Assembly: GCA_021159885.1 (NCBI GenBank)
Contig: JAGHDO010000029.1
Span: 1 to 53,305 of the forward strand
Length of the DNA: 53,305 bases
Source: Synergistota bacterium
Lineage (GTDB): Bacteria; Synergistota; GBS-1
Direction of reading: 5' to 3'
Every line of letters starts with the position of its first letter. Position 1 is the first letter of the stretch. Positions 1 to 53,305 of this stretch are shown here, in pieces. The notes under the pieces are model-generated. The model had not been told where the DNA came from and searched no databases. It worked only from the letters and a program-made list of their open reading frames with translations. The translations under genes were made by a program, and so were the position numbers.

Positions 1-130
1 TACATGCACTGTGATGAAGGGAGAACTCAGCCAGATATTAAACTTGGTCAAAGAGATACACGAAGAGCTCATGAAAGAGGATATACCTCTCTTAGTGTGG
101 GAGCTGAGAGCTGGAGAGTTTAAAGCCTAA
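1..130 (+). CDS. C-terminal fragment, MTH1187/TM0486 (YkoF-like) thiamine-binding family protein
   Basis: Only the last 42 codons lie in the window; the open frame runs in from base 2 and stops with TAA at 128-130. The visible part (TCTVMKGELSQILNLVKE, then a helix and a short strand ending in ELRAGEF) follows the C-terminal pattern of the small ferredoxin-like-fold proteins of the MTH1187/TM0486 family, T-TV-GE followed by I--VKE. Members bind thiamine or related ligands; the ligand here is unknown. The stop overlaps the stop of the convergent metF by a few bases. The call rests on a short stretch and is moderate. Confidence 0.45.
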   Translation, partial: TCTVMKGELSQILNLVKEIHEELMKEDIPLLVWELRAGEFKA

Positions 131-999
131 AGCATATCAAGAAGCACGGGAATGCTCTTTTCCGCACCTATAGCCATTATATGAACGCCGTGAGCCAAGC
201 CATATTCTCTTATCTTCTTTATAAACTCAGCAGATATTCTTAGCCCTTCCAGCTTGGGATCAGGAGCGATCTCAAGACGATATAGAATTTCCCTCGGAAC
301 TTTAACACCGGGGATCACTTCGCTAACGAATTTAGCGGATTTAAGGCTGCGCAGGGGTATTATCCCAAATAGAATTTTCACATTGAAATCAGACACAGCC
401 TTTGAAAAATCTTCAGCGACTTTAAGATCATATACCGCCTGCGTCTGAAAGAATCGAGCGCCAGATTCTATCTTTTTTTCCATCTTTATCAACTCTACCT
501 CTAATGGAGAAAAATTAGGATTCACGGTAGCTCCGAGATAAAAACGCGGCGGCTCTCCCCTAAGCTCGTTTCCGCTTAAATCCTTCCCCCTCATCAGCGA
601 GGATGCTGCAAGAAGAATTCCAACAGAATCAAGATCGTAAACGGGCTTGGCCTGGGGATTATCCCCAAGAGTGGGATAATCCCCGGTTATAGCTAAAATA
701 TTTCGAACCCCAAGCGTATAAGCGCCAAGAAGCTCCGACTGTATGGCTATTCTGTTTCTGTCCCTTCCCGTCATTTGCATAACAGGCTCCGCTCCCTCGC
801 TTAAAATAGCAAGGCAACCAGCAAGAGAAGAAAGTCTCATGGAAGCACCCTGACCATCCGTAACGTTAAAAACATCTATCTCTCCCTTAAGAAGCCTCAC
901 TATCTCCCTGAAACGGGTTAAATCAACTCCTTTAGGAGGACCAACTTCCGCGGTTATGACGAACTTTCCTTCATTAAGAAGCTTTTGAAGGTACGTCAT
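127..999 (-). CDS. metF: Methylenetetrahydrofolate reductase (MetF)
   Basis: This 290-residue protein has the length and pattern of the MetF TIM-barrel flavoprotein that interconverts 5,10-methylene-THF and 5-methyl-THF. Visible family motifs are TAEVGPPKG near the N-terminus (E18 in the position of the catalytic Glu), DVFNVTDGQGASMRLS, the TGDYP loop and FYLGATVNPNF. The ATG start follows a GAGGTG ribosome site. It overlaps the upstream metV by 26 bases, so the two are almost certainly translated together as a MetF/MetV pair, as in acetogens. In that setting the enzyme would serve the methyl branch of the Wood-Ljungdahl pathway, methionine synthesis, or both; the window does not decide which. 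Confidence 0.9.
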   Translation of the reverse strand: MTYLQKLLNEGKFVITAEVGPPKGVDLTRFREIVRLLKGEIDVFNVTDGQGASMRLSSLAGCLAILSEGAEPVMQMTGRDRNRIAIQSELLGAYTLGVRNILAITGDYPTLGDNPQAKPVYDLDSVGILLAASSLMRGKDLSGNELRGEPPRFYLGATVNPNFSPLEVELIKMEKKIESGARFFQTQAVYDLKVAEDFSKAVSDFNVKILFGIIPLRSLKSAKFVSEVIPGVKVPREILYRLEIAPDPKLEGLRISAEFIKKIREYGLAHGVHIMAIGAEKSIPVLLDML

Positions 1000-1657
1000 T
1001 TACAACACCTCTCCGGAAAGAATATTTGCCGGGCTTAACCCTCAATGAGTGATCAAGCGGTGGAATTATCTTCCTGAATTCGTCAAGTCTCCCCATCTTT
1101 TTGAGCTTCTCGTATATCTCAAGCCATATGCATTTCATCTCAGGATTAGCCTCACAAAAGCCATCCTTAGCCCCACCACAGGGACCGTTAACCATCCCCT
1201 TAGGACACCGAGATATAGGGCACAAGCCCACACCGCTCGTAAGGAGACACTTTCCGCACTGGATGCATCTTTCCTCAAAGACTCCAAATCTCTTTATCTC
1301 ACCAAGGAAAAGAGTATCATTCGCCGGGAAAATCGGCAGATCCTCAAGTATCTCTGCCAGAGTTTGAAGACCGTTGCCACAAGCCATACACAAAACGGCA
1401 TCACTCTGAGAGATCTCTTGAGAGAACTTCCTTAAATCCCTCCTACTTTTTTGAAGATTGCAAACGGGATCGAGAACCACGGTTCCGGTAACCGTCTTGC
1501 CAACAGCTTCTAATTTCTCTTTCATAGCTTTAACTTCTTCTTCTCCGCCAGTTTTACAGGCGGTGGCACATAGACTACAGCCAACCAAGAAAACCCTATC
1601 GTATCCGCTAAGCTCCTCTGCTATCTCCTCAAAAGGTTTCTGCTTTGTTATTATCAA
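974..1657 (-). CDS. metV: MetV-type methylenetetrahydrofolate reductase partner (MTHFR C-terminal-like, Cys-rich)
   Basis: This 227-residue protein matches the MTHFR_C/MetV family, the Cys-rich partner of MetF in acetogens. It carries an N-terminal GCSLCATACKTGG cluster, a CMACGNG motif, and a dense Cys region CIQCGKC, CPISRCPKG, GPCGG, FCE and CIW suited to Fe-S or Zn binding. The start is TTG, nine bases after an AAAGGAG site. It lies 17 bases after a phosphofructokinase gene and overlaps metF, so all three appear co-transcribed. MetV is required for electron input to MetF in characterised acetogens; that role is inferred here. Confidence 0.82.
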   Translation of the reverse strand: MIITKQKPFEEIAEELSGYDRVFLVGCSLCATACKTGGEEEVKAMKEKLEAVGKTVTGTVVLDPVCNLQKSRRDLRKFSQEISQSDAVLCMACGNGLQTLAEILEDLPIFPANDTLFLGEIKRFGVFEERCIQCGKCLLTSGVGLCPISRCPKGMVNGPCGGAKDGFCEANPEMKCIWLEIYEKLKKMGRLDEFRKIIPPLDHSLRVKPGKYSFRRGVVNDVPSKAS

Positions 1658-1674
1658 CGCTTACAGCTCCTTTC

Positions 1675-2769
1675 CTAATCGCCGAAAGATACTCCAACCG
1701 CACGTGCGACCCTAACAAGCTCACAATCAGGGGGAACGAGCTTAATGTGCTCTACCGCTTTATCAAGCGGAACGGAGGAAATCTCCCCACCTTTCAAGCA
1801 AACCATCTCCCCGAATCTTCCTTCAACAGCAAGCTCAACGGCTTTAACCCCAAAGCGCGTCGCTAAAACCCTATCGAACGGCGTGGGAGACCCTCCCCGC
1901 TGGAGATGCCCCAGAACCGTGACTCTCGTTTCAAACTCCGTCATTTTTTCTATCTTATCGGCAACATACTTTCCTATGCCACCAAGACGCACCGGATCAG
2001 GGCTTCCCTCAACAACCTTCTGAACTACCATATCCCCTCCCTTTTCGCGAGCTCCCTCCGCAACCATAACAAGGCTAAACTTCTTCCCCTCTTTTTCCCT
2101 TTGTCTTATCTTCTCGCAAATCTTCTCAAAATCAAAGGGAATTTCCGGTATCAGGATAATATCAGCACCCCCCGCTATGCCTGCGACGAGAGCTATCCAG
2201 CCAGCATATCTTCCCATAACCTCCAGAACCATTACCCTATGATGCGATTCCGCCGTAGTATGAAGCTTGTCAAGAGCCTCGGTCGCCGTTAAGACTGCAG
2301 TATCAAATCCAAAGGTTAAATCGGTTGCCTCAAGATCGTTATCTATGGTCTTGGGAACTCCTATAACGGGCATACCCTTCTTCCAAAAATCAAGGGCTAT
2401 CTTTAAACTACCATCTCCTCCAACGACGATGAGAACATCAAGTTTATACTTTCTGAAGTTCTCCATAGCCACATGAGACATGTCTTTATAAAGAACCCTA
2501 CCCTCCTCAAGAACGGGAAAGTGAAAAGGATTATCCCTATTGGTCGTTCCAAGCATCGTGCCACCACGAGGAAGTATACCGGAAACATCACTTGGTGTTA
2601 AAGGCCTTATTTCCCTCTTTACGAGCCCCCTGAAGCCGTTTTCTATTCCCCAAACCTCGATGTTATATTTACCCACAGCGCTCTTAACAACAGCTCGAAT
2701 AACCGCGTTTAAACCCGCGCAATCCCCTCCTCCAGTCAATATACCGATTCTTTTAACTCTATCGCCCAT
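1675..2769 (-). CDS. 6-phosphofructokinase, group III-like with mixed specificity residues
   Basis: This 364-residue protein is clearly of the phosphofructokinase A family: GILTGGGDCAGLNAVIR at the N-terminus, VVGGDGSLKIA, the catalytic VPKTIDNDLE, VMEVMGRYAGWIA and LGHLQRGGSPTPFDR. At the two specificity-determining sites it has Gly in GGDG (ATP-like) and Lys in PKTIDND (typical of PPi-PFKs and of actinobacterial ATP-PFKs). The phosphoryl donor is therefore uncertain. It differs in length and signature from the second PFK at 14834-15805. It sits between an Fe-S protein gene and metV with short gaps. The ATG start has a good AAGGAGG site. Confidence 0.88.
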   Translation of the reverse strand: MGDRVKRIGILTGGGDCAGLNAVIRAVVKSAVGKYNIEVWGIENGFRGLVKREIRPLTPSDVSGILPRGGTMLGTTNRDNPFHFPVLEEGRVLYKDMSHVAMENFRKYKLDVLIVVGGDGSLKIALDFWKKGMPVIGVPKTIDNDLEATDLTFGFDTAVLTATEALDKLHTTAESHHRVMVLEVMGRYAGWIALVAGIAGGADIILIPEIPFDFEKICEKIRQREKEGKKFSLVMVAEGAREKGGDMVVQKVVEGSPDPVRLGGIGKYVADKIEKMTEFETRVTVLGHLQRGGSPTPFDRVLATRFGVKAVELAVEGRFGEMVCLKGGEISSVPLDKAVEHIKLVPPDCELVRVARAVGVSFGD

Positions 2770-2787
2770 TACAGGAATACCTCCTTC

Positions 2788-3534
2788 TCAATCCGGGATA
2801 GCAAGAGCACACGGATAAGTTATACATTTCCCGCAGATATCTGTCGTTGGCATATCTTTGAAATAAGCATCAACCTCAAGACAGTGCTCATAGCATTTAA
2901 ACCGATCAAATCCCTCAGGCTTAAGAGCGCTCACTGGGCACCTCCTAATACAGGAGTCGCAGGGACGTCCTCTCTTGTAAAGGCAGTAGTCATACCCCGG
3001 CCTCTTATCTGGTTCCAAGAACGCGCTTGTTATAACCGAGTTGAGTCTCCCTCCACAGCCCCTCTCGGTTATAAGCATATTATTGATCCCAAAGGTGCCC
3101 AAACCTGCTATAAATCCAACGTGCCTATGAGACCATGAGCTTATGAGCTTTGTTTCATCGAAGTTATGGGTAGGCTTCACAGGAACTCCGCGAAAGCCCT
3201 TTTCCTCAAGTAGAGAAACCATCTTACCAGCTATTTTAGAAAGAAGCTCATTAGTTTCAACGTAAGCCACCGCCCATTCGCGAGAGGAATAAAAGCCTCC
3301 CTGATTGCTTTTTACTATTTCCTCAGCAAAAGGAATGAAGAAAACAATTATACTTTGAGCTTCATCGAGCAACTCCCTCGGCATCAGATGAGATGGGAAA
3401 ACTCTCTCAAGTTCAAGCCACATGGGATCTGAAACAGACGCTACTTTCAGAATGGGCTCTCTATAGACGGTCTTTCCCTTCCACGCCCTTACCTCCTCAA
3501 TCAGCAAGCCCTTGAGTTCTTCCTTTAACTCCAA
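2788..3534 (-). CDS. Fe-S protein related to epoxyqueuosine reductase (COG1600-like)
   Basis: This 248-residue protein has a C-terminal ferredoxin-like region with CDSCIRRCP, then CYEHC and CGKCITYPC, giving enough cysteines for one or two 4Fe-4S clusters. The central GFIAGLGTFGINNMLITERGCGGRLNSVITS matches the QueG/COG1600 pattern in which the loop precedes the cluster domain. It is much shorter than true QueG and lacks the C-terminal HEAT repeats, so it is probably a paralogue of unknown substrate rather than the tRNA queuosine enzyme. The start is TTG after GGGGGGAT. It heads the run to PFK, metV and metF. Confidence 0.7.
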   Translation of the reverse strand: MELKEELKGLLIEEVRAWKGKTVYREPILKVASVSDPMWLELERVFPSHLMPRELLDEAQSIIVFFIPFAEEIVKSNQGGFYSSREWAVAYVETNELLSKIAGKMVSLLEEKGFRGVPVKPTHNFDETKLISSWSHRHVGFIAGLGTFGINNMLITERGCGGRLNSVITSAFLEPDKRPGYDYCLYKRGRPCDSCIRRCPVSALKPEGFDRFKCYEHCLEVDAYFKDMPTTDICGKCITYPCALAIPD

Positions 3535-3555
3535 GCCTATCCCCCCTTGAAGGAG

Positions 3556-3564
3556 ATTATACCA
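3556..3564 (-). promoter_or_regulatory. Extended -10 promoter element for the Fe-S protein/pfk/metVF run
   Basis: On the minus strand the sequence reads TGGTATAAT, an extended -10 (TGnTATAAT) 22 bases upstream of the TTG start. No convincing -35 is seen, as is usual for extended -10 promoters. Confidence 0.5.
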
Positions 3565-3573
3565 TTTAATCTG

Positions 3574-3582
3574 TGGTAAAAT
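3574..3582 (+). promoter_or_regulatory. Extended -10 promoter element for the arginine decarboxylase/agmatinase pair
   Basis: The plus strand reads TGGTAAAAT just upstream of the GGAGG site at 3591-3595. It lies back to back with the minus-strand extended -10 at 3556-3564, so the two divergent units share about 60 bases of control region. Confidence 0.4.
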
Positions 3583-3603
3583 TACTCCTCGGAGGTGATC
3601 AAA

Positions 3604-4068
3604 TTGCTAATCATTCCCAAAAAGGCAACATTAGTTATAGGAAAAGGCGAGGGGAAAACTCATTTAACCGCCTTTGATAAGGCGTTGCTTTCCGCTGGTA
3701 TAGGAAACTATAACCTGCTTAAGGTAAGCAGTATCCTTCCACCCCACGTTGAGATAACGGAAGAGTTTTCCATTCCACTGGGGGCACTGCTTCCCATAGC
3801 TTATGGCAGTATATCAAGTGACAAGCCTGGCGAAAAGATCACAGCAGCTATAGGAATCGGTATACCTGAAAATCCAGAGGAAGTAGGCATGATAATGGAG
3901 TTCACGGGAAAATGCTCAAAAGACGAAGCTATAGAAATAGTAGAGGGGATGGTCAGAGAATCGTTCGAAATGAGGGGGCAAGCCCTCAAGGAAGTAAGAA
4001 GCAAAGCTATCGAGCATGTAGTTGAAAGAATAGGGTGTGTCATAGCGGGAACGATACTATGGGGTTAA
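3604..4068 (+). CDS. pdaD: Pyruvoyl-dependent arginine decarboxylase
   Basis: The protein (154 residues from the TTG at 3604) converts arginine to agmatine. It shows the proenzyme cleavage motif KVSSILPP, with self-cleavage expected between the two serines (Ser42-Ser43) to give a beta chain and a pyruvoyl alpha chain. It also has the family blocks IPLGALLPIAYG and AAIGIGIPE, and ends in GTILWG. A GTG at 3595 in the same frame overlaps the GGAGG site and cannot be the start; the TTG eight bases after GGAGG is the better choice. The agmatinase gene begins inside its last codons, so the two reactions are translationally coupled. Confidence 0.93.
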   Translation: MLIIPKKATLVIGKGEGKTHLTAFDKALLSAGIGNYNLLKVSSILPPHVEITEEFSIPLGALLPIAYGSISSDKPGEKITAAIGIGIPENPEEVGMIMEFTGKCSKDEAIEIVEGMVRESFEMRGQALKEVRSKAIEHVVERIGCVIAGTILWG

Positions 4069-4892
4069 AATATATGGGAGCCTCCTCACACCTGAGAGGC
4101 TCCCGAATAGTTCTATGGGGAATTCCCTTAGATGAAACAACAAGCTTTAGAAGAGGAACTTGCTTTGGACCTGAGAGGATAAGATGGGCTTCTTATGGGC
4201 TCGAGACCTATTCACCTCTCCTCGATGCAGATCTGAGCGATATCAGCTTCTTTGATGCGGGAGATATAATCCTACCACGGGGAAAACTTGAAGACAGCCT
4301 TAAAAGAGTGGAAAAGCTCGCCTTTGAGTTCCTTAAGCGAGGATATAAGCTAATAGCGCTTGGAGGAGAACATCTTATATCCCTCCCCTTAATTAAAGCG
4401 GCATTTAAGCTCATACCAGATTTAAAAGTGGTTCAGCTCGATGCTCATGCCGACCTTCGCGATATCTACCTTGGAAATAAGCTTTCACATGCAAGCGTTA
4501 TAAAAAGGATCTGTGAATTTCTACCAGCCAAAAACATCTATCAGATAGGAATAAGATCTGGAACGCGGGAGGAATTCGCTTTTGCGAAGAAAAACACTAA
4601 CTTCTTCCCCTTCGATCTTAAAAAAGCGCTTGAAGCCCTGAAAAAAATAAGAAAAGATCCCCTCTATCTCACGATTGATATAGACGTGCTCGACCCAGCT
4701 TTTGCTCCGGGCACCGGAACCCCGGAGCCCGGAGGAATCACCCCAAGAGAGCTATTTGATTTCCTGCTATCGCTAAAAGGATTTAACATCATAGGCACCG
4801 ATATCGTAGAGATATCCCCACCTAATGATGTTTCAGATATAACCTCTATTCTCGGAGCAAAGCTCGTTAGGGAAATACTCTTTCGCCTTTAA
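4059..4892 (+). CDS. speB: Agmatinase / ureohydrolase (SpeB family)
   Basis: This protein of about 277 residues has every manganese-ligand motif of the arginase/agmatinase family: GGEH, DAHADLR and DIDVLDPAFAPGTGTPEPGG. The preceding gene makes agmatine, so the expected reaction is agmatine to putrescine plus urea. In thermophiles, close relatives act instead on N1-aminopropylagmatine to give spermidine, and the sequence cannot separate these. The ATG at 4059 overlaps the end of the decarboxylase gene; another ATG at 4074 is possible, and a GTG at 4035 has no ribosome site. The 3' end overlaps the convergent amidohydrolase by 26 bases. Confidence 0.9.
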   Translation: MGLKYMGASSHLRGSRIVLWGIPLDETTSFRRGTCFGPERIRWASYGLETYSPLLDADLSDISFFDAGDIILPRGKLEDSLKRVEKLAFEFLKRGYKLIALGGEHLISLPLIKAAFKLIPDLKVVQLDAHADLRDIYLGNKLSHASVIKRICEFLPAKNIYQIGIRSGTREEFAFAKKNTNFFPFDLKKALEALKKIRKDPLYLTIDIDVLDPAFAPGTGTPEPGGITPRELFDFLLSLKGFNIIGTDIVEISPPNDVSDITSILGAKLVREILFRL

Positions 4893-6321
4893 AGTAAGTG
4901 GCCTTTACCTCCTTAAGATCAGGAGACACGACAGCAAAATTAGCTTTCATGCCCTCAGCGATATCCCCTAACTCTTTTTCCCTAAAAACGGCATATGCTC
5001 CATTATATGTAAAGAGCTTAACCGCGTCATTGAAATTAAGTCTCTCGTCCTCATTGGGAAGGTTCATAGCCGACCTTATCCCAAGCAGCGGATCCAAGGG
5101 AGTGACATCGCTATCAGATCCCCCTGCTACCACGATTCCCATCCTCACCATCGTCTTAAGGGGATTTGTCCTTCTCCATCTCTCCCCAAGGCGCTTGGCA
5201 TACATTCCCTCGCTTCCTCCCCAAAGAGTCTCAAATGTTGGTTGAACGCTAACTACGATTCCAAGCTCAAGCGCCTTTTCCAGTCCTCCGGGCGGAGGAA
5301 GCTCAAAATGCTCTATCCTATGCCTGTGATCTTCCTTGGGTTTCTCCTTTAAGATCCTCTCATAGCACTTTAACGCAAGATCTATAGCCCTATCTCCTAT
5401 GGCATGAACCGCTATCTGAAAATCATAGCCATGCGCCTTCGAGAAGAAGTTGTAGAGCGTTTCTTCAGAGAAATATAATCTACCATAATTATCGGGATCA
5501 TCACTATAGGGCTCAAAAAGGGCTGCGGTTCTCGAACCAAAAGAGCCATCTATCACCACACATCCTCCTATTCTCCTAAAGCCCATTTCCTTCACTTTCT
5601 CTACATCGGTGAACTGGGGAAAAATTACGACCTCGAGCGGTAGCTTATCCTTCATTTCCAAAAGCATCTTTAGCGCTTTATCGCTAAACCACTCGCCTCC
5701 CTCGAGCGCATTAACTAATGTAAGCCCTTTAGAGATCGCAAGCTCGCTTACCCTTTTTATTCCCTCTTCTATCATCTCATCAGGGATAGCTTCCCAAAAC
5801 TTAGCTCTTATCATCTCATTAGCTTCAGCCTTAAGCCATCCTTCCGACAAGCCCTCAAGATCATCAGGAAGATCAAGTAAATCGATGGCTTTATCGTTAA
5901 CGAGGCAGGAGTGATGATCTATCCTTAGAAGCATTACCGGGTTCAAGGGAGACACATCCGAAAGCTCCTTTCTCGTGGGAATAGAACCATCCTTAAACTT
6001 GGTTTCATCCCAGCCTATACCCCATATCCACTCACCGCTACTTTTTCTTTTAGCCTCCTCCCTCACTAAATCAAGGAGCTCTTCCTTACTACTTACCCCC
6101 TTAAGGTCGAGAGCCAAGCTATCTACTCCTGTAGCAGTGAAATGAGCATGCGAATCTATCAATCCCGGAAGAATATAATTCTCTCCATAGTCATAAACCT
6201 CACTCATATCCCTTTCCTCAAAGGGAGGTTCATGCCCAACCCAGACTATCTTACCTGAGTTCACGATAAAGGCTCTGCACTCTCCTCTCGTTGTCCAAAC
6301 CCTTCCCTTAAACAGTTTCAA
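4867..6321 (-). CDS. Amidohydrolase family protein (YtcJ-like, COG1574)
   Basis: This 484-residue metal-dependent hydrolase has YILPGLIDSHAHFTATG (the HxH metal site), HHSCLVN, a QIAVHAIGDRAI block, HRIEHFELP and a C-terminal VAGGSDSDVTPLDPLLG, followed by the composite-domain return GMKANFAVVSPD. This layout is that of the YtcJ/exoenzyme-regulatory-protein branch, whose physiological substrates are mostly unknown. The start is TTG in GCTTTGAAAC, overlapping the stop of speE. Linkage to speE hints at a nitrogen-compound substrate but does not prove it. Confidence 0.85.
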   Translation of the reverse strand: MKLFKGRVWTTRGECRAFIVNSGKIVWVGHEPPFEERDMSEVYDYGENYILPGLIDSHAHFTATGVDSLALDLKGVSSKEELLDLVREEAKRKSSGEWIWGIGWDETKFKDGSIPTRKELSDVSPLNPVMLLRIDHHSCLVNDKAIDLLDLPDDLEGLSEGWLKAEANEMIRAKFWEAIPDEMIEEGIKRVSELAISKGLTLVNALEGGEWFSDKALKMLLEMKDKLPLEVVIFPQFTDVEKVKEMGFRRIGGCVVIDGSFGSRTAALFEPYSDDPDNYGRLYFSEETLYNFFSKAHGYDFQIAVHAIGDRAIDLALKCYERILKEKPKEDHRHRIEHFELPPPGGLEKALELGIVVSVQPTFETLWGGSEGMYAKRLGERWRRTNPLKTMVRMGIVVAGGSDSDVTPLDPLLGIRSAMNLPNEDERLNFNDAVKLFTYNGAYAVFREKELGDIAEGMKANFAVVSPDLKEVKATYFKGERVFP

Positions 6322-7136
6322 AGCCCTATCACCTCCCTCAAGAAAGAAGAAGTCATTGAAGCCAAGTGAACCTCAGGCGTGTAAAGCCTTGTATTTAGCT
6401 TAGGAGATCTTCTAAAATTTAAAGGATCTATTCTCTTAGACCCTAAGCTGAACGTCCACAGCCCCCCAGGATATGTAGGAACGACGGCCCAATAAATCGC
6501 AGAATGGAGAAAAACCTCCTCAAGATAACGCTTAACACTCCTAATAAGATTCCGCATTATGTATGGGCTTTCCGTCTGAGACGAACATACGCCGTCATCA
6601 CCGAGGATGCGAAATACTCCAGAGAAAAACTCCTTGCTAAAAAGCTTTTCAGCGAAGTCATAGGGATCAGTGGAATCAACTATAACTACGTCAAACTTCT
6701 CGTCGCTTTCTTCCACAAACCTCACTCCATCTTCAAAAAGAAGCTTAACCCTTTTATCCTCAAGCCCTGAAGAAACCCCGGGAAAATATTCTCTACATAT
6801 TTCAACTACCCTCTTATCTATTTCTACCATAACGACTTCTTCAACACCCCTGTGCTTTAATATCTCTCTAACGCTTCCTCCATCTCCTCCACCTATAACA
6901 AGTACCCTTTTAGGATCAGGATGAGTAAACATCGGAACGTGAACAAGCATCTCGTGATAAAAGAATTCATCCCGTTCAGTAAGCTGAAGAGCACCGTTCA
7001 ATACGAGTGCCTTTCCATAATTTTCGGTCTCAACAACCGCTATTTCCTGATAATTACTTCTTTCGAAATGTAAAACATCAATAACCCTAAGAGAACAAAT
7101 CTGTCCCTCTATTCGGTCGCTTAACCAGAGCTCCAT
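6318..7136 (-). CDS. speE: Polyamine aminopropyltransferase (spermidine synthase)
   Basis: This 272-residue protein transfers an aminopropyl group from decarboxylated SAM to putrescine or, in some thermophiles, agmatine. It has the short N-terminal beta domain (NYQEIAVVETENYGKAL, LNGALQLTERDEFFYHEML), the Rossmann motif VLVIGGGDGGSVREIL, the acidic VMVEID and the DSTDP active-site loop, followed by TYPGGLWTF near the end. Start ATG follows GGGTGG. It lies 13 bases after DUF763 and overlaps the amidohydrolase by four bases. Its partners are pdaD and speB in the same region and speD at 27.6-28.0 kb. Confidence 0.93.
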   Translation of the reverse strand: MELWLSDRIEGQICSLRVIDVLHFERSNYQEIAVVETENYGKALVLNGALQLTERDEFFYHEMLVHVPMFTHPDPKRVLVIGGGDGGSVREILKHRGVEEVVMVEIDKRVVEICREYFPGVSSGLEDKRVKLLFEDGVRFVEESDEKFDVVIVDSTDPYDFAEKLFSKEFFSGVFRILGDDGVCSSQTESPYIMRNLIRSVKRYLEEVFLHSAIYWAVVPTYPGGLWTFSLGSKRIDPLNFRRSPKLNTRLYTPEVHLASMTSSFLREVIGL

Positions 7137-7149
7137 TTTACACCACCCT

Positions 7150-8205
7150 TCAGGAAGAAATTAAGGCTAGTTTCCTAAGCATCCTCTCCTTATCGCCTCG
7201 GCTCAGCTCGGCCCTTCTCACTATATTTTCAAGTATGGATATCGTCCTGTCATAGGTTTCCCTATCCACAGGGAAAGGATGTCCATCCTTCCCCCCGTAA
7301 GCGTAAGTATACCTCACAGGATCCTTGTAGCTTGGCGCCCTGCCAGTTAAAACCTCAGCGGTTAGGGAGAGAGCCCTAAGCGTCTTAGCTCCCACTCCCT
7401 TTAGTAAAAGAAGGTCTCTAAACTCTCTAAATTCCATTCCCTTAAGCTCCTCAAATTTCCTTAAGAAACGCTTTGCATCCACCTCCACATGCGAAACCAT
7501 GTGATTCTCCTGCATAAAAAGCCTTTTTATCTCACTGGAACTGGCATTTACCAACAGATTCAGTATAGCCTCCCTGTTTGAAGCGCTTTCAGATGAAACG
7601 AGATTCAAGACCTTCCTATGCCTCACGGGAGAAGCTATACCAGAATGAGGATCGTTAACGAAGTCCTTAGCTGAAAAGGATAACCAATGATATCTTCTTG
7701 CGTATCCAACCACGGCGTTCATTCCCTGCTGAACTATACTCCAGTTTCCCCGAGCATCAAAGAAAACAACATGATGGTAAAGAGTATATCCATCCTGCAG
7801 AGCTGAGTTATCTATCTTGGCTGTAAGTCTGCTCGCCAGAATAAGAGCGTCACCGTTTAATCCGACAATATCCGACCAACGGGCTATCTCCTCAGGTGTT
7901 TTAAGTGCCCTGCTTGCCTTACCCCCAGCGATAAAAAATCCGAGGAACTTCTCTCTCCCCCTTAATCCCTCTTTCATAGCCCCACATAGCGTAGTTGTTA
8001 AACCGCTCGAATGCCAATCAAAACCGAGAAGACAGCCAAAGGACTGAAACCAGAATGGATCTGAGAGCCTTCTTAAAAGCTCCTCCGTTCCATAGAGCTC
8101 TATCATAGCCTCTATGAGAAGAGCAGAAAGCTTCTTCATTCTGTCGAAAAGCCATCTCGGAGCCTTACCATCGTGCAGAGGAAGAAAAGCCTCACCGGTC
8201 CTCAC
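7150..8205 (-). CDS. DUF763 family protein with helix-hairpin-helix-like segment
   Basis: This 351-residue protein matches DUF763 (COG1415) along its length: RTGEAFLPLHDGKAPRWLF, LSDPFWFQSFGCLLGFDWHSSGLTT, GGKASRALKTPEEI, SIVQQGMN and a C-terminal FPVDRETYDRTI. A segment LLLKGVGAKTLRALSLTAEV resembles a helix-hairpin-helix, which would suit nucleic-acid binding. The family is common in archaea and thermophilic bacteria and has no firm function. The GTG start falls just after the oppF stop and speE follows 13 bases later, so it is probably in one transcript with both. Confidence 0.82.
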   Translation of the reverse strand: MRTGEAFLPLHDGKAPRWLFDRMKKLSALLIEAMIELYGTEELLRRLSDPFWFQSFGCLLGFDWHSSGLTTTLCGAMKEGLRGREKFLGFFIAGGKASRALKTPEEIARWSDIVGLNGDALILASRLTAKIDNSALQDGYTLYHHVVFFDARGNWSIVQQGMNAVVGYARRYHWLSFSAKDFVNDPHSGIASPVRHRKVLNLVSSESASNREAILNLLVNASSSEIKRLFMQENHMVSHVEVDAKRFLRKFEELKGMEFREFRDLLLLKGVGAKTLRALSLTAEVLTGRAPSYKDPVRYTYAYGGKDGHPFPVDRETYDRTISILENIVRRAELSRGDKERMLRKLALISS

Positions 8206-8207
8206 GA

Positions 8208-9197
8208 TCAGATCTCACCCACCCTGTGACACGCAATAAAGTGCCCGCCTCCCACATCTCTAAAAGCAGGCTCTTCCCGAGAGCAGCGCTCTATCGCAAA
8301 CGGACAACGAGGGTGAAACCTGCATCCCGAGGGAGGATTCAAAGGACTCGGGACATCCCCATGTAGAATTATCCTTTTACCCCTCTTCTTGGGATCTGGA
8401 TGCGGAACGGCACTTAAAAGGGCTCTCGTATACGGATGGAGAGGTTTCTCAAATAACTCTCTCTTTTCCGCCTTCTCCACTATCTTACCAAGATACATAA
8501 CGGCAATCCTGTCACTTATATGTTTAACCACAGAAAGATCATGAGAGATAAAGAGATATGTTAAACCATACTCCTCCTGAAGGTCCTTAAGAAGATTTAA
8601 CACTTGGGATCTAACTGAAACATCGAGCGCGGAAACTGGCTCATCGCAGACTATAAACGAGGGCTTTAGCGCTAAAGCCCGAGCTATAACGATCCTCTGC
8701 CTCTGCCCCCCGGAAAACTCATGGGGGTATCTATTCAAATGTTCTTTAAGTAATCCCACTCTCTCCAGGACTTCACCTACGATGGCGTAGGCTTCCCTTT
8801 TACTACTCGCAAGTCCATGTATTAGTAATCCCTCTCCTATGATCTCCCTAACACGCATCCTCGGATTTAAGGAACTATATGGATCCTGAAATATAATCTG
8901 TATTAATCTCCTTATCGATCTTATTCCGGAAGAGCTAATGGAGGAAAGCTCTACCTTTCTATCTTCATTCAGCTGAAAGAATATCTTTCCAGCATCAGGT
9001 GGAATAAGCTTAAGAAGCGTTAATCCAAGGGTGCTCTTGCCGCAACCCGATTCTCCCACAAGTCCAAGGGTTTCTCCTTTTTTTATAAAAAAAGTCACCC
9101 CATCAACCGCTTTTACCCAACCAGCCACTCTTCTAAAAACTCCCTTAAAAACCGGAAAATACTTTTTTACGCCTTCAACCTCTACGAGTTTTTCCAT
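8208..9197 (-). CDS. oppF: Oligopeptide/dipeptide ABC transporter ATP-binding protein (OppF/DppF type)
   Basis: This 329-residue ATPase has Walker [16 protein letters not shown]-loop [14 protein letters not shown], signature [19 protein letters not shown], Walker [15 protein letters not shown] and H-loop LFISHDLSV. The C-terminal oligopeptide-transporter extension [15 protein letters not shown] marks it as the OppF/DppF subunit. The usual partners (OppA, B, C, D) are not in the window: the next gene upstream runs on the other strand. It is therefore an orphan subunit or the stranded end of a split operon. ATG start after GGAGGGGAG. Confidence 0.9.
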
Positions 9198-9255
9198 AAA
9201 CTCCCCTCCTACTTCACGAGGAGTATGTTATAAAATACTTTTTAGCTTCGTTCCC

Positions 9256-9261
9256 TATAAT
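9256..9261 (+). promoter_or_regulatory. Candidate -10 for the acetyltransferase/M20 peptidase pair
   Basis: TATAAT lies 39 bases before the ATG at 9301 in the divergent gap between oppF and the acetyltransferase gene. No clear -35 is seen, so confidence is low. Confidence 0.35.
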
Positions 9262-9300
9262 ACCACTCTTCTTCCAAAATTAGAAGGAGGCGCGGGAAAG

Positions 9301-9777
9301 ATGGATATAAGAACCCTCAAGGAAGCGGAATTTAAAGAGCTACTTCCAAAGCTTACCGAGCTGTACATAGACGCATATAAGCCCCTTCCAGAATATGGTT
9401 ACCAGAAGAAAGCCGAGGCAAAGAGATATCTTAAGTGGCTTTATAAAGGAGATCCCAAAGGTTTCTTTGTAATGTTTGAAGGAAATAATCCAATAGGCTT
9501 CATATCCTGTCATAAGGATTGGTGGGATTCAAAGCTCGAAAAATTTGTCGGAGAGATACACGAATTTGTAATATCTCCCTCGTTTCAGGGAAAGGGGCTT
9601 GGAAGAAAGCTTTTCGAAAAGGGAATTGAATACCTGAAAGAAGCTGGAAAAGATACCATAGGTCTCTGGGTAGGAGAAGATAACGAAAAGGCAAGAAAGT
9701 TTTACGAGAGAAGGAATTTTCAGTACACCGGAAACTGGGGAAAATGGAGGAGGATGATAAAGAAATATGACGATTGA
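9301..9777 (+). CDS. GNAT family N-acetyltransferase
   Basis: This 158-residue protein has the GNAT fold pattern. The acetyl-CoA motif A reads [19 protein letters not shown] (QxxGxG), and motif [21 protein letters not shown] follows. The ATG at 9301 is ten bases after GGAGG; the frame is open further upstream, but that part lies opposite oppF and is not coding. Its end overlaps the M20 peptidase gene by 11 bases, so the two are co-translated. The acyl acceptor is unknown; pairing with a deacylase-type peptidase suggests an amino compound. Confidence 0.85.
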
Positions 9778-10813
9778 GAGACTACTTTCTGAACTAATAT
9801 CGATACAGAGCGTTTCAGGGAGTGAAAAGATAATTCAAGAAAGGATCGGGGAATATCTGGAAAGATTTGGCTTTAACGTTAAACTTGAGAATACCCTGCC
9901 CGGAAGACCCAATCTTTACGCCATGAGAGGAGACTCAAAGATACTTATAGCTACACATTGCGACACCACTCCAGCATGGGAACATCCAAACGCTTTCTCA
10001 CCCGCAGTCAGGGGAAAACTAATCCACGGAAGAGGTGCAATCGATGCAAAGGGACAAATTGCATCTCTAATCAAAGCGGTAGAGGAATGCGATTATCCCT
10101 GTGATATAGCTATCTTTGTGGATGAGGAAAGAGAAGGAAAAGGATCAAAGCTCTTCTCACCGAGTAAAAGCTACTCTGGAGCGATAGTTCTTGAACCAAC
10201 AAATCTTAAGATAGCCCCCGGTGAGGCAGGTGGAATAGGACTTGAAATAGAAATCGCAGGCATTCCCGCCCATGGGGCAACGCCCTGGGCAGGCAAAAAC
10301 GCTATCGAGAAAGCATTTGATTTATACGGCAAAATTAGAGAAATTGCGCTCTCTCAAAAAAGAGACCCGAGATATCCTCCTCCCTGGATAAACCTCGGCA
10401 GAATTGAAGGAGGGGAGGACAGCTACCTTGTCCCAGCAATGTGCACTATGGCTCTCGACATCGCAGTGCTTCCGGGAAACAAAGCCCTTGATCTTTTACA
10501 AAGAATTGAACCCCTTCTTAAGGGAACAAAATATAGAGTAACCGAGCTTGATGATCCTATAGAAATCTCGGAAGAGCAATTTCCTGTACCACAGCTTAAG
10601 GAAGCAACCAAAGCAGCCGGAATAGAACCCGCTCTCAGCTACTTCACATCCTGGAGCGATGCACACAACTTAAGCGCTAAAGGGATGCCTTGCGCTATAT
10701 TTGGAGCGGGAAAACTGGAACTTGCACATACTCCTTATGAGCATGCAAACCTCGAAGAGCTTGAGACACTTAAGGAAATTTTAAAGCAGTTTCTCAAAAT
10801 TAATGCGCTTTAA
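9767..10813 (+). CDS. M20 family metallopeptidase (ArgE/DapE/acetyl-lysine deacetylase type)
   Basis: This 348-residue di-zinc amidohydrolase shows the M20 ligands in order: THCDTTP (His), [10 protein letters not shown] (bridging Asp), [11 protein letters not shown] (catalytic Glu pair), VLEPTN and a late LAHTPYEH. The dimerisation insert begins near [11 protein letters not shown]. Relatives include ArgE, DapE and the LysK deacetylase. No arginine or lysine biosynthesis genes flank it, so the substrate cannot be assigned. It is coupled to the upstream acetyltransferase and overlaps the convergent TDT transporter by 14 bases. Confidence 0.85.
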
Positions 10814-11876
10814 ACAGTGCTCCACTCCATGCAGCTTTCATCGTTTTTAAGAATGTCATTCCCCAGAATATGAGAAGAAGAACATAAAGAAAGATTCCAA
10901 AGGCTTTAACAGCACCTAAGCTTAGTGAACTGGAAAGCATGAGAGTCGCTGAAGTATAGGCTCCTAAGGGAAAAGTAAAGGCCCACCAGCTCATGGCATA
11001 TGGAAGAGCGATTTTAAAAAGATAATAGAGAGTAAGAACAAAGCTTATGAAAAACCAGAATACACCAAAGCCCCAAAAGGCCACCGAGAAAAGGTAAACC
11101 ACGCCTTTAAGCGCTGAAAAAAGCTTTAGGAACGCAGGAGCGTATTTCGAAGCTTTAACGATATTGTTTAGAGAAATTATCCCGACTCCAACGGGTCCTA
11201 AACCTATCCACATGGTAGCAGCTAAGGTCTTCGGGGGAAGCTCATGGTATATAAAGCGATGAATCAGGGAAGCGTTTAAGAAAAGGTAATAAAAGAAGCC
11301 TATTCCCCAGGATAGCAAGCAAAAGAGAAGCGCATACTCAGATAAGAAGGAGCTACCCCAATAGGGAACGAGGATTGCTCCGCTTGTGGGAACCACTATA
11401 GCTCCAACCGGTGGTATCAACCACCCGCAATTTGCATGACTCATGTCTATCTCGGTATGCAGGAAAACGAGAATAGTAATGAGAATGCCAAAAAATATGG
11501 TACCTATAGCCCCAAAAAGCCAGAGAGGCTTAGCCCATGATATGATATCACCCGTGTTCCAGAGATCCTTCCCGACAAGAAGCAAATTCGACGCGAGAAC
11601 AAGGGCACCTATAGGAACGGTAGGGAAAAAGTGAGCTATAACGGGATGCTTAAGATGCTTCTTCACCGCTTCAGGATAAATCAGAAACCTCAGGCTCCAT
11701 ATAATAAAGATGACTATAAAGAGAATAAGGTTTAACAGGAGAAGTGCATAGGCAAGCGTCTTTAAGCCAAGCTGATAACTTGTTATGGAAGTTATACCGG
11801 TCCCCATAACGGCAGCTCCCCATGCAGGCGAAAAATTACGAATAACGTCCCTCCTATCTCGCAATTCTTTCAGCAT
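10800..11876 (-). CDS. TDT family transporter (TehA/SLAC1-like, C4-dicarboxylate/tellurite type)
   Basis: This 358-residue integral membrane protein has about ten hydrophobic helices. It begins with IRNFSPAWGAAVMGTGI, the characteristic first-helix motif of the TDT/SLAC1 family, and also shows a WLIPPVGAIVVPTSGAI block. Members export or take up malate, sulfite, or tellurite-related anions. It follows arsR with a 7-base overlap, so a small metal- or oxyanion-sensing repressor probably controls it. The substrate is not determinable from sequence alone. Confidence 0.82.
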   Translation of the reverse strand: MLKELRDRRDVIRNFSPAWGAAVMGTGITSITSYQLGLKTLAYALLLLNLILFIVIFIIWSLRFLIYPEAVKKHLKHPVIAHFFPTVPIGALVLASNLLLVGKDLWNTGDIISWAKPLWLFGAIGTIFFGILITILVFLHTEIDMSHANCGWLIPPVGAIVVPTSGAILVPYWGSSFLSEYALLFCLLSWGIGFFYYLFLNASLIHRFIYHELPPKTLAATMWIGLGPVGVGIISLNNIVKASKYAPAFLKLFSALKGVVYLFSVAFWGFGVFWFFISFVLTLYYLFKIALPYAMSWWAFTFPLGAYTSATLMLSSSLSLGAVKAFGIFLYVLLLIFWGMTFLKTMKAAWSGALFKAH

Positions 11877-12166
11877 ACCTGAGCTCCCTCCTTTACCTCG
11901 TTCGAGATCTCATTCAAAAGCTCCATAATATAAGGGGGCACGCTCAAGGAGTAGAAAACCATCGTGCCCTCTCTCCTTGATTTAACCAAGCCAGCAGATC
12001 TCAAGATAAAGAGATGCTTAGAAACATTGGGCTGGGATTCGCCCAGGGACTCTGCTATTCTGCAAACGCACTCTTCCCCCTGCTTTTTCAAGCAGAGGAG
12101 GATTTTCAATCTTTTTTTGTCGGAAATCGCTTTAAGAATTGATACAACCTTTTCCAGCTCGTCCAT
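11870..12166 (-). CDS. ArsR/SmtB family transcriptional regulator
   Basis: This 98-residue winged-helix protein has the ArsR core LKAISDKKRLKILLCL, the recognition region ESLGESQPNVSKHLFILRSAGLV and the wing SRREGTMVFYSL. The ECVC motif (Cys33, Cys35) sits where ArsR-type metalloregulators bind arsenite and related thiophilic ions. The ATG at 12166 is preferred because the earlier in-frame start at 12250 would overlap mutM and a strong promoter lies between. It overlaps the TDT transporter gene, its likely target. Confidence 0.85.
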   Translation of the reverse strand: MDELEKVVSILKAISDKKRLKILLCLKKQGEECVCRIAESLGESQPNVSKHLFILRSAGLVKSRREGTMVFYSLSVPPYIMELLNEISNEVKEGAQVC

Positions 12167-12175
12167 GACTGCATG

Positions 12176-12204
12176 AGTATATAACCAAATAGTCATAAAG
12201 TCAA
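12176..12204 (-). promoter_or_regulatory. Strong sigma-70-type promoter of arsR-TDT with possible operator
   Basis: On the minus strand TTGACT (12204-12199), a 17-base spacer and TATACT (12181-12176) form a near-consensus promoter. The predicted start of transcription falls within a few bases of the arsR ATG, giving a leaderless or nearly leaderless mRNA. An exact inverted repeat, ATGACT and AGTCAT, flanks the -10 region from both sides and is a candidate ArsR operator. Confidence 0.6.
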
Positions 12205-12237
12205 GAGCAGAAAAACTTCTAACCTCTACTTCCCCTC

Positions 12238-13044
12238 CTAAAGCTGGCATTTAGGACAAAGATAGGTGCCTCTTCCGCCGACCTTAATCTTGATTATTTT
12301 AGTCCCACAACGGGGACAAGGACTGCCTTCCCTACCATGAACTTTAAGATATCTCTCATAATCACCTATCTCTACATCATCCACTCCCAAGGAGGTATAT
12401 TCTCCCACACCATTGTGCTCAAGCGCTTCACTTAAGACATCTCTTATAGAAAAGTAGAGTTTATCTATTTCAGAGGCTGAAAGCGTTCTCGCACTCCTTT
12501 CGGGATGTATTCCCGCCCTGTAAAGAATCTCATCAGCGTAGACATTCCCAATCCCAGCTATAAAAGACTGATCCATAAGAAGAGGCTTTATCTTCTTGGA
12601 AGTAGCAGAAACCCTCCTTCTAAAGTCCTCGGGGAGAAAACCCTCATCGAGCGGTTCGGGTCCCATGTTCGCTATAGTCTTAACTTGATTTAGATCGTCA
12701 ACAAGCTCAAGCGTTGCCATCCTTCTCGGATCTCCAAAGAAGAGACTTTTACCGCTTCTGAACTTCAGCGCTATCCAGGGATCAACAAGCTCACCGCTGT
12801 CCTCACCGTAAACGAGCTTACCACGAAGCCTTAAATGAAAGACAAGCTTTCTTCCAGATGAGAGATCAAAGTAAAGATGCTTTCCTCTCCTGCCAACAGA
12901 GAGAACGCTTTTCCCCTTAACGAGCTCTGGCTTAATCCCGATAAGCTTCGAAGAATCGTATATCTCAACATCTCTTATAACCTTATCCTTTATAAGGCGC
13001 TCGAGCTTTCTACGCAAAACTTCAATTTCAGGAAGCTCTGGCAA
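12238..13044 (-). CDS. mutM: Formamidopyrimidine-DNA glycosylase
   Basis: This 268-residue protein removes 8-oxoguanine and ring-opened purines. It has the N-terminal PELPEIEVLRR with the catalytic proline, the helix-two-turn-helix block FIAGIGNVYADEILYRAGIHP, and a C-terminal zinc finger CPRCGTKI...YLCPKC. The initiator codon is TTG, with the proline directly after it as the mechanism requires. It lies 22 bases after pyk in the long dnaX-to-mutM run and is separated from arsR by a 71-base gap that contains the arsR promoter. Confidence 0.95.
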   Translation of the reverse strand: MPELPEIEVLRRKLERLIKDKVIRDVEIYDSSKLIGIKPELVKGKSVLSVGRRGKHLYFDLSSGRKLVFHLRLRGKLVYGEDSGELVDPWIALKFRSGKSLFFGDPRRMATLELVDDLNQVKTIANMGPEPLDEGFLPEDFRRRVSATSKKIKPLLMDQSFIAGIGNVYADEILYRAGIHPERSARTLSASEIDKLYFSIRDVLSEALEHNGVGEYTSLGVDDVEIGDYERYLKVHGREGSPCPRCGTKIIKIKVGGRGTYLCPKCQL

Positions 13045-13066
13045 TCCTAGCTACCCCCTCCCCTTA

Positions 13067-14812
13067 CTAAATCAGCTTCACCTCTCCTTCATAAACCACC
13101 CCTCGCTCTCCATCAATGGAAACAACCATACCATCCCTCAACACAGAAAGTGCGTTCTCCGCGCCGACTATAACCGGTATCCCATATTGCAAACCAACTA
13201 TCGCAGCATGAGAGGAAAGTCCTCCTTCTTCGGCTACCACTCCAACAACCTTATCCATTATAGGAATGTATTCGCTGTCTGTCTGCCTCACCACGAGTAT
13301 TGATCCCTTTTCAACCTTGTTTAGTGCATCTTCAGCAGTTGGAGCTAAAATCACCTTACCTATAGCCTTTTTCTTCCCTATTCCAACGCCCTTTATGAGT
13401 ATCTTAGCAATCACATGAACCTTTATTAAGTTTGTGGTGCCGGGAATACCCACAGGAACTCCAGCAGTTAAGACCACTACATCCCCTTCACTCAGATATC
13501 CCGCTTCAAAAGCCTTCTCCACGCTCGTCTCAAGAAGCTTATCGGTGCTTTCCGTTGGCTCTATCCTAATCGGATAAACTCCCCACGTTAAGAGAAGCTC
13601 CCTTATGGTTTTTAAAGAAGGAGTTGTCGCTATAATAGGACAGCTCGGGCGATATTTCGCTACCATCCTCGCGGTTGATCCCGATTGAGTAGCAGTTATT
13701 ATTGCGGAAGCTTTAAGATCCTTAGCTATGGTGCAGGTAGCGTGGCTAACCGCATCGGGTATAGAGGAGGAGATGAAAACGGAAAAGCTCCTTTCTTCTC
13801 GAAGGATCTCCTCTTCCGTTTTCTCTATTATCTTCCTCATCATTCTAACAGCTTCAACGGGATATTTTCCTCTCGCCGTTTCCCCAGAAAGCATAACGGC
13901 ATCAGCCCCATCAAAGATGGCATTAGCAACATCGTTAGCCTCAGCTCTCGTAGGACGAGGATTATGTATCATGGATTCGAGCATCTGAGTAGCAACTATA
14001 ACAGGCTTACCTACTTTTCTACAGGCGTTTATAAATCTCTTCTGTAGCAATGGAACCTCCTCGGGAGGAAGCTCAACACCAAGATCTCCCCTCGCAACCA
14101 TTATTCCATCCGATACCTTAAGTATATCATCGAAGTTGTTTACCGCTTGACGCGTTTCTATCTTAGCTATTACTTTTATACTGTTATTGGACTCCTCAAT
14201 TATTCTCCTAACCTCAAAGATGTCGCTCGCCTTTCTAACGAAAGATATAGCAAACCAATCTATCCCGTTTTCAACGCCCCATTTGATGTCGCTTATATCC
14301 TTATCCGACAGGGAAGGAAGCGACAAATCCACACCAGGGACGTTAACGCCTTTTCGCTCACCAAGCTCTCCTCCAACTATAACCTTACAGTAAACATCTC
14401 CATCCTTAACCTCAATTACCTCAAGCTCTAAACTACCATCATCTATGAGAATCCTATCACCCGGCTTTACATCTTCAGCCAGCTCACGATGATTTACGGA
14501 TATTCTATTTTCATCGCCTTCTATGTCCTCGGATGTTAATACAACAGTGCTACCTTCCTCCAGGTAGACTATCTTGTTTTTGAGCCTCCCCGTTCTTATC
14601 TCAGGTCCCTTGGTATCGAGCATTACCGCAACAGGTATTCCAAGCTTTTCCTCAAGCGATCTGACCATCTTAAGAGATCGTCCATGAGTTTCATAAGTCC
14701 CATGAGAAAAGTTTAGACGAGCTATATTCATGCCTTCCTTTATCATCGCAGATAAGGTCGATTCATCATTAGACGCAGGACCAAGGGTAGCTATAATCTT
14801 TGTTCTCTTCAA
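13067..14812 (-). CDS. pyk: Pyruvate kinase with C-terminal PEP-utilising domain
   Basis: This protein of about 581 residues converts PEP and ADP to pyruvate and ATP. It has RTKIIATLGPAS, MLDTKGPEIRTG, IAKIETRQAV, the MVARGDLGVELP metal site and ATQMLESMI. The last roughly 100 residues form the extra PEP-utiliser-like domain, with LSSHAAIVGLQYGIPVIVGA, as in Geobacillus-type enzymes. A GTG 12 bases upstream overlaps the GGGAGG site, so the TTG at 14812 is the better start. It is 21 bases after pfkA, the common pfkA-pyk pairing. Confidence 0.95.
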   Translation of the reverse strand: MKRTKIIATLGPASNDESTLSAMIKEGMNIARLNFSHGTYETHGRSLKMVRSLEEKLGIPVAVMLDTKGPEIRTGRLKNKIVYLEEGSTVVLTSEDIEGDENRISVNHRELAEDVKPGDRILIDDGSLELEVIEVKDGDVYCKVIVGGELGERKGVNVPGVDLSLPSLSDKDISDIKWGVENGIDWFAISFVRKASDIFEVRRIIEESNNSIKVIAKIETRQAVNNFDDILKVSDGIMVARGDLGVELPPEEVPLLQKRFINACRKVGKPVIVATQMLESMIHNPRPTRAEANDVANAIFDGADAVMLSGETARGKYPVEAVRMMRKIIEKTEEEILREERSFSVFISSSIPDAVSHATCTIAKDLKASAIITATQSGSTARMVAKYRPSCPIIATTPSLKTIRELLLTWGVYPIRIEPTESTDKLLETSVEKAFEAGYLSEGDVVVLTAGVPVGIPGTTNLIKVHVIAKILIKGVGIGKKKAIGKVILAPTAEDALNKVEKGSILVVRQTDSEYIPIMDKVVGVVAEEGGLSSHAAIVGLQYGIPVIVGAENALSVLRDGMVVSIDGERGVVYEGEVKLI

Positions 14813-14833
14813 GCTAAAGCTCACCTCCCTAAA

Positions 14834-16028
<1,195 letters not shown>

Positions 16029-16049
16029 TAAAACCCCCCTCCTCCACCT

Positions 16050-19000
16050 TTAGAATCTTATTGATATTTCCCCTTTATTGAAAATCCTTCCTATTTCCTC
16101 CCGGAGCTCCGGGCTTGGAGAAACCCTATAGCGCGAGCTTAAATCCAAAACTACCCTACCACAAGTATCTTTAACTTCCATAAGCGTTCTGCTTCTACCT
16201 TTGTGTTTTCTAAGAAGATTTTCAAGCTCAAAGAGCTTTTCCCTATCAACGAGATTAGCATCCACTGATATCCAGAAACAAGGATCAAAATGCTGTGAAG
16301 CTTCCTCTATTGGAACGACTTTAGACCCTATAACGCGAGTCTTATCACCGCTCCTGTCAATCTCTCCCTCTATTAGCACCACTTTTCCCTTGAGGAGAAG
16401 CTCCATTTCCCTCTCTCCAAGTTTTCCGAAAAAGACCACATCCATCGATCCATCAAGATCCTCAAGAGAAACTATAAGCACACCTCCTCCCCTTGCTCCC
16501 TTTCTCCTCGAAACCTTGGTTATAACCCCCCCCACTACTACTCTTCTTCCTCCCCGTATGGAAGACAGCCTCTTGCTCGTCGCCGTGGCGTACTTAAACA
16601 GCTCATCCATCCATCTATCAAGAGGATGACAAGTTATATAGAAGCCAGTTACTTCCTCCTCCCAGGAAAGAAGCTCATCGACGCTCGGCTCAGGAACATC
16701 CGGAAACGAAAGCTCAAACATTGATCTTTGGAAAAGAGAGCTTTCATCCTCACCAGCGGAAAGAAGGCTTGGCAGCAGCTTAAGCTTTTGAGCTCTCGAT
16801 CCTGGCATGGAATCAAAGGCCCCAGCCTTTATCAAGCTTTCTATTACTCTGCTATTTACCACCTTGAGGTTAACTTTCCTACAAAAGTCCTGAAAGCTTT
16901 CAAACCTACCTTTCTTCTCCCGAGCTCTTATTATCTCCGATATAGCGCTCTCTCCCACGTTTTTAACTGCAGCGAGCCCAAACCTTATGCCCTCCTTTGT
17001 GACCTTAAAACCAGTATCGCTTTCGTTAACATCGGGTGGTAAGATCTTTATTCCCTTTCTACGAGCCTCTCTTATGTAAAAAGCGATCTCTTCCACCCTG
17101 TCCATCTTACTCGAAAGAAGCGCTGCCATAAACTCAACGGGATGATGTGTTTTAAGATAGGCGGTTTGATAGGAAACGAGAGCATAAGCAGCGCTATGCG
17201 ATTTATTAAATCCATAACCCGCAAAGTATTCCATCAGATCAAATATCCTCTCGGCATCAGCTTTTGAAACCCCCCTCTCGACAGCTCTCCTGACGAATTC
17301 CTCTCTCATCTTCATCATGGTTTCAGGTTCTTTCTTCCCCATTGCTCGCCTAAGCAAGTCCGCTTCTCCAAGCGAAAAACCAGCCAAAACTGCAGCTATC
17401 TGCATGACCTGCTCCTGATATAAAATAACTCCATAGGTTTCTCTCAATATATCTTCAAGAAGCGGGTGTGGATAAGTTATGGGAGCAAGTCCACGCTTTC
17501 TCTGTATGTAATCATCTACCATTCCGCTTCCCAAGGGGCCCGGTCTATAAAGAGCAAGCACCGCTATTAAATCCTCAAAGCAATTAGGTTTCAAGCGCTC
17601 AAGGAGTCTCCTCATGCCGTCACTCTCAAGCTGGAAGACACCCATAGTATCCGCCCTTTGAAGCAAAGCGTATGTCTTTTCATCATCAAGGGGTATCTCT
17701 TCAAGCTTTATCTCTATCCCTTTACTACGCTTAATGTTCTCAATCGCATCGCTAACCACAGTTAGCGTCCTTAACCCAAGGAAATCAACCTTAAGCAAAC
17801 CCAGCTTCTCCAATGGTTTCATGGAATACTGAGTAACAATCGAGCCATCCGACATTCTCTGAAGAGGAGTAAACTCCGTTAAAGGAGCAGGTGCGACTAT
17901 AACGCCTGCTGCATGCTGAGAAGCGTGCCGCGGAAGCCCCTCTATTTTCTTAGCAACTTCTATAAGTCTGGCAATTTGTGGATCTTCCCTTACCCTCCTC
18001 GCAAGCTCGGGGCTCTCCGAAAGAGCATCATCTATCGTAACCTTGGGACCAAATGGAACCAGCTTAGCGATTTTATCGATCTCCTTATAAGGCATTCCTA
18101 AAACCCTGCCAACATCCCTTATGGCTCCACGAGCTGCCATAGTACCGAAGGTTATTATATTGGCAACTCTATCTTCACCATACTTTCGCCTGACATACTC
18201 TATAACCTCATCTCTTCTTCTATCACAGAAATCTACATCTATATCTGGAGGAGAAACTCTCTCCGGATTCAGAAACCTCTCGAAAAGAAGACCATAATCA
18301 AGCGGATTGAGGTTCGTTATTCCAAGGAGATAGGAAACAAGACTGCCTGCAGCAGATCCCCTACCAGGACCCACTGGAATCCCCACGCTCTTAGCATAGT
18401 TTATAAAGTCCGAAACTATCAGAAAATATCCAGAATATCCCATCTGCTTGATAATCTCAAGCTCATAACGCATCCTGTCAAGCACGTGAGAGGGGGGATT
18501 CTCCCCAAATCTCCTTCTTAATCCCTGTTCGCAGAGATAGACTAAATAACCATGAAGATCGTATCCCTCGGGAACATCATACTTCGGAAGGTGAAGCTTC
18601 CCAAACTCCAGCTTAAGCTCACACCTTTCAGCTATAGCCACAGTATTCTTAAGCGCCTCAGGAACTTCCTTAAAATCCTCTTTCATTTCCTCACAGCTTT
18701 TAAAATAAAACTCATCAGTGGGAAAGCGAAGACGTTTCTCATCCGAAAGGTTAGTATTAGTCTGAACACACAAGAGTATCTCGTGCCAGAAAGCATCCTC
18801 GCGATCCATATAGTGCACATCATTGGTTGCAACCAGCGGAATCCCCGTTCTCTTGCTTAGAGCGATTAGCGCTTTGTTAACTCTGTCCTGCTGAGGCATA
18901 CCGTTTTTCTGTATTTCAAGATAGAAATTCCCCTTACCGAATATCTCCTGATAATAGAGGGCTAAGCTCTCCGCCTCTTCAGATCTTCCCGCTAATATCA

Positions 19001-19433
19001 GAGACGGAATATCGCCCGCTATGCAACCGCTTAAGGCTATCAAACCTTTGCTATACTTTTCAAGAAGCTTTCTATCTATACGAGGTTTATAATAAAAACC
19101 CTCAATGTGAGACAGCGTAACCAGCTTCATGAGGTTCTTATAGCCTTCTTCATCTCTCGCTAAGAGTATGAGGTGATAAAGAATTTGATTTTTTACCCCT
19201 TTCTTCCTGTAATCATCGGTGGTTATGTAAACCTCACAGCCTATTATAGGTTTCACACCTTCAGACTGACATGCCTCATAAAAATCTATGGCGCCATATA
19301 AAACCCCGTGATCCGTTATCGCAACGGCGGGCATACCTTCTTCTCGAGCCCGCTTGGCAAGCTCCTTGACCCTACAGGCTCCATCAAGAAGACTGTATTC
19401 GCTATGAACATGAAGATGAACGAAATCACTCAT
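16050..19433 (-). CDS. dnaE: DNA polymerase III alpha subunit
   Basis: This replicative polymerase of about 1127 residues starts with the PHP domain (FVHLHVHSEYSLLDGACRV, AITDHGVLYGA). The catalytic palm follows, with GPGRGSAAGSLVSYLL and PDIDVDFCDRRRDEV, and then ALYRPGPLGSGMVDDYI, the helix-hairpin-helix region AAVKNVGESAISEII and a C-terminal OB fold. There is no inserted exonuclease, so it is DnaE and not PolC. The ATG at 19433 has an AAGGAG site four bases upstream; the frame is open 33 bases further. It overlaps the CapD-like gene by eight bases, with mtrB 21 bases downstream. Confidence 0.95.
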   Translation of the reverse strand: MSDFVHLHVHSEYSLLDGACRVKELAKRAREEGMPAVAITDHGVLYGAIDFYEACQSEGVKPIIGCEVYITTDDYRKKGVKNQILYHLILLARDEEGYKNLMKLVTLSHIEGFYYKPRIDRKLLEKYSKGLIALSGCIAGDIPSLILAGRSEEAESLALYYQEIFGKGNFYLEIQKNGMPQQDRVNKALIALSKRTGIPLVATNDVHYMDREDAFWHEILLCVQTNTNLSDEKRLRFPTDEFYFKSCEEMKEDFKEVPEALKNTVAIAERCELKLEFGKLHLPKYDVPEGYDLHGYLVYLCEQGLRRRFGENPPSHVLDRMRYELEIIKQMGYSGYFLIVSDFINYAKSVGIPVGPGRGSAAGSLVSYLLGITNLNPLDYGLLFERFLNPERVSPPDIDVDFCDRRRDEVIEYVRRKYGEDRVANIITFGTMAARGAIRDVGRVLGMPYKEIDKIAKLVPFGPKVTIDDALSESPELARRVREDPQIARLIEVAKKIEGLPRHASQHAAGVIVAPAPLTEFTPLQRMSDGSIVTQYSMKPLEKLGLLKVDFLGLRTLTVVSDAIENIKRSKGIEIKLEEIPLDDEKTYALLQRADTMGVFQLESDGMRRLLERLKPNCFEDLIAVLALYRPGPLGSGMVDDYIQRKRGLAPITYPHPLLEDILRETYGVILYQEQVMQIAAVLAGFSLGEADLLRRAMGKKEPETMMKMREEFVRRAVERGVSKADAERIFDLMEYFAGYGFNKSHSAAYALVSYQTAYLKTHHPVEFMAALLSSKMDRVEEIAFYIREARRKGIKILPPDVNESDTGFKVTKEGIRFGLAAVKNVGESAISEIIRAREKKGRFESFQDFCRKVNLKVVNSRVIESLIKAGAFDSMPGSRAQKLKLLPSLLSAGEDESSLFQRSMFELSFPDVPEPSVDELLSWEEEVTGFYITCHPLDRWMDELFKYATATSKRLSSIRGGRRVVVGGVITKVSRRKGARGGGVLIVSLEDLDGSMDVVFFGKLGEREMELLLKGKVVLIEGEIDRSGDKTRVIGSKVVPIEEASQHFDPCFWISVDANLVDREKLFELENLLRKHKGRSRTLMEVKDTCGRVVLDLSSRYRVSPSPELREEIGRIFNKGEISIRF

Positions 19434-20424
19434 ATTCTCCTTCTCTCTCCTTCCACCACTCCTCAAGCATCTCTCTTATTTCAGGTTTAGATAGAAACAC
19501 ATCCTCGGTAAAGACCGCAGGTTTACCCTGCTTATCCGAGAGTATATAAAAATTATCGAGTTCCCTCAACTTTACTATTTCCTCCTCGGAAAAAAGCTTC
19601 TCATCTATCTTCTCCCCGACTTCCATTCCAACAACCTCTATCTTTATATCCTTTGGAGAATATCCACATCTCGGAGCAAAGAGCTCTATCATTACCTCTG
19701 CGAGATCGTAGATCCAAACCTTTGGCATTTTAAGAATGAAAACCTCCCCACCCTTGGTTAAAACAGCAGACCTCAGGACGAGATTAACCGCTTGAGGAAG
19801 GGTCATCATGTATCTCCTCATCGAGGGATGGGTTATAGTAATAGGACCTCCCTTTTTTATCTGCTTGAGGAACTTAGGTATAACGGAACCTCTCGATCCC
19901 ACAACGTTTCCAAATCTAACTACCGAAAACATAGATTTTCTTCTTCCTTTATATTGATTTGCGGATATTGTTATCCTCTCAGCAAGAAGCTTAGAAGCCC
20001 CAAGCGTGGTTGTAGGATTAACCGCCTTATCTGAACTTACAGTAATGAATACGGACACGTTTCTCTCTAACGAGACCTCTATGAGGTTTTGAGTTCCAAT
20101 AACGTTAGTTTTTACACTCTCAAATGGATTATACTCACAGAAGGCCACATGCTTAAGAGCGGCAGCATGAAAGACCACATCTATATCTTCGAGAGCCCAT
20201 CTCAATCTCTCCTTATCCCTTATGTCTCCGATAAGATATCTAACTCGCTCCTCCTTCCCAAGCTTCTCCCTAAGCTGAAAAAGCTTGTGCTCGTCTCGAG
20301 ATAGAACTCTGACTACCTTAGGATCAAGCTTAAGAAGCTGAAAAACAAGCTCTCTTCCTATTGAACCCGTTCCTCCACTGACAAGTATTCTCTTTCCTCT
20401 AAAAAATGACCTTAAGTCGCTCAC
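19426..20424 (-). CDS. NAD(P)-dependent sugar-nucleotide 4,6-dehydratase (CapD/FlaA1-like)
   Basis: This 332-residue extended SDR protein has the nucleotide-binding ILVSGGTGSIGRELVFQLL, VFHAAALKHVAF and the SSDKAVNPTTTLGASK block typical of UDP-GlcNAc 4,6-dehydratases of the CapD/FlaA1/PseB group. It lacks the N-terminal membrane domain of the long forms. A Leu occupies the place where several members have Tyr or Met before GASK. Such enzymes feed surface polysaccharide or glycan synthesis. The GTG start overlaps the dnaX stop and its own stop overlaps dnaE, an unusual position between two replication genes. Confidence 0.82.
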   Translation of the reverse strand: MSDLRSFFRGKRILVSGGTGSIGRELVFQLLKLDPKVVRVLSRDEHKLFQLREKLGKEERVRYLIGDIRDKERLRWALEDIDVVFHAAALKHVAFCEYNPFESVKTNVIGTQNLIEVSLERNVSVFITVSSDKAVNPTTTLGASKLLAERITISANQYKGRRKSMFSVVRFGNVVGSRGSVIPKFLKQIKKGGPITITHPSMRRYMMTLPQAVNLVLRSAVLTKGGEVFILKMPKVWIYDLAEVMIELFAPRCGYSPKDIKIEVVGMEVGEKIDEKLFSEEEIVKLRELDNFYILSDKQGKPAVFTEDVFLSKPEIREMLEEWWKEREGEYE

Positions 20425-22028
20425 CCTTCCTCACCAGACTCCCTATCGATCTCAACTACCTCCCCTCCAAAGAGGCGAAGTATCGTCTGAAGTGTTGGAT
20501 GTTCCATTATATCAGAAGGCTTTTCTTTCTTCTCTTGAGAAGAGCTTGCAAGTATCTCCTCCCCAGCCTTCTGCTCAATCGCAGTCATCGAGATCGCAAG
20601 TTCAACATCGTCACCAAAGACCTCCTTAGCCACTTCTTTCAAAATAGAAATATTCTCCGGTTTTCTTATCTGCTCATAGTGGAATTTCAGTTCCGGAGAG
20701 AACTCTATATACAGCTTGCCATCCTGAAGCCTTCTATCGGCATCCATCAAAAAAGCATAGAGAGAAATTTTCCGCCCCTTAAGTCTGCTTAAAAACTCAC
20801 TCCATTTATCATCCTTCTGAGAAGAAGCTTTCTCTACCTGAGCTACTTCTTCAGCTTCCGGAGATTTCTCCTCCACCTTCTTGAATTCTTCGACTTTTTC
20901 TTTCTCCCTAACCTGTTCAGCTAAAGCAGTACCTCGCTCCTCTCTAAGCTTCTTCCTTAGGTCGAGAAGAAACATCTCGAGCATCTTAAATGGAGAAGCT
21001 CCCTGTTTAACTCTGTCTCCTCTTCTCTCCAGGCTATTTAAAGCAAACCATAATAAATCCTCATTCCAAAAACCGCTTTCTGAAGCGTAGAACTTTACCT
21101 CTTCTGATGAGAGATTTAAAATCTCTGAAGCCCTTGAGGACAAGCGAAAAAGCCATATCTTTCTGAAAATATCAGCGAAGTCCTCAAAGAGATAAGGAAC
21201 CATAACTCCCCTTTCCTTAAGAGATTTCAGCCAGCTAAATAACCCATCCCAGTTTCCTTCCCTTATTAGAGAGACCCTCTCTCTAATCTCCGTATTCGAA
21301 ACTATTCCAAAGCTCCTTTCGAGAGATTCCAACGTAATATTTTCACCAAGCGTTAAAAGCTGTTCCAGTAGAGAAAGTGCATCTCTCATAGAGCCATCAG
21401 CTCGCCTTGCTATCTCAAGAAGAACATCTTCTTCAACATAAACATTCTCACTCTCCGCAACTTCGCGTAGCTTAGAAACCATATCGGACGGCTCAAGTGG
21501 TTTAAAAGCAAGGAACTGACATCGAGATCTTATCGTCAAAGGAAGCTTATGTGGCTCGGTCGTGGCAAGAATAAATATCACATGAGATGGCGGTTCCTCA
21601 AGCGTTTTCAGCAGAGCGTTAAACGCCTCGACAGTAAGCATGTGAACTTCGTCAATTATGTAAACTTTATACCTACCCTCAACGGGAGCCAGGTTCACCC
21701 TCTCCTTTAAAGCTCTGACCTCGTCAACTCCCCTATTGGATGCCCCATCTATTTCAAGGACATCAAAAGAGCTCCCCTCGGTAATTTTTTTACAGATGGA
21801 ACACTCATTACAGGGTTCAACACTTGGCCCCTTCTCACAATTCAACGCCTTTGCAAGGATTCTCGCAACCGAGGTTTTTCCAACCCCACGAGGTCCCGCA
21901 AAAAGGTATGCATGAGACACCCTCCCATTCTTAATAGCGTTCTGAATTATGCTTACTACTACTTTCTGCCCAACTACTTCGGAAAACCGCTGAGGCCTCC
22001 ACTTCCTGTAAAGGGCAACGTAAGACAT
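20421..22028 (-). CDS. dnaX: DNA polymerase III subunit gamma/tau
   Basis: This clamp-loader subunit of about 535 residues has YVALYRKWRPQRFSEVVGQ, Walker A AGPRGVGKTSVARI, the four-Cys zinc module (CEKGPSVEPCNECSIC), Walker B YIIDEVHML, and ATTEPHKLPLTIRSRCQ with the arginine finger. The tail beyond about residue 360 is charged and variable, as in tau. The ATG at 22028 is chosen because MSYVALYRKW is the conserved N-terminus. I looked for an A-rich slippery site that would yield a short gamma form and found no convincing one. Confidence 0.93.
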   Translation of the reverse strand: MSYVALYRKWRPQRFSEVVGQKVVVSIIQNAIKNGRVSHAYLFAGPRGVGKTSVARILAKALNCEKGPSVEPCNECSICKKITEGSSFDVLEIDGASNRGVDEVRALKERVNLAPVEGRYKVYIIDEVHMLTVEAFNALLKTLEEPPSHVIFILATTEPHKLPLTIRSRCQFLAFKPLEPSDMVSKLREVAESENVYVEEDVLLEIARRADGSMRDALSLLEQLLTLGENITLESLERSFGIVSNTEIRERVSLIREGNWDGLFSWLKSLKERGVMVPYLFEDFADIFRKIWLFRLSSRASEILNLSSEEVKFYASESGFWNEDLLWFALNSLERRGDRVKQGASPFKMLEMFLLDLRKKLREERGTALAEQVREKEKVEEFKKVEEKSPEAEEVAQVEKASSQKDDKWSEFLSRLKGRKISLYAFLMDADRRLQDGKLYIEFSPELKFHYEQIRKPENISILKEVAKEVFGDDVELAISMTAIEQKAGEEILASSSQEKKEKPSDIMEHPTLQTILRLFGGEVVEIDRESGEEG

Positions 22029-22050
22029 CCCCTCTCTACCTCCATCAAAC

Positions 22051-22056
22051 ATTATA
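22051..22056 (-). promoter_or_regulatory. Candidate -10 for the dnaX-to-mutM run
   Basis: TATAAT on the minus strand lies 22 bases upstream of the dnaX ATG. No good -35 is spaced correctly. Confidence 0.4.
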
Positions 22057-22070
22057 CTACATGCCCGAGA

Positions 22071-22084
22071 TTGGAAATTTCCAA
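22071..22084. repeat. Perfect 14-bp palindrome in the dnaX / secreted-protein divergent gap
   Basis: TTGGAAATTTCCAA is its own reverse complement. Its left half TTGGAA could act as a -35, 18 bases before TATCAT (22095-22100), for the plus-strand secreted protein gene. It may be an operator. Confidence 0.4.
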
Positions 22085-22139
22085 AAGGATATGTTATCAT
22101 TAGTTAAGCTTTAAAACAAAGCCAGGGGGTGAAAGGAAA

Positions 22140-22844
22140 ATGAGAAAAACCCATAGAAAGAAGATCATACTGCTGGGGATTATATTCTTACTTACTTTCT
22201 CAGCCATTCCGGCATATGCAGAGCTCAACCTGTTTATAGATAAACATACCGTCCGCGTCTACGATCCTGCGTTAAAGACGTGGTCAATACTGAACGACTT
22301 TAGCCCAACGGGATGGAGAAGCGGAAATTACTTCGCCCTTGTGTGGAATAAGCAGCATGCTTATATATATGATATCAGGATTCATCAATGGCATCCTTTG
22401 TTAAACTGCTCTCCGGTCAACGGTATAGTTAGAAATAAGCTCGCCATAGTTTGGAGTAAGAACAGAGCTTATGCATACGACGCAAATCTGAGACAGTGGA
22501 TAGCAAAAGATACCGTGGATCCCATAACCGCTGCGAACGCTACGGATTCCTTTGCAGTAATAACGACTGTCGCCTCAGTATACCTTTATGACGCTTTTCT
22601 ACGTCAATGGGTCGGCTTACAAGACATAGATCCTATAAATTGGGCTATGAATGATTATATGCTTTTGGTATGGAATAAGGATAATGCATATGTATATGAT
22701 CTAACTCTTCATCAGTGGGCTACTGCAGAGGGAATTAAACCACAGAGTGGGATGGTTGAACCCAACCAAGCAGTGGTTTACACCGTAGATAAGGTCTTCT
22801 TCTACGACAGGTTCACCCATAGGTGGAAGGCAACTTATCGTTAA
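22140..22844 (+). CDS. Secreted protein of about six YD/W repeats, probable beta-propeller; function unknown
   Basis: The 234-residue product has a signal peptide (basic MRKTHRKK, hydrophobic core, AYA cleavage site near residue 27). The rest is about six copies of a unit of roughly 36 residues centred on [AV]-Y-x-YD-xxLRQW, for example AYIYDIRIHQW, AYAYDANLRQW, VYLYDAFLRQW and AYVYDLTLHQW, joined by VWNK-type strands and a conserved Pro. The first and last units are half-units that could close a ring, as in beta-propellers. I do not recognise the family. The ATG follows GGGGGTGAAAGG. It is followed four bases later by lgt. Confidence 0.7.
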   Translation: MRKTHRKKIILLGIIFLLTFSAIPAYAELNLFIDKHTVRVYDPALKTWSILNDFSPTGWRSGNYFALVWNKQHAYIYDIRIHQWHPLLNCSPVNGIVRNKLAIVWSKNRAYAYDANLRQWIAKDTVDPITAANATDSFAVITTVASVYLYDAFLRQWVGLQDIDPINWAMNDYMLLVWNKDNAYVYDLTLHQWATAEGIKPQSGMVEPNQAVVYTVDKVFFYDRFTHRWKATYR

Positions 22845-22848
22845 GAAA

Positions 22849-23700
22849 ATGAGATACTATTTAGCACCAATAGTGCTTTTTCTCTCAACGCCGGTAGTAC
22901 TTCACAAGGTTTTCGCAGGAGAGATAATAGTTAAGCCCTATCTGTTCAAAATAGGGAATTTTGAGCTTAGATGGTATGCGCTCTTGATAATAACCGGCTT
23001 TCTTTTAGGGGCTCGCTTGGTATACAAGCGAGCCCCTAAGTATGGCCTTAAGGCAAGAGATATAGACCAGCTTTTAATATTTGGATACATCGCAGGCTTA
23101 GTCGGAGCGAGGGCATACTATGTTATATTTCGCTGGGATTATTACTCAAAGAGACTCTGGGAAATCCCGGCTTTCTGGCACGGTGGATTAGCCATACACG
23201 GGGCTTGGATAGGAGCCCTCATAACCGCGATAATATTCGTAAGAGTAAAAAGAATTCCTTTCCTTCGCCTCGCGGATCTTTGCGTATTAGGCTTTCCACT
23301 GGCACAGAGTATAGGGCGATGGGGAAATTTCTTCAACTATGAAGCTTTTGGAACGCCAACGGATCTACCGTGGAAGCTTTTTATTCCTTACGGCGCGCGC
23401 CCACTTGCCTACAAATCTTTCTCGTATTTCCACCCAACATTCCTTTACGAATCGGCATGGGATCTCTTCGTTTTTATACATCTCCTACAGCTCGAGAAGA
23501 AAAATCCACCAACGGGAGCGCTCTTTTTTAGATACCTGCTTCTCTACTCAATTGGAAGGTTCTTCATAGAGTCTTTAAGAACAGACAGTTTATACCTCGG
23601 ACATATCAGAGTTGCCCAGCTCGTCAGCTTGGTTTCTATCGCTATAGCTCTTTACTTTGAAAGAAGGATTCGAAAGAAAACCCTTTATAGTGAGAGCTAA
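22849..23700 (+). CDS. lgt: Phosphatidylglycerol:prolipoprotein diacylglyceryl transferase
   Basis: This 283-residue membrane enzyme lipidates the Cys of prolipoproteins. It has the Lgt signature GRWGNFFNYEAFG, the HGGLAIHGAWIGA motif, HPTFLYES and a C-terminal GRFFIESLRTDSL, within several transmembrane helices. An N-terminal hydrophobic stretch of about 25 residues precedes the usual start region. It begins four bases after the secreted repeat protein gene and probably depends on coupled translation, since its own ribosome site is weak. Its 3' end overlaps the convergent uvrC by 111 bases. Confidence 0.93.
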   Translation: MRYYLAPIVLFLSTPVVLHKVFAGEIIVKPYLFKIGNFELRWYALLIITGFLLGARLVYKRAPKYGLKARDIDQLLIFGYIAGLVGARAYYVIFRWDYYSKRLWEIPAFWHGGLAIHGAWIGALITAIIFVRVKRIPFLRLADLCVLGFPLAQSIGRWGNFFNYEAFGTPTDLPWKLFIPYGARPLAYKSFSYFHPTFLYESAWDLFVFIHLLQLEKKNPPTGALFFRYLLLYSIGRFFIESLRTDSLYLGHIRVAQLVSLVSIAIALYFERRIRKKTLYSES

Positions 23701-25092
23701 CTTTTTACCGATGCCATCAACCTTAGCTATCTCATCAACCGAGGCTTTCCTTATACCTTCTACCGACTTAAAGGTTCGAAGAAGGTTTTTAACTCTTTCC
23801 TTGCCAACACCAGGGATATCCTCAAGAGCCGTCTTAAGCAGGGATTTCTCCCTGAGCTTGCGATGATAGCTTATAGCGAATCTGTGTGCCTCATTTCTGA
23901 CTCTTTGCAACACACGAAGCGCAGGAGAGTCCTCAGGGATCCTTAAGGGAGTAGAATTCTCGGGGAAGAAAACGAGCTCCTCTCTCTTGGCAAGCCCCAC
24001 AAGCGGGATATCAATCCCAACCTCCTCTAAAGCCCTCTTAGCCGAGTTCACCTGTGTTACGCCTCCATCAATTAAAATCAGATCCGGAATTCCCTCATCA
24101 CGATGTTTTCCATATCTTCTCCTGATTACTTCCGCAATCATAGCAGGGTCATCTATACCTTCTACATCCTTTATCTTATATCTCCTATACTTCCTTTTAA
24201 AGGGAACACCCCCATGAAAGCAGACGACAACGCCCACCGCCTCTCTTCCGTAAAGATTAGAGATATCTATCCCCTCGATAACATAGGGAAGCCTTTTTAG
24301 CCCAAGATAATCCCTAAGCTTTAAAAGGGCGGTTTCCAGATAATCCACGGGAGCTTCAAGAGGTATTCTCGGTTGCTTAAAAACTTTCTCCAAAGCTCTT
24401 ATCTGGTCCCTTATTCTCGCCGCCTCTTCAAATCTGAGCTCCTTAGCAAGCCTTTCCATCTTCTCGGTAAGCTTGGCAATAAGCTCTCCTCTTCTACCTC
24501 CAAGAAATAGAGCGAGATCCTCAACCATTTTTCTATATTCCTGCTCCTTTATACCACCCACGCACGGTCCTTTACACTTGCCCATATAGTAATTTATGCA
24601 AGGTCTATCTCTCTTAACGAGGCGGGAACAGCTCCTTAAGGGATAGAACCTCTCAATAAATCTAAGAAGTTCCCTCATCTTCCTGACCTTGGTATAGGGA
24701 CCAAAATAGAGATTGCCATCATCTTCCCTCAAAACCCTGGTTATCAGGATACGAGGAAATTCCTCGCTCATCGTCAAGCATACATATGGATATCTTATGC
24801 CATACTTAAGCATGGTGTTATACTTGGGCTTGTGCTTTCGTATAAGGTCCGCCTCCAGGATAAGAGCCTCAGCTTCCGTTTCAGTAGTTATATAAGTAAA
24901 AGAAGCTATTTCATCCACAAGTTTCCTTATCTTAGGGGAGAAATCAAACGAGCGCGTAAAATATGAGCTTACCCGCTTCTTCAATGAGCGGGATTTTCCA
25001 ACATAGATAACTTCTCCTTTTCTGTTCAGCATGATATACACGCCAGGGCTCTCAGGAAGCCTTAACGCTTTCTCCTTTAACTCATCCCTAAT
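23590..25092 (-). CDS. uvrC: Excinuclease ABC subunit C, probably with an ATT start
   Basis: This nuclease of the UvrABC repair system has an N-terminal GIY-YIG domain (PGVYIM...EVIYVGKSRSLKKRV), the Cys motif CINYYMGKCKGPCVGG, a UVR motif (MERLAKELRFEEAARIRDQI), the RNase H-like part with ISNLYGREAVG and DLILIDGG, and C-terminal HhH motifs (DIPGVGKERVK, VDGIGKKLA). The first ATG/GTG/TTG in frame is the GTG at 25041, which would cut into the GIY-YIG domain. The frame upstream encodes the expected DELKEKALRLPESPG. The best start is ATT at 25092, 11 bases after AAGGAGG, inside the 3' end of the upstream phosphatase gene. Confidence 0.9.
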   Translation of the reverse strand: MRDELKEKALRLPESPGVYIMLNRKGEVIYVGKSRSLKKRVSSYFTRSFDFSPKIRKLVDEIASFTYITTETEAEALILEADLIRKHKPKYNTMLKYGIRYPYVCLTMSEEFPRILITRVLREDDGNLYFGPYTKVRKMRELLRFIERFYPLRSCSRLVKRDRPCINYYMGKCKGPCVGGIKEQEYRKMVEDLALFLGGRRGELIAKLTEKMERLAKELRFEEAARIRDQIRALEKVFKQPRIPLEAPVDYLETALLKLRDYLGLKRLPYVIEGIDISNLYGREAVGVVVCFHGGVPFKRKYRRYKIKDVEGIDDPAMIAEVIRRRYGKHRDEGIPDLILIDGGVTQVNSAKRALEEVGIDIPLVGLAKREELVFFPENSTPLRIPEDSPALRVLQRVRNEAHRFAISYHRKLREKSLLKTALEDIPGVGKERVKNLLRTFKSVEGIRKASVDEIAKVDGIGKKLALTIKGFLSNPSFKVKSYSDRNQADELGNSDMSEV

Positions 25093-26030
25093 TGCTCTCT
25101 CAGCCTCCTTACGCCTCGCTCAACTTCCGAAAGAATTTCGTTATAAAGCCTTTTCGTCGATGCGGATATACCGGAAAGAAGTCCCTCAACGGACCAGTCA
25201 AGAAGTTTCCTATCATCATAAGGCGTTCCATAGGCATCCGTTATGGGAATTCCAGCCTCGTTCATTATCAGATTTATGGCTGAAAGATCATAGGGAAACA
25301 GCCCAACTGGTTTGCCTCCCGTTATCCTGTGAAACTTTTCCCTCAAAACGGGGAAATCCCTGTACAGCCTGTTTCCTATATCAACCCAGGCGTGGAACTG
25401 ACCCGTTAATATCCTGCTTAGGGAGTAGGTGCAGCTGTTTAAAACGAAGAACCCTCCTCTCATCGCTGACCTATTTATAAGCTCCTCCATAGATATGGAA
25501 ACCCACTGAGCAGGTCTTCCAACAAAGCCCAGGCTCCAGAACAAACCATCAAGGCTATCGGGCTCAACCGGATTAGGATCGTATATTTTCCCTTCCTCCA
25601 CTATCCAAGCTCCCCTTCCCTTCTCCGCCCAAAAAGCCCTGTCATCCTTAAGCTCGAGAAGACAGCCCAAGAAGACATCTTTATATTTAGCATCTTCAGA
25701 ATAATGACTCACTGCAACCGAAACCGTACAGGTTTCAAGCCCCGCTGCGGCAGGTCGAGTCCCATCTATAGGATCTATGATCAGGAGATAATCAGGATTA
25801 CCGCTTTTAACCAATCCTTTATCCTCCGTGCAATAAGCTACCTCTCCTCTTTCAACAAAGGGTTTTAATATACGCTCAACCTCTCGCTCTGCAACCAGGT
25901 CTATTCTATAGCTCACATCTCCGCTATAGGCTATCTTCTCTATTCTTTTAGCAAGCTTTGTTCCCAGAAAGGGCTTAACCGCACTTTTGACACCATGAGT
26001 TAGCTCCTCAAGCAGTTTCTTAAGATCCAA
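25077..26030 (-). CDS. Inositol monophosphatase / FBPase type IV superfamily phosphatase
   Basis: This 317-residue protein has the Mg-dependent phosphatase motif IIDPIDGTRPAAAG and, near the C-terminus, FPYDLSAINLIMNEAGIP, which corresponds to the second metal-site motif WD-A-G--EAGG. Family members act on inositol phosphate, fructose 1,6-bisphosphate or PAP, and the sequence does not tell which. The start is TTG ten bases after GGAGG. It is divergent from cysS. Its last 16 bases overlap the probable ATT start of uvrC, so the two are likely coupled. Confidence 0.82.
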   Translation of the reverse strand: MDLKKLLEELTHGVKSAVKPFLGTKLAKRIEKIAYSGDVSYRIDLVAEREVERILKPFVERGEVAYCTEDKGLVKSGNPDYLLIIDPIDGTRPAAAGLETCTVSVAVSHYSEDAKYKDVFLGCLLELKDDRAFWAEKGRGAWIVEEGKIYDPNPVEPDSLDGLFWSLGFVGRPAQWVSISMEELINRSAMRGGFFVLNSCTYSLSRILTGQFHAWVDIGNRLYRDFPVLREKFHRITGGKPVGLFPYDLSAINLIMNEAGIPITDAYGTPYDDRKLLDWSVEGLLSGISASTKRLYNEILSEVERGVRRLREQLGMS

Positions 26031-26069
26031 TTAAGCGTCACCTCCTTAGAATTTCCCTCCCATTATATA

Positions 26070-26078
26070 TGCTATAAT
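26070..26078 (+). promoter_or_regulatory. Extended -10 promoter of cysS
   Basis: TGCTATAAT (TGnTATAAT) lies about 28 bases before the ATG at 26107. No good -35 is present. Confidence 0.5.
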
Positions 26079-26106
26079 TATTCCAATCAAGGAGGTGAAA
26101 AAGCTT

Positions 26107-27522
26107 ATGGGAATAGTCGTTCAAAACACCTTAACAAAAAGGAAGGAACCTTTTAAAACAATAGAGTCAGGAAAGGTAAGAATGTACGTATGTGGTCCAA
26201 CGGTTTACAACTACTTTCACATAGGAAACGCACGGCCTTTTTGCATATTCGATGTAATAAGAAGATATTTGGAGTACAGAGGATACAACGTTATATACGT
26301 CCAGAATTTTACTGATATAGACGACAAGATAATAAAAAGAGCGAAAGAAGAAGGCAAAAGTTGGAAAGAGATAGCTGAAATCTATATCGAAGCGTATTTC
26401 GAGGATGCGGATGCGCTTAAGATAAAGAGAGCAACGCACTATCCCAAAGCCACAGAGCATATAAAGGAGATGATAGAACTGATTCAGAAGCTCATAGATA
26501 GGGGACACGCATATGTGGTAGAGGGCGATGTATATTACGATGTGTTAAGTTTTCCCGAATATGGAAAGCTTTCAGGAAAAGCGATAGATGAGCTTGAAGC
26601 CGGAGCGAGGATTGAGCCGGACCCCCGAAAGAAAAATCCTTTGGACTTTGCCCTCTGGAAAAGAGCAAAAGAGGGAGAACCTTACTGGGAAAGCCCCTGG
26701 GGAAAAGGAAGGCCTGGCTGGCACATAGAATGCTCCGCGATGTCGATGAAATACCTCGGTGAGACGCTCGACATTCACGCTGGAGGGGAGGACCTCATAT
26801 TCCCCCATCACGAGAACGAGATAGCCCAAAGCGAGGGAGCCACCGGAAAGACATTCTGCAATTACTGGCTTCACAATGGATATCTCCTGATAAATGAGGA
26901 GAAGATGTCCAAATCGCTCGGGAATATATTAACCGCAAGAGAATTAAGGCAGAGATATCCCGCAGAGGTCTTAAGAACCTTTATGCTATCCGCCCACTAT
27001 AGGCATCCTATAAACTTCAGCGATGAAAGCATAAGGCAGGCAGAAGGCGGGCAAAGAAGGATTCAAAACGCTTTTTTAACTCTTAAGGAAGCGCTATCCT
27101 CAAGCGAGCTATCCTCACCTTCATCGGGCGAGGATTACGAGTTTGAAGAAGAGGTAGAGCGAGCCAGAGCAAAGTTTGAGGAAAGTATGGATGATGACTT
27201 TAACACCCCGGAAGCCTTAGGAAGCATATTCGAGCTCGTGAAAAACACAAATTCGTATCTCAGAGAAACCCTAAATCCCAAGAAGAAACCGCTTGAGAAA
27301 GCGATAAGATTCTTAGAAGCGGTAAACGACGTTTTCGGAATAATAAGAACCGAGGAAAAGCTTCCCATGGATTTAAGCGAAATAGAGCGACTGATCAAAG
27401 AAAGAGAACAGGCACGTAAGGAGAAAAACTGGGAAAAGGCAGATTCGATAAGGGACTTCCTCCTTTCAAAGGGAATCATACTTGAGGACACACCAGGAGG
27501 AACGAGATGGAGAGTGAAATAG
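26107..27522 (+). CDS. cysS: Cysteinyl-tRNA synthetase
   Basis: This class I synthetase (471 residues) has [17 protein letters not shown] (zinc Cys plus HIGH-type motif), [36 protein letters not shown] with the zinc ligands, and [10 protein letters not shown] (KMSKS). A GTG at 26095 in frame overlaps the GGAGG site, so the ATG at 26107, 11 bases after it, is the start. It is transcribed alone, ending in a hairpin and a T-tract terminator. Confidence 0.95.
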
Positions 27523-27527
27523 AAAAT

Positions 27528-27561
27528 AGGCCTGCCTCCTTCGCTTGAAGGAGGCAGGCCT
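27528..27561. terminator. 15-bp perfect hairpin between cysS and speD
   Basis: AGGCCTGCCTCCTTC and its exact complement flank the loop GCTT, five bases after the cysS stop. The T-rich side (ATTTTCTATTT) is on the minus strand, so it may mainly terminate speD. Confidence 0.7.
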
Positions 27562-27591
27562 AAGAGGTGCCACCATGCAAAACCTAAGCTT

Positions 27592-27615
27592 ACCCTCTCC
27601 AAAGGAGGGGGTTTT
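27592..27615 (+). terminator. Intrinsic terminator of cysS
   Basis: ACCCTCTCC, loop AAA and GGAGGGGGT form a nine-pair stem with one G-T wobble. TTTT follows directly. Confidence 0.65.
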
Positions 27616-27617
27616 CC

Positions 27618-28019
27618 TTAAGACGTCACCTCGTTCAAAAATCTTGTAGGAGTTAGATCTCTTAACTGACCTCTTTGAACCTCCAAAGTAGTTACCTTCT
27701 TGCTCTCCAAAACCTCTGTAAGATAATCAAATGCCTTCCAGGGGTCTGCGGTATCACCGCAGGTAAACAAATCGATGGCCGCGTAACCGTACTCAGGCCA
27801 GGTATGGATGGCCAGGTGGGACTCCGAGATCACTACCACACCGCTCACCCCGTACGGTTGGAACTTTCTGAATACGACGTCGACTACCTCAGCGCCGGTT
27901 CTGGTAGCGGCCTCAACCATGGCCTCCTGTAAGAATTGGAGGTTATCGAGTACCTCAGGATTGCACTCGTAAGCCTCCACCAGGACATGCCTGCCCAAGC
28001 CCTTGCCGGTTACTTTCAA
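27618..28019 (-). CDS. speD: S-adenosylmethionine decarboxylase proenzyme (class 1B, SpeD)
   Basis: This 133-residue proenzyme supplies decarboxylated SAM to SpeE. The autocleavage site is in VVVISESHLAIHTWPEYGYA, between Glu66 and Ser67, with Ser67 becoming the pyruvoyl group; His72 and the Cys of FTCGDTADP are the expected catalytic residues. The start is TTG with an AAGGAGGGG site. Codon use differs from its neighbours: all 12 Glu codons are GAG, all three Ile codons are ATC and GC is visibly higher. This suggests acquisition from another lineage. It is transcribed alone from a consensus promoter with a leader of about 95 bases. Confidence 0.95.
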   Translation of the reverse strand: MKVTGKGLGRHVLVEAYECNPEVLDNLQFLQEAMVEAATRTGAEVVDVVFRKFQPYGVSGVVVISESHLAIHTWPEYGYAAIDLFTCGDTADPWKAFDYLTEVLESKKVTTLEVQRGQLRDLTPTRFLNEVTS

Positions 28020-28114
28020 TCCAACCCCCTCCTTTCATTTTCATGCTTTTGCAAAATTTAAAACGGGAAGCCGCCCTGCTTCCAGGACTCAACCCCCCGT
28101 CCTTATTCACACTA
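28020..28114 (-). ncRNA. Structured 5' leader of speD (candidate cis-regulatory RNA)
   Basis: Between the predicted transcription start and speD lie two possible hairpins on the minus strand: GGAC-(10 bases)-GTCC, then GGAAGC-AGGGCG-GCTTCC followed by CGTTTTAAATTTT. The second looks like a weak terminator or attenuator. I recognise no known riboswitch class, so this is a candidate only. Confidence 0.35.
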
Positions 28115-28120
28115 AGAATA

Positions 28121-28148
28121 ATTATAACTACCTTCTTTCCTATGTCAA
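28121..28148 (-). promoter_or_regulatory. Consensus sigma-70-type promoter of speD
   Basis: On the minus strand TTGACA (28148-28143), a 16-base spacer and TATAAT (28126-28121) match both consensus hexamers exactly. It is the best promoter in the window. Confidence 0.7.
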
Positions 28149-28195
28149 CACCTTTTTTACGAATTTTAAAGCTATTTTTAAATTCCCACAGAAAA

Positions 28196-28624
28196 TCAAA
28201 GCCTATATGCCATCGGTTGACCAAATGCTATTTTCTCTATCTCATCTGCGCTGTATAGTCTTCCCCTATTCATACCGGGACACTCCCGAGCAAAACTCTC
28301 CCACCTTTTTCTCGAGATAATTATAGAAGGCCAGAAAGGATAGCTCCTACACTGCGCAGGTCGAACCTCATATATCGTGCATCTTGCGCTATCTTCATCA
28401 TAGAAAATACAGCTTCCGTTATACCTTTCCTTTAGAGACCAATCTCCATCAACCGATCTCATATACTTTTTTATGAAATCTAAAAGAGGTAGCCCCAGGT
28501 AAGCCGCTATCCTCTCGGCCTCCCTGAGGCTACACCATACATACCCCGGCGCTCCCCTACAGCACCTTCCACAACCTATGCACTCAAATCTTAAGCCGGA
28601 TTCATACCATCTCTTCCTTGACAT
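28196..28624 (-). CDS. YkgJ-family Cys-cluster protein (UPF0153-like)
   Basis: This 142-residue protein has the family's cysteine set: FECIGCGRCCRG near the N-terminus, VWCSLRE, then CIFYDEDSARCTIYEVRPAQCRSYPFW and a late ECPGM. These cysteines probably bind zinc or an Fe-S cluster. The family is widespread and its biochemical role is poorly known. It overlaps the upstream FAH-family gene by 23 bases, so it is co-translated with it. Confidence 0.82.
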   Translation of the reverse strand: MSRKRWYESGLRFECIGCGRCCRGAPGYVWCSLREAERIAAYLGLPLLDFIKKYMRSVDGDWSLKERYNGSCIFYDEDSARCTIYEVRPAQCRSYPFWPSIIISRKRWESFARECPGMNRGRLYSADEIEKIAFGQPMAYRL

Positions 28625-29378
28625 AGTTAATGAGTTTCCCTATACCTTCTATCTCAACCACAACTTCATCTCCATCCTTTATCGGGCCTATTCCAGAAGG
28701 TGTTCCAGTTGCTATCACATCACCTGGTTCCAGAGTCATTACCCTTGAAACAAAGGAAACCACCTGATAAACGTTAAAAATCATCCTTGAGGTCCTGCTA
28801 CTTTGCCGAATCTCCCCATTCAGGTAGAGCTTTATAGCGAGATCGGATGGATCCAGCTCCATGGATATCCAAGGTCCCACCGGTGCAAAGGTATCAAAGG
28901 ACTTCGAGCGTGTCCACTGACCATCTTTCTTCTGCAAGTGTCTCGCAGTAACATCATTAAAGCATGTATAGCCCAAAATATATTCGGAAGCCTTTTCCTC
29001 ACTAACGTTCTTACACTTTCTTCCTATGACTACAGCGAGCTCAGCCTCATAGTCAACTCTTCCTACTCCTTTGGGAATCAAAATGGTTTCACCGCTTCCT
29101 ATAACCGCGGAAGGGGGCTTAAGGAATATAAGCGGTTCATCAGGTACAGGTAAACCGGTCTCCTCAGCGTGATCCTTGTAATTCAAGCCAAGAGCCACTA
29201 TCTTAGTGGGAGAAATCGGCGACAGCATCCTCACATCTGAGAAGGAAACTTCGTCTTCCGCCTCCACGTTTTCCACGATATCGCTTAAAGAGCTTCCCCT
29301 TAAAAGTTTTATTCTTTCCCCTTCGACCAAACCCCATCTTTCTCTCCCATCGAGCATAAAGCGTGCCATGAAAGCCAA
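28602..29378 (-). CDS. Fumarylacetoacetate hydrolase family protein
   Basis: This 258-residue protein has the FAH-fold core: PTKIVALGLNYKDHAEE, PLIFLKPPSAVIGSGETI, VDYEAELAVVIGRKCKNV (metal-binding Glu residues), GYTCFNDVTARHLQ, KSFDTFAPVGPWI and GDVIATGTPSGIGP. Relatives include acylpyruvases, oxaloacetate tautomerases/decarboxylases and hydratases of aromatic breakdown. No aromatic pathway genes are nearby, so a housekeeping role is more likely. TTG at 29378 has a ribosome site at proper distance; the ATG three codons later does not. Confidence 0.87.
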   Translation of the reverse strand: MAFMARFMLDGRERWGLVEGERIKLLRGSSLSDIVENVEAEDEVSFSDVRMLSPISPTKIVALGLNYKDHAEETGLPVPDEPLIFLKPPSAVIGSGETILIPKGVGRVDYEAELAVVIGRKCKNVSEEKASEYILGYTCFNDVTARHLQKKDGQWTRSKSFDTFAPVGPWISMELDPSDLAIKLYLNGEIRQSSRTSRMIFNVYQVVSFVSRVMTLEPGDVIATGTPSGIGPIKDGDEVVVEIEGIGKLINYVKEEMV

Positions 29379-29403
29379 GCATTTTCACTCCCTTCAGAGA
29401 AAG

Positions 29404-32400
29404 TTATTCAGCAGCAATTTTCTCCACAGGTTCAACGGGATGCTCCTCCCTTATAAGATCTCCCCTTTCTTTAATCCTCACCTTTCTGTATATATCCAGA
29501 CCGGTACCAGCCGGTATAAGGTGCCCAATGATCACGTTCTCCTTAAGACCCAAGAGAGGATCATAGGCTCCCTTGACCGCAGCAGACGTTAAAACTTGAG
29601 CGGTTTGCTGGAAGGATGCAGCAGAAAGGAAGCTATCGGTAGTTAACGCAGCCTTGGTTATACCCTGAAGAAGTGGTTTTACAACGGGTTTTCTACGCTG
29701 ACGCCTCACATAGCCCACCTTTTGCTCAAGCTGATATGAAACCGCGCCAGAAAGGAGACTTCTTACTACAAGCTCATTTACAGGTAGCTGAGCGATTTCA
29801 TGAAGCGTTTTTTGATTTAGCTCCTGACCCGCAGGGAAGATTTCATTGCCTTCGCTATTCAAAAGAGGTTGTGCCAGTATCTTACCGTATACTTCATCCG
29901 TTAATATGTTCATCTTAGCTTCAACGAGATCTATCATTTTCCCATCAATCTCAATGACCGGAAGATTCAAATCAAGTATGGCATCTATAATATCAGCCGA
30001 GTCAACCCTTGTTCCCTTTTCAATTGCAACTTCTTCTCCTCTGGTTAGATCAGAAGTGATAACTCCTCCCCATATCGTGGTAAAGAGATAGTTTCTCAGC
30101 TTATCCCTTAGAGAAACGGTTTCCACTCTTCTCCAAACCTTTATTTCCTTAACTCTGCTATTCGCTATAAGCTCTATATGATCATGAGAAATCAACGTAT
30201 CCGCAGGCAGAATCTCCTTACCAGTGTCGACATCCACAACAGGCTCAGAAGTTATCTCACCCACAAGATCCTTAAGAATGCTCTCATCGCGTATCAAAAT
30301 CTGCCTGATGTCGCTATCGAGAATCCTATTAAGTAGATCTCTGGTTATGATGTCCCCATCTTCCGCTACTACATTACCATCCGCATCAAATACGGGTTCC
30401 GCGAGAACCTTGTTTAACACCCTTTGAGAGAACTCAAGCTCACCGAATACTACCCTTAATGGGGATTCTCCATCCTCAATAACGACTTCCTTAACCGTGC
30501 AATCTGGAGAGCTCAAACGCATAACATCTCCTTCTTCAAGGACATCCCCTTTATGGAGCCTTATACCATCATCACTCTTTTCCTTAACGGTCTCTTCCAC
30601 CTTCTTACCAACGAGTATACTTAAGTTTTCCTCGGTTATCTTCCTGTTCTCAATCTCTATGAATTTCTCTATAGCTTCGAGATCTTCAGTATATATGACT
30701 TCTCCCGGCAGGAGATGAGTGTCCCCCTCACTAACGACCCTTACCTTATTTGGAGGCACTATTTTCCTTATTATCGTCTCTATATGCCTATCGTTTATAA
30801 CAACCCCCTGAGCCCTATAAACCATCTGAATCTGATCAACGAGATACCTTTGCACCGCACCAACGCCCTGGATAGCCAAAATCTCCTGAGGATCAAGATC
30901 TCCTTCTGTCAAGAGATCTCCCTTCTTAACTTCATCACCTTCGTCAACGAGCAAGCTAAGAGTAATTGGTATGTTGTAGACCTTCTTAATACCGCTTTCT
31001 GACTCAAGCGTAAGCTTATATTTCCCATCCTGCTGTTTAATCTCAGAAATCACTCCATCAAATTCCGCTATAAAAGCAGCTCTCTTAGGTCTTCTAACCT
31101 CAAACAGCTGCTCAGCTCTCGGCAGACCTTGCGTTATATCCTCACCGGTTCTAACTCCTCCGGTGTGGAAGGTTCTCATAGTAAGCTGAGTTCCCGGCTC
31201 TCCTATAGACTGAGCGGCAACAATTCCTACGGCTTCTCCAAGGTCAACCCTTCTTCCTGTTGCAAGGTTTCTGCCATAGCACTTGGCGCATACTCCATGG
31301 CGAAGCGAGCAGGTTAAAGGCGATCTGACCCTAACCTTTTTTATGCCCGCTTTAACTATAAGATTAGCCTTTTCCTCCGTAATTTCCTCTCCTTTAGGAA
31401 CGATAACCTCACCGGTTTTAGGATTAACTATGTCCTCAGCAGCATACCTGCCGATTATCCGTTCCTCAAGTGGGATTACAACCTTTCCGCCTTTTATTAG
31501 AGCAGATATTTCTATGCCCTTGTCTGTTCCACAATCTTCACTTCTGACAATTATATCCTGAGCCACATCTACGAGTCTCCTCGTTAAATACCCAGATTTC
31601 GCGGTTCTTAAGGCGGTATCAGCCAAACCTTTTCTTGCACCATGGGTGGATATAAAGTACTCGAGAACGCTCAAGCCTTCTCTAAAGTTAGATCTTATTG
31701 GGAACTCTATGACCCTTCCAGAAGGATCCATCATCAAGCCCCTTATGCCCGCCATCTGTCCAAGCTGAGCTCGACTACCTCTCGCTCCCGAGGAAACCAT
31801 CATACCGAGCGGATTGAGAACATCCATTTCCTTCAGGGCGAGTTCCGTCATTCTATTCACCACTCCACTCCAGATTCTCTCTTTCTCCCGAATCTTTTCC
31901 TCCTCGGTTATAACGCCTCTTTTAAATCTCTCATCCACTATTCTCGTTCTCTCATCGGCTTCCTTAAGCATCTCAGCTTTATGATAAGGAATATGAACAT
32001 CATCTATAGAAATAGTTAGCCCCATCTGCGTAGCCATATGAAAACCAACTTCCTTTATCTTATCCAGAAGCTCAACCATAACCGCCTGACCGCACTCCTT
32101 ATAACAGCGCCCCAGGATACCCGCCAGCTTCTTTTTATCTATAAGCTCATTCACAAAGCGCAATCTTTTAGGAAGAAGACTGTTGAAGTAAACCCTCCCC
32201 ACGGTAGTCTTAAACCAGCCGTCTTCCACAGGAGAAACCTCCACTTCACCGTCCTCAAACTTCACACAGCCATTCTTAGCCTTAAGATATATAGGTGCAT
32301 GAAGATGAACCAATTTATGCTCGTAAGCAAGAAGTACCTCCTCAGCAGTTACAAACCTTCTGCCCTCACCCTTAACTCCGCTTCTTTCCGTAGTAAGGTA

Positions 32401-34419
32401 ATAGCAACCTATAACCATATCCTGGGTCGGCGTCACAATAGGAATTCCATTAGCCGGTGAGAGCAGATTATTAGCCGATAGCATAATAATTCTTCCCTCA
32501 GCCTGAGCTTCAAGGGAAAGTGGAACATGAACTGCCATTTGGTCTCCATCGAAATCCGCGTTGAATGCGGTACATATAAGAGGATGTATCCTTATAGCCT
32601 TCCCCTCAGTTAATACCGGCTCAAAAGCCTGAATGCTCAATCTATGGAGCGTAGGAGCACGGTTTAAAAGAACCGGGTGCTCTTTTATGACTTCCTCCAA
32701 TACATCCCAAACCTCTGTTTTTCCCCGCTCTATCATTCTACGAGCACTCTTTATATTCGGAACGATCCCTTTCTCAACAAGTCTTCTCATAACGAACGGC
32801 TTAAACAGCTCAAGAGCCATTTGTCTTGGAAGCCCGCACTGATAGAGCTTAAGATTTGGACCTATAACTATAACGGATCTACCAGAGTAATCCACACGCT
32901 TTCCCAAAAGATTTTGGCGGAATCTACCTTTTTTGCCTCTAAGCATATCCGTAAGTGATTTCAAAGCTCTATTTCCGGGACCTAAAACAGGCCTGGATCT
33001 CCTACCGTTATCGAGAAGGGCATCAACCGCTTCTTGAAGCATCCTCTTCTCATTTCTAACTATGATCTCAGGAGCCCTCAAGGAAAGAAGCTTCTTCAAT
33101 CGATTATTCCTGTTTATAACCCTCCTGTAAAGATCGTTAAGATCAGATGTCGCAAATCTACCTCCATCGAGCTGAACCATAGGCCTAAGCTCAGGAGGTA
33201 TTACCGGAAGAACATCAAGCACCATCCACTCTGGCTTATTGCCGGAATATCTAAACGCTTCAACAACTTCAAGCCTCTTTATAAGCTTACTCTTCTTCTG
33301 GCCAGTAGACTCCTTTATCTGAAGCCTTAGCTCCTCAGCCAAATGATCCAAATCCAAATTCTGAAGGAGCTTCTTTATAGCCTCCGCTCCAACCCCAGCT
33401 TCAAAAGACGGATCATATCTCCTACAGAGCTCGTACTCGCTCTCCACGATAATATCTCCCTGCTTAAAGGGAGAGCTCCCTGGATTTATGACTATATAGC
33501 ACGTTTCCTCAAAATTAGCATTTTCTAATCGCGTTCTAAACTTATCCTCATACTTCTTTCTATAAAGCTCGTATTCTGAAGCGCTCAGAAAATCGCCTTT
33601 CCTAAAAGGTATTTTAAGAACTTTCGTTATTATCCTCGTTTCCTCTCCCCTGAGTAAGAAAGGCTCAGCTCTTACCTTATCCTCTCCCACATTCTCGAGA
33701 ATCGAGCTATATTCTGAAAGAGGAACCAAATCCCCCACCCTATAAGGAATTCCCGTTACGGATTCGTCTATCTCAACTATTTCATAGCATGGTTCCCCTT
33801 CAACCATATCACCAAACTCTGCTTTAAGACGCTCGAGCTGGGTAGCGGTGATAACCTCTCCTTTCTCCAGAGGTATCTCCGTAACATCTACAACCCTATA
33901 AGCCTCCTCCGCCTTAAACTGCTTATCAAAATGAGCGTGAATCCTATATTGGGAACCAGTAATTATATCTCCCCTTTTGCAAATCCCTCTGCTTTCATTC
34001 ATCACCTTATAGAGCTGTTCTCTTTTACGGAGAGAAGCGAAGTAAACAACTTTTTCCAAGTCCTTAGACGGGATACCGAGAAGAAGACTCAGCTTGCTCG
34101 GAATACCCTTGAGATACCAGATATGAACCACAGGAACCGCGAGCTCTATATGTCCCATGCGTTCTCTTCTAACCCTCGATTCCGTAACCTCAACACCACA
34201 TCTTTCGCAGACTATTCCCTTATACTTTATATGCTTATATTTTCCGCAATAACATTCATAATCACGCGTGGGGCCAAAGATTCTCTCACAGAAGAGCCCG
34301 TCTCTCTCAGGCTTTAAAGTTCTATAGTTAATGGTCTCCGGCTTTCTGACCTCTCCCCGAGACCACTTCCTTATCTGATCTGGGGAAGCAAGCTTTATCT
34401 TTATACCCTTAATCTCCAT
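29404..34419 (-). CDS. rpoC: RNA polymerase beta' subunit
   Basis: This 1671-residue subunit has the N-terminal zinc site (C56, C58, C71, C74), the catalytic [16 protein letters not shown] near residue 620, the trigger-loop region and the second Cys cluster (CGTD, then [17 protein letters not shown]). It is about 250-450 residues longer than the Gram-positive or proteobacterial forms. The extra length includes about five tandem copies of a K-GD-I--SEY-L unit between residues 145 and 335, and repeat-rich insertions in the C-terminal half. Thermotoga-like lineages have similar large beta' subunits. Its ATG overlaps the end of rpoB by 11 bases. Confidence 0.96.
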
Positions 34420-37400
34420 TGCCGGCTATCCCTCCCTTTTCCTCTTCCTCTCTCCCAGGGTTTTCCCTCTCCTTTTCCTCCTCTTCTTCGAGCTCAACCT
34501 CCACATCGAGGCAGAGCCCCTGAAGCTCCTTAACGAGAACCTTGAACGATTCCGGAAGCCCAGGCTCCACCACATGCTCCCCTTTCACGATAGCCTCATA
34601 AGTCTTTATCCTTCCGGTTATGTCATCAGACTTTATAGTAAGCATCTCTTGCAAGGTATAAGCCGCTCCATACCCTTCGAGAGCCCACACCTCCATCTCA
34701 CCAAACCTCTGCCCTCCGAACTGCGCTTTACCTCCAAGAGGTTGCTGAGTTATAAGGGAGTATGGCCCCGTGGAACGCGCATGTATCTTATCATCAACCA
34801 TATGAATTAGCTTCATCATGTACATGTATCCTACCGTTATCTCCTGATCAAACGGCTCTCCCGTCCTTCCATCGTAAAGAATGGTTTTACCGTTAGGCTT
34901 AAACCATACTTTCGTCTCAGAGATCTTTTTCAATCCCTCGAAGATATCCTCTTCCTTAGCACCATCAAATACGGGACAGGCAACGTAAATGCCAAGTTCC
35001 TTTGCCATCAAGCCAAGATGAGTTTCCAAAACTTGACCAAGATTCATTCTCGATGGAACCCCAAGAGGATTTAAAACCACATCTACAGGAGTACCATCCG
35101 GAAGATATGGCATATCCTCTACAGGTAATATCTTAGATATAACCCCCTTATTTCCATGCCTCCCCGCCATCTTATCCCCAACGGATATTTTTCGAATTTG
35201 AGCAACGTATACCCTCACAAGCTTATTAACACCAGGTGGAAGCTCATCATTGTTTTCCCTCGAGAAGACTTTAACATCTACAACCTTCCCCCCCTCTCCA
35301 TGAGGGACTCTCAGAGAGGTATCTCTCACTTCCCTTGCTTTTTCCCCAAAAATTGCCCTTAAGAGCCTTTCTTCCGGCGTGAGATCCGTCTCCCCCTTAG
35401 GTGTAACCTTACCGACGAGAATATCTCCCGCCTTTACCTCTGCTCCTATCCTAACGATGCCGTTTTCATCAAGGTTTTTCAAAGCATCTTCCCCAACGTT
35501 TGGTATATCTCTCGTAATTTCTTCCGGACCAAGCTTGGTCTCCCGCGCTTCGACCTCATACTCCTCTATATGTATGGAAGTATAGAGATCCTCCTTAACG
35601 AGACGCTCACTTATAAGTATAGCGTCCTCAAAGTTATAGCCCTCCCATGGCATAAAAGCTATAAGGACGTTATTTCCTAGCGCAAGCTCTCCTCCCTCGG
35701 TAGCCATGCCATCAGCAATGATCTCCCCTGCTTTCACCACATCTCCCTTTTTAACAAGAGGCCTTTGATTTAAGCACGTTCCCTGATTTGATCTCTTGAA
35801 CTTTAAAAGCTCATATCTATCTTTCTCACCATCGGGCGTTCTTATAACTATCTCGTCAGCACATACCCTTTCCACTACTCCCCCCCTCTTAGCAACGACG
35901 ACGGTTCCCGAATCCAGAGCTGCTTTGGTTTCCATACCAGTACCTATCAGGGGAGCCTCTGGCTTGATCAATGGAACCGCCTGACGCTGCATGTTAGATC
36001 CCATGAGAGCTCTATTCGCATCGTCATGCTCCAAGAAGGGAATCAACGATGTAGAAACACTAAAAACCTGCTTGGGAGAGATATCCATGAAATCCACCAT
36101 CTTGGCATCGACCCACTCTATCTCTCCCCTATACCTAACTATTACCTTTTCATCCTTAAAGAAACCATTCTCATCAACTGGCGTATTAGCCTGAGCTATA
36201 TAGTACTTATCCTCCTCATCCGCGGTAAGATAAACCACCTCATCTGTAACCTTCCCATCTACCACCTTTCTATAAGGAGTCTCTATAAAGCCAAATTCAT
36301 TTACCCGAGCATAGGTACTCAATGAAGTAACGAGACCGATATTAGGCCCCTCTGGGGTCTCTATAGGACAGATTCTTCCATAATGAGTGTAATGAACATC
36401 TCTAACCTCAAACCCCGCTCGCTCTCTCGTTAATCCACCTGGACCGAGTGCACTTAGTCTTCTCCTGTGTGTGAGCTCCGCAAGAGGATTCGTCTGATCC
36501 ATAAATTGAGATAGTTGACTCGAACCGAAAAACTCCTTTACAGCAGCTATAACAGGCCTAACATTCATCAAAACCTGAGGAGTAGCAGCCGCTATATTAG
36601 GTTGAATTGTCATTCTCTCCTTAACGATCCTCTCAACCCTCAGAAGCCCTATCCTAAATTGATTCTGAAGAAGCTCTCCTACCGATCTAACCCTTCTATT
36701 GCCAAGATGATCTATATCATCGACTTCTCCTTTGCCATCTCTAAGCTGAAGAAGATAGTCCACTATCCCACAAATATCTTCCTTCTGAAGAGTTATAACA
36801 TCCAAGGGGATATCCAACCCAAGCTTCTTATTAAGTTTGAACCTTCCGACTTTTCCAAGATTGTACCTTCTCGGATCGAAGAAGAGAGCCTGCGCGAGAA
36901 GCTTAGCATTCTCGAGTCTGGCTGGTTCACTTGGTCTGAGTCTCCTAAACAGATCTATAAGAGCATCCTCCATAGTAATCGTAGGATCTCTCTCCAAAGT
37001 GTTAACTATAGCAGAGTCAAGCTTATAAAGGACAACACTCGTTATATCTCTCTCAAAAAGGAGCTCAAGAGTTTCTTTGGTTATCCTCTCTCCCCTTTTG
37101 ATAAGAAGCTCCCCCGTTTCAGGATCTAAAACGGACTCCGCTACTATTTTTCCCCTAACAAGGTCTTCAGTTATTTCGGTCTCGTAAATCCCCTCTGAAA
37201 AGTATTCAAGTATTTCTTGATTATCCTTAAAACCGAGAACCTTAAGAAGAAGGGTAACAGGGACCTTTTTCCTTCTATCCACCTTAACGGATATTACTTC
37301 ACCGGGAGTTAGATCGAACTCAAGCCACGCCCCTCTGTCCGGAATGAGGCGTGCGGTGAAGATCTCTCTTCCCTGAGTTCCTATCTCCTTATCAAAATAT

Positions 37401-37828
37401 ACTCCTGGAGATCTTATAAGCTGGTTAACTATCACCCTTTCCGTGCCGTTAACTATAAAAGTTCCCCTCTCCGTCATTACAGGGAGATCCCCCATATAAA
37501 CATCTTCTTCTTTTACCTCACCGGTCTCGCGATTAACGAGCCTCAGTTTGACGAACAGAGGGGCTTGATAGGAAAGGTCCTTTTCTTTAGCCTCTAGTTC
37601 GCTGCACTTGGGCTCTCCAAGATAATAATCAACAAATTCTAATACAACATCTCCCTTAAAACTCTCGATAGGAAAGATCTCATTAAAGACTTCTCTAAGA
37701 CCTTCCTCGAGGAACCACTTGAAGGAGTTCCGCTGAACCTCGATCAAATCGGGGAGTGGTAAAACATCCTTCGACTTACCGTAACAAAGCCTTTTCCTTC
37801 CCTTTCCAACCTCGATAAATTTCTCCAT
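34409..37828 (-). CDS. rpoB: RNA polymerase beta subunit
   Basis: This subunit of about 1139 residues has [37 protein letters not shown] in the rifampicin-binding region, [43 protein letters not shown], and a C-terminal [29 protein letters not shown]. The rifampicin region looks wild-type. The ATG at 37828 is preferred over the GTG or other upstream start because GAGGTGA lies eight bases before it. It is not preceded by rplJ/rplL; a tRNA-Arg gene lies upstream on the same strand. The acidic Glu-rich tail ends just inside rpoC. Confidence 0.96.
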
Positions 37829-37888
37829 GCAAAAAATCACCTCTCAGGGTAACAAGCTTGGGAAGGACATCTTAAACAACAAGTTATG

Positions 37889-37918
37889 ATACTAACAGAA
37901 GGAAATAAAAAATGCCAA
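37889..37918 (-). promoter_or_regulatory. Candidate promoter of rpoBC
   Basis: On the minus strand TTGGCA (37918-37913), an 18-base spacer and TAGTAT (37894-37889) form a reasonable sigma-70-type promoter about 60 bases before the rpoB start. Read-through from tRNA-Arg is also possible. Confidence 0.4.
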
Positions 37919-38028
37919 TAGGGAGGAAACCACAGCACCTGAGGAAAAATCGGGGTTTACCTCTCTTTTCTCCTTTTTCCCATGCATTACGCACCTTTGC
38001 TCCTAAAATCTATATTTTCCTTGAAAAC

Positions 38029-38104
38029 TGGCGTGCCTGGCGGGAGTCGAACCCGCGACCTTTGGATCCGGAGTCCAACGCTCTATCCACTGAGCTACAG
38101 GCAC
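38029..38104 (-). tRNA. tRNA-Arg (anticodon CCG)
   Basis: The minus strand folds as a full cloverleaf: acceptor GTGCCTG/CAGGCAC, D arm GCTC-GAGC, anticodon arm TTGGA-CTCCGGA-TCCAA, and T arm GCGGG-TTCGACT-CCCGC. Discriminator G is followed by an encoded CCA. The anticodon CCG reads the codon CGG. Confidence 0.95.
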
Positions 38105-38189
38105 GCTCACTTACTTAAAAGATTACACCAAATGGGTTCTAATGTCAACCACTTGAAGAAGTGAAAGACATTTGCTATCTTAGATCAAG

Positions 38190-38596
38190 ATGAGCGTGGG
38201 ACAGATAATCCTGATACTAACAACGGGAGTATTAGCTGGCTTTATATTTATATTGGCTTTTACGTAGGATTCATTCAAGCAGGGGGTTGGCTTCTTTTCT
38301 CACCTTTGCTCTCGTAACTGCCAGTGGACATGACCTCCTGCACACGAACGCTATTAAGATGGCGATAGTCCATAGTCCTCGTATATACCATTTTCAGCGT
38401 CATTCTCTTTTTAAGTCATGGAATAATAGAGTTTAGATCCGGCTTGTTACTCACCGCGGGAAACGTGGTAGGAGCTTATATAGGAACCCGTATAGCTATA
38501 AAGAGGGGAAATAAATTCTTGAGAATTGCTCTCTTCGTTATGCTTATGGTAAGTGCCGTGAAAATGCTGTTCGACGTTTTAAAAACGGTCTATTAG
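38190..38596 (+). pseudogene. Truncated, frameshifted TauE/SafE-family permease (C-terminal half)
   Basis: No single frame is open, but stitched together the three frames give a clear C-terminal half of a TauE/SafE (DUF81) sulfite/organosulfonate exporter. Recognisable pieces are LTTGVLAGFIFILAF, YVGFIQAG, LTFALVTASGHDLLHTNAIK, ILFLSHGIIEFRSGLLL, AGNVVGAYIGTRIAIKRG and LRIALFVMLMVSAVKML, ending at TAG. There are three apparent one-base indels in T or G runs and a 7-bp tandem duplication (ATAGTCC twice, 38365-38378) that breaks the frame. The N-terminal half of the family is absent. It is a decayed gene unless the sequence has errors; the duplication argues for real decay. Confidence 0.75.
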
Positions 38597-38644
38597 ATTC
38601 ATAAGCTTTATGATAAAATTTTTAATAAGGAGGTGACAGAAAAA

Positions 38645-40693
38645 ATGAGGCATATCTTTAAAATCACGATGATTCTTGCAACCATATTTATAATCACGGC
38701 CGGAATAGCTCTTGCAAATCAGCCCGCTAAGTTTACTCAGAAGAGCTTTTTCAAAGGAAGCATTATCGTCGATATACCATCCGGCTGGGAAAGCGGCGAG
38801 GAAGAAAACATGGCAGCTATGTTCGATCCCCATAAAAATATCGGCGTTATGATAATCATCTGCCCTCAAAAGCAAGATTTAAAGGCTCAAAAGGAAAAGC
38901 TATTTCGTGAGATCAAGGAAAATATAAATGCGAAATCTGAACCCAAGAAGCTGGGTTCAGAAACCACAAAGCTTCCAGGTGTTGGAACCGTAAAGCTGGA
39001 AAAGCTTGTTTCAGAAACCAGAAATGGTGAGAAAGCGATTATACTCCTTTATTCTGGACAAATTAATGGAAAGAGCTTCATTATAACCATACTGTCGGAA
39101 GAGAACCTTTATAAAAAGAACCTACAAACGCTGGGGAAAATACTTGGAAGCATCCGCTTCAAGGCTTCTCCTCCAGCTCCTAAACAAAAACCAAGTGTTA
39201 CACCTGCACCCTCAGCTCCAGCTCCTCAACCCACACCCAAGCCTAAAACGCAACCTAAACCCACACCTGCTCCAACACCACAGCCTGCACCGAAACCCCA
39301 GCCAAAGCCATCTCAGAAACCAACCCTGCAAATTAAACCCAAGCCACAGCAGGTACCTACGCCCCTTAAAGAATACGAGCTTTTTAACGGCCTGATAACT
39401 ATCAAGATACCCACAGCCTGGGAGAAGTTCAACATCGATGAGAACTTAGTAGCCTTCTCCCCGACCGAGGAAGAAACAGCAGAGTTTTCTGGTATAGCAG
39501 TAGGATACCTGAAAAATACATCCTTAAGGGAGATCACGAACGAGATCCTCGATTTCGCCAAAGAGGAATATGAAACCCAGAGTATTGGAAAGACCAAAAC
39601 AAGTTCCATCCCAATTCCAGGTGCTGGAAACGGCATATTAAACGAGTACATTTTAACAACAAAAGATGGCAAGAAAATAAGGATGCAAACTATTTCCATA
39701 AAGGCAGGAAGAGATACTCTTATAGTTGCCTATGTTGGCCCCTCCTCCCTATATGAAAAATACATGAGCGTTTGGGACAGGGTTATCGATACCATATCCG
39801 TTAAGCCAAGACCCATCTCCATATCTCCTGCTCCAAAGCCCACACCGGCACCTACTCCGACTCCAGTTCCAACTCCACAACCAACGCCGGTTCCACAACC
39901 ACAACCAACACCAACTCCTGTACCACAACCTACGCCGACTCCACCCCCCACGCCTCAGCCAGCTCCCACACCAGGGCTTACTCCAACACCCGTACCTACT
40001 CCAGGACCTACGCTCCCTCCAACGCCCACACCATCTCCCGCACCCACTCCAGCTCCAATTCCGCAACCAACGCCGGCACCACAACCAGTGCCAACACCCA
40101 TACCTACACCACAACCAGTGCCAGCACCACAACCACAACCAATACCACAGCCAGCGCCGTCTCTACCCGGACCAACACCCACTCCCGCACCAACCGTACC
40201 ACCGGTACCCACAGGATGGTCTATATACAGGGATCCGCAGAACTACTTCAGCATAGGAATTCCTCCAGGTTGGTACTATAACCCAACGCCAAATCCGAAT
40301 ATCCCTAAAGGAATACCTTATGTGAACTATATATTTGTGGAAGGTGCAAGGGTGAGCGCAGACTTTAGCGTAGTTGTGGAAACAATACCCATAGGATACA
40401 CTCTTCAAGGATATGCAGCTGCGGTAGAGATGAATTCGCTGAGCAAATTCCCAGGTTATAAAAAATATTCTGAAACCACGGTTGTTATAAATGGAAGACA
40501 GTTCATAAAGAGGGTATTCACCGCTTACATAAACAGCCCCACGGGACAGCAGATTCCAATATATGCCGAGCAATACTATTATGTCTCGAGGAATATCGCT
40601 TATACCGTGAATTTTGAAGCTATGCTATCCGACTACCAGCGCTTTCTTCCCATATTTAACAGCATCATAAATACTTTCCAACCGCTTAAATAG
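38645..40693 (+). CDS. Secreted protein with three PsbP/DUF1795-like domains and two long Pro-rich linkers
   Basis: The product (682 residues from the ATG at 38645) has a signal peptide ending near ALANQ. Three related domains each start with a strand like [24 protein letters not shown] or [12 protein letters not shown], a pattern seen in PsbP/DUF1795-type proteins. They lie at about 38720-39165, 39370-39820 and 40215-40690. Linkers of about 65 and 130 residues rich in PTP, PQP and PAP separate them. A GTG at 38633 overlaps the AAGGAGG site and is not the start. Long Pro linkers usually span cell-wall or periplasmic space. The function is unknown. Confidence 0.7.
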
Positions 40694-40704
40694 AAAGATA
40701 GTTG

Positions 40705-40751
40705 AAAAAAAAGGGGGGGGATGCCCCCACACCATTTTATTAAGGCATCCC
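40705..40751 (-). terminator. Intrinsic terminator of the FolT-like gene
   Basis: On the minus strand GGGGATGCC at the end of the gene pairs with GGCATCCCC 18 bases later. Alternatively GGGGG pairs with CCCCC across CAT. Eight T residues follow. Confidence 0.7.
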
Positions 40752-41270
40752 CTCCTCAAGTCTCCTAACAAGAGGTATTCGCCTATAGAGGATGTTAAAA
40801 AGGAGAAGATAAACGGGGAACTGTATTCCAGAACCTATAAGCTTGGATACAAGTACAACTTTCCACGGGATTCCAAAAAGGATATAAAGAAAATATGGGA
40901 GAAGGGTTATCTCCGGAACAATGGTAGATGCTATGAGGGCAACAGTTACCCTCCAAGTAAACGAAAACCTCTTAAAGAGAATAACTGTTATCCCAGGGAT
41001 AAAACCCCTGAGCGCACTTGTAAGGGTAAAGTGTGGCATATAAGGTCCCATGGGAGAGATTATGTAGCCTATTATGTCAGCTAAAGCTCCGCCTATGGCT
41101 CCCTCAACCGGTCCCAGAAAGATACCGAGAAATATAAGTGGGAATGAGCCGAATCCTACCCTTATACCCTCAACGCCACCTATGGCAATTCTTACGCTCC
41201 CAAAGCGAGAAAGGACTACGCTAAGTGCGATCATAAAACCGAGAATCGCTAATCTTCGGCTCTTCCTCAA
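40740..41270 (-). CDS. ECF transporter S component, FolT-like
   Basis: This 176-residue membrane protein of five to six helices has the ECF substrate-binding pattern IRVGFGSFPLIFLGIFLGP, GGALADIIGYIISPMGPYMPHFTLTSALRGFIPG, most like the folate-type S components. It would work with a shared EcfA/EcfT energising module, which is not in this window. The TTG start is nine bases after GGGAGG. It is transcribed alone and ends in its own terminator. The vitamin specificity (folate or another pterin-like compound) is an inference. Confidence 0.75.
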   Translation of the reverse strand: MRKSRRLAILGFMIALSVVLSRFGSVRIAIGGVEGIRVGFGSFPLIFLGIFLGPVEGAIGGALADIIGYIISPMGPYMPHFTLTSALRGFIPGITVILFKRFSFTWRVTVALIASTIVPEITLLPYFLYILFGIPWKVVLVSKLIGSGIQFPVYLLLFNILYRRIPLVRRLEEGMP

Positions 41271-41319
41271 AATAACTCACCTCCCATTTGAATATTATAA
41301 CACAGGAGGATGATAAAGG

Positions 41320-42321
41320 TTGAGAACAGTTCCAAAGCTATTTTTGTTTCTTTTTATTTTTCTTCTCTCCTCCATACCTAATCTCGCCCACGGTAGCTTG
41401 TATTTCATCATCGAAGTAGAGAACGAGCTTCGAGGAAAGATAATCATAGCTGAAAATGGGAGAGAAATCTACTGTGGTAGAGTTCTAAAACCAGCGGAAG
41501 AATATAATGCAAGACCCTTTACCGCAAGCAAGTGGGGCAAGATAGACAGAGTAGTCGCATCTGCGGTAAACGCCATCCATATCTTACGAAAAGAGGGGCT
41601 TATAAGCATTCTACCCTTAAAAAGCTATTCATCAGGAGCTCGCTTTAAAAGTTCAATCTTGACCGACATTCCTCCTCAATATACTATTTTTGGTGGAGGA
41701 TACTCCCCATTTGTAGGGAGCAAAGTTATATGTAAACCGAGAAAGGGAATTCCTGAGAAAATCGAGATAGTCGTATCTAAGGAAAGAAGCAAAATCGTAG
41801 AGCTAATTTTTCAGAACTTCGTGGGTGGAAAGATAATAGCAGTGTATGTAAGCGGAGAAAAGAGAATTATCGGCAGGGTTATAAAACCCGTCAAGGGTGT
41901 GGGAAGATTTACCGGTAGCAAGTTTACGGGAATAGGAAGGGTAAGAGCAAACCATCCTGGCGTTATATGTATATCCACTTCTCCAATGGGCAAAATAGGA
42001 GGATTTCAGATAATACCCTACAAACACTCGCTAAGCAAAGAAATGTTAAAAATAGCATGGGGGCTTACTCAGTGGATGATCGTGGATTTCGCACCGGGGA
42101 AGTATCCCCTCTTTGAAAGCGCTATCCTACCGAATTGGAATCCAAGAGCACTGAAATCAAGAAGCTGGAAGGAACTTCTCTTAAGAAGAACGCTGGTTAT
42201 GGTAAAATTCCGTGATGATCCGTACTGGCGCTTTCTGCCTCCAATCACCGGGAGAAAAGATCACGCTCTGGAAAGCTTGAATAGCGTTAAGCTCTTTCTT
42301 CCAATTATAAAAAGAGACTAA
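41320..42321 (+). CDS. Secreted protein with internal duplication, function unknown
   Basis: This 333-residue protein has a signal peptide (MRTVPKLFLFLFIFLL, cleavage near AHG). Two similar halves follow: GKIIIAENGREIYCGRVLKPA...ARPFTASKWGKIDRVVASA in the first, and GKIIAVYVSGEKRIIGRVIKPV...GRFTGSKFTGIGRVRANHPG in the second. The start is TTG ten bases after GGAGG. It precedes the metallo-hydrolase gene by 17 bases and probably shares its transcript. I do not recognise the family. It is likely extracytoplasmic. Confidence 0.7.
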   Translation: MRTVPKLFLFLFIFLLSSIPNLAHGSLYFIIEVENELRGKIIIAENGREIYCGRVLKPAEEYNARPFTASKWGKIDRVVASAVNAIHILRKEGLISILPLKSYSSGARFKSSILTDIPPQYTIFGGGYSPFVGSKVICKPRKGIPEKIEIVVSKERSKIVELIFQNFVGGKIIAVYVSGEKRIIGRVIKPVKGVGRFTGSKFTGIGRVRANHPGVICISTSPMGKIGGFQIIPYKHSLSKEMLKIAWGLTQWMIVDFAPGKYPLFESAILPNWNPRALKSRSWKELLLRRTLVMVKFRDDPYWRFLPPITGRKDHALESLNSVKLFLPIIKRD

Positions 42322-42338
42322 GGAGGTGAGATTAAAAA

Positions 42339-43025
42339 ATGGCAAAAGTTAAGTTCTTGGGACACGCCGCTTTCTACATCGAGGGAGAGGGGTTGAAAGC
42401 TCTTATTGACCCGTTTTTGAGGGAAAATCCACAGGCGGCTGCCAAACCGGAGGATTTCAACGAACTTAACTACATATTTTTAACTCACGGTCATGGAGAC
42501 CATTTAGGAGACAGCATAGAGATAGCCAAGAAAACAGGTGCTACCATTGTGGCGGTATTCGAGCTTGCCAATTACTGCTCTGCCAAAGGAGCGAAGATCC
42601 ATCCTATGCATGTGGGGGGGAGAACAAGCTTTCCATTCGGAAGGGTGAAGCTTGTTCCTGCATCACACGGTTCCGGAATAATAGAGGGAGAGAAAATACT
42701 ATATGGAGGAAATCCCTGCGGAGTAATAATTGAAGTTGAGGGAAAGAAAGTCTACCACGCTGGAGACACCGGTCTTATAGCTGACATGATGCTCCTTAAA
42801 GATGAAAAGATTGATCTTGCACTTCTTCCCATCGGTGGAAACTTCACGATGGATCTGGAAGATGCGCTGAAAGCCCTTGATTTGATAAAACCCAAGAGGG
42901 TTATACCTATGCATTATGATACCTGGCCACTTATAAAAGCAGATCCAGAGGAGTTCGCTAAGGGGGCAAAGGAACGCAGCGTAGTTCCCATTGTTCTTAA
43001 ACCTGGGGAGGAAACAACAATATAA
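42339..43025 (+). CDS. Metal-dependent hydrolase, UPF0173 (YtkL-like) metallo-beta-lactamase fold
   Basis: This 228-residue protein has the MBL-fold pattern of the UPF0173 group: VKFLGHAAFYIEG, ALIDPFL, FLTHGHGDHLGD (zinc motif), VYHAGDTGL and VIPMHYDTWP. Its start has a strong AAGGAGGTGAG site. Substrates of this group are not firmly known. It ends just before a 19-bp inverted-repeat terminator. Confidence 0.87.
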   Translation: MAKVKFLGHAAFYIEGEGLKALIDPFLRENPQAAAKPEDFNELNYIFLTHGHGDHLGDSIEIAKKTGATIVAVFELANYCSAKGAKIHPMHVGGRTSFPFGRVKLVPASHGSGIIEGEKILYGGNPCGVIIEVEGKKVYHAGDTGLIADMMLLKDEKIDLALLPIGGNFTMDLEDALKALDLIKPKRVIPMHYDTWPLIKADPEEFAKGAKERSVVPIVLKPGEETTI

Positions 43026-43029
43026 CATA

Positions 43030-43067
43030 AAAAGAGAGGCGCTCACTCGAGTGAGCGCCTCTCTTTT
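43030..43067. terminator. Bidirectional terminator, 19-bp perfect inverted repeat
   Basis: AAAAGAGAGGCGCTCACTC is followed directly by its reverse complement. It has a T-run on either strand, serving the metallo-hydrolase gene (plus) and the ispD/tRNA-Leu unit (minus). Confidence 0.85.
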
Positions 43068-43079
43068 CGCTCTATCTTA

Positions 43080-43167
43080 TGGTGCCGGAGGCGGGATTTG
43101 AACCCGCACGGGCAAAAAACCCACTGCCCCCTCAAGACAGCGTGTCTCCCAATTCCACCACTCCGGC
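43080..43167 (-). tRNA. tRNA-Leu (anticodon GAG)
   Basis: The minus strand gives a class II tRNA: acceptor GCCGGAG/CTCCGGC, anticodon arm CTGTC-TTGAGGG-GGCAG, a long variable arm, T arm GCGGG-TTCAAAT-CCCGC, and an encoded ACCA end. The anticodon GAG reads CUC. The gene lies 35 bases after ispD on the same strand. Confidence 0.95.
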
Positions 43168-43202
43168 TTCCAGCATCAACACATATTATATAACCTTCTA
43201 GC

Positions 43203-43907
43203 TTATTTTTCAAGCCCCTTTTCACTAAAAGATAGCATAGCCTCTGCTACTTTCAAATCCATGGAATATGTTATTTTGATGTTTTTCTCCTCTCCAGGAG
43301 CGAGAAAAATGGGATTTTCAGGAAAGTACCTTTTTACTAAGCTACAATCATCAGTTGCCTCCCTAAAGTTTTCCTCCAAGGCTTTAGCATGAGCACATCT
43401 TATAAGAGAGAGCTTAAAGCCTTGAGGAGTTTGAAGAGAAAAGAGTTTTTTTCTATCAGGAATATCAATCAAAACTCCTCCTTCACCCGCAATTCCTATT
43501 GTTTCCTTAACCGGAAGCGCAAGGCTAACGGCATTATAATCATTAAGCAAGTCAATAACCTCCTCTATCTTTATAGTAGAGATAAAGGGCCTTACCGCGT
43601 CGTGAATCAAAACCTTTCCCTCGTCCTCATTGATAGACTCCAAACCCTTTCTAACACTCTCTTGCCGTGTTTTCCCTCCCCCCACTATTCTCATGACTTT
43701 CTTAAAGCTCATTAATACTCTCCTTCCAAGCTCAAGGTAGGATGAATTAACAACCACGATTATTTCATCAACGCGATCGCTTCTTTCAAAAGGAATAACA
43801 GACATCTCAAGTAAAGTTTTCCCGAAAATTCTTGCAAATTGTTTCGGTAGAGGGGACCCGAACCTTCTTCCCTCACCTCCAGCAACAATAACGGCAAAAA
43901 CCCTCAC
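43203..43907 (-). CDS. ispD: 2-C-methyl-D-erythritol 4-phosphate cytidylyltransferase
   Basis: This 234-residue enzyme of the non-mevalonate isoprenoid pathway has VIVAGGEGRRFGSPLPKQFARI at the N-terminus, GGGKTRQESVRKGL, VLIHDAVRPFIS and LQTPQGFKLSLI, then EATDDCSLVK. The GTG start has a GGGGTGAT site. The same-strand tRNA-Leu follows and may be co-transcribed. IspF, often adjacent, is not here. Confidence 0.93.
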   Translation of the reverse strand: MRVFAVIVAGGEGRRFGSPLPKQFARIFGKTLLEMSVIPFERSDRVDEIIVVVNSSYLELGRRVLMSFKKVMRIVGGGKTRQESVRKGLESINEDEGKVLIHDAVRPFISTIKIEEVIDLLNDYNAVSLALPVKETIGIAGEGGVLIDIPDRKKLFSLQTPQGFKLSLIRCAHAKALEENFREATDDCSLVKRYFPENPIFLAPGEEKNIKITYSMDLKVAEAMLSFSEKGLEK

Positions 43908-43930
43908 GCGTAAATCACCCCTTTATGATA

Positions 43931-43936
43931 TATAAT
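43931..43936 (+). promoter_or_regulatory. Candidate -10 for the C_GCAxxG_C_C gene
   Basis: TATAAT within TGATATATAAT lies 33 bases before the GTG at 43969. The upstream TG may act as an extended -10 with a shifted hexamer. Confidence 0.4.
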
Positions 43937-43968
43937 ACTTCACAAAAAGAAAAAAGGAGGTGTCTCGC

Positions 43969-44550
43969 GTGTCTGATAAGATCGATTGGCTGAGACTCGA
44001 GCGAGACGAATCTATCTATCGCTCTACAAGCGTTCTTCCGGGCTCCAAGGAAAAAATCCTTGATGCGGTGGCAAGATCCGCTTATAATAACGAAAGAGCC
44101 TACAGCGGTTGCACAAGGTCCGTTTTAACCGCCTTAAACGAACACTTACATCTGCTATCCTTTGAAAATTTTAAGCACTGCTTTAGAGCATGTACTGCCT
44201 TAGCGGGTGGTGTTGCCAGAATGGGAGAAATATGCGGGGCTTTAACGGGAGCAATCATAGCTATAGGCTTAGCCTTTGGTCCAGAAAGGTTCGAGTTGTA
44301 TAATGAATACTCTAAAACCATGGAAATAGCAGCTGATTTCTTCAACAGATTTAAAAATAAGTTTGGATGCGTCAGATGCTCTGAGCTTCAGGAGAAAATC
44401 TTCGGCAGAAGCTATGATCTTAAGGATCCCCGAGAAAGAGAAGCCTGGGTAGCTAACGGTGGCTTGGATAAGTGTCCTCTTCTATGCGCCGAGGTTGCGA
44501 GAATGGCAGCAGAGTTTATCTTAGATGTTAGAGCCTCGATAAATCCATAG
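43969..44550 (+). CDS. C_GCAxxG_C_C family protein
   Basis: This protein of about 193 residues shows the C_GCAxxG_C_C pattern: YSGCTRSVLTAL, ACTALAGGVARMGEICGALTGAIIAIGLAFG, a later GCVRCSELQ, and CPLLCAEVARMAAEFIL. The family is thought to be a redox-active or metal-binding cysteine protein; its role is not established. GTG at 43960 overlaps the GGAGG site, so the GTG at 43969, eight bases after it, is preferred. Its 3' end overlaps the convergent sigH gene by 23 bases. Confidence 0.8.
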   Translation: MSDKIDWLRLERDESIYRSTSVLPGSKEKILDAVARSAYNNERAYSGCTRSVLTALNEHLHLLSFENFKHCFRACTALAGGVARMGEICGALTGAIIAIGLAFGPERFELYNEYSKTMEIAADFFNRFKNKFGCVRCSELQEKIFGRSYDLKDPREREAWVANGGLDKCPLLCAEVARMAAEFILDVRASINP

Positions 44551-45085
44551 CCTTCCTAAGTTTTCTTTTAATCCTTTGAAGGGCGTTATCCACCGTCTTT
44601 AGGGAGCAGCCTATGGCTTGGGCGATCTCAAAGTAGCTTTTTCCCTCAAGGTACTCACGAAGTATGCTTCTCTCTAAATCACTAAGGGAGATATAAAAAC
44701 CATGAAGAGCCTCTCTCTTAGAGAGGCTCTCATCTATATCCAAACCTTCGCTCCCCAGCTCAATATCAAGCGAAACCTTGCTTTCGAGAGGAAGATCCTT
44801 ACGCCTGGTAGCTCTCCTTAGAGCACTTATAATCTGCCTTTCAACGCACATTTCCATAAAAGTTTTAAAGCCAGTAAGCTTAGATGGATCAAATGATCTA
44901 ACTGCTTTAAGAAAACCTATCATGCCTTCTTGAACGATATCTTCAAAGTCCACATCCGGAATAAAATATTTTCTAGCTATAAGCTTTATGAATGGTGCGT
45001 ATTTTCTTACAAGCTCTCCCCATGCTTCTTCGTCTCCCTCCTTGGCACGCTTAAGAAGCTCCCCTTCCATGGTCCGCAAGATCAC
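44528..45085 (-). CDS. sigH: RNA polymerase sigma factor, SigH (sigma-30) type
   Basis: This 185-residue sigma-70 family protein has region 2 VDFEDIVQEGMIGFLKAVRSFDPSKLTGF and region 4 GKSYFEIAQAIGCSLKTVDNALQRIKRKLRK. Both, plus FKTFMEMCVERQIISALRRATR between them, match SigH of Bacillus closely. In Bacillus SigH directs competence and early sporulation; no such genes are in this window, so its role here is open. The GTG start shares four bases with the birA stop (GTGA). Confidence 0.87.
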   Translation of the reverse strand: MILRTMEGELLKRAKEGDEEAWGELVRKYAPFIKLIARKYFIPDVDFEDIVQEGMIGFLKAVRSFDPSKLTGFKTFMEMCVERQIISALRRATRRKDLPLESKVSLDIELGSEGLDIDESLSKREALHGFYISLSDLERSILREYLEGKSYFEIAQAIGCSLKTVDNALQRIKRKLRKAMDLSRL

Positions 45086-45819
45086 TCACCTACCTTAAGA
45101 AGCATCTCCGAAGAAAGAACTTCAAAGGAGTCTTCCACTCTAACTATAAGCCTTCCTCTATCATCTATGTCTTCAGCAATGCCAGAAAGAATTTCTCCCT
45201 CCTTCTCGAAAGTTATTTTTCTTCCCAGCGTTTCACATAGAGTTCTATACTCAGAGAGAATCCTTTCAGGATAGCTTTTAAGAAGCTGATTACTATGATA
45301 AAGCTCATTTAATATATCTCGAAGCGTTTTCTCGACCGCTGGAATGTAGCCTGCTTCTTCCTCAAAAGATGTTATCCTTTCGCGTAAACCAGAAGGAAAA
45401 CCAAAGGATTTTCTTAAATTAAGTCCAACTCCCAAGAGACAGAACTCTAACTTATCTCCGTTGAAGATTCCCTCCGTAAGTATGCCACAGATCTTCTTAC
45501 CTCGAACGAGAACATCGTTTGGCCACTTTAGCTTTGCATCGAGTCCTTTCCCTCGAAGGAATGAGGAGACTCCCACACCGGAAGCGATGTTAATGAGCTG
45601 GAGCTTGTCTGATGAAAGAGATGGCCTAAAAGAAATCGTGAACCATAATCCCGCTCCCTTTGGTGAGAACCACTTCCTTCCTCGCCTTCCCTTTCCACGA
45701 ATCTGAGTTTCAGCCCACACCAGAGTCCCATCTTTTAGCTTTCCTCTTTTATAAAGCCTCTTTGCCTCCTCTTGTGTAGAATCAACCAGCTCAAGATAGT
45801 ATGTCGGATTACCCCACAT
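45082..45819 (-). CDS. birA: Biotin--[acetyl-CoA-carboxylase] ligase
   Basis: This 245-residue ligase attaches biotin to carrier proteins. It has VDSTQEEAKRL, AETQIRGKGRRGRKWFSPKGAGLWFTI, LKWPNDVLVRGKKICGILTE and GVGLNL. There is no N-terminal helix-turn-helix domain, so it is a monofunctional enzyme and not a repressor. The ATG lies inside the end of the Lon-family gene upstream, and sigH overlaps its stop, so the three are coupled. Confidence 0.92.
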   Translation of the reverse strand: MWGNPTYYLELVDSTQEEAKRLYKRGKLKDGTLVWAETQIRGKGRRGRKWFSPKGAGLWFTISFRPSLSSDKLQLINIASGVGVSSFLRGKGLDAKLKWPNDVLVRGKKICGILTEGIFNGDKLEFCLLGVGLNLRKSFGFPSGLRERITSFEEEAGYIPAVEKTLRDILNELYHSNQLLKSYPERILSEYRTLCETLGRKITFEKEGEILSGIAEDIDDRGRLIVRVEDSFEVLSSEMLLKVGE

Positions 45820-48187
45820 TTCCCTTTGAGTCAGCTTCCTTGGTCTTCTCCTCCCCCTTTTTACCCCACTCTCTTAAAGCTTCGGCCATCTCTCTAAGCT
45901 TCGCCTCAACCGCACGGTGGAACTCCTCTGGAGACATTCCAGTTAGTATCTCTATGCCTTCATCTATGGTCTTTATCGCGTATATGTGAAATTTACCTTC
46001 CTTAACGGCGCTCACTATATCCTCTCTCAGCATAAGACTCTCTCTATTTCTATAGGGAATGATAACGCCATGACTGCCATTTAGGCCCTTTATTTTACAA
46101 AAATCGAAGAATCCCGCTACTTTCTTATTAACACCACCGACGGGCTGTATATTCCCCTTTTGATCCACCGAACCGGTTATTGCTATGTCTTGCCTCAAGG
46201 GGATTCCCGAGATCGCCGAAAGAAGGGCATATAGCTCGGCTGCAGATGCGCTATCCCCTTCTACCCCATCATATAATTGCTCAAAACATATGCTTGCAGA
46301 AAGCGTTAGCGGAAAATCCTTAGCATACTGTGAAGCCATATAATTCGAAAGTATCATGACTCCCTTATCATGAATTTTTCCGCTCATCTTGCTTTCTCTT
46401 TCTATATTTATAACGCCTTTCTGCCCCAGATGAACGGTAGCGGTTATCCTACTGGGCTTCCCAAATGAATAATCTCCAACGTTCAACACCGCAAGGCCAT
46501 TTATCTGTCCTATCTTTCTACCGTCAGTCTCAACGATGATTTGATCTCTCGCAAACATCTCCTTAAGCTTCTCTTCATATCTGTTTTCACGGTATATCTT
46601 TTCCTCTATGGCTCTCTTAATATGCTTGGCAGTGATATACTCGCTACCTTCCATAACTGCCCAAGCGTTAGCCTCAACGAGAACCGCTATAAGATCACTG
46701 AATTTCGTAGAAAGCTTTTTCTGGTCCTCGGCAAGCTCGCTGCTGTAATCTACCAAAGCAGCAACAGCGCTTTTATCACAGTGTAGCAGACCTTCCTCCC
46801 TGCAATAAGAAGAGATAAAAGAGCATATTTCCCTCACGTTCTCTTCGCTTCTTTCCATTTCAACATCGAAGTCAACCTTTATCTTAAAAAGCTTCTTGAA
46901 ATCATCATCGAAAATCGAAAGAAGATGATACATAAGCGGACTTCCTATAAGCATGACCTTAAGATTAACGGGAATGGGTTCTGGCGACAGACCAGATATG
47001 GGAATTAAGCCTATATGCTCTGCTATGTTTTCTATTCTAACCTCCCGGGTTTTCAAAACTCTCTTTAAAGCATCCCAAGCGCCGGGATTTCTCAGGAGAT
47101 CCACAATATGTAGGATAAGGTATCCCCCATTTGCCCTGTGGATGGCTCCTGCCTTTATTTTAGTGAAGTCTGTTATCAAAAATCCCATCCTTTGTTCATA
47201 CTCAAGCTTACCAACGAGGTTATAATAGGTAGGATTGCTCTCAAAAACAACAGGAGCTCCCTCAAGATGAGAGTTATCTACAAGAAGATTCACCTTATAC
47301 CTATCAAATGAAATCGGAGGCTTGCGTCCCCCCTGCTCTTCATCTCTCACGAGAAAATCGTGAAGATGATCAACCACATCCTCCATCATATCCTCGAGAA
47401 AAGCAACAACCTTAGGAAGCTCAACATATTTCTCCTTAAGATCCTTAAAGAGCCCTCCTATAACGAAAACGCATAACTCTCTTTCCAGCTTCTTTATCTT
47501 CGCTCTCGCGTCTCTCTCAAGCTTTTGAATTTCCCTCATAACTTGCATAGTTCTTTCATGAAGCTCCAAGGATCGCGCTTCAAGCTCTCTCTTTCTTTCA
47601 ACGGGAAGCGAGTTAAACTCCTCCTGTGTCATTTCTCTTCCATCAACAAGAGGAACGTTCACAAACCCCGTTGGGGTTCTCTTAACCACAAAGCCAAGAA
47701 GCTCCGCTTCCCTGTTTAAAGCTTCCATGAGCTCGTTTACTTTCTCCTGAAGTTCTTTAAAAACCGCTCTTTTCTTAGCCTCAAATTCCTCCCCTTCAAA
47801 TGCTTTAGGTATGCGAACTCTCAGCTCCTCAAGCAACTCCTCTATATCTCTCTTGAACTCTCTCCCCCTGCCTGCCGGGAACGAGAGAGCAACTGGACGC
47901 GAGGGATTCTTAAAATTATAAACATAGCACCAATCTGAAGGTGGGGGCTCAGTAGAGGCAACTTCTTGAGCAACCTTCTTAGCATAGCTTGTTCTTCCCG
48001 TTCCGCTCATCCCAACAAAGAAAAGATTATACCCTGGGCTTTTTACCCTAAGACCAAAGTTCGCAGCCTTAACCACTCTATTTTGTCCTATTATAGATCC
48101 CTTAAACGGTTCTATTTCTTCCGTAGTATTAAAATCGAATAACTCTAAGGGACATCTTGCCCTAAGTTGATCATGTGATAGCTCCAA
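45809..48187 (-). CDS. Lon-family protease (LonC/YcbZ-like, AAA-lid type)
   Basis: This 792-residue protein has the modular pattern of the LonC/YcbZ group: an N-terminal GQNRVVKAANFGLRVKSPGYNLFFVG, a long coiled-coil insertion (residues about 115-245), an AAA module and a C-terminal Lon protease domain. The catalytic pair is Ser in VEGDSASAAELY and Lys in GGVNKKVAGFF. The Walker A-like GMSGTGRTSY carries Arg in place of the usual Lys, so ATP use may be lost or altered, as known for LonC proteins. It is followed by birA and sigH with overlapping ends. The start is TTG after GGGGGGTG. Confidence 0.88.
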   Translation of the reverse strand: MELSHDQLRARCPLELFDFNTTEEIEPFKGSIIGQNRVVKAANFGLRVKSPGYNLFFVGMSGTGRTSYAKKVAQEVASTEPPPSDWCYVYNFKNPSRPVALSFPAGRGREFKRDIEELLEELRVRIPKAFEGEEFEAKKRAVFKELQEKVNELMEALNREAELLGFVVKRTPTGFVNVPLVDGREMTQEEFNSLPVERKRELEARSLELHERTMQVMREIQKLERDARAKIKKLERELCVFVIGGLFKDLKEKYVELPKVVAFLEDMMEDVVDHLHDFLVRDEEQGGRKPPISFDRYKVNLLVDNSHLEGAPVVFESNPTYYNLVGKLEYEQRMGFLITDFTKIKAGAIHRANGGYLILHIVDLLRNPGAWDALKRVLKTREVRIENIAEHIGLIPISGLSPEPIPVNLKVMLIGSPLMYHLLSIFDDDFKKLFKIKVDFDVEMERSEENVREICSFISSYCREEGLLHCDKSAVAALVDYSSELAEDQKKLSTKFSDLIAVLVEANAWAVMEGSEYITAKHIKRAIEEKIYRENRYEEKLKEMFARDQIIVETDGRKIGQINGLAVLNVGDYSFGKPSRITATVHLGQKGVINIERESKMSGKIHDKGVMILSNYMASQYAKDFPLTLSASICFEQLYDGVEGDSASAAELYALLSAISGIPLRQDIAITGSVDQKGNIQPVGGVNKKVAGFFDFCKIKGLNGSHGVIIPYRNRESLMLREDIVSAVKEGKFHIYAIKTIDEGIEILTGMSPEEFHRAVEAKLREMAEALREWGKKGEEKTKEADSKGNVG

Positions 48188-48227
48188 CGGGAAACACCCC
48201 CCTTTTTAAAAACAAAGCCTTAAAAAG

Positions 48228-48236
48228 ATTATATCA
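48228..48236 (-). promoter_or_regulatory. Extended -10 promoter of the lon/birA/sigH run
   Basis: The minus strand reads TGATATAAT, 41 bases before the TTG start. Confidence 0.5.
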
Positions 48237-48243
48237 AATTTTG

Positions 48244-48252
48244 TGGTATAAT
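48244..48252 (+). promoter_or_regulatory. Extended -10 promoter of the PpiC/SurA-like gene
   Basis: The plus strand reads TGGTATAAT, 44 bases before the ATG. It is back to back with the divergent minus-strand element at 48228-48236. Confidence 0.5.
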
Positions 48253-48295
48253 CTTAGGAGCGAGTAAAATATGCAGAAGAGGGGGTAAGAACAAG

Positions 48296-49378
48296 ATGTT
48301 TAAAACTTTAAGAAGTCAGATGAAGCTCATCTTTATTATCGTCGCTATTTTCTTCGCTTTTTCGATATATCTGGGATATGGCGCGTATCTAAGGGGTAGA
48401 AGAACGGGCGGAGCACCAACAACGGCAGCCATAGTAAACGGCGTGCCAATCTCGAAGGCTGCTTTAAACTCCACCTTAAGAAGGGAGCTATCCAGATATA
48501 AGCCTGAAGATCTGAGAAACATGAAGAAAGAGGAATTTGAAAAGATAAGAAGAAGCGTACTTCAAGGGCTCATAAACTATGAGCTCCTTTATCAGGAAGC
48601 TTTAAAAGAAGGGCTAAAACCATCATCAAAGGAAATAGATGATGCCATTAAAAGCTTTGAAAAGAAGTTTCCGAGCAAGGAGGAGTTTCTCAGATTCTTA
48701 AGAAGACAGGGAGTAACTGTATCCGATCTTAAAAGAGGCCTGGAAAAAGACTTAGCGGTGAGAAAGCTGCTCAGTAAAATTCAAGAGAACGTTAAGGTTA
48801 ATGAAAAGGAGATAAGAAACCTCTACGAAAAGTATAAGAAGGCTTTCGTCGAGCCCAAGAAGTATGAAATAGCTTACTTAGAGTTAAAGGATTCCAAGAA
48901 GGCAGAGGAAATTTATAAAGAGCTTCAATCTGGCAAAAAGTGGAGCGATATAGCTCCTAAGTCCAAGCCGGAAAAGAAAAGCCTTCGTGAGCTTCCAAAG
49001 CAATTTTCTAAGGAGGAAAAGGAGTTTAAAGCGAAATCACCATTTATCATAAAAGATGACAAGGAGAAAAAATATTGGGTGGGATATGTATTCTCCATCA
49101 TACCTCCCAAGCAAAGAAGCTATGAAGATGTCAAAAAGCAGCTTGAACAGATATTAAGGTATACCGAGGGAGCCGAAGCGCAGAGAAAGTTCATCCTTGC
49201 CCTTCGCGCTAAGGCAGAAATTAAATACATTGATCCCTCGCTCGCTCCTCCTCCACCCGCTCCCAAGGAGAAAAAAGCTGCCAAAGAAGAAGCAAAACCA
49301 AAGCAGAAAGAATCTAATAAAGGCAAAAGGGTAAAAGAAGCCGAGAGCAAGAAAGCAACCGAAAGCAAAAGTAAGTAA
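48296..49378 (+). CDS. Membrane-anchored SurA/PrsA-like periplasmic chaperone
   Basis: This 360-residue protein has one N-terminal transmembrane anchor (residues about 10-27), then the SurA N-domain pattern VNGVPISKAALNSTLRREL, LINYELLYQEALKEGLKPS, ID(D)AIKSFEKKFPS and LRRQGVTVSDLKRGLEKDLAVRKLL. A shortened region at about residues 190-290 may be a degenerate parvulin domain; I do not see the full PPIase motif. The last 45 residues are Lys/Glu/Ala-rich. Its likely role is folding of exported proteins. It is transcribed alone, from an extended -10 to a perfect-stem terminator. Confidence 0.82.
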   Translation: MFKTLRSQMKLIFIIVAIFFAFSIYLGYGAYLRGRRTGGAPTTAAIVNGVPISKAALNSTLRRELSRYKPEDLRNMKKEEFEKIRRSVLQGLINYELLYQEALKEGLKPSSKEIDDAIKSFEKKFPSKEEFLRFLRRQGVTVSDLKRGLEKDLAVRKLLSKIQENVKVNEKEIRNLYEKYKKAFVEPKKYEIAYLELKDSKKAEEIYKELQSGKKWSDIAPKSKPEKKSLRELPKQFSKEEKEFKAKSPFIIKDDKEKKYWVGYVFSIIPPKQRSYEDVKKQLEQILRYTEGAEAQRKFILALRAKAEIKYIDPSLAPPPPAPKEKKAAKEEAKPKQKESNKGKRVKEAESKKATESKSK

Positions 49379-49383
49379 AATAA

Positions 49384-49413
49384 GAAGGGCGTGCGCTTAA
49401 GCGCACGCCCTTC
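49384..49413. terminator. Terminator hairpin between the SurA-like gene and ymdB
   Basis: GAAGGGCGTGCGC, loop TTAA, GCGCACGCCCTTC form a 13-pair perfect stem with CTTTA on the plus side. It can serve both convergent genes. Confidence 0.8.
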
Positions 49414-49424
49414 CTTTATATACT

Positions 49425-50222
49425 TCACGAAGGAGCAAGCGTTCTTTGAATCCTCTTTATAGAGATAGCCTTCTTTGATATGGGATCGATTTCCACAACG
49501 ATCCCTTGCAAGACTACCTCCCCCTTAGCAACTTCGAATTTTACGGGCATCCCTGTTAAAAAGCGCTTTATGACCTTATCCGGACTCATCCCTATTATAG
49601 AATTAGCTGGACCCGTCATGCCAACATCGGTTATATAAGCTGTACCCTTAGGTAGTATCCTTTCATCGGCGGTCGGCACATGTGTATGAGTTCCAAAAAC
49701 GGCGCTGACTCTACCATCAAAGTAGTAAGCAAAGGCAAGCTTTTCAGATGTTGCTTCAGCGTGAAAATCAACCAGTATAGGCTTATCCTCTGAAGCAAGA
49801 AGTGCCAACATCTCATCCATGCGCGTGAATGGGCAATCTATTGGGACCATGAATATCCTACCTTGGAAATTAGCCACAATTAAGGAATCCAAAACTATAA
49901 ATCCCCTCCCTGGTACCCCAGGTGGATAATTATAGGGTCTTAAGACGGGATACTCATCGCTTCTTAGGATCTCTAATACTTCCTTCTTATCCCAAACGTG
50001 ATTGCCCGTGGTTATGACATCCACACCCGCATTAAGAATCTCTTCAACGACGCTTTGCGTAAGTCCAAAGCCTCCAGCAGCATTTTCTCCGTTGGCTATC
50101 ACCAGATTAACCCCAAGCTCCTTCTTGAGCTCAGGAAGGAGCTCGCGCACAGCCCGTCTCCCAGGCCTTCCTATTATATCTCCTATAAAGAGAACCTTCG
50201 GTATACTATTTCGCGTAGTCAA
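49425..50222 (-). CDS. ymdB: YmdB-family metallophosphoesterase
   Basis: This 265-residue phosphodiesterase (TIGR00282 type) has [54 protein letters not shown] and [13 protein letters not shown], the full set of metal-site motifs. Relatives degrade cyclic nucleotides and affect biofilm and sporulation in Bacillus. Its TTG start overlaps the end of rny by 17 bases, the common rny-ymdB pair. The start is uncertain because the AGGAG site is only two bases from TTG. Confidence 0.93.
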
Positions 50223-51780
50223 CGCTCCTCGTCTCCCTTATAACGGTTACCTTTATCTGACCAGGATATTTAAGCTCACTTTCAACCTTTCTGGCTATAT
50301 CGTAAGCAAGCTTCGCCGAAAGAGCATCGTCCACAACTTCCGGTTTAACGATTACCCTTATTTCCCTTCCAGCCTGTATAGCATACGCCTTTTCTATACC
50401 GCTAAAGGAGGATGCTATCCTTTCAAGATTTTCAAGCCTCTTTATATACTCCTCAAACGTTTCTCTTCTCGCTCCGGGTCGTGAAGCAGAAATAGCATCT
50501 GCAGCTTGTATCAAAACTGCAAGTATGGTTTGAGGCTCTACCTCTCCGTGATGCGCTTCTATAGCATGAACTATCTCTAGAGATTCTCCATATCTTTTAG
50601 CAAGCTCAGCACCTATCTGAGCATGTGTTCCTTCAACATCAAGATCGATTGCTTTCCCAATGTCGTGCAAAAGCCCCGCTCTCTTAGCCATCGTGATATT
50701 CTCCCCAAGCTCAGCAGCCATAACGCCTGCTATGTAGGCTACTTCAAGAGAGTGGTTTAAAACGTTCTGCCCATAGCTCGTTCTATACTTAAGCTTCCCA
50801 AGAAGCTTCACAAGCTCGGGATGCATTCTGCCAATCTTGGTCTCAAAGACGGCATCCTCTCCAGCCTCCCTTATATCCTCCTCAACCTCTTTTTTCGCCT
50901 TATAATACATCTCCTCTATGCGAGCTGGATGAATCCTACCATCAGCTACAAGCTTCTCGAGCGTCCTTCTCGCTATCTCCCTCCTTACCGGGTTATGACA
51001 CGATATTATAACCGCCTCTGGGGTATCATCTACGATTAGATCGGCACCGGTTAAGGTCTCAAAGGTTCTTATGTTTCTCCCCTCTCGCCCAATTATTCTG
51101 CCTTTCATCTCGTCATTAGGTAGAGGAACAACAGAAACAGTAGCTTCTACGACATGATCAACGGCGCATCTCTGAATCGCAAGGGAAATGATCTCCCTCG
51201 CCTTCTTTTCTCCCTCTCTTCTCGCCTGACTCTCCATCTCCTTTATGAGCATTCCCGCCTCCTTCTCTATCTCCCTTTCCAGCCCTTTAAGGAGCATCTC
51301 CTTTGCTTCCTCAGATGACAAGCCGGATAATCTCTCAAGCGTTTCCCTCTGCTCAGCTATTATCTTCTCCACCTCCTTCTTAAGCTTCTCAATTTCTCTT
51401 TCTCTCTGCTTAAGCTCTTCCTCACGGCGGGATAACATCTCACTCCTTCTTTCGAGGGATTCATCCCTCGAAAGAAGCCTTCTCTCAAATCTCTGAAGTT
51501 CCCCTTTCTTTTCCCTATACTCCCTTTCCCACTCTACTCGTAATCTGTGAATCTCCTCACGAGCCTCAGCTATCCTTTCCCTCTTTATAGACTCAGCTTC
51601 CTTCTCAGCTTTACTTATTATACTCTTAGCCTCCTCCTCGGCGCTTCTTATCCTTCTTTCAGCCATATATCTTCTGAACCAGTATCCAAAAGCAATACCT
51701 CCAACAAAAGCCATCAAAATATTTATAACGTGAATATATCCGATGGCTATCACCCCCTTTATTCCGTTTTCAAGGATCAT
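50206..51780 (-). CDS. rny: Ribonuclease Y
   Basis: This membrane endoribonuclease (524 residues as drawn) starts mRNA decay. It has one N-terminal membrane helix, a long Glu/Lys/Arg coiled coil (residues about 40-170), a KH domain ([22 protein letters not shown]) and an HD domain ([10 protein letters not shown], then HAIEAHHGE). The ATG at 51780 has no ribosome site. A strong GGGGGTGAT at 51757-51749 lies downstream, eight bases before an in-frame ATC at 51744, which leaves the membrane helix at the usual position. The true start may be this ATC or the GTG at 51753. Confidence 0.94.
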
Positions 51781-51793
51781 CGCTTAAAGAGAT

Positions 51794-52768
51794 TTAACTC
51801 TTTTCCTCAAAGAGGGCTTCTTTTTTCGAGACCTCCTTATCCTCAGGCCTCTTAAGCCCAAGACGCTCCAAAACAGCCCCCTCTATACTATCCAAGACCT
51901 CCGGATTAGCATCAAGATACGCCCTTACGGCATCTCTGCCCTGTCCGAGGCGATCCTCACCAAAGTAAAACCAAGATCCACTTTGCCTTATAACTCCCAC
52001 TGCTAAAGCGGCTTCGAAAACGCTCGAGGAGCGAGGTACCCCTACCCCGTATATTATATCGAACTCAGTTTGCTTAAATGGAGGCGCAACCTTGTTCTTA
52101 ACGACTTTAGCTCTTACTCTCGCCCCTATAATCTCATGGTCCTTCCTTATTGTCTCTCCTCTTCTAACCTCAAGCCTCACCGAGGAGTAAAATTTAAGGG
52201 CTCTTCCCCCAGTGGTAGTTTCACTGGGACCAATTTGGAACCCCATCCCTATCTTTTCCCTAATCTGATTTATAAATACCGCTATCGCTCTCGTTTTACT
52301 TATTATAGACGTAAGTTTCCTCAACGCCTGAGACATCAAACGTGCTTGCAGACCTACGTGAGCGTCGCCCATTGATCCTTCTATTTCCGCTTGAGGCACC
52401 AGCGCAGCAACTGAATCTATGACGACTACATCTACCGCCCCACTTCTTACGAGAGTTTCCGCTATCTCGAGAGCTTGTTCTCCACTATCCGGCTGAGAAA
52501 GAAGAAGATCCTCAACCTTAACGCCGACCGCCTTCGCGTACAGAGGATCAAGAGCATGTTCCGCATCTATAAAAGCAGCAACGCCACCGCTCCTCTGCGC
52601 GGAGGCGATTAAATGCAAAGCTACAGTTGTTTTCCCAGAAGCCTCCGGTCCAAATATCTCGACTATCCTCCCGCGAGGGAACCCACCCACCCCAAGGGCA
52701 ATATCAAGTGGAAGAATTCCAGAAGATATCACATCCACAGGACCTATACTTTTCTCTCCCAATCTCAT
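51794..52768 (-). CDS. recA: Recombinase RecA (coding sequence extends about 30 codons further upstream)
   Basis: RecA has Walker [36 protein letters not shown], the L1 loop and [11 protein letters not shown]. The ATG at 52768 gives only MRLGEK; the same frame upstream still encodes a normal RecA N-terminus ([20 protein letters not shown]), reaching back to a TAG at 52856-52858. No ATG, GTG or TTG lies in that frame. A GTG with an excellent GGAGG site, six bases away, exists at 52847-52849 region's upstream side (52856-52854) but is out of frame by one base because of a run of six A (52843-52848). See findings. Confidence 0.95.
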
Positions 52769-52858
52769 TATTGCTCCCTTTCCAAAAGCTCTCTCTATTC
52801 TACTAATTGCCTCTTTTAATATCTTTTCTCTGTCAACTTTTGTTTTTTCCCCACACTA

Positions 52859-53305
52859 TTAACCTCCTTCCAGTGCAAAAGTAGCCAAGGGAGTGTACAC
52901 TGGCCCATCATGGAAAAGCTGACTTCTCATTAGAACCAATTCCTTAACCATGAAGGAACCAAAAACCCTGTCCTCATTCCTTCGAAGCACTTCCCTAAGA
53001 GCAGCTTCCATTTTCCCAGATTTTACCCTTCCAAGAGTTATATGAGGAGAAAATGGTTTATTCTCCCTGCGGAAACCCTGCTCTCTCGCGCTTTTCTCGA
53101 CAAAGTTCCTCAGCGTTTCAAGAGCCTCCAATCCCTCTCCTTCTATCCCCACCCATATAACCCTGGGGCGATCCCAGCTCGGAAAAGCCCCTATTCCCCT
53201 GAGAGAAAGGCTAAACGGCTTCAAGTTTAAGTCTGGAATTCCGCTTTGAAGAGAACTTCTTATCCTTTCCACCTTCGTATGAGGTTCCTCCCCCAGAAAC
53301 TTTAA
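52859..53305 (-). CDS. thpR: RNA 2',3'-cyclic phosphodiesterase (ThpR), 5' end outside the window
   Basis: This LigT/2H phosphoesterase fragment has the second HxT motif, SPHITLGRV, in its C-terminal half. The frame runs to the window edge with LKFLGEEPHTKVERIR, the segment that follows the first HxT motif (HLTLKFLG) in the family, so the first catalytic motif is just outside. It ends two to three bases before recA's ribosome site, and the stop codon lies inside the region from which recA is translated. The product is probably co-transcribed with recA, rny and ymdB. Confidence 0.87.
   Translation of the reverse strand, partial: LKFLGEEPHTKVERIRSSLQSGIPDLNLKPFSLSLRGIGAFPSWDRPRVIWVGIEGEGLEALETLRNFVEKSAREQGFRRENKPFSPHITLGRVKSGKMEAALREVLRRNEDRVFGSFMVKELVLMRSQLFHDGPVYTPLATFALEGG

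Follow-up and report, generated by a model that had tools for sequence, protein, structure and literature searches.

Where does translation of uvrC begin in this DNA, when its reading frame holds no ATG, GTG or TTG between the TGA that closes it upstream (25120–25122) and the catalytic GVY motif? The locus and its surroundings in the window (the whole analysed stretch of 53,305 nucleotides) are as follows.

23590–25092, minus strand: uvrC, 500 amino acids when read from ATT, stop codon included in the coordinates.
25039–25041, minus strand: GTG, the first standard start in the uvrC frame, coding for the V of GVY.
25077–25079, minus strand: TAA, stop codon of the IMPase gene, whose last 16 nt overlap uvrC.
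25077–26030, minus strand: IMPase (inositol-monophosphatase-family) gene, 317 amino acids, first NTG a TTG, PF00459 with E 2.5e-12.
25090–25092, minus strand: ATT, putative start codon of uvrC, the near-cognate codon common to all four family members here.
25104–25110, minus strand: Shine-Dalgarno sequence AAGGAGG, 11 nt before the ATT, within the IMPase coding region.
25120–25122, minus strand: TGA closing the uvrC frame upstream, read directly.
26095–27522, plus strand: cysS, divergent neighbour of the IMPase gene, PF01406 with E 1.6e-138.

After the TGA, the uvrC frame continues with GCG AGG CGT AAG GAG GCT GAG AGA GCA ATT AGG GAT GAG TTA AAG GAG AAA GCG TTA AGG CTT CCT GAG AGC CCT GGC GTG TAT, and the ELKEKALRLPESPG segment is encoded between the TGA and the GTG at 25039–25041. 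The original prediction placed the start at the ATT, inside the end of the upstream gene and 11 bases after AAGGAGG, and held that the only standard in-frame start (GTG, 25041) would truncate the GIY-YIG domain. The coordinates bear out the spacing, and the GTG is indeed a codon of the catalytic motif itself. Gene finders restricted to ATG, GTG and TTG would cut 17 residues and part of this motif from the window UvrC.

Started at the ATT, the protein passes the equivalog cut-off of TIGR00194 (480 bits versus 285.45) and matches the Pfam models for GIY-YIG, UVR, the RNase H-like domain (UvrC_RNaseH_dom) and HhH. It is the sole GIY-YIG match in the window genome at E ≤ 0.001. Residue 2 aligns with residue 2 of the solved UvrC domain 1ycz, an entry that names UvrABC system protein C and which we take to be the Thermotoga maritima domain; on that assumption, the predicted agreement in N-terminal length with Thermotoga UvrC was recovered. 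Residue 3 likewise aligns with residue 3 of UvrC 1yd6.

A search for UvrC gave a match in 61 of 61 genomes, and loci were taken from 30 of them, namely the window genome, three further genomes of its family and 26 outgroup genomes of the same phylum. The family sample consists of four genomes from three genera, all of them multi-contig assemblies. An additional contig scan yielded 15 UvrC loci, of which two match the family genomes G003 and G001 and 13 are only 36–44% identical; the comparison of starts covers the 30 loci, with these 13 outside it. UvrC of the other three family genomes, which belong to two further genera, is 74–76% identical to that of the window. The proposed comparison with close relatives supported the ATT, as all four family genomes carry it in the identical column of uvrC, together with GGAGG 11 nt before it and the 16-nt overlap with the IMPase gene.

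These observations bear on the possibility that the assembly contains a wrong base or an indel that masks an ATG, GTG or TTG of uvrC. Such an error might be suspected in a genome assembled in 93 contigs, and recA in the window shows a possible frame problem. However, the same codon, spacing and overlap recur in the three other genomes, one error shared by all of them is implausible, and none of the four overlaps contains a homopolymer of at least five bases. An assembly error is thus barely credible as an explanation. In particular, since four of four genomes keep the ATT together with its Shine-Dalgarno site and the overlap, an indel hiding an ATG, a possibility raised together with the original prediction, is very unlikely.

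Standard codons are present further downstream and might start a shortened UvrC: the GTG at 25041 in the window, a TTG in G002 and G003, or the ATG of YLM/YIM. Yet no NTG before the GVY motif is common to all four family loci. The window GTG reads GTA in the other three genomes. The only such TTG of G002 and G003, five codons before the motif glycine, is CTT in the other two genomes and has no recognisable Shine-Dalgarno site before it in either locus, while uvrC of G001 offers no NTG at all until an ATG after GVY. Initiation at the GTG or the ATG would moreover cut into GVY or remove it, and the part of the protein at stake is conserved, nine of the 13 alignment columns that cover residues 5–17 being invariant among the four family proteins. 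A downstream start is accordingly very improbable.

The outgroup gives an independent idea of where uvrC usually begins. Of the 26 outgroup loci, 23 have an NTG 15–17 codons ahead of the glycine of the PGxY motif, and the ATT of the family lies at 16. A Shine-Dalgarno-like site was found before the NTG at 15–17 in 13 of these 23 loci and none was found in the other 10; several outgroup loci have additional NTGs, so that the true starts there are not all certain. The three remaining loci have NTGs at positions 20 and 23 (L006), 22 and 8 (L007), and 25 and 12 (L017). Taken together, the shared ATT, spacing and overlap, the lack of an NTG common to the four family genomes and the position at 16 make both an assembly error and a frameshift of the heptamer type unlikely.

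The latter reading would do without a start codon of its own for uvrC: ribosomes translating the IMPase gene would shift by −1 within the overlap and produce an IMPase-UvrC fusion, with GGAGG acting as stimulator. Both frames are open across 40–43 nt, the shift needed is indeed −1, and the internal Shine-Dalgarno-like site is conserved. On the other hand, an X XXY YYZ heptamer (the only shift type checked) is absent from the overlap in all four genomes, and the ATT already yields the usual N-terminal length of UvrC. Frameshifting is therefore considered improbable.

The spacing of the ribosome-binding site was compared with other genes of the family. Among 27 genes of G001 and G002 with a shared NTG and equal spacing from GGAGG, the distance is 7–10 nt in 20, 11 nt in one, more in four and less in two. 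At 11 nt, the spacing of uvrC is slightly long for the family, which counts against the ATT start. It also lends some support to initiation at a different non-canonical codon close to the shared ATT, or at the first of two ATTs in G003, where uvrC reads ATT ATT at its start. At a spacing of 8 nt, however, the codons of the four genomes are GCA, GAT, AGA and ATT, with no shared near-cognate codon, and this alternative is regarded as unlikely.

Conservation of the codon itself was assessed against other isoleucine positions. Within uvrC columns 2–470, 19 other columns encode isoleucine in all four genomes; six of them keep one codon, and none of the 19 has ATT throughout. Read in the IMPase frame, two bases of the ATT fall within a leucine codon, TTA, in every family genome, and IMPase could therefore account for part of the conservation of the ATT. 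From the comparison of the aligned genomes, it is very likely that the ATT start of uvrC is real and older than the split of the three genera.

How uvrC might have come to such a start is suggested by its neighbourhood. Upstream neighbours were read in 18 of the 26 outgroup loci, where divergent cysS (recognised by its N-terminal motif) lies directly beside uvrC in 10, another or unclear open reading frame in seven and none in one; L006, outside these 18, has only 191 upstream bases and no identifiable open reading frame. In all four family genomes, a CysRS motif lies about 1.1 kb from the uvrC ATT, upstream of it and on the other strand, with the IMPase gene between. Because cysS adjoins uvrC in these outgroups and is separated from it by the IMPase gene in the family, the IMPase gene probably entered between the two, and its 3′ end would now cover the ribosome-binding site and start of uvrC. 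The base after the ATT, the first of codon 2, is A in all four family genomes, and therefore any NTG in place of the ATT would read TGA in the IMPase frame. This TGA would remove the last four IMPase residues, which are LGMS, LRKN, LKKS and LRRS in the four genomes and are variable except for the leucine. The variability of three of these four residues argues against a constraint by the overlap. Two forces may keep the ATT, namely avoidance of TGA in the IMPase frame and a favoured low dosage of UvrC; the first suggests, as a possible cause of such starts, that the codon has to serve two overlapping reading frames.

With good confidence, the best explanation is that uvrC of this family is translated from AUU, in a manner that would be driven by the Shine-Dalgarno site, weak, linked to IMPase translation and repressible by IF3. 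The strong Shine-Dalgarno site would place the initiator tRNA (fMet) on the AUU, leaving the third base mismatched. According to an in vitro survey, initiator tRNA needs Watson-Crick pairs at the first two codon bases, whereas the third base may form certain weaker pairs, the weakest being excluded by IF3 (PMC10158994). AUU pairs with the initiator tRNA at its first two bases. Repression of non-canonical starts by IF3, including those of infC and sigR, has been described (PMC5472188). Counted between first bases, the IMPase stop codon follows the ATT at a distance of 13 nt, and ribosomes ending IMPase translation probably assist initiation at uvrC. Re-initiation after an upstream stop is reported to depend on properties of the initiator tRNA and to be helped by IF2, and extra IF3 is reported to lower it, less so where a Shine-Dalgarno site is present (PMC2268962). 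The outcome would be weak synthesis of UvrC, coupled to translation of IMPase and repressible by IF3 like that of infC. We infer from this that initiation at the uvrC AUU is Shine-Dalgarno-driven, weak and sensitive to IF3.

AUN starts seem to occur in other genes of the family too. In infC, ATT lies 8–9 nt after GGAGG in all four family genomes (L032, at G000:C67 near 24544, and L033, L034 and L036). No in-frame NTG precedes it in the window genome. The other three genomes do have in-frame NTGs, which fall within the GGAGG, ahead of it or about 2 nt behind it, at distances too short for the usual spacing; there an ATT start of infC is likely but not forced by the sequence. Three phylum outgroups (L035, L037 and L038) have ATA at a similar place in infC. 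In the mlaE gene (PF02405; L074–L077, at G002:C5:82234, G003:C82:2233, G001:C1:519504 and G000:C82 near 5250), the start is an ATA that immediately follows an in-frame stop, stands 10 nt after GGAGG and overlaps the stop codon of the preceding gene, in all four family genomes.

Both uvrC and the mlaE gene had already emerged from a smaller initial survey, as had infC in the window genome. The larger survey comprised 179 pairs of open reading frames from G001 and G002, of which 171 had a coding-type excess at the third position and eight were dropped. A conservation test on all 179 pairs flagged seven on both sides and three on one side; by reading, uvrC and mlaE are the only ones among them without an NTG where the conserved part begins. 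The Shine-Dalgarno test on the 171 pairs assigned 11 to a near-cognate codon only and 50 to a shared NTG with a Shine-Dalgarno site, and gave no signal for 110. When the 11 near-cognate pairs were read, three were judged to be real (uvrC, mlaE and infC) and eight to be internal codons with NTGs nearby. Three non-canonical starts in 171 pairs are a rough lower bound only. In 60,690 Listeria genomes, six of 2265 conserved genes were reported with fixed non-canonical starts (PMC13068326), a rate that allows no close comparison with that of the family, as the methods differ.

Separately, recA in the window (51794–52856, minus strand) has no in-frame ATG, GTG or TTG before its FGKGAIM segment. GTG triplets after a GGAGG lie one base out of frame, beside runs of G and A, and recA of the three family relatives has TTG or ATG near the same place. 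This oddity may be a sequence slip in the window genome or another odd start.

A habit of non-canonical starts across repair genes was considered and rejected, as each of the eight uvrA and uvrB loci offers an NTG start (the uvrA match of G003 spans model positions 1–132 only). More speculatively, the genes with AUN starts (infC, uvrC, mlaE and perhaps more) might form a translational regulon set by IF3 that includes a gene of nucleotide excision repair, which at present appears doubtful. If true, these genes would rise and fall with the level of IF3 and tie a repair enzyme to the state of the translation machinery. The three genes offer a small panel for asking whether AUN starts form a group controlled by IF3.

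A literature search for uvrC with an ATT/AUU or noncanonical start codon found no report among the papers listed, and the start described here would bring a DNA-repair gene into the group with conserved ATT starts. The original assumption that such starts are otherwise known chiefly from infC is slightly narrow, as AUU is also reported for pcnB and cvfC1, and other non-canonical starts for ccpN, rnhC and sigR. Escherichia coli infC, encoding IF3, starts at ATT (PMC5472188). Like uvrC here, it has this codon after a Shine-Dalgarno site; unlike uvrC, it encodes the very factor that rejects AUU and is autoregulated, whereas uvrC encodes a repair nuclease and its start overlaps an upstream gene. 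For Escherichia coli pcnB, an AUU start is reported, by the title of the report, to limit translation, and the likeness lies in the use of AUU outside infC, in a different gene.

In Staphylococcus, cvfC1 is described with an AUU and ccpN with an AUA start, both with a lower yield than from AUG (PMC13009471). They resemble uvrC in that the non-canonical start is conserved and preceded by an extended Shine-Dalgarno motif. According to the same report, their starts are backed by initiation profiling and reporters, whereas the uvrC start was identified by sequence comparison. In addition, cvfC1 heads its operon, while uvrC here is preceded by another gene and overlaps it. Listeria rnhC is reported to start with ATC (PMC13068326). 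Streptomyces sigR starts with GTC (GTT in two of 34 species), and its repression by IF3 is reported from experiments (PMC5472188). Similar to uvrC, sigR is stress-related, and its non-canonical start is conserved and served by an extensive ribosome-binding site; sigR differs in using GTC rather than ATT and in that its control by IF3 is experimental, while that of uvrC is presumed. The ATT start of uvrC belongs to a known kind, that of infC, pcnB, cvfC1, ccpN and sigR.
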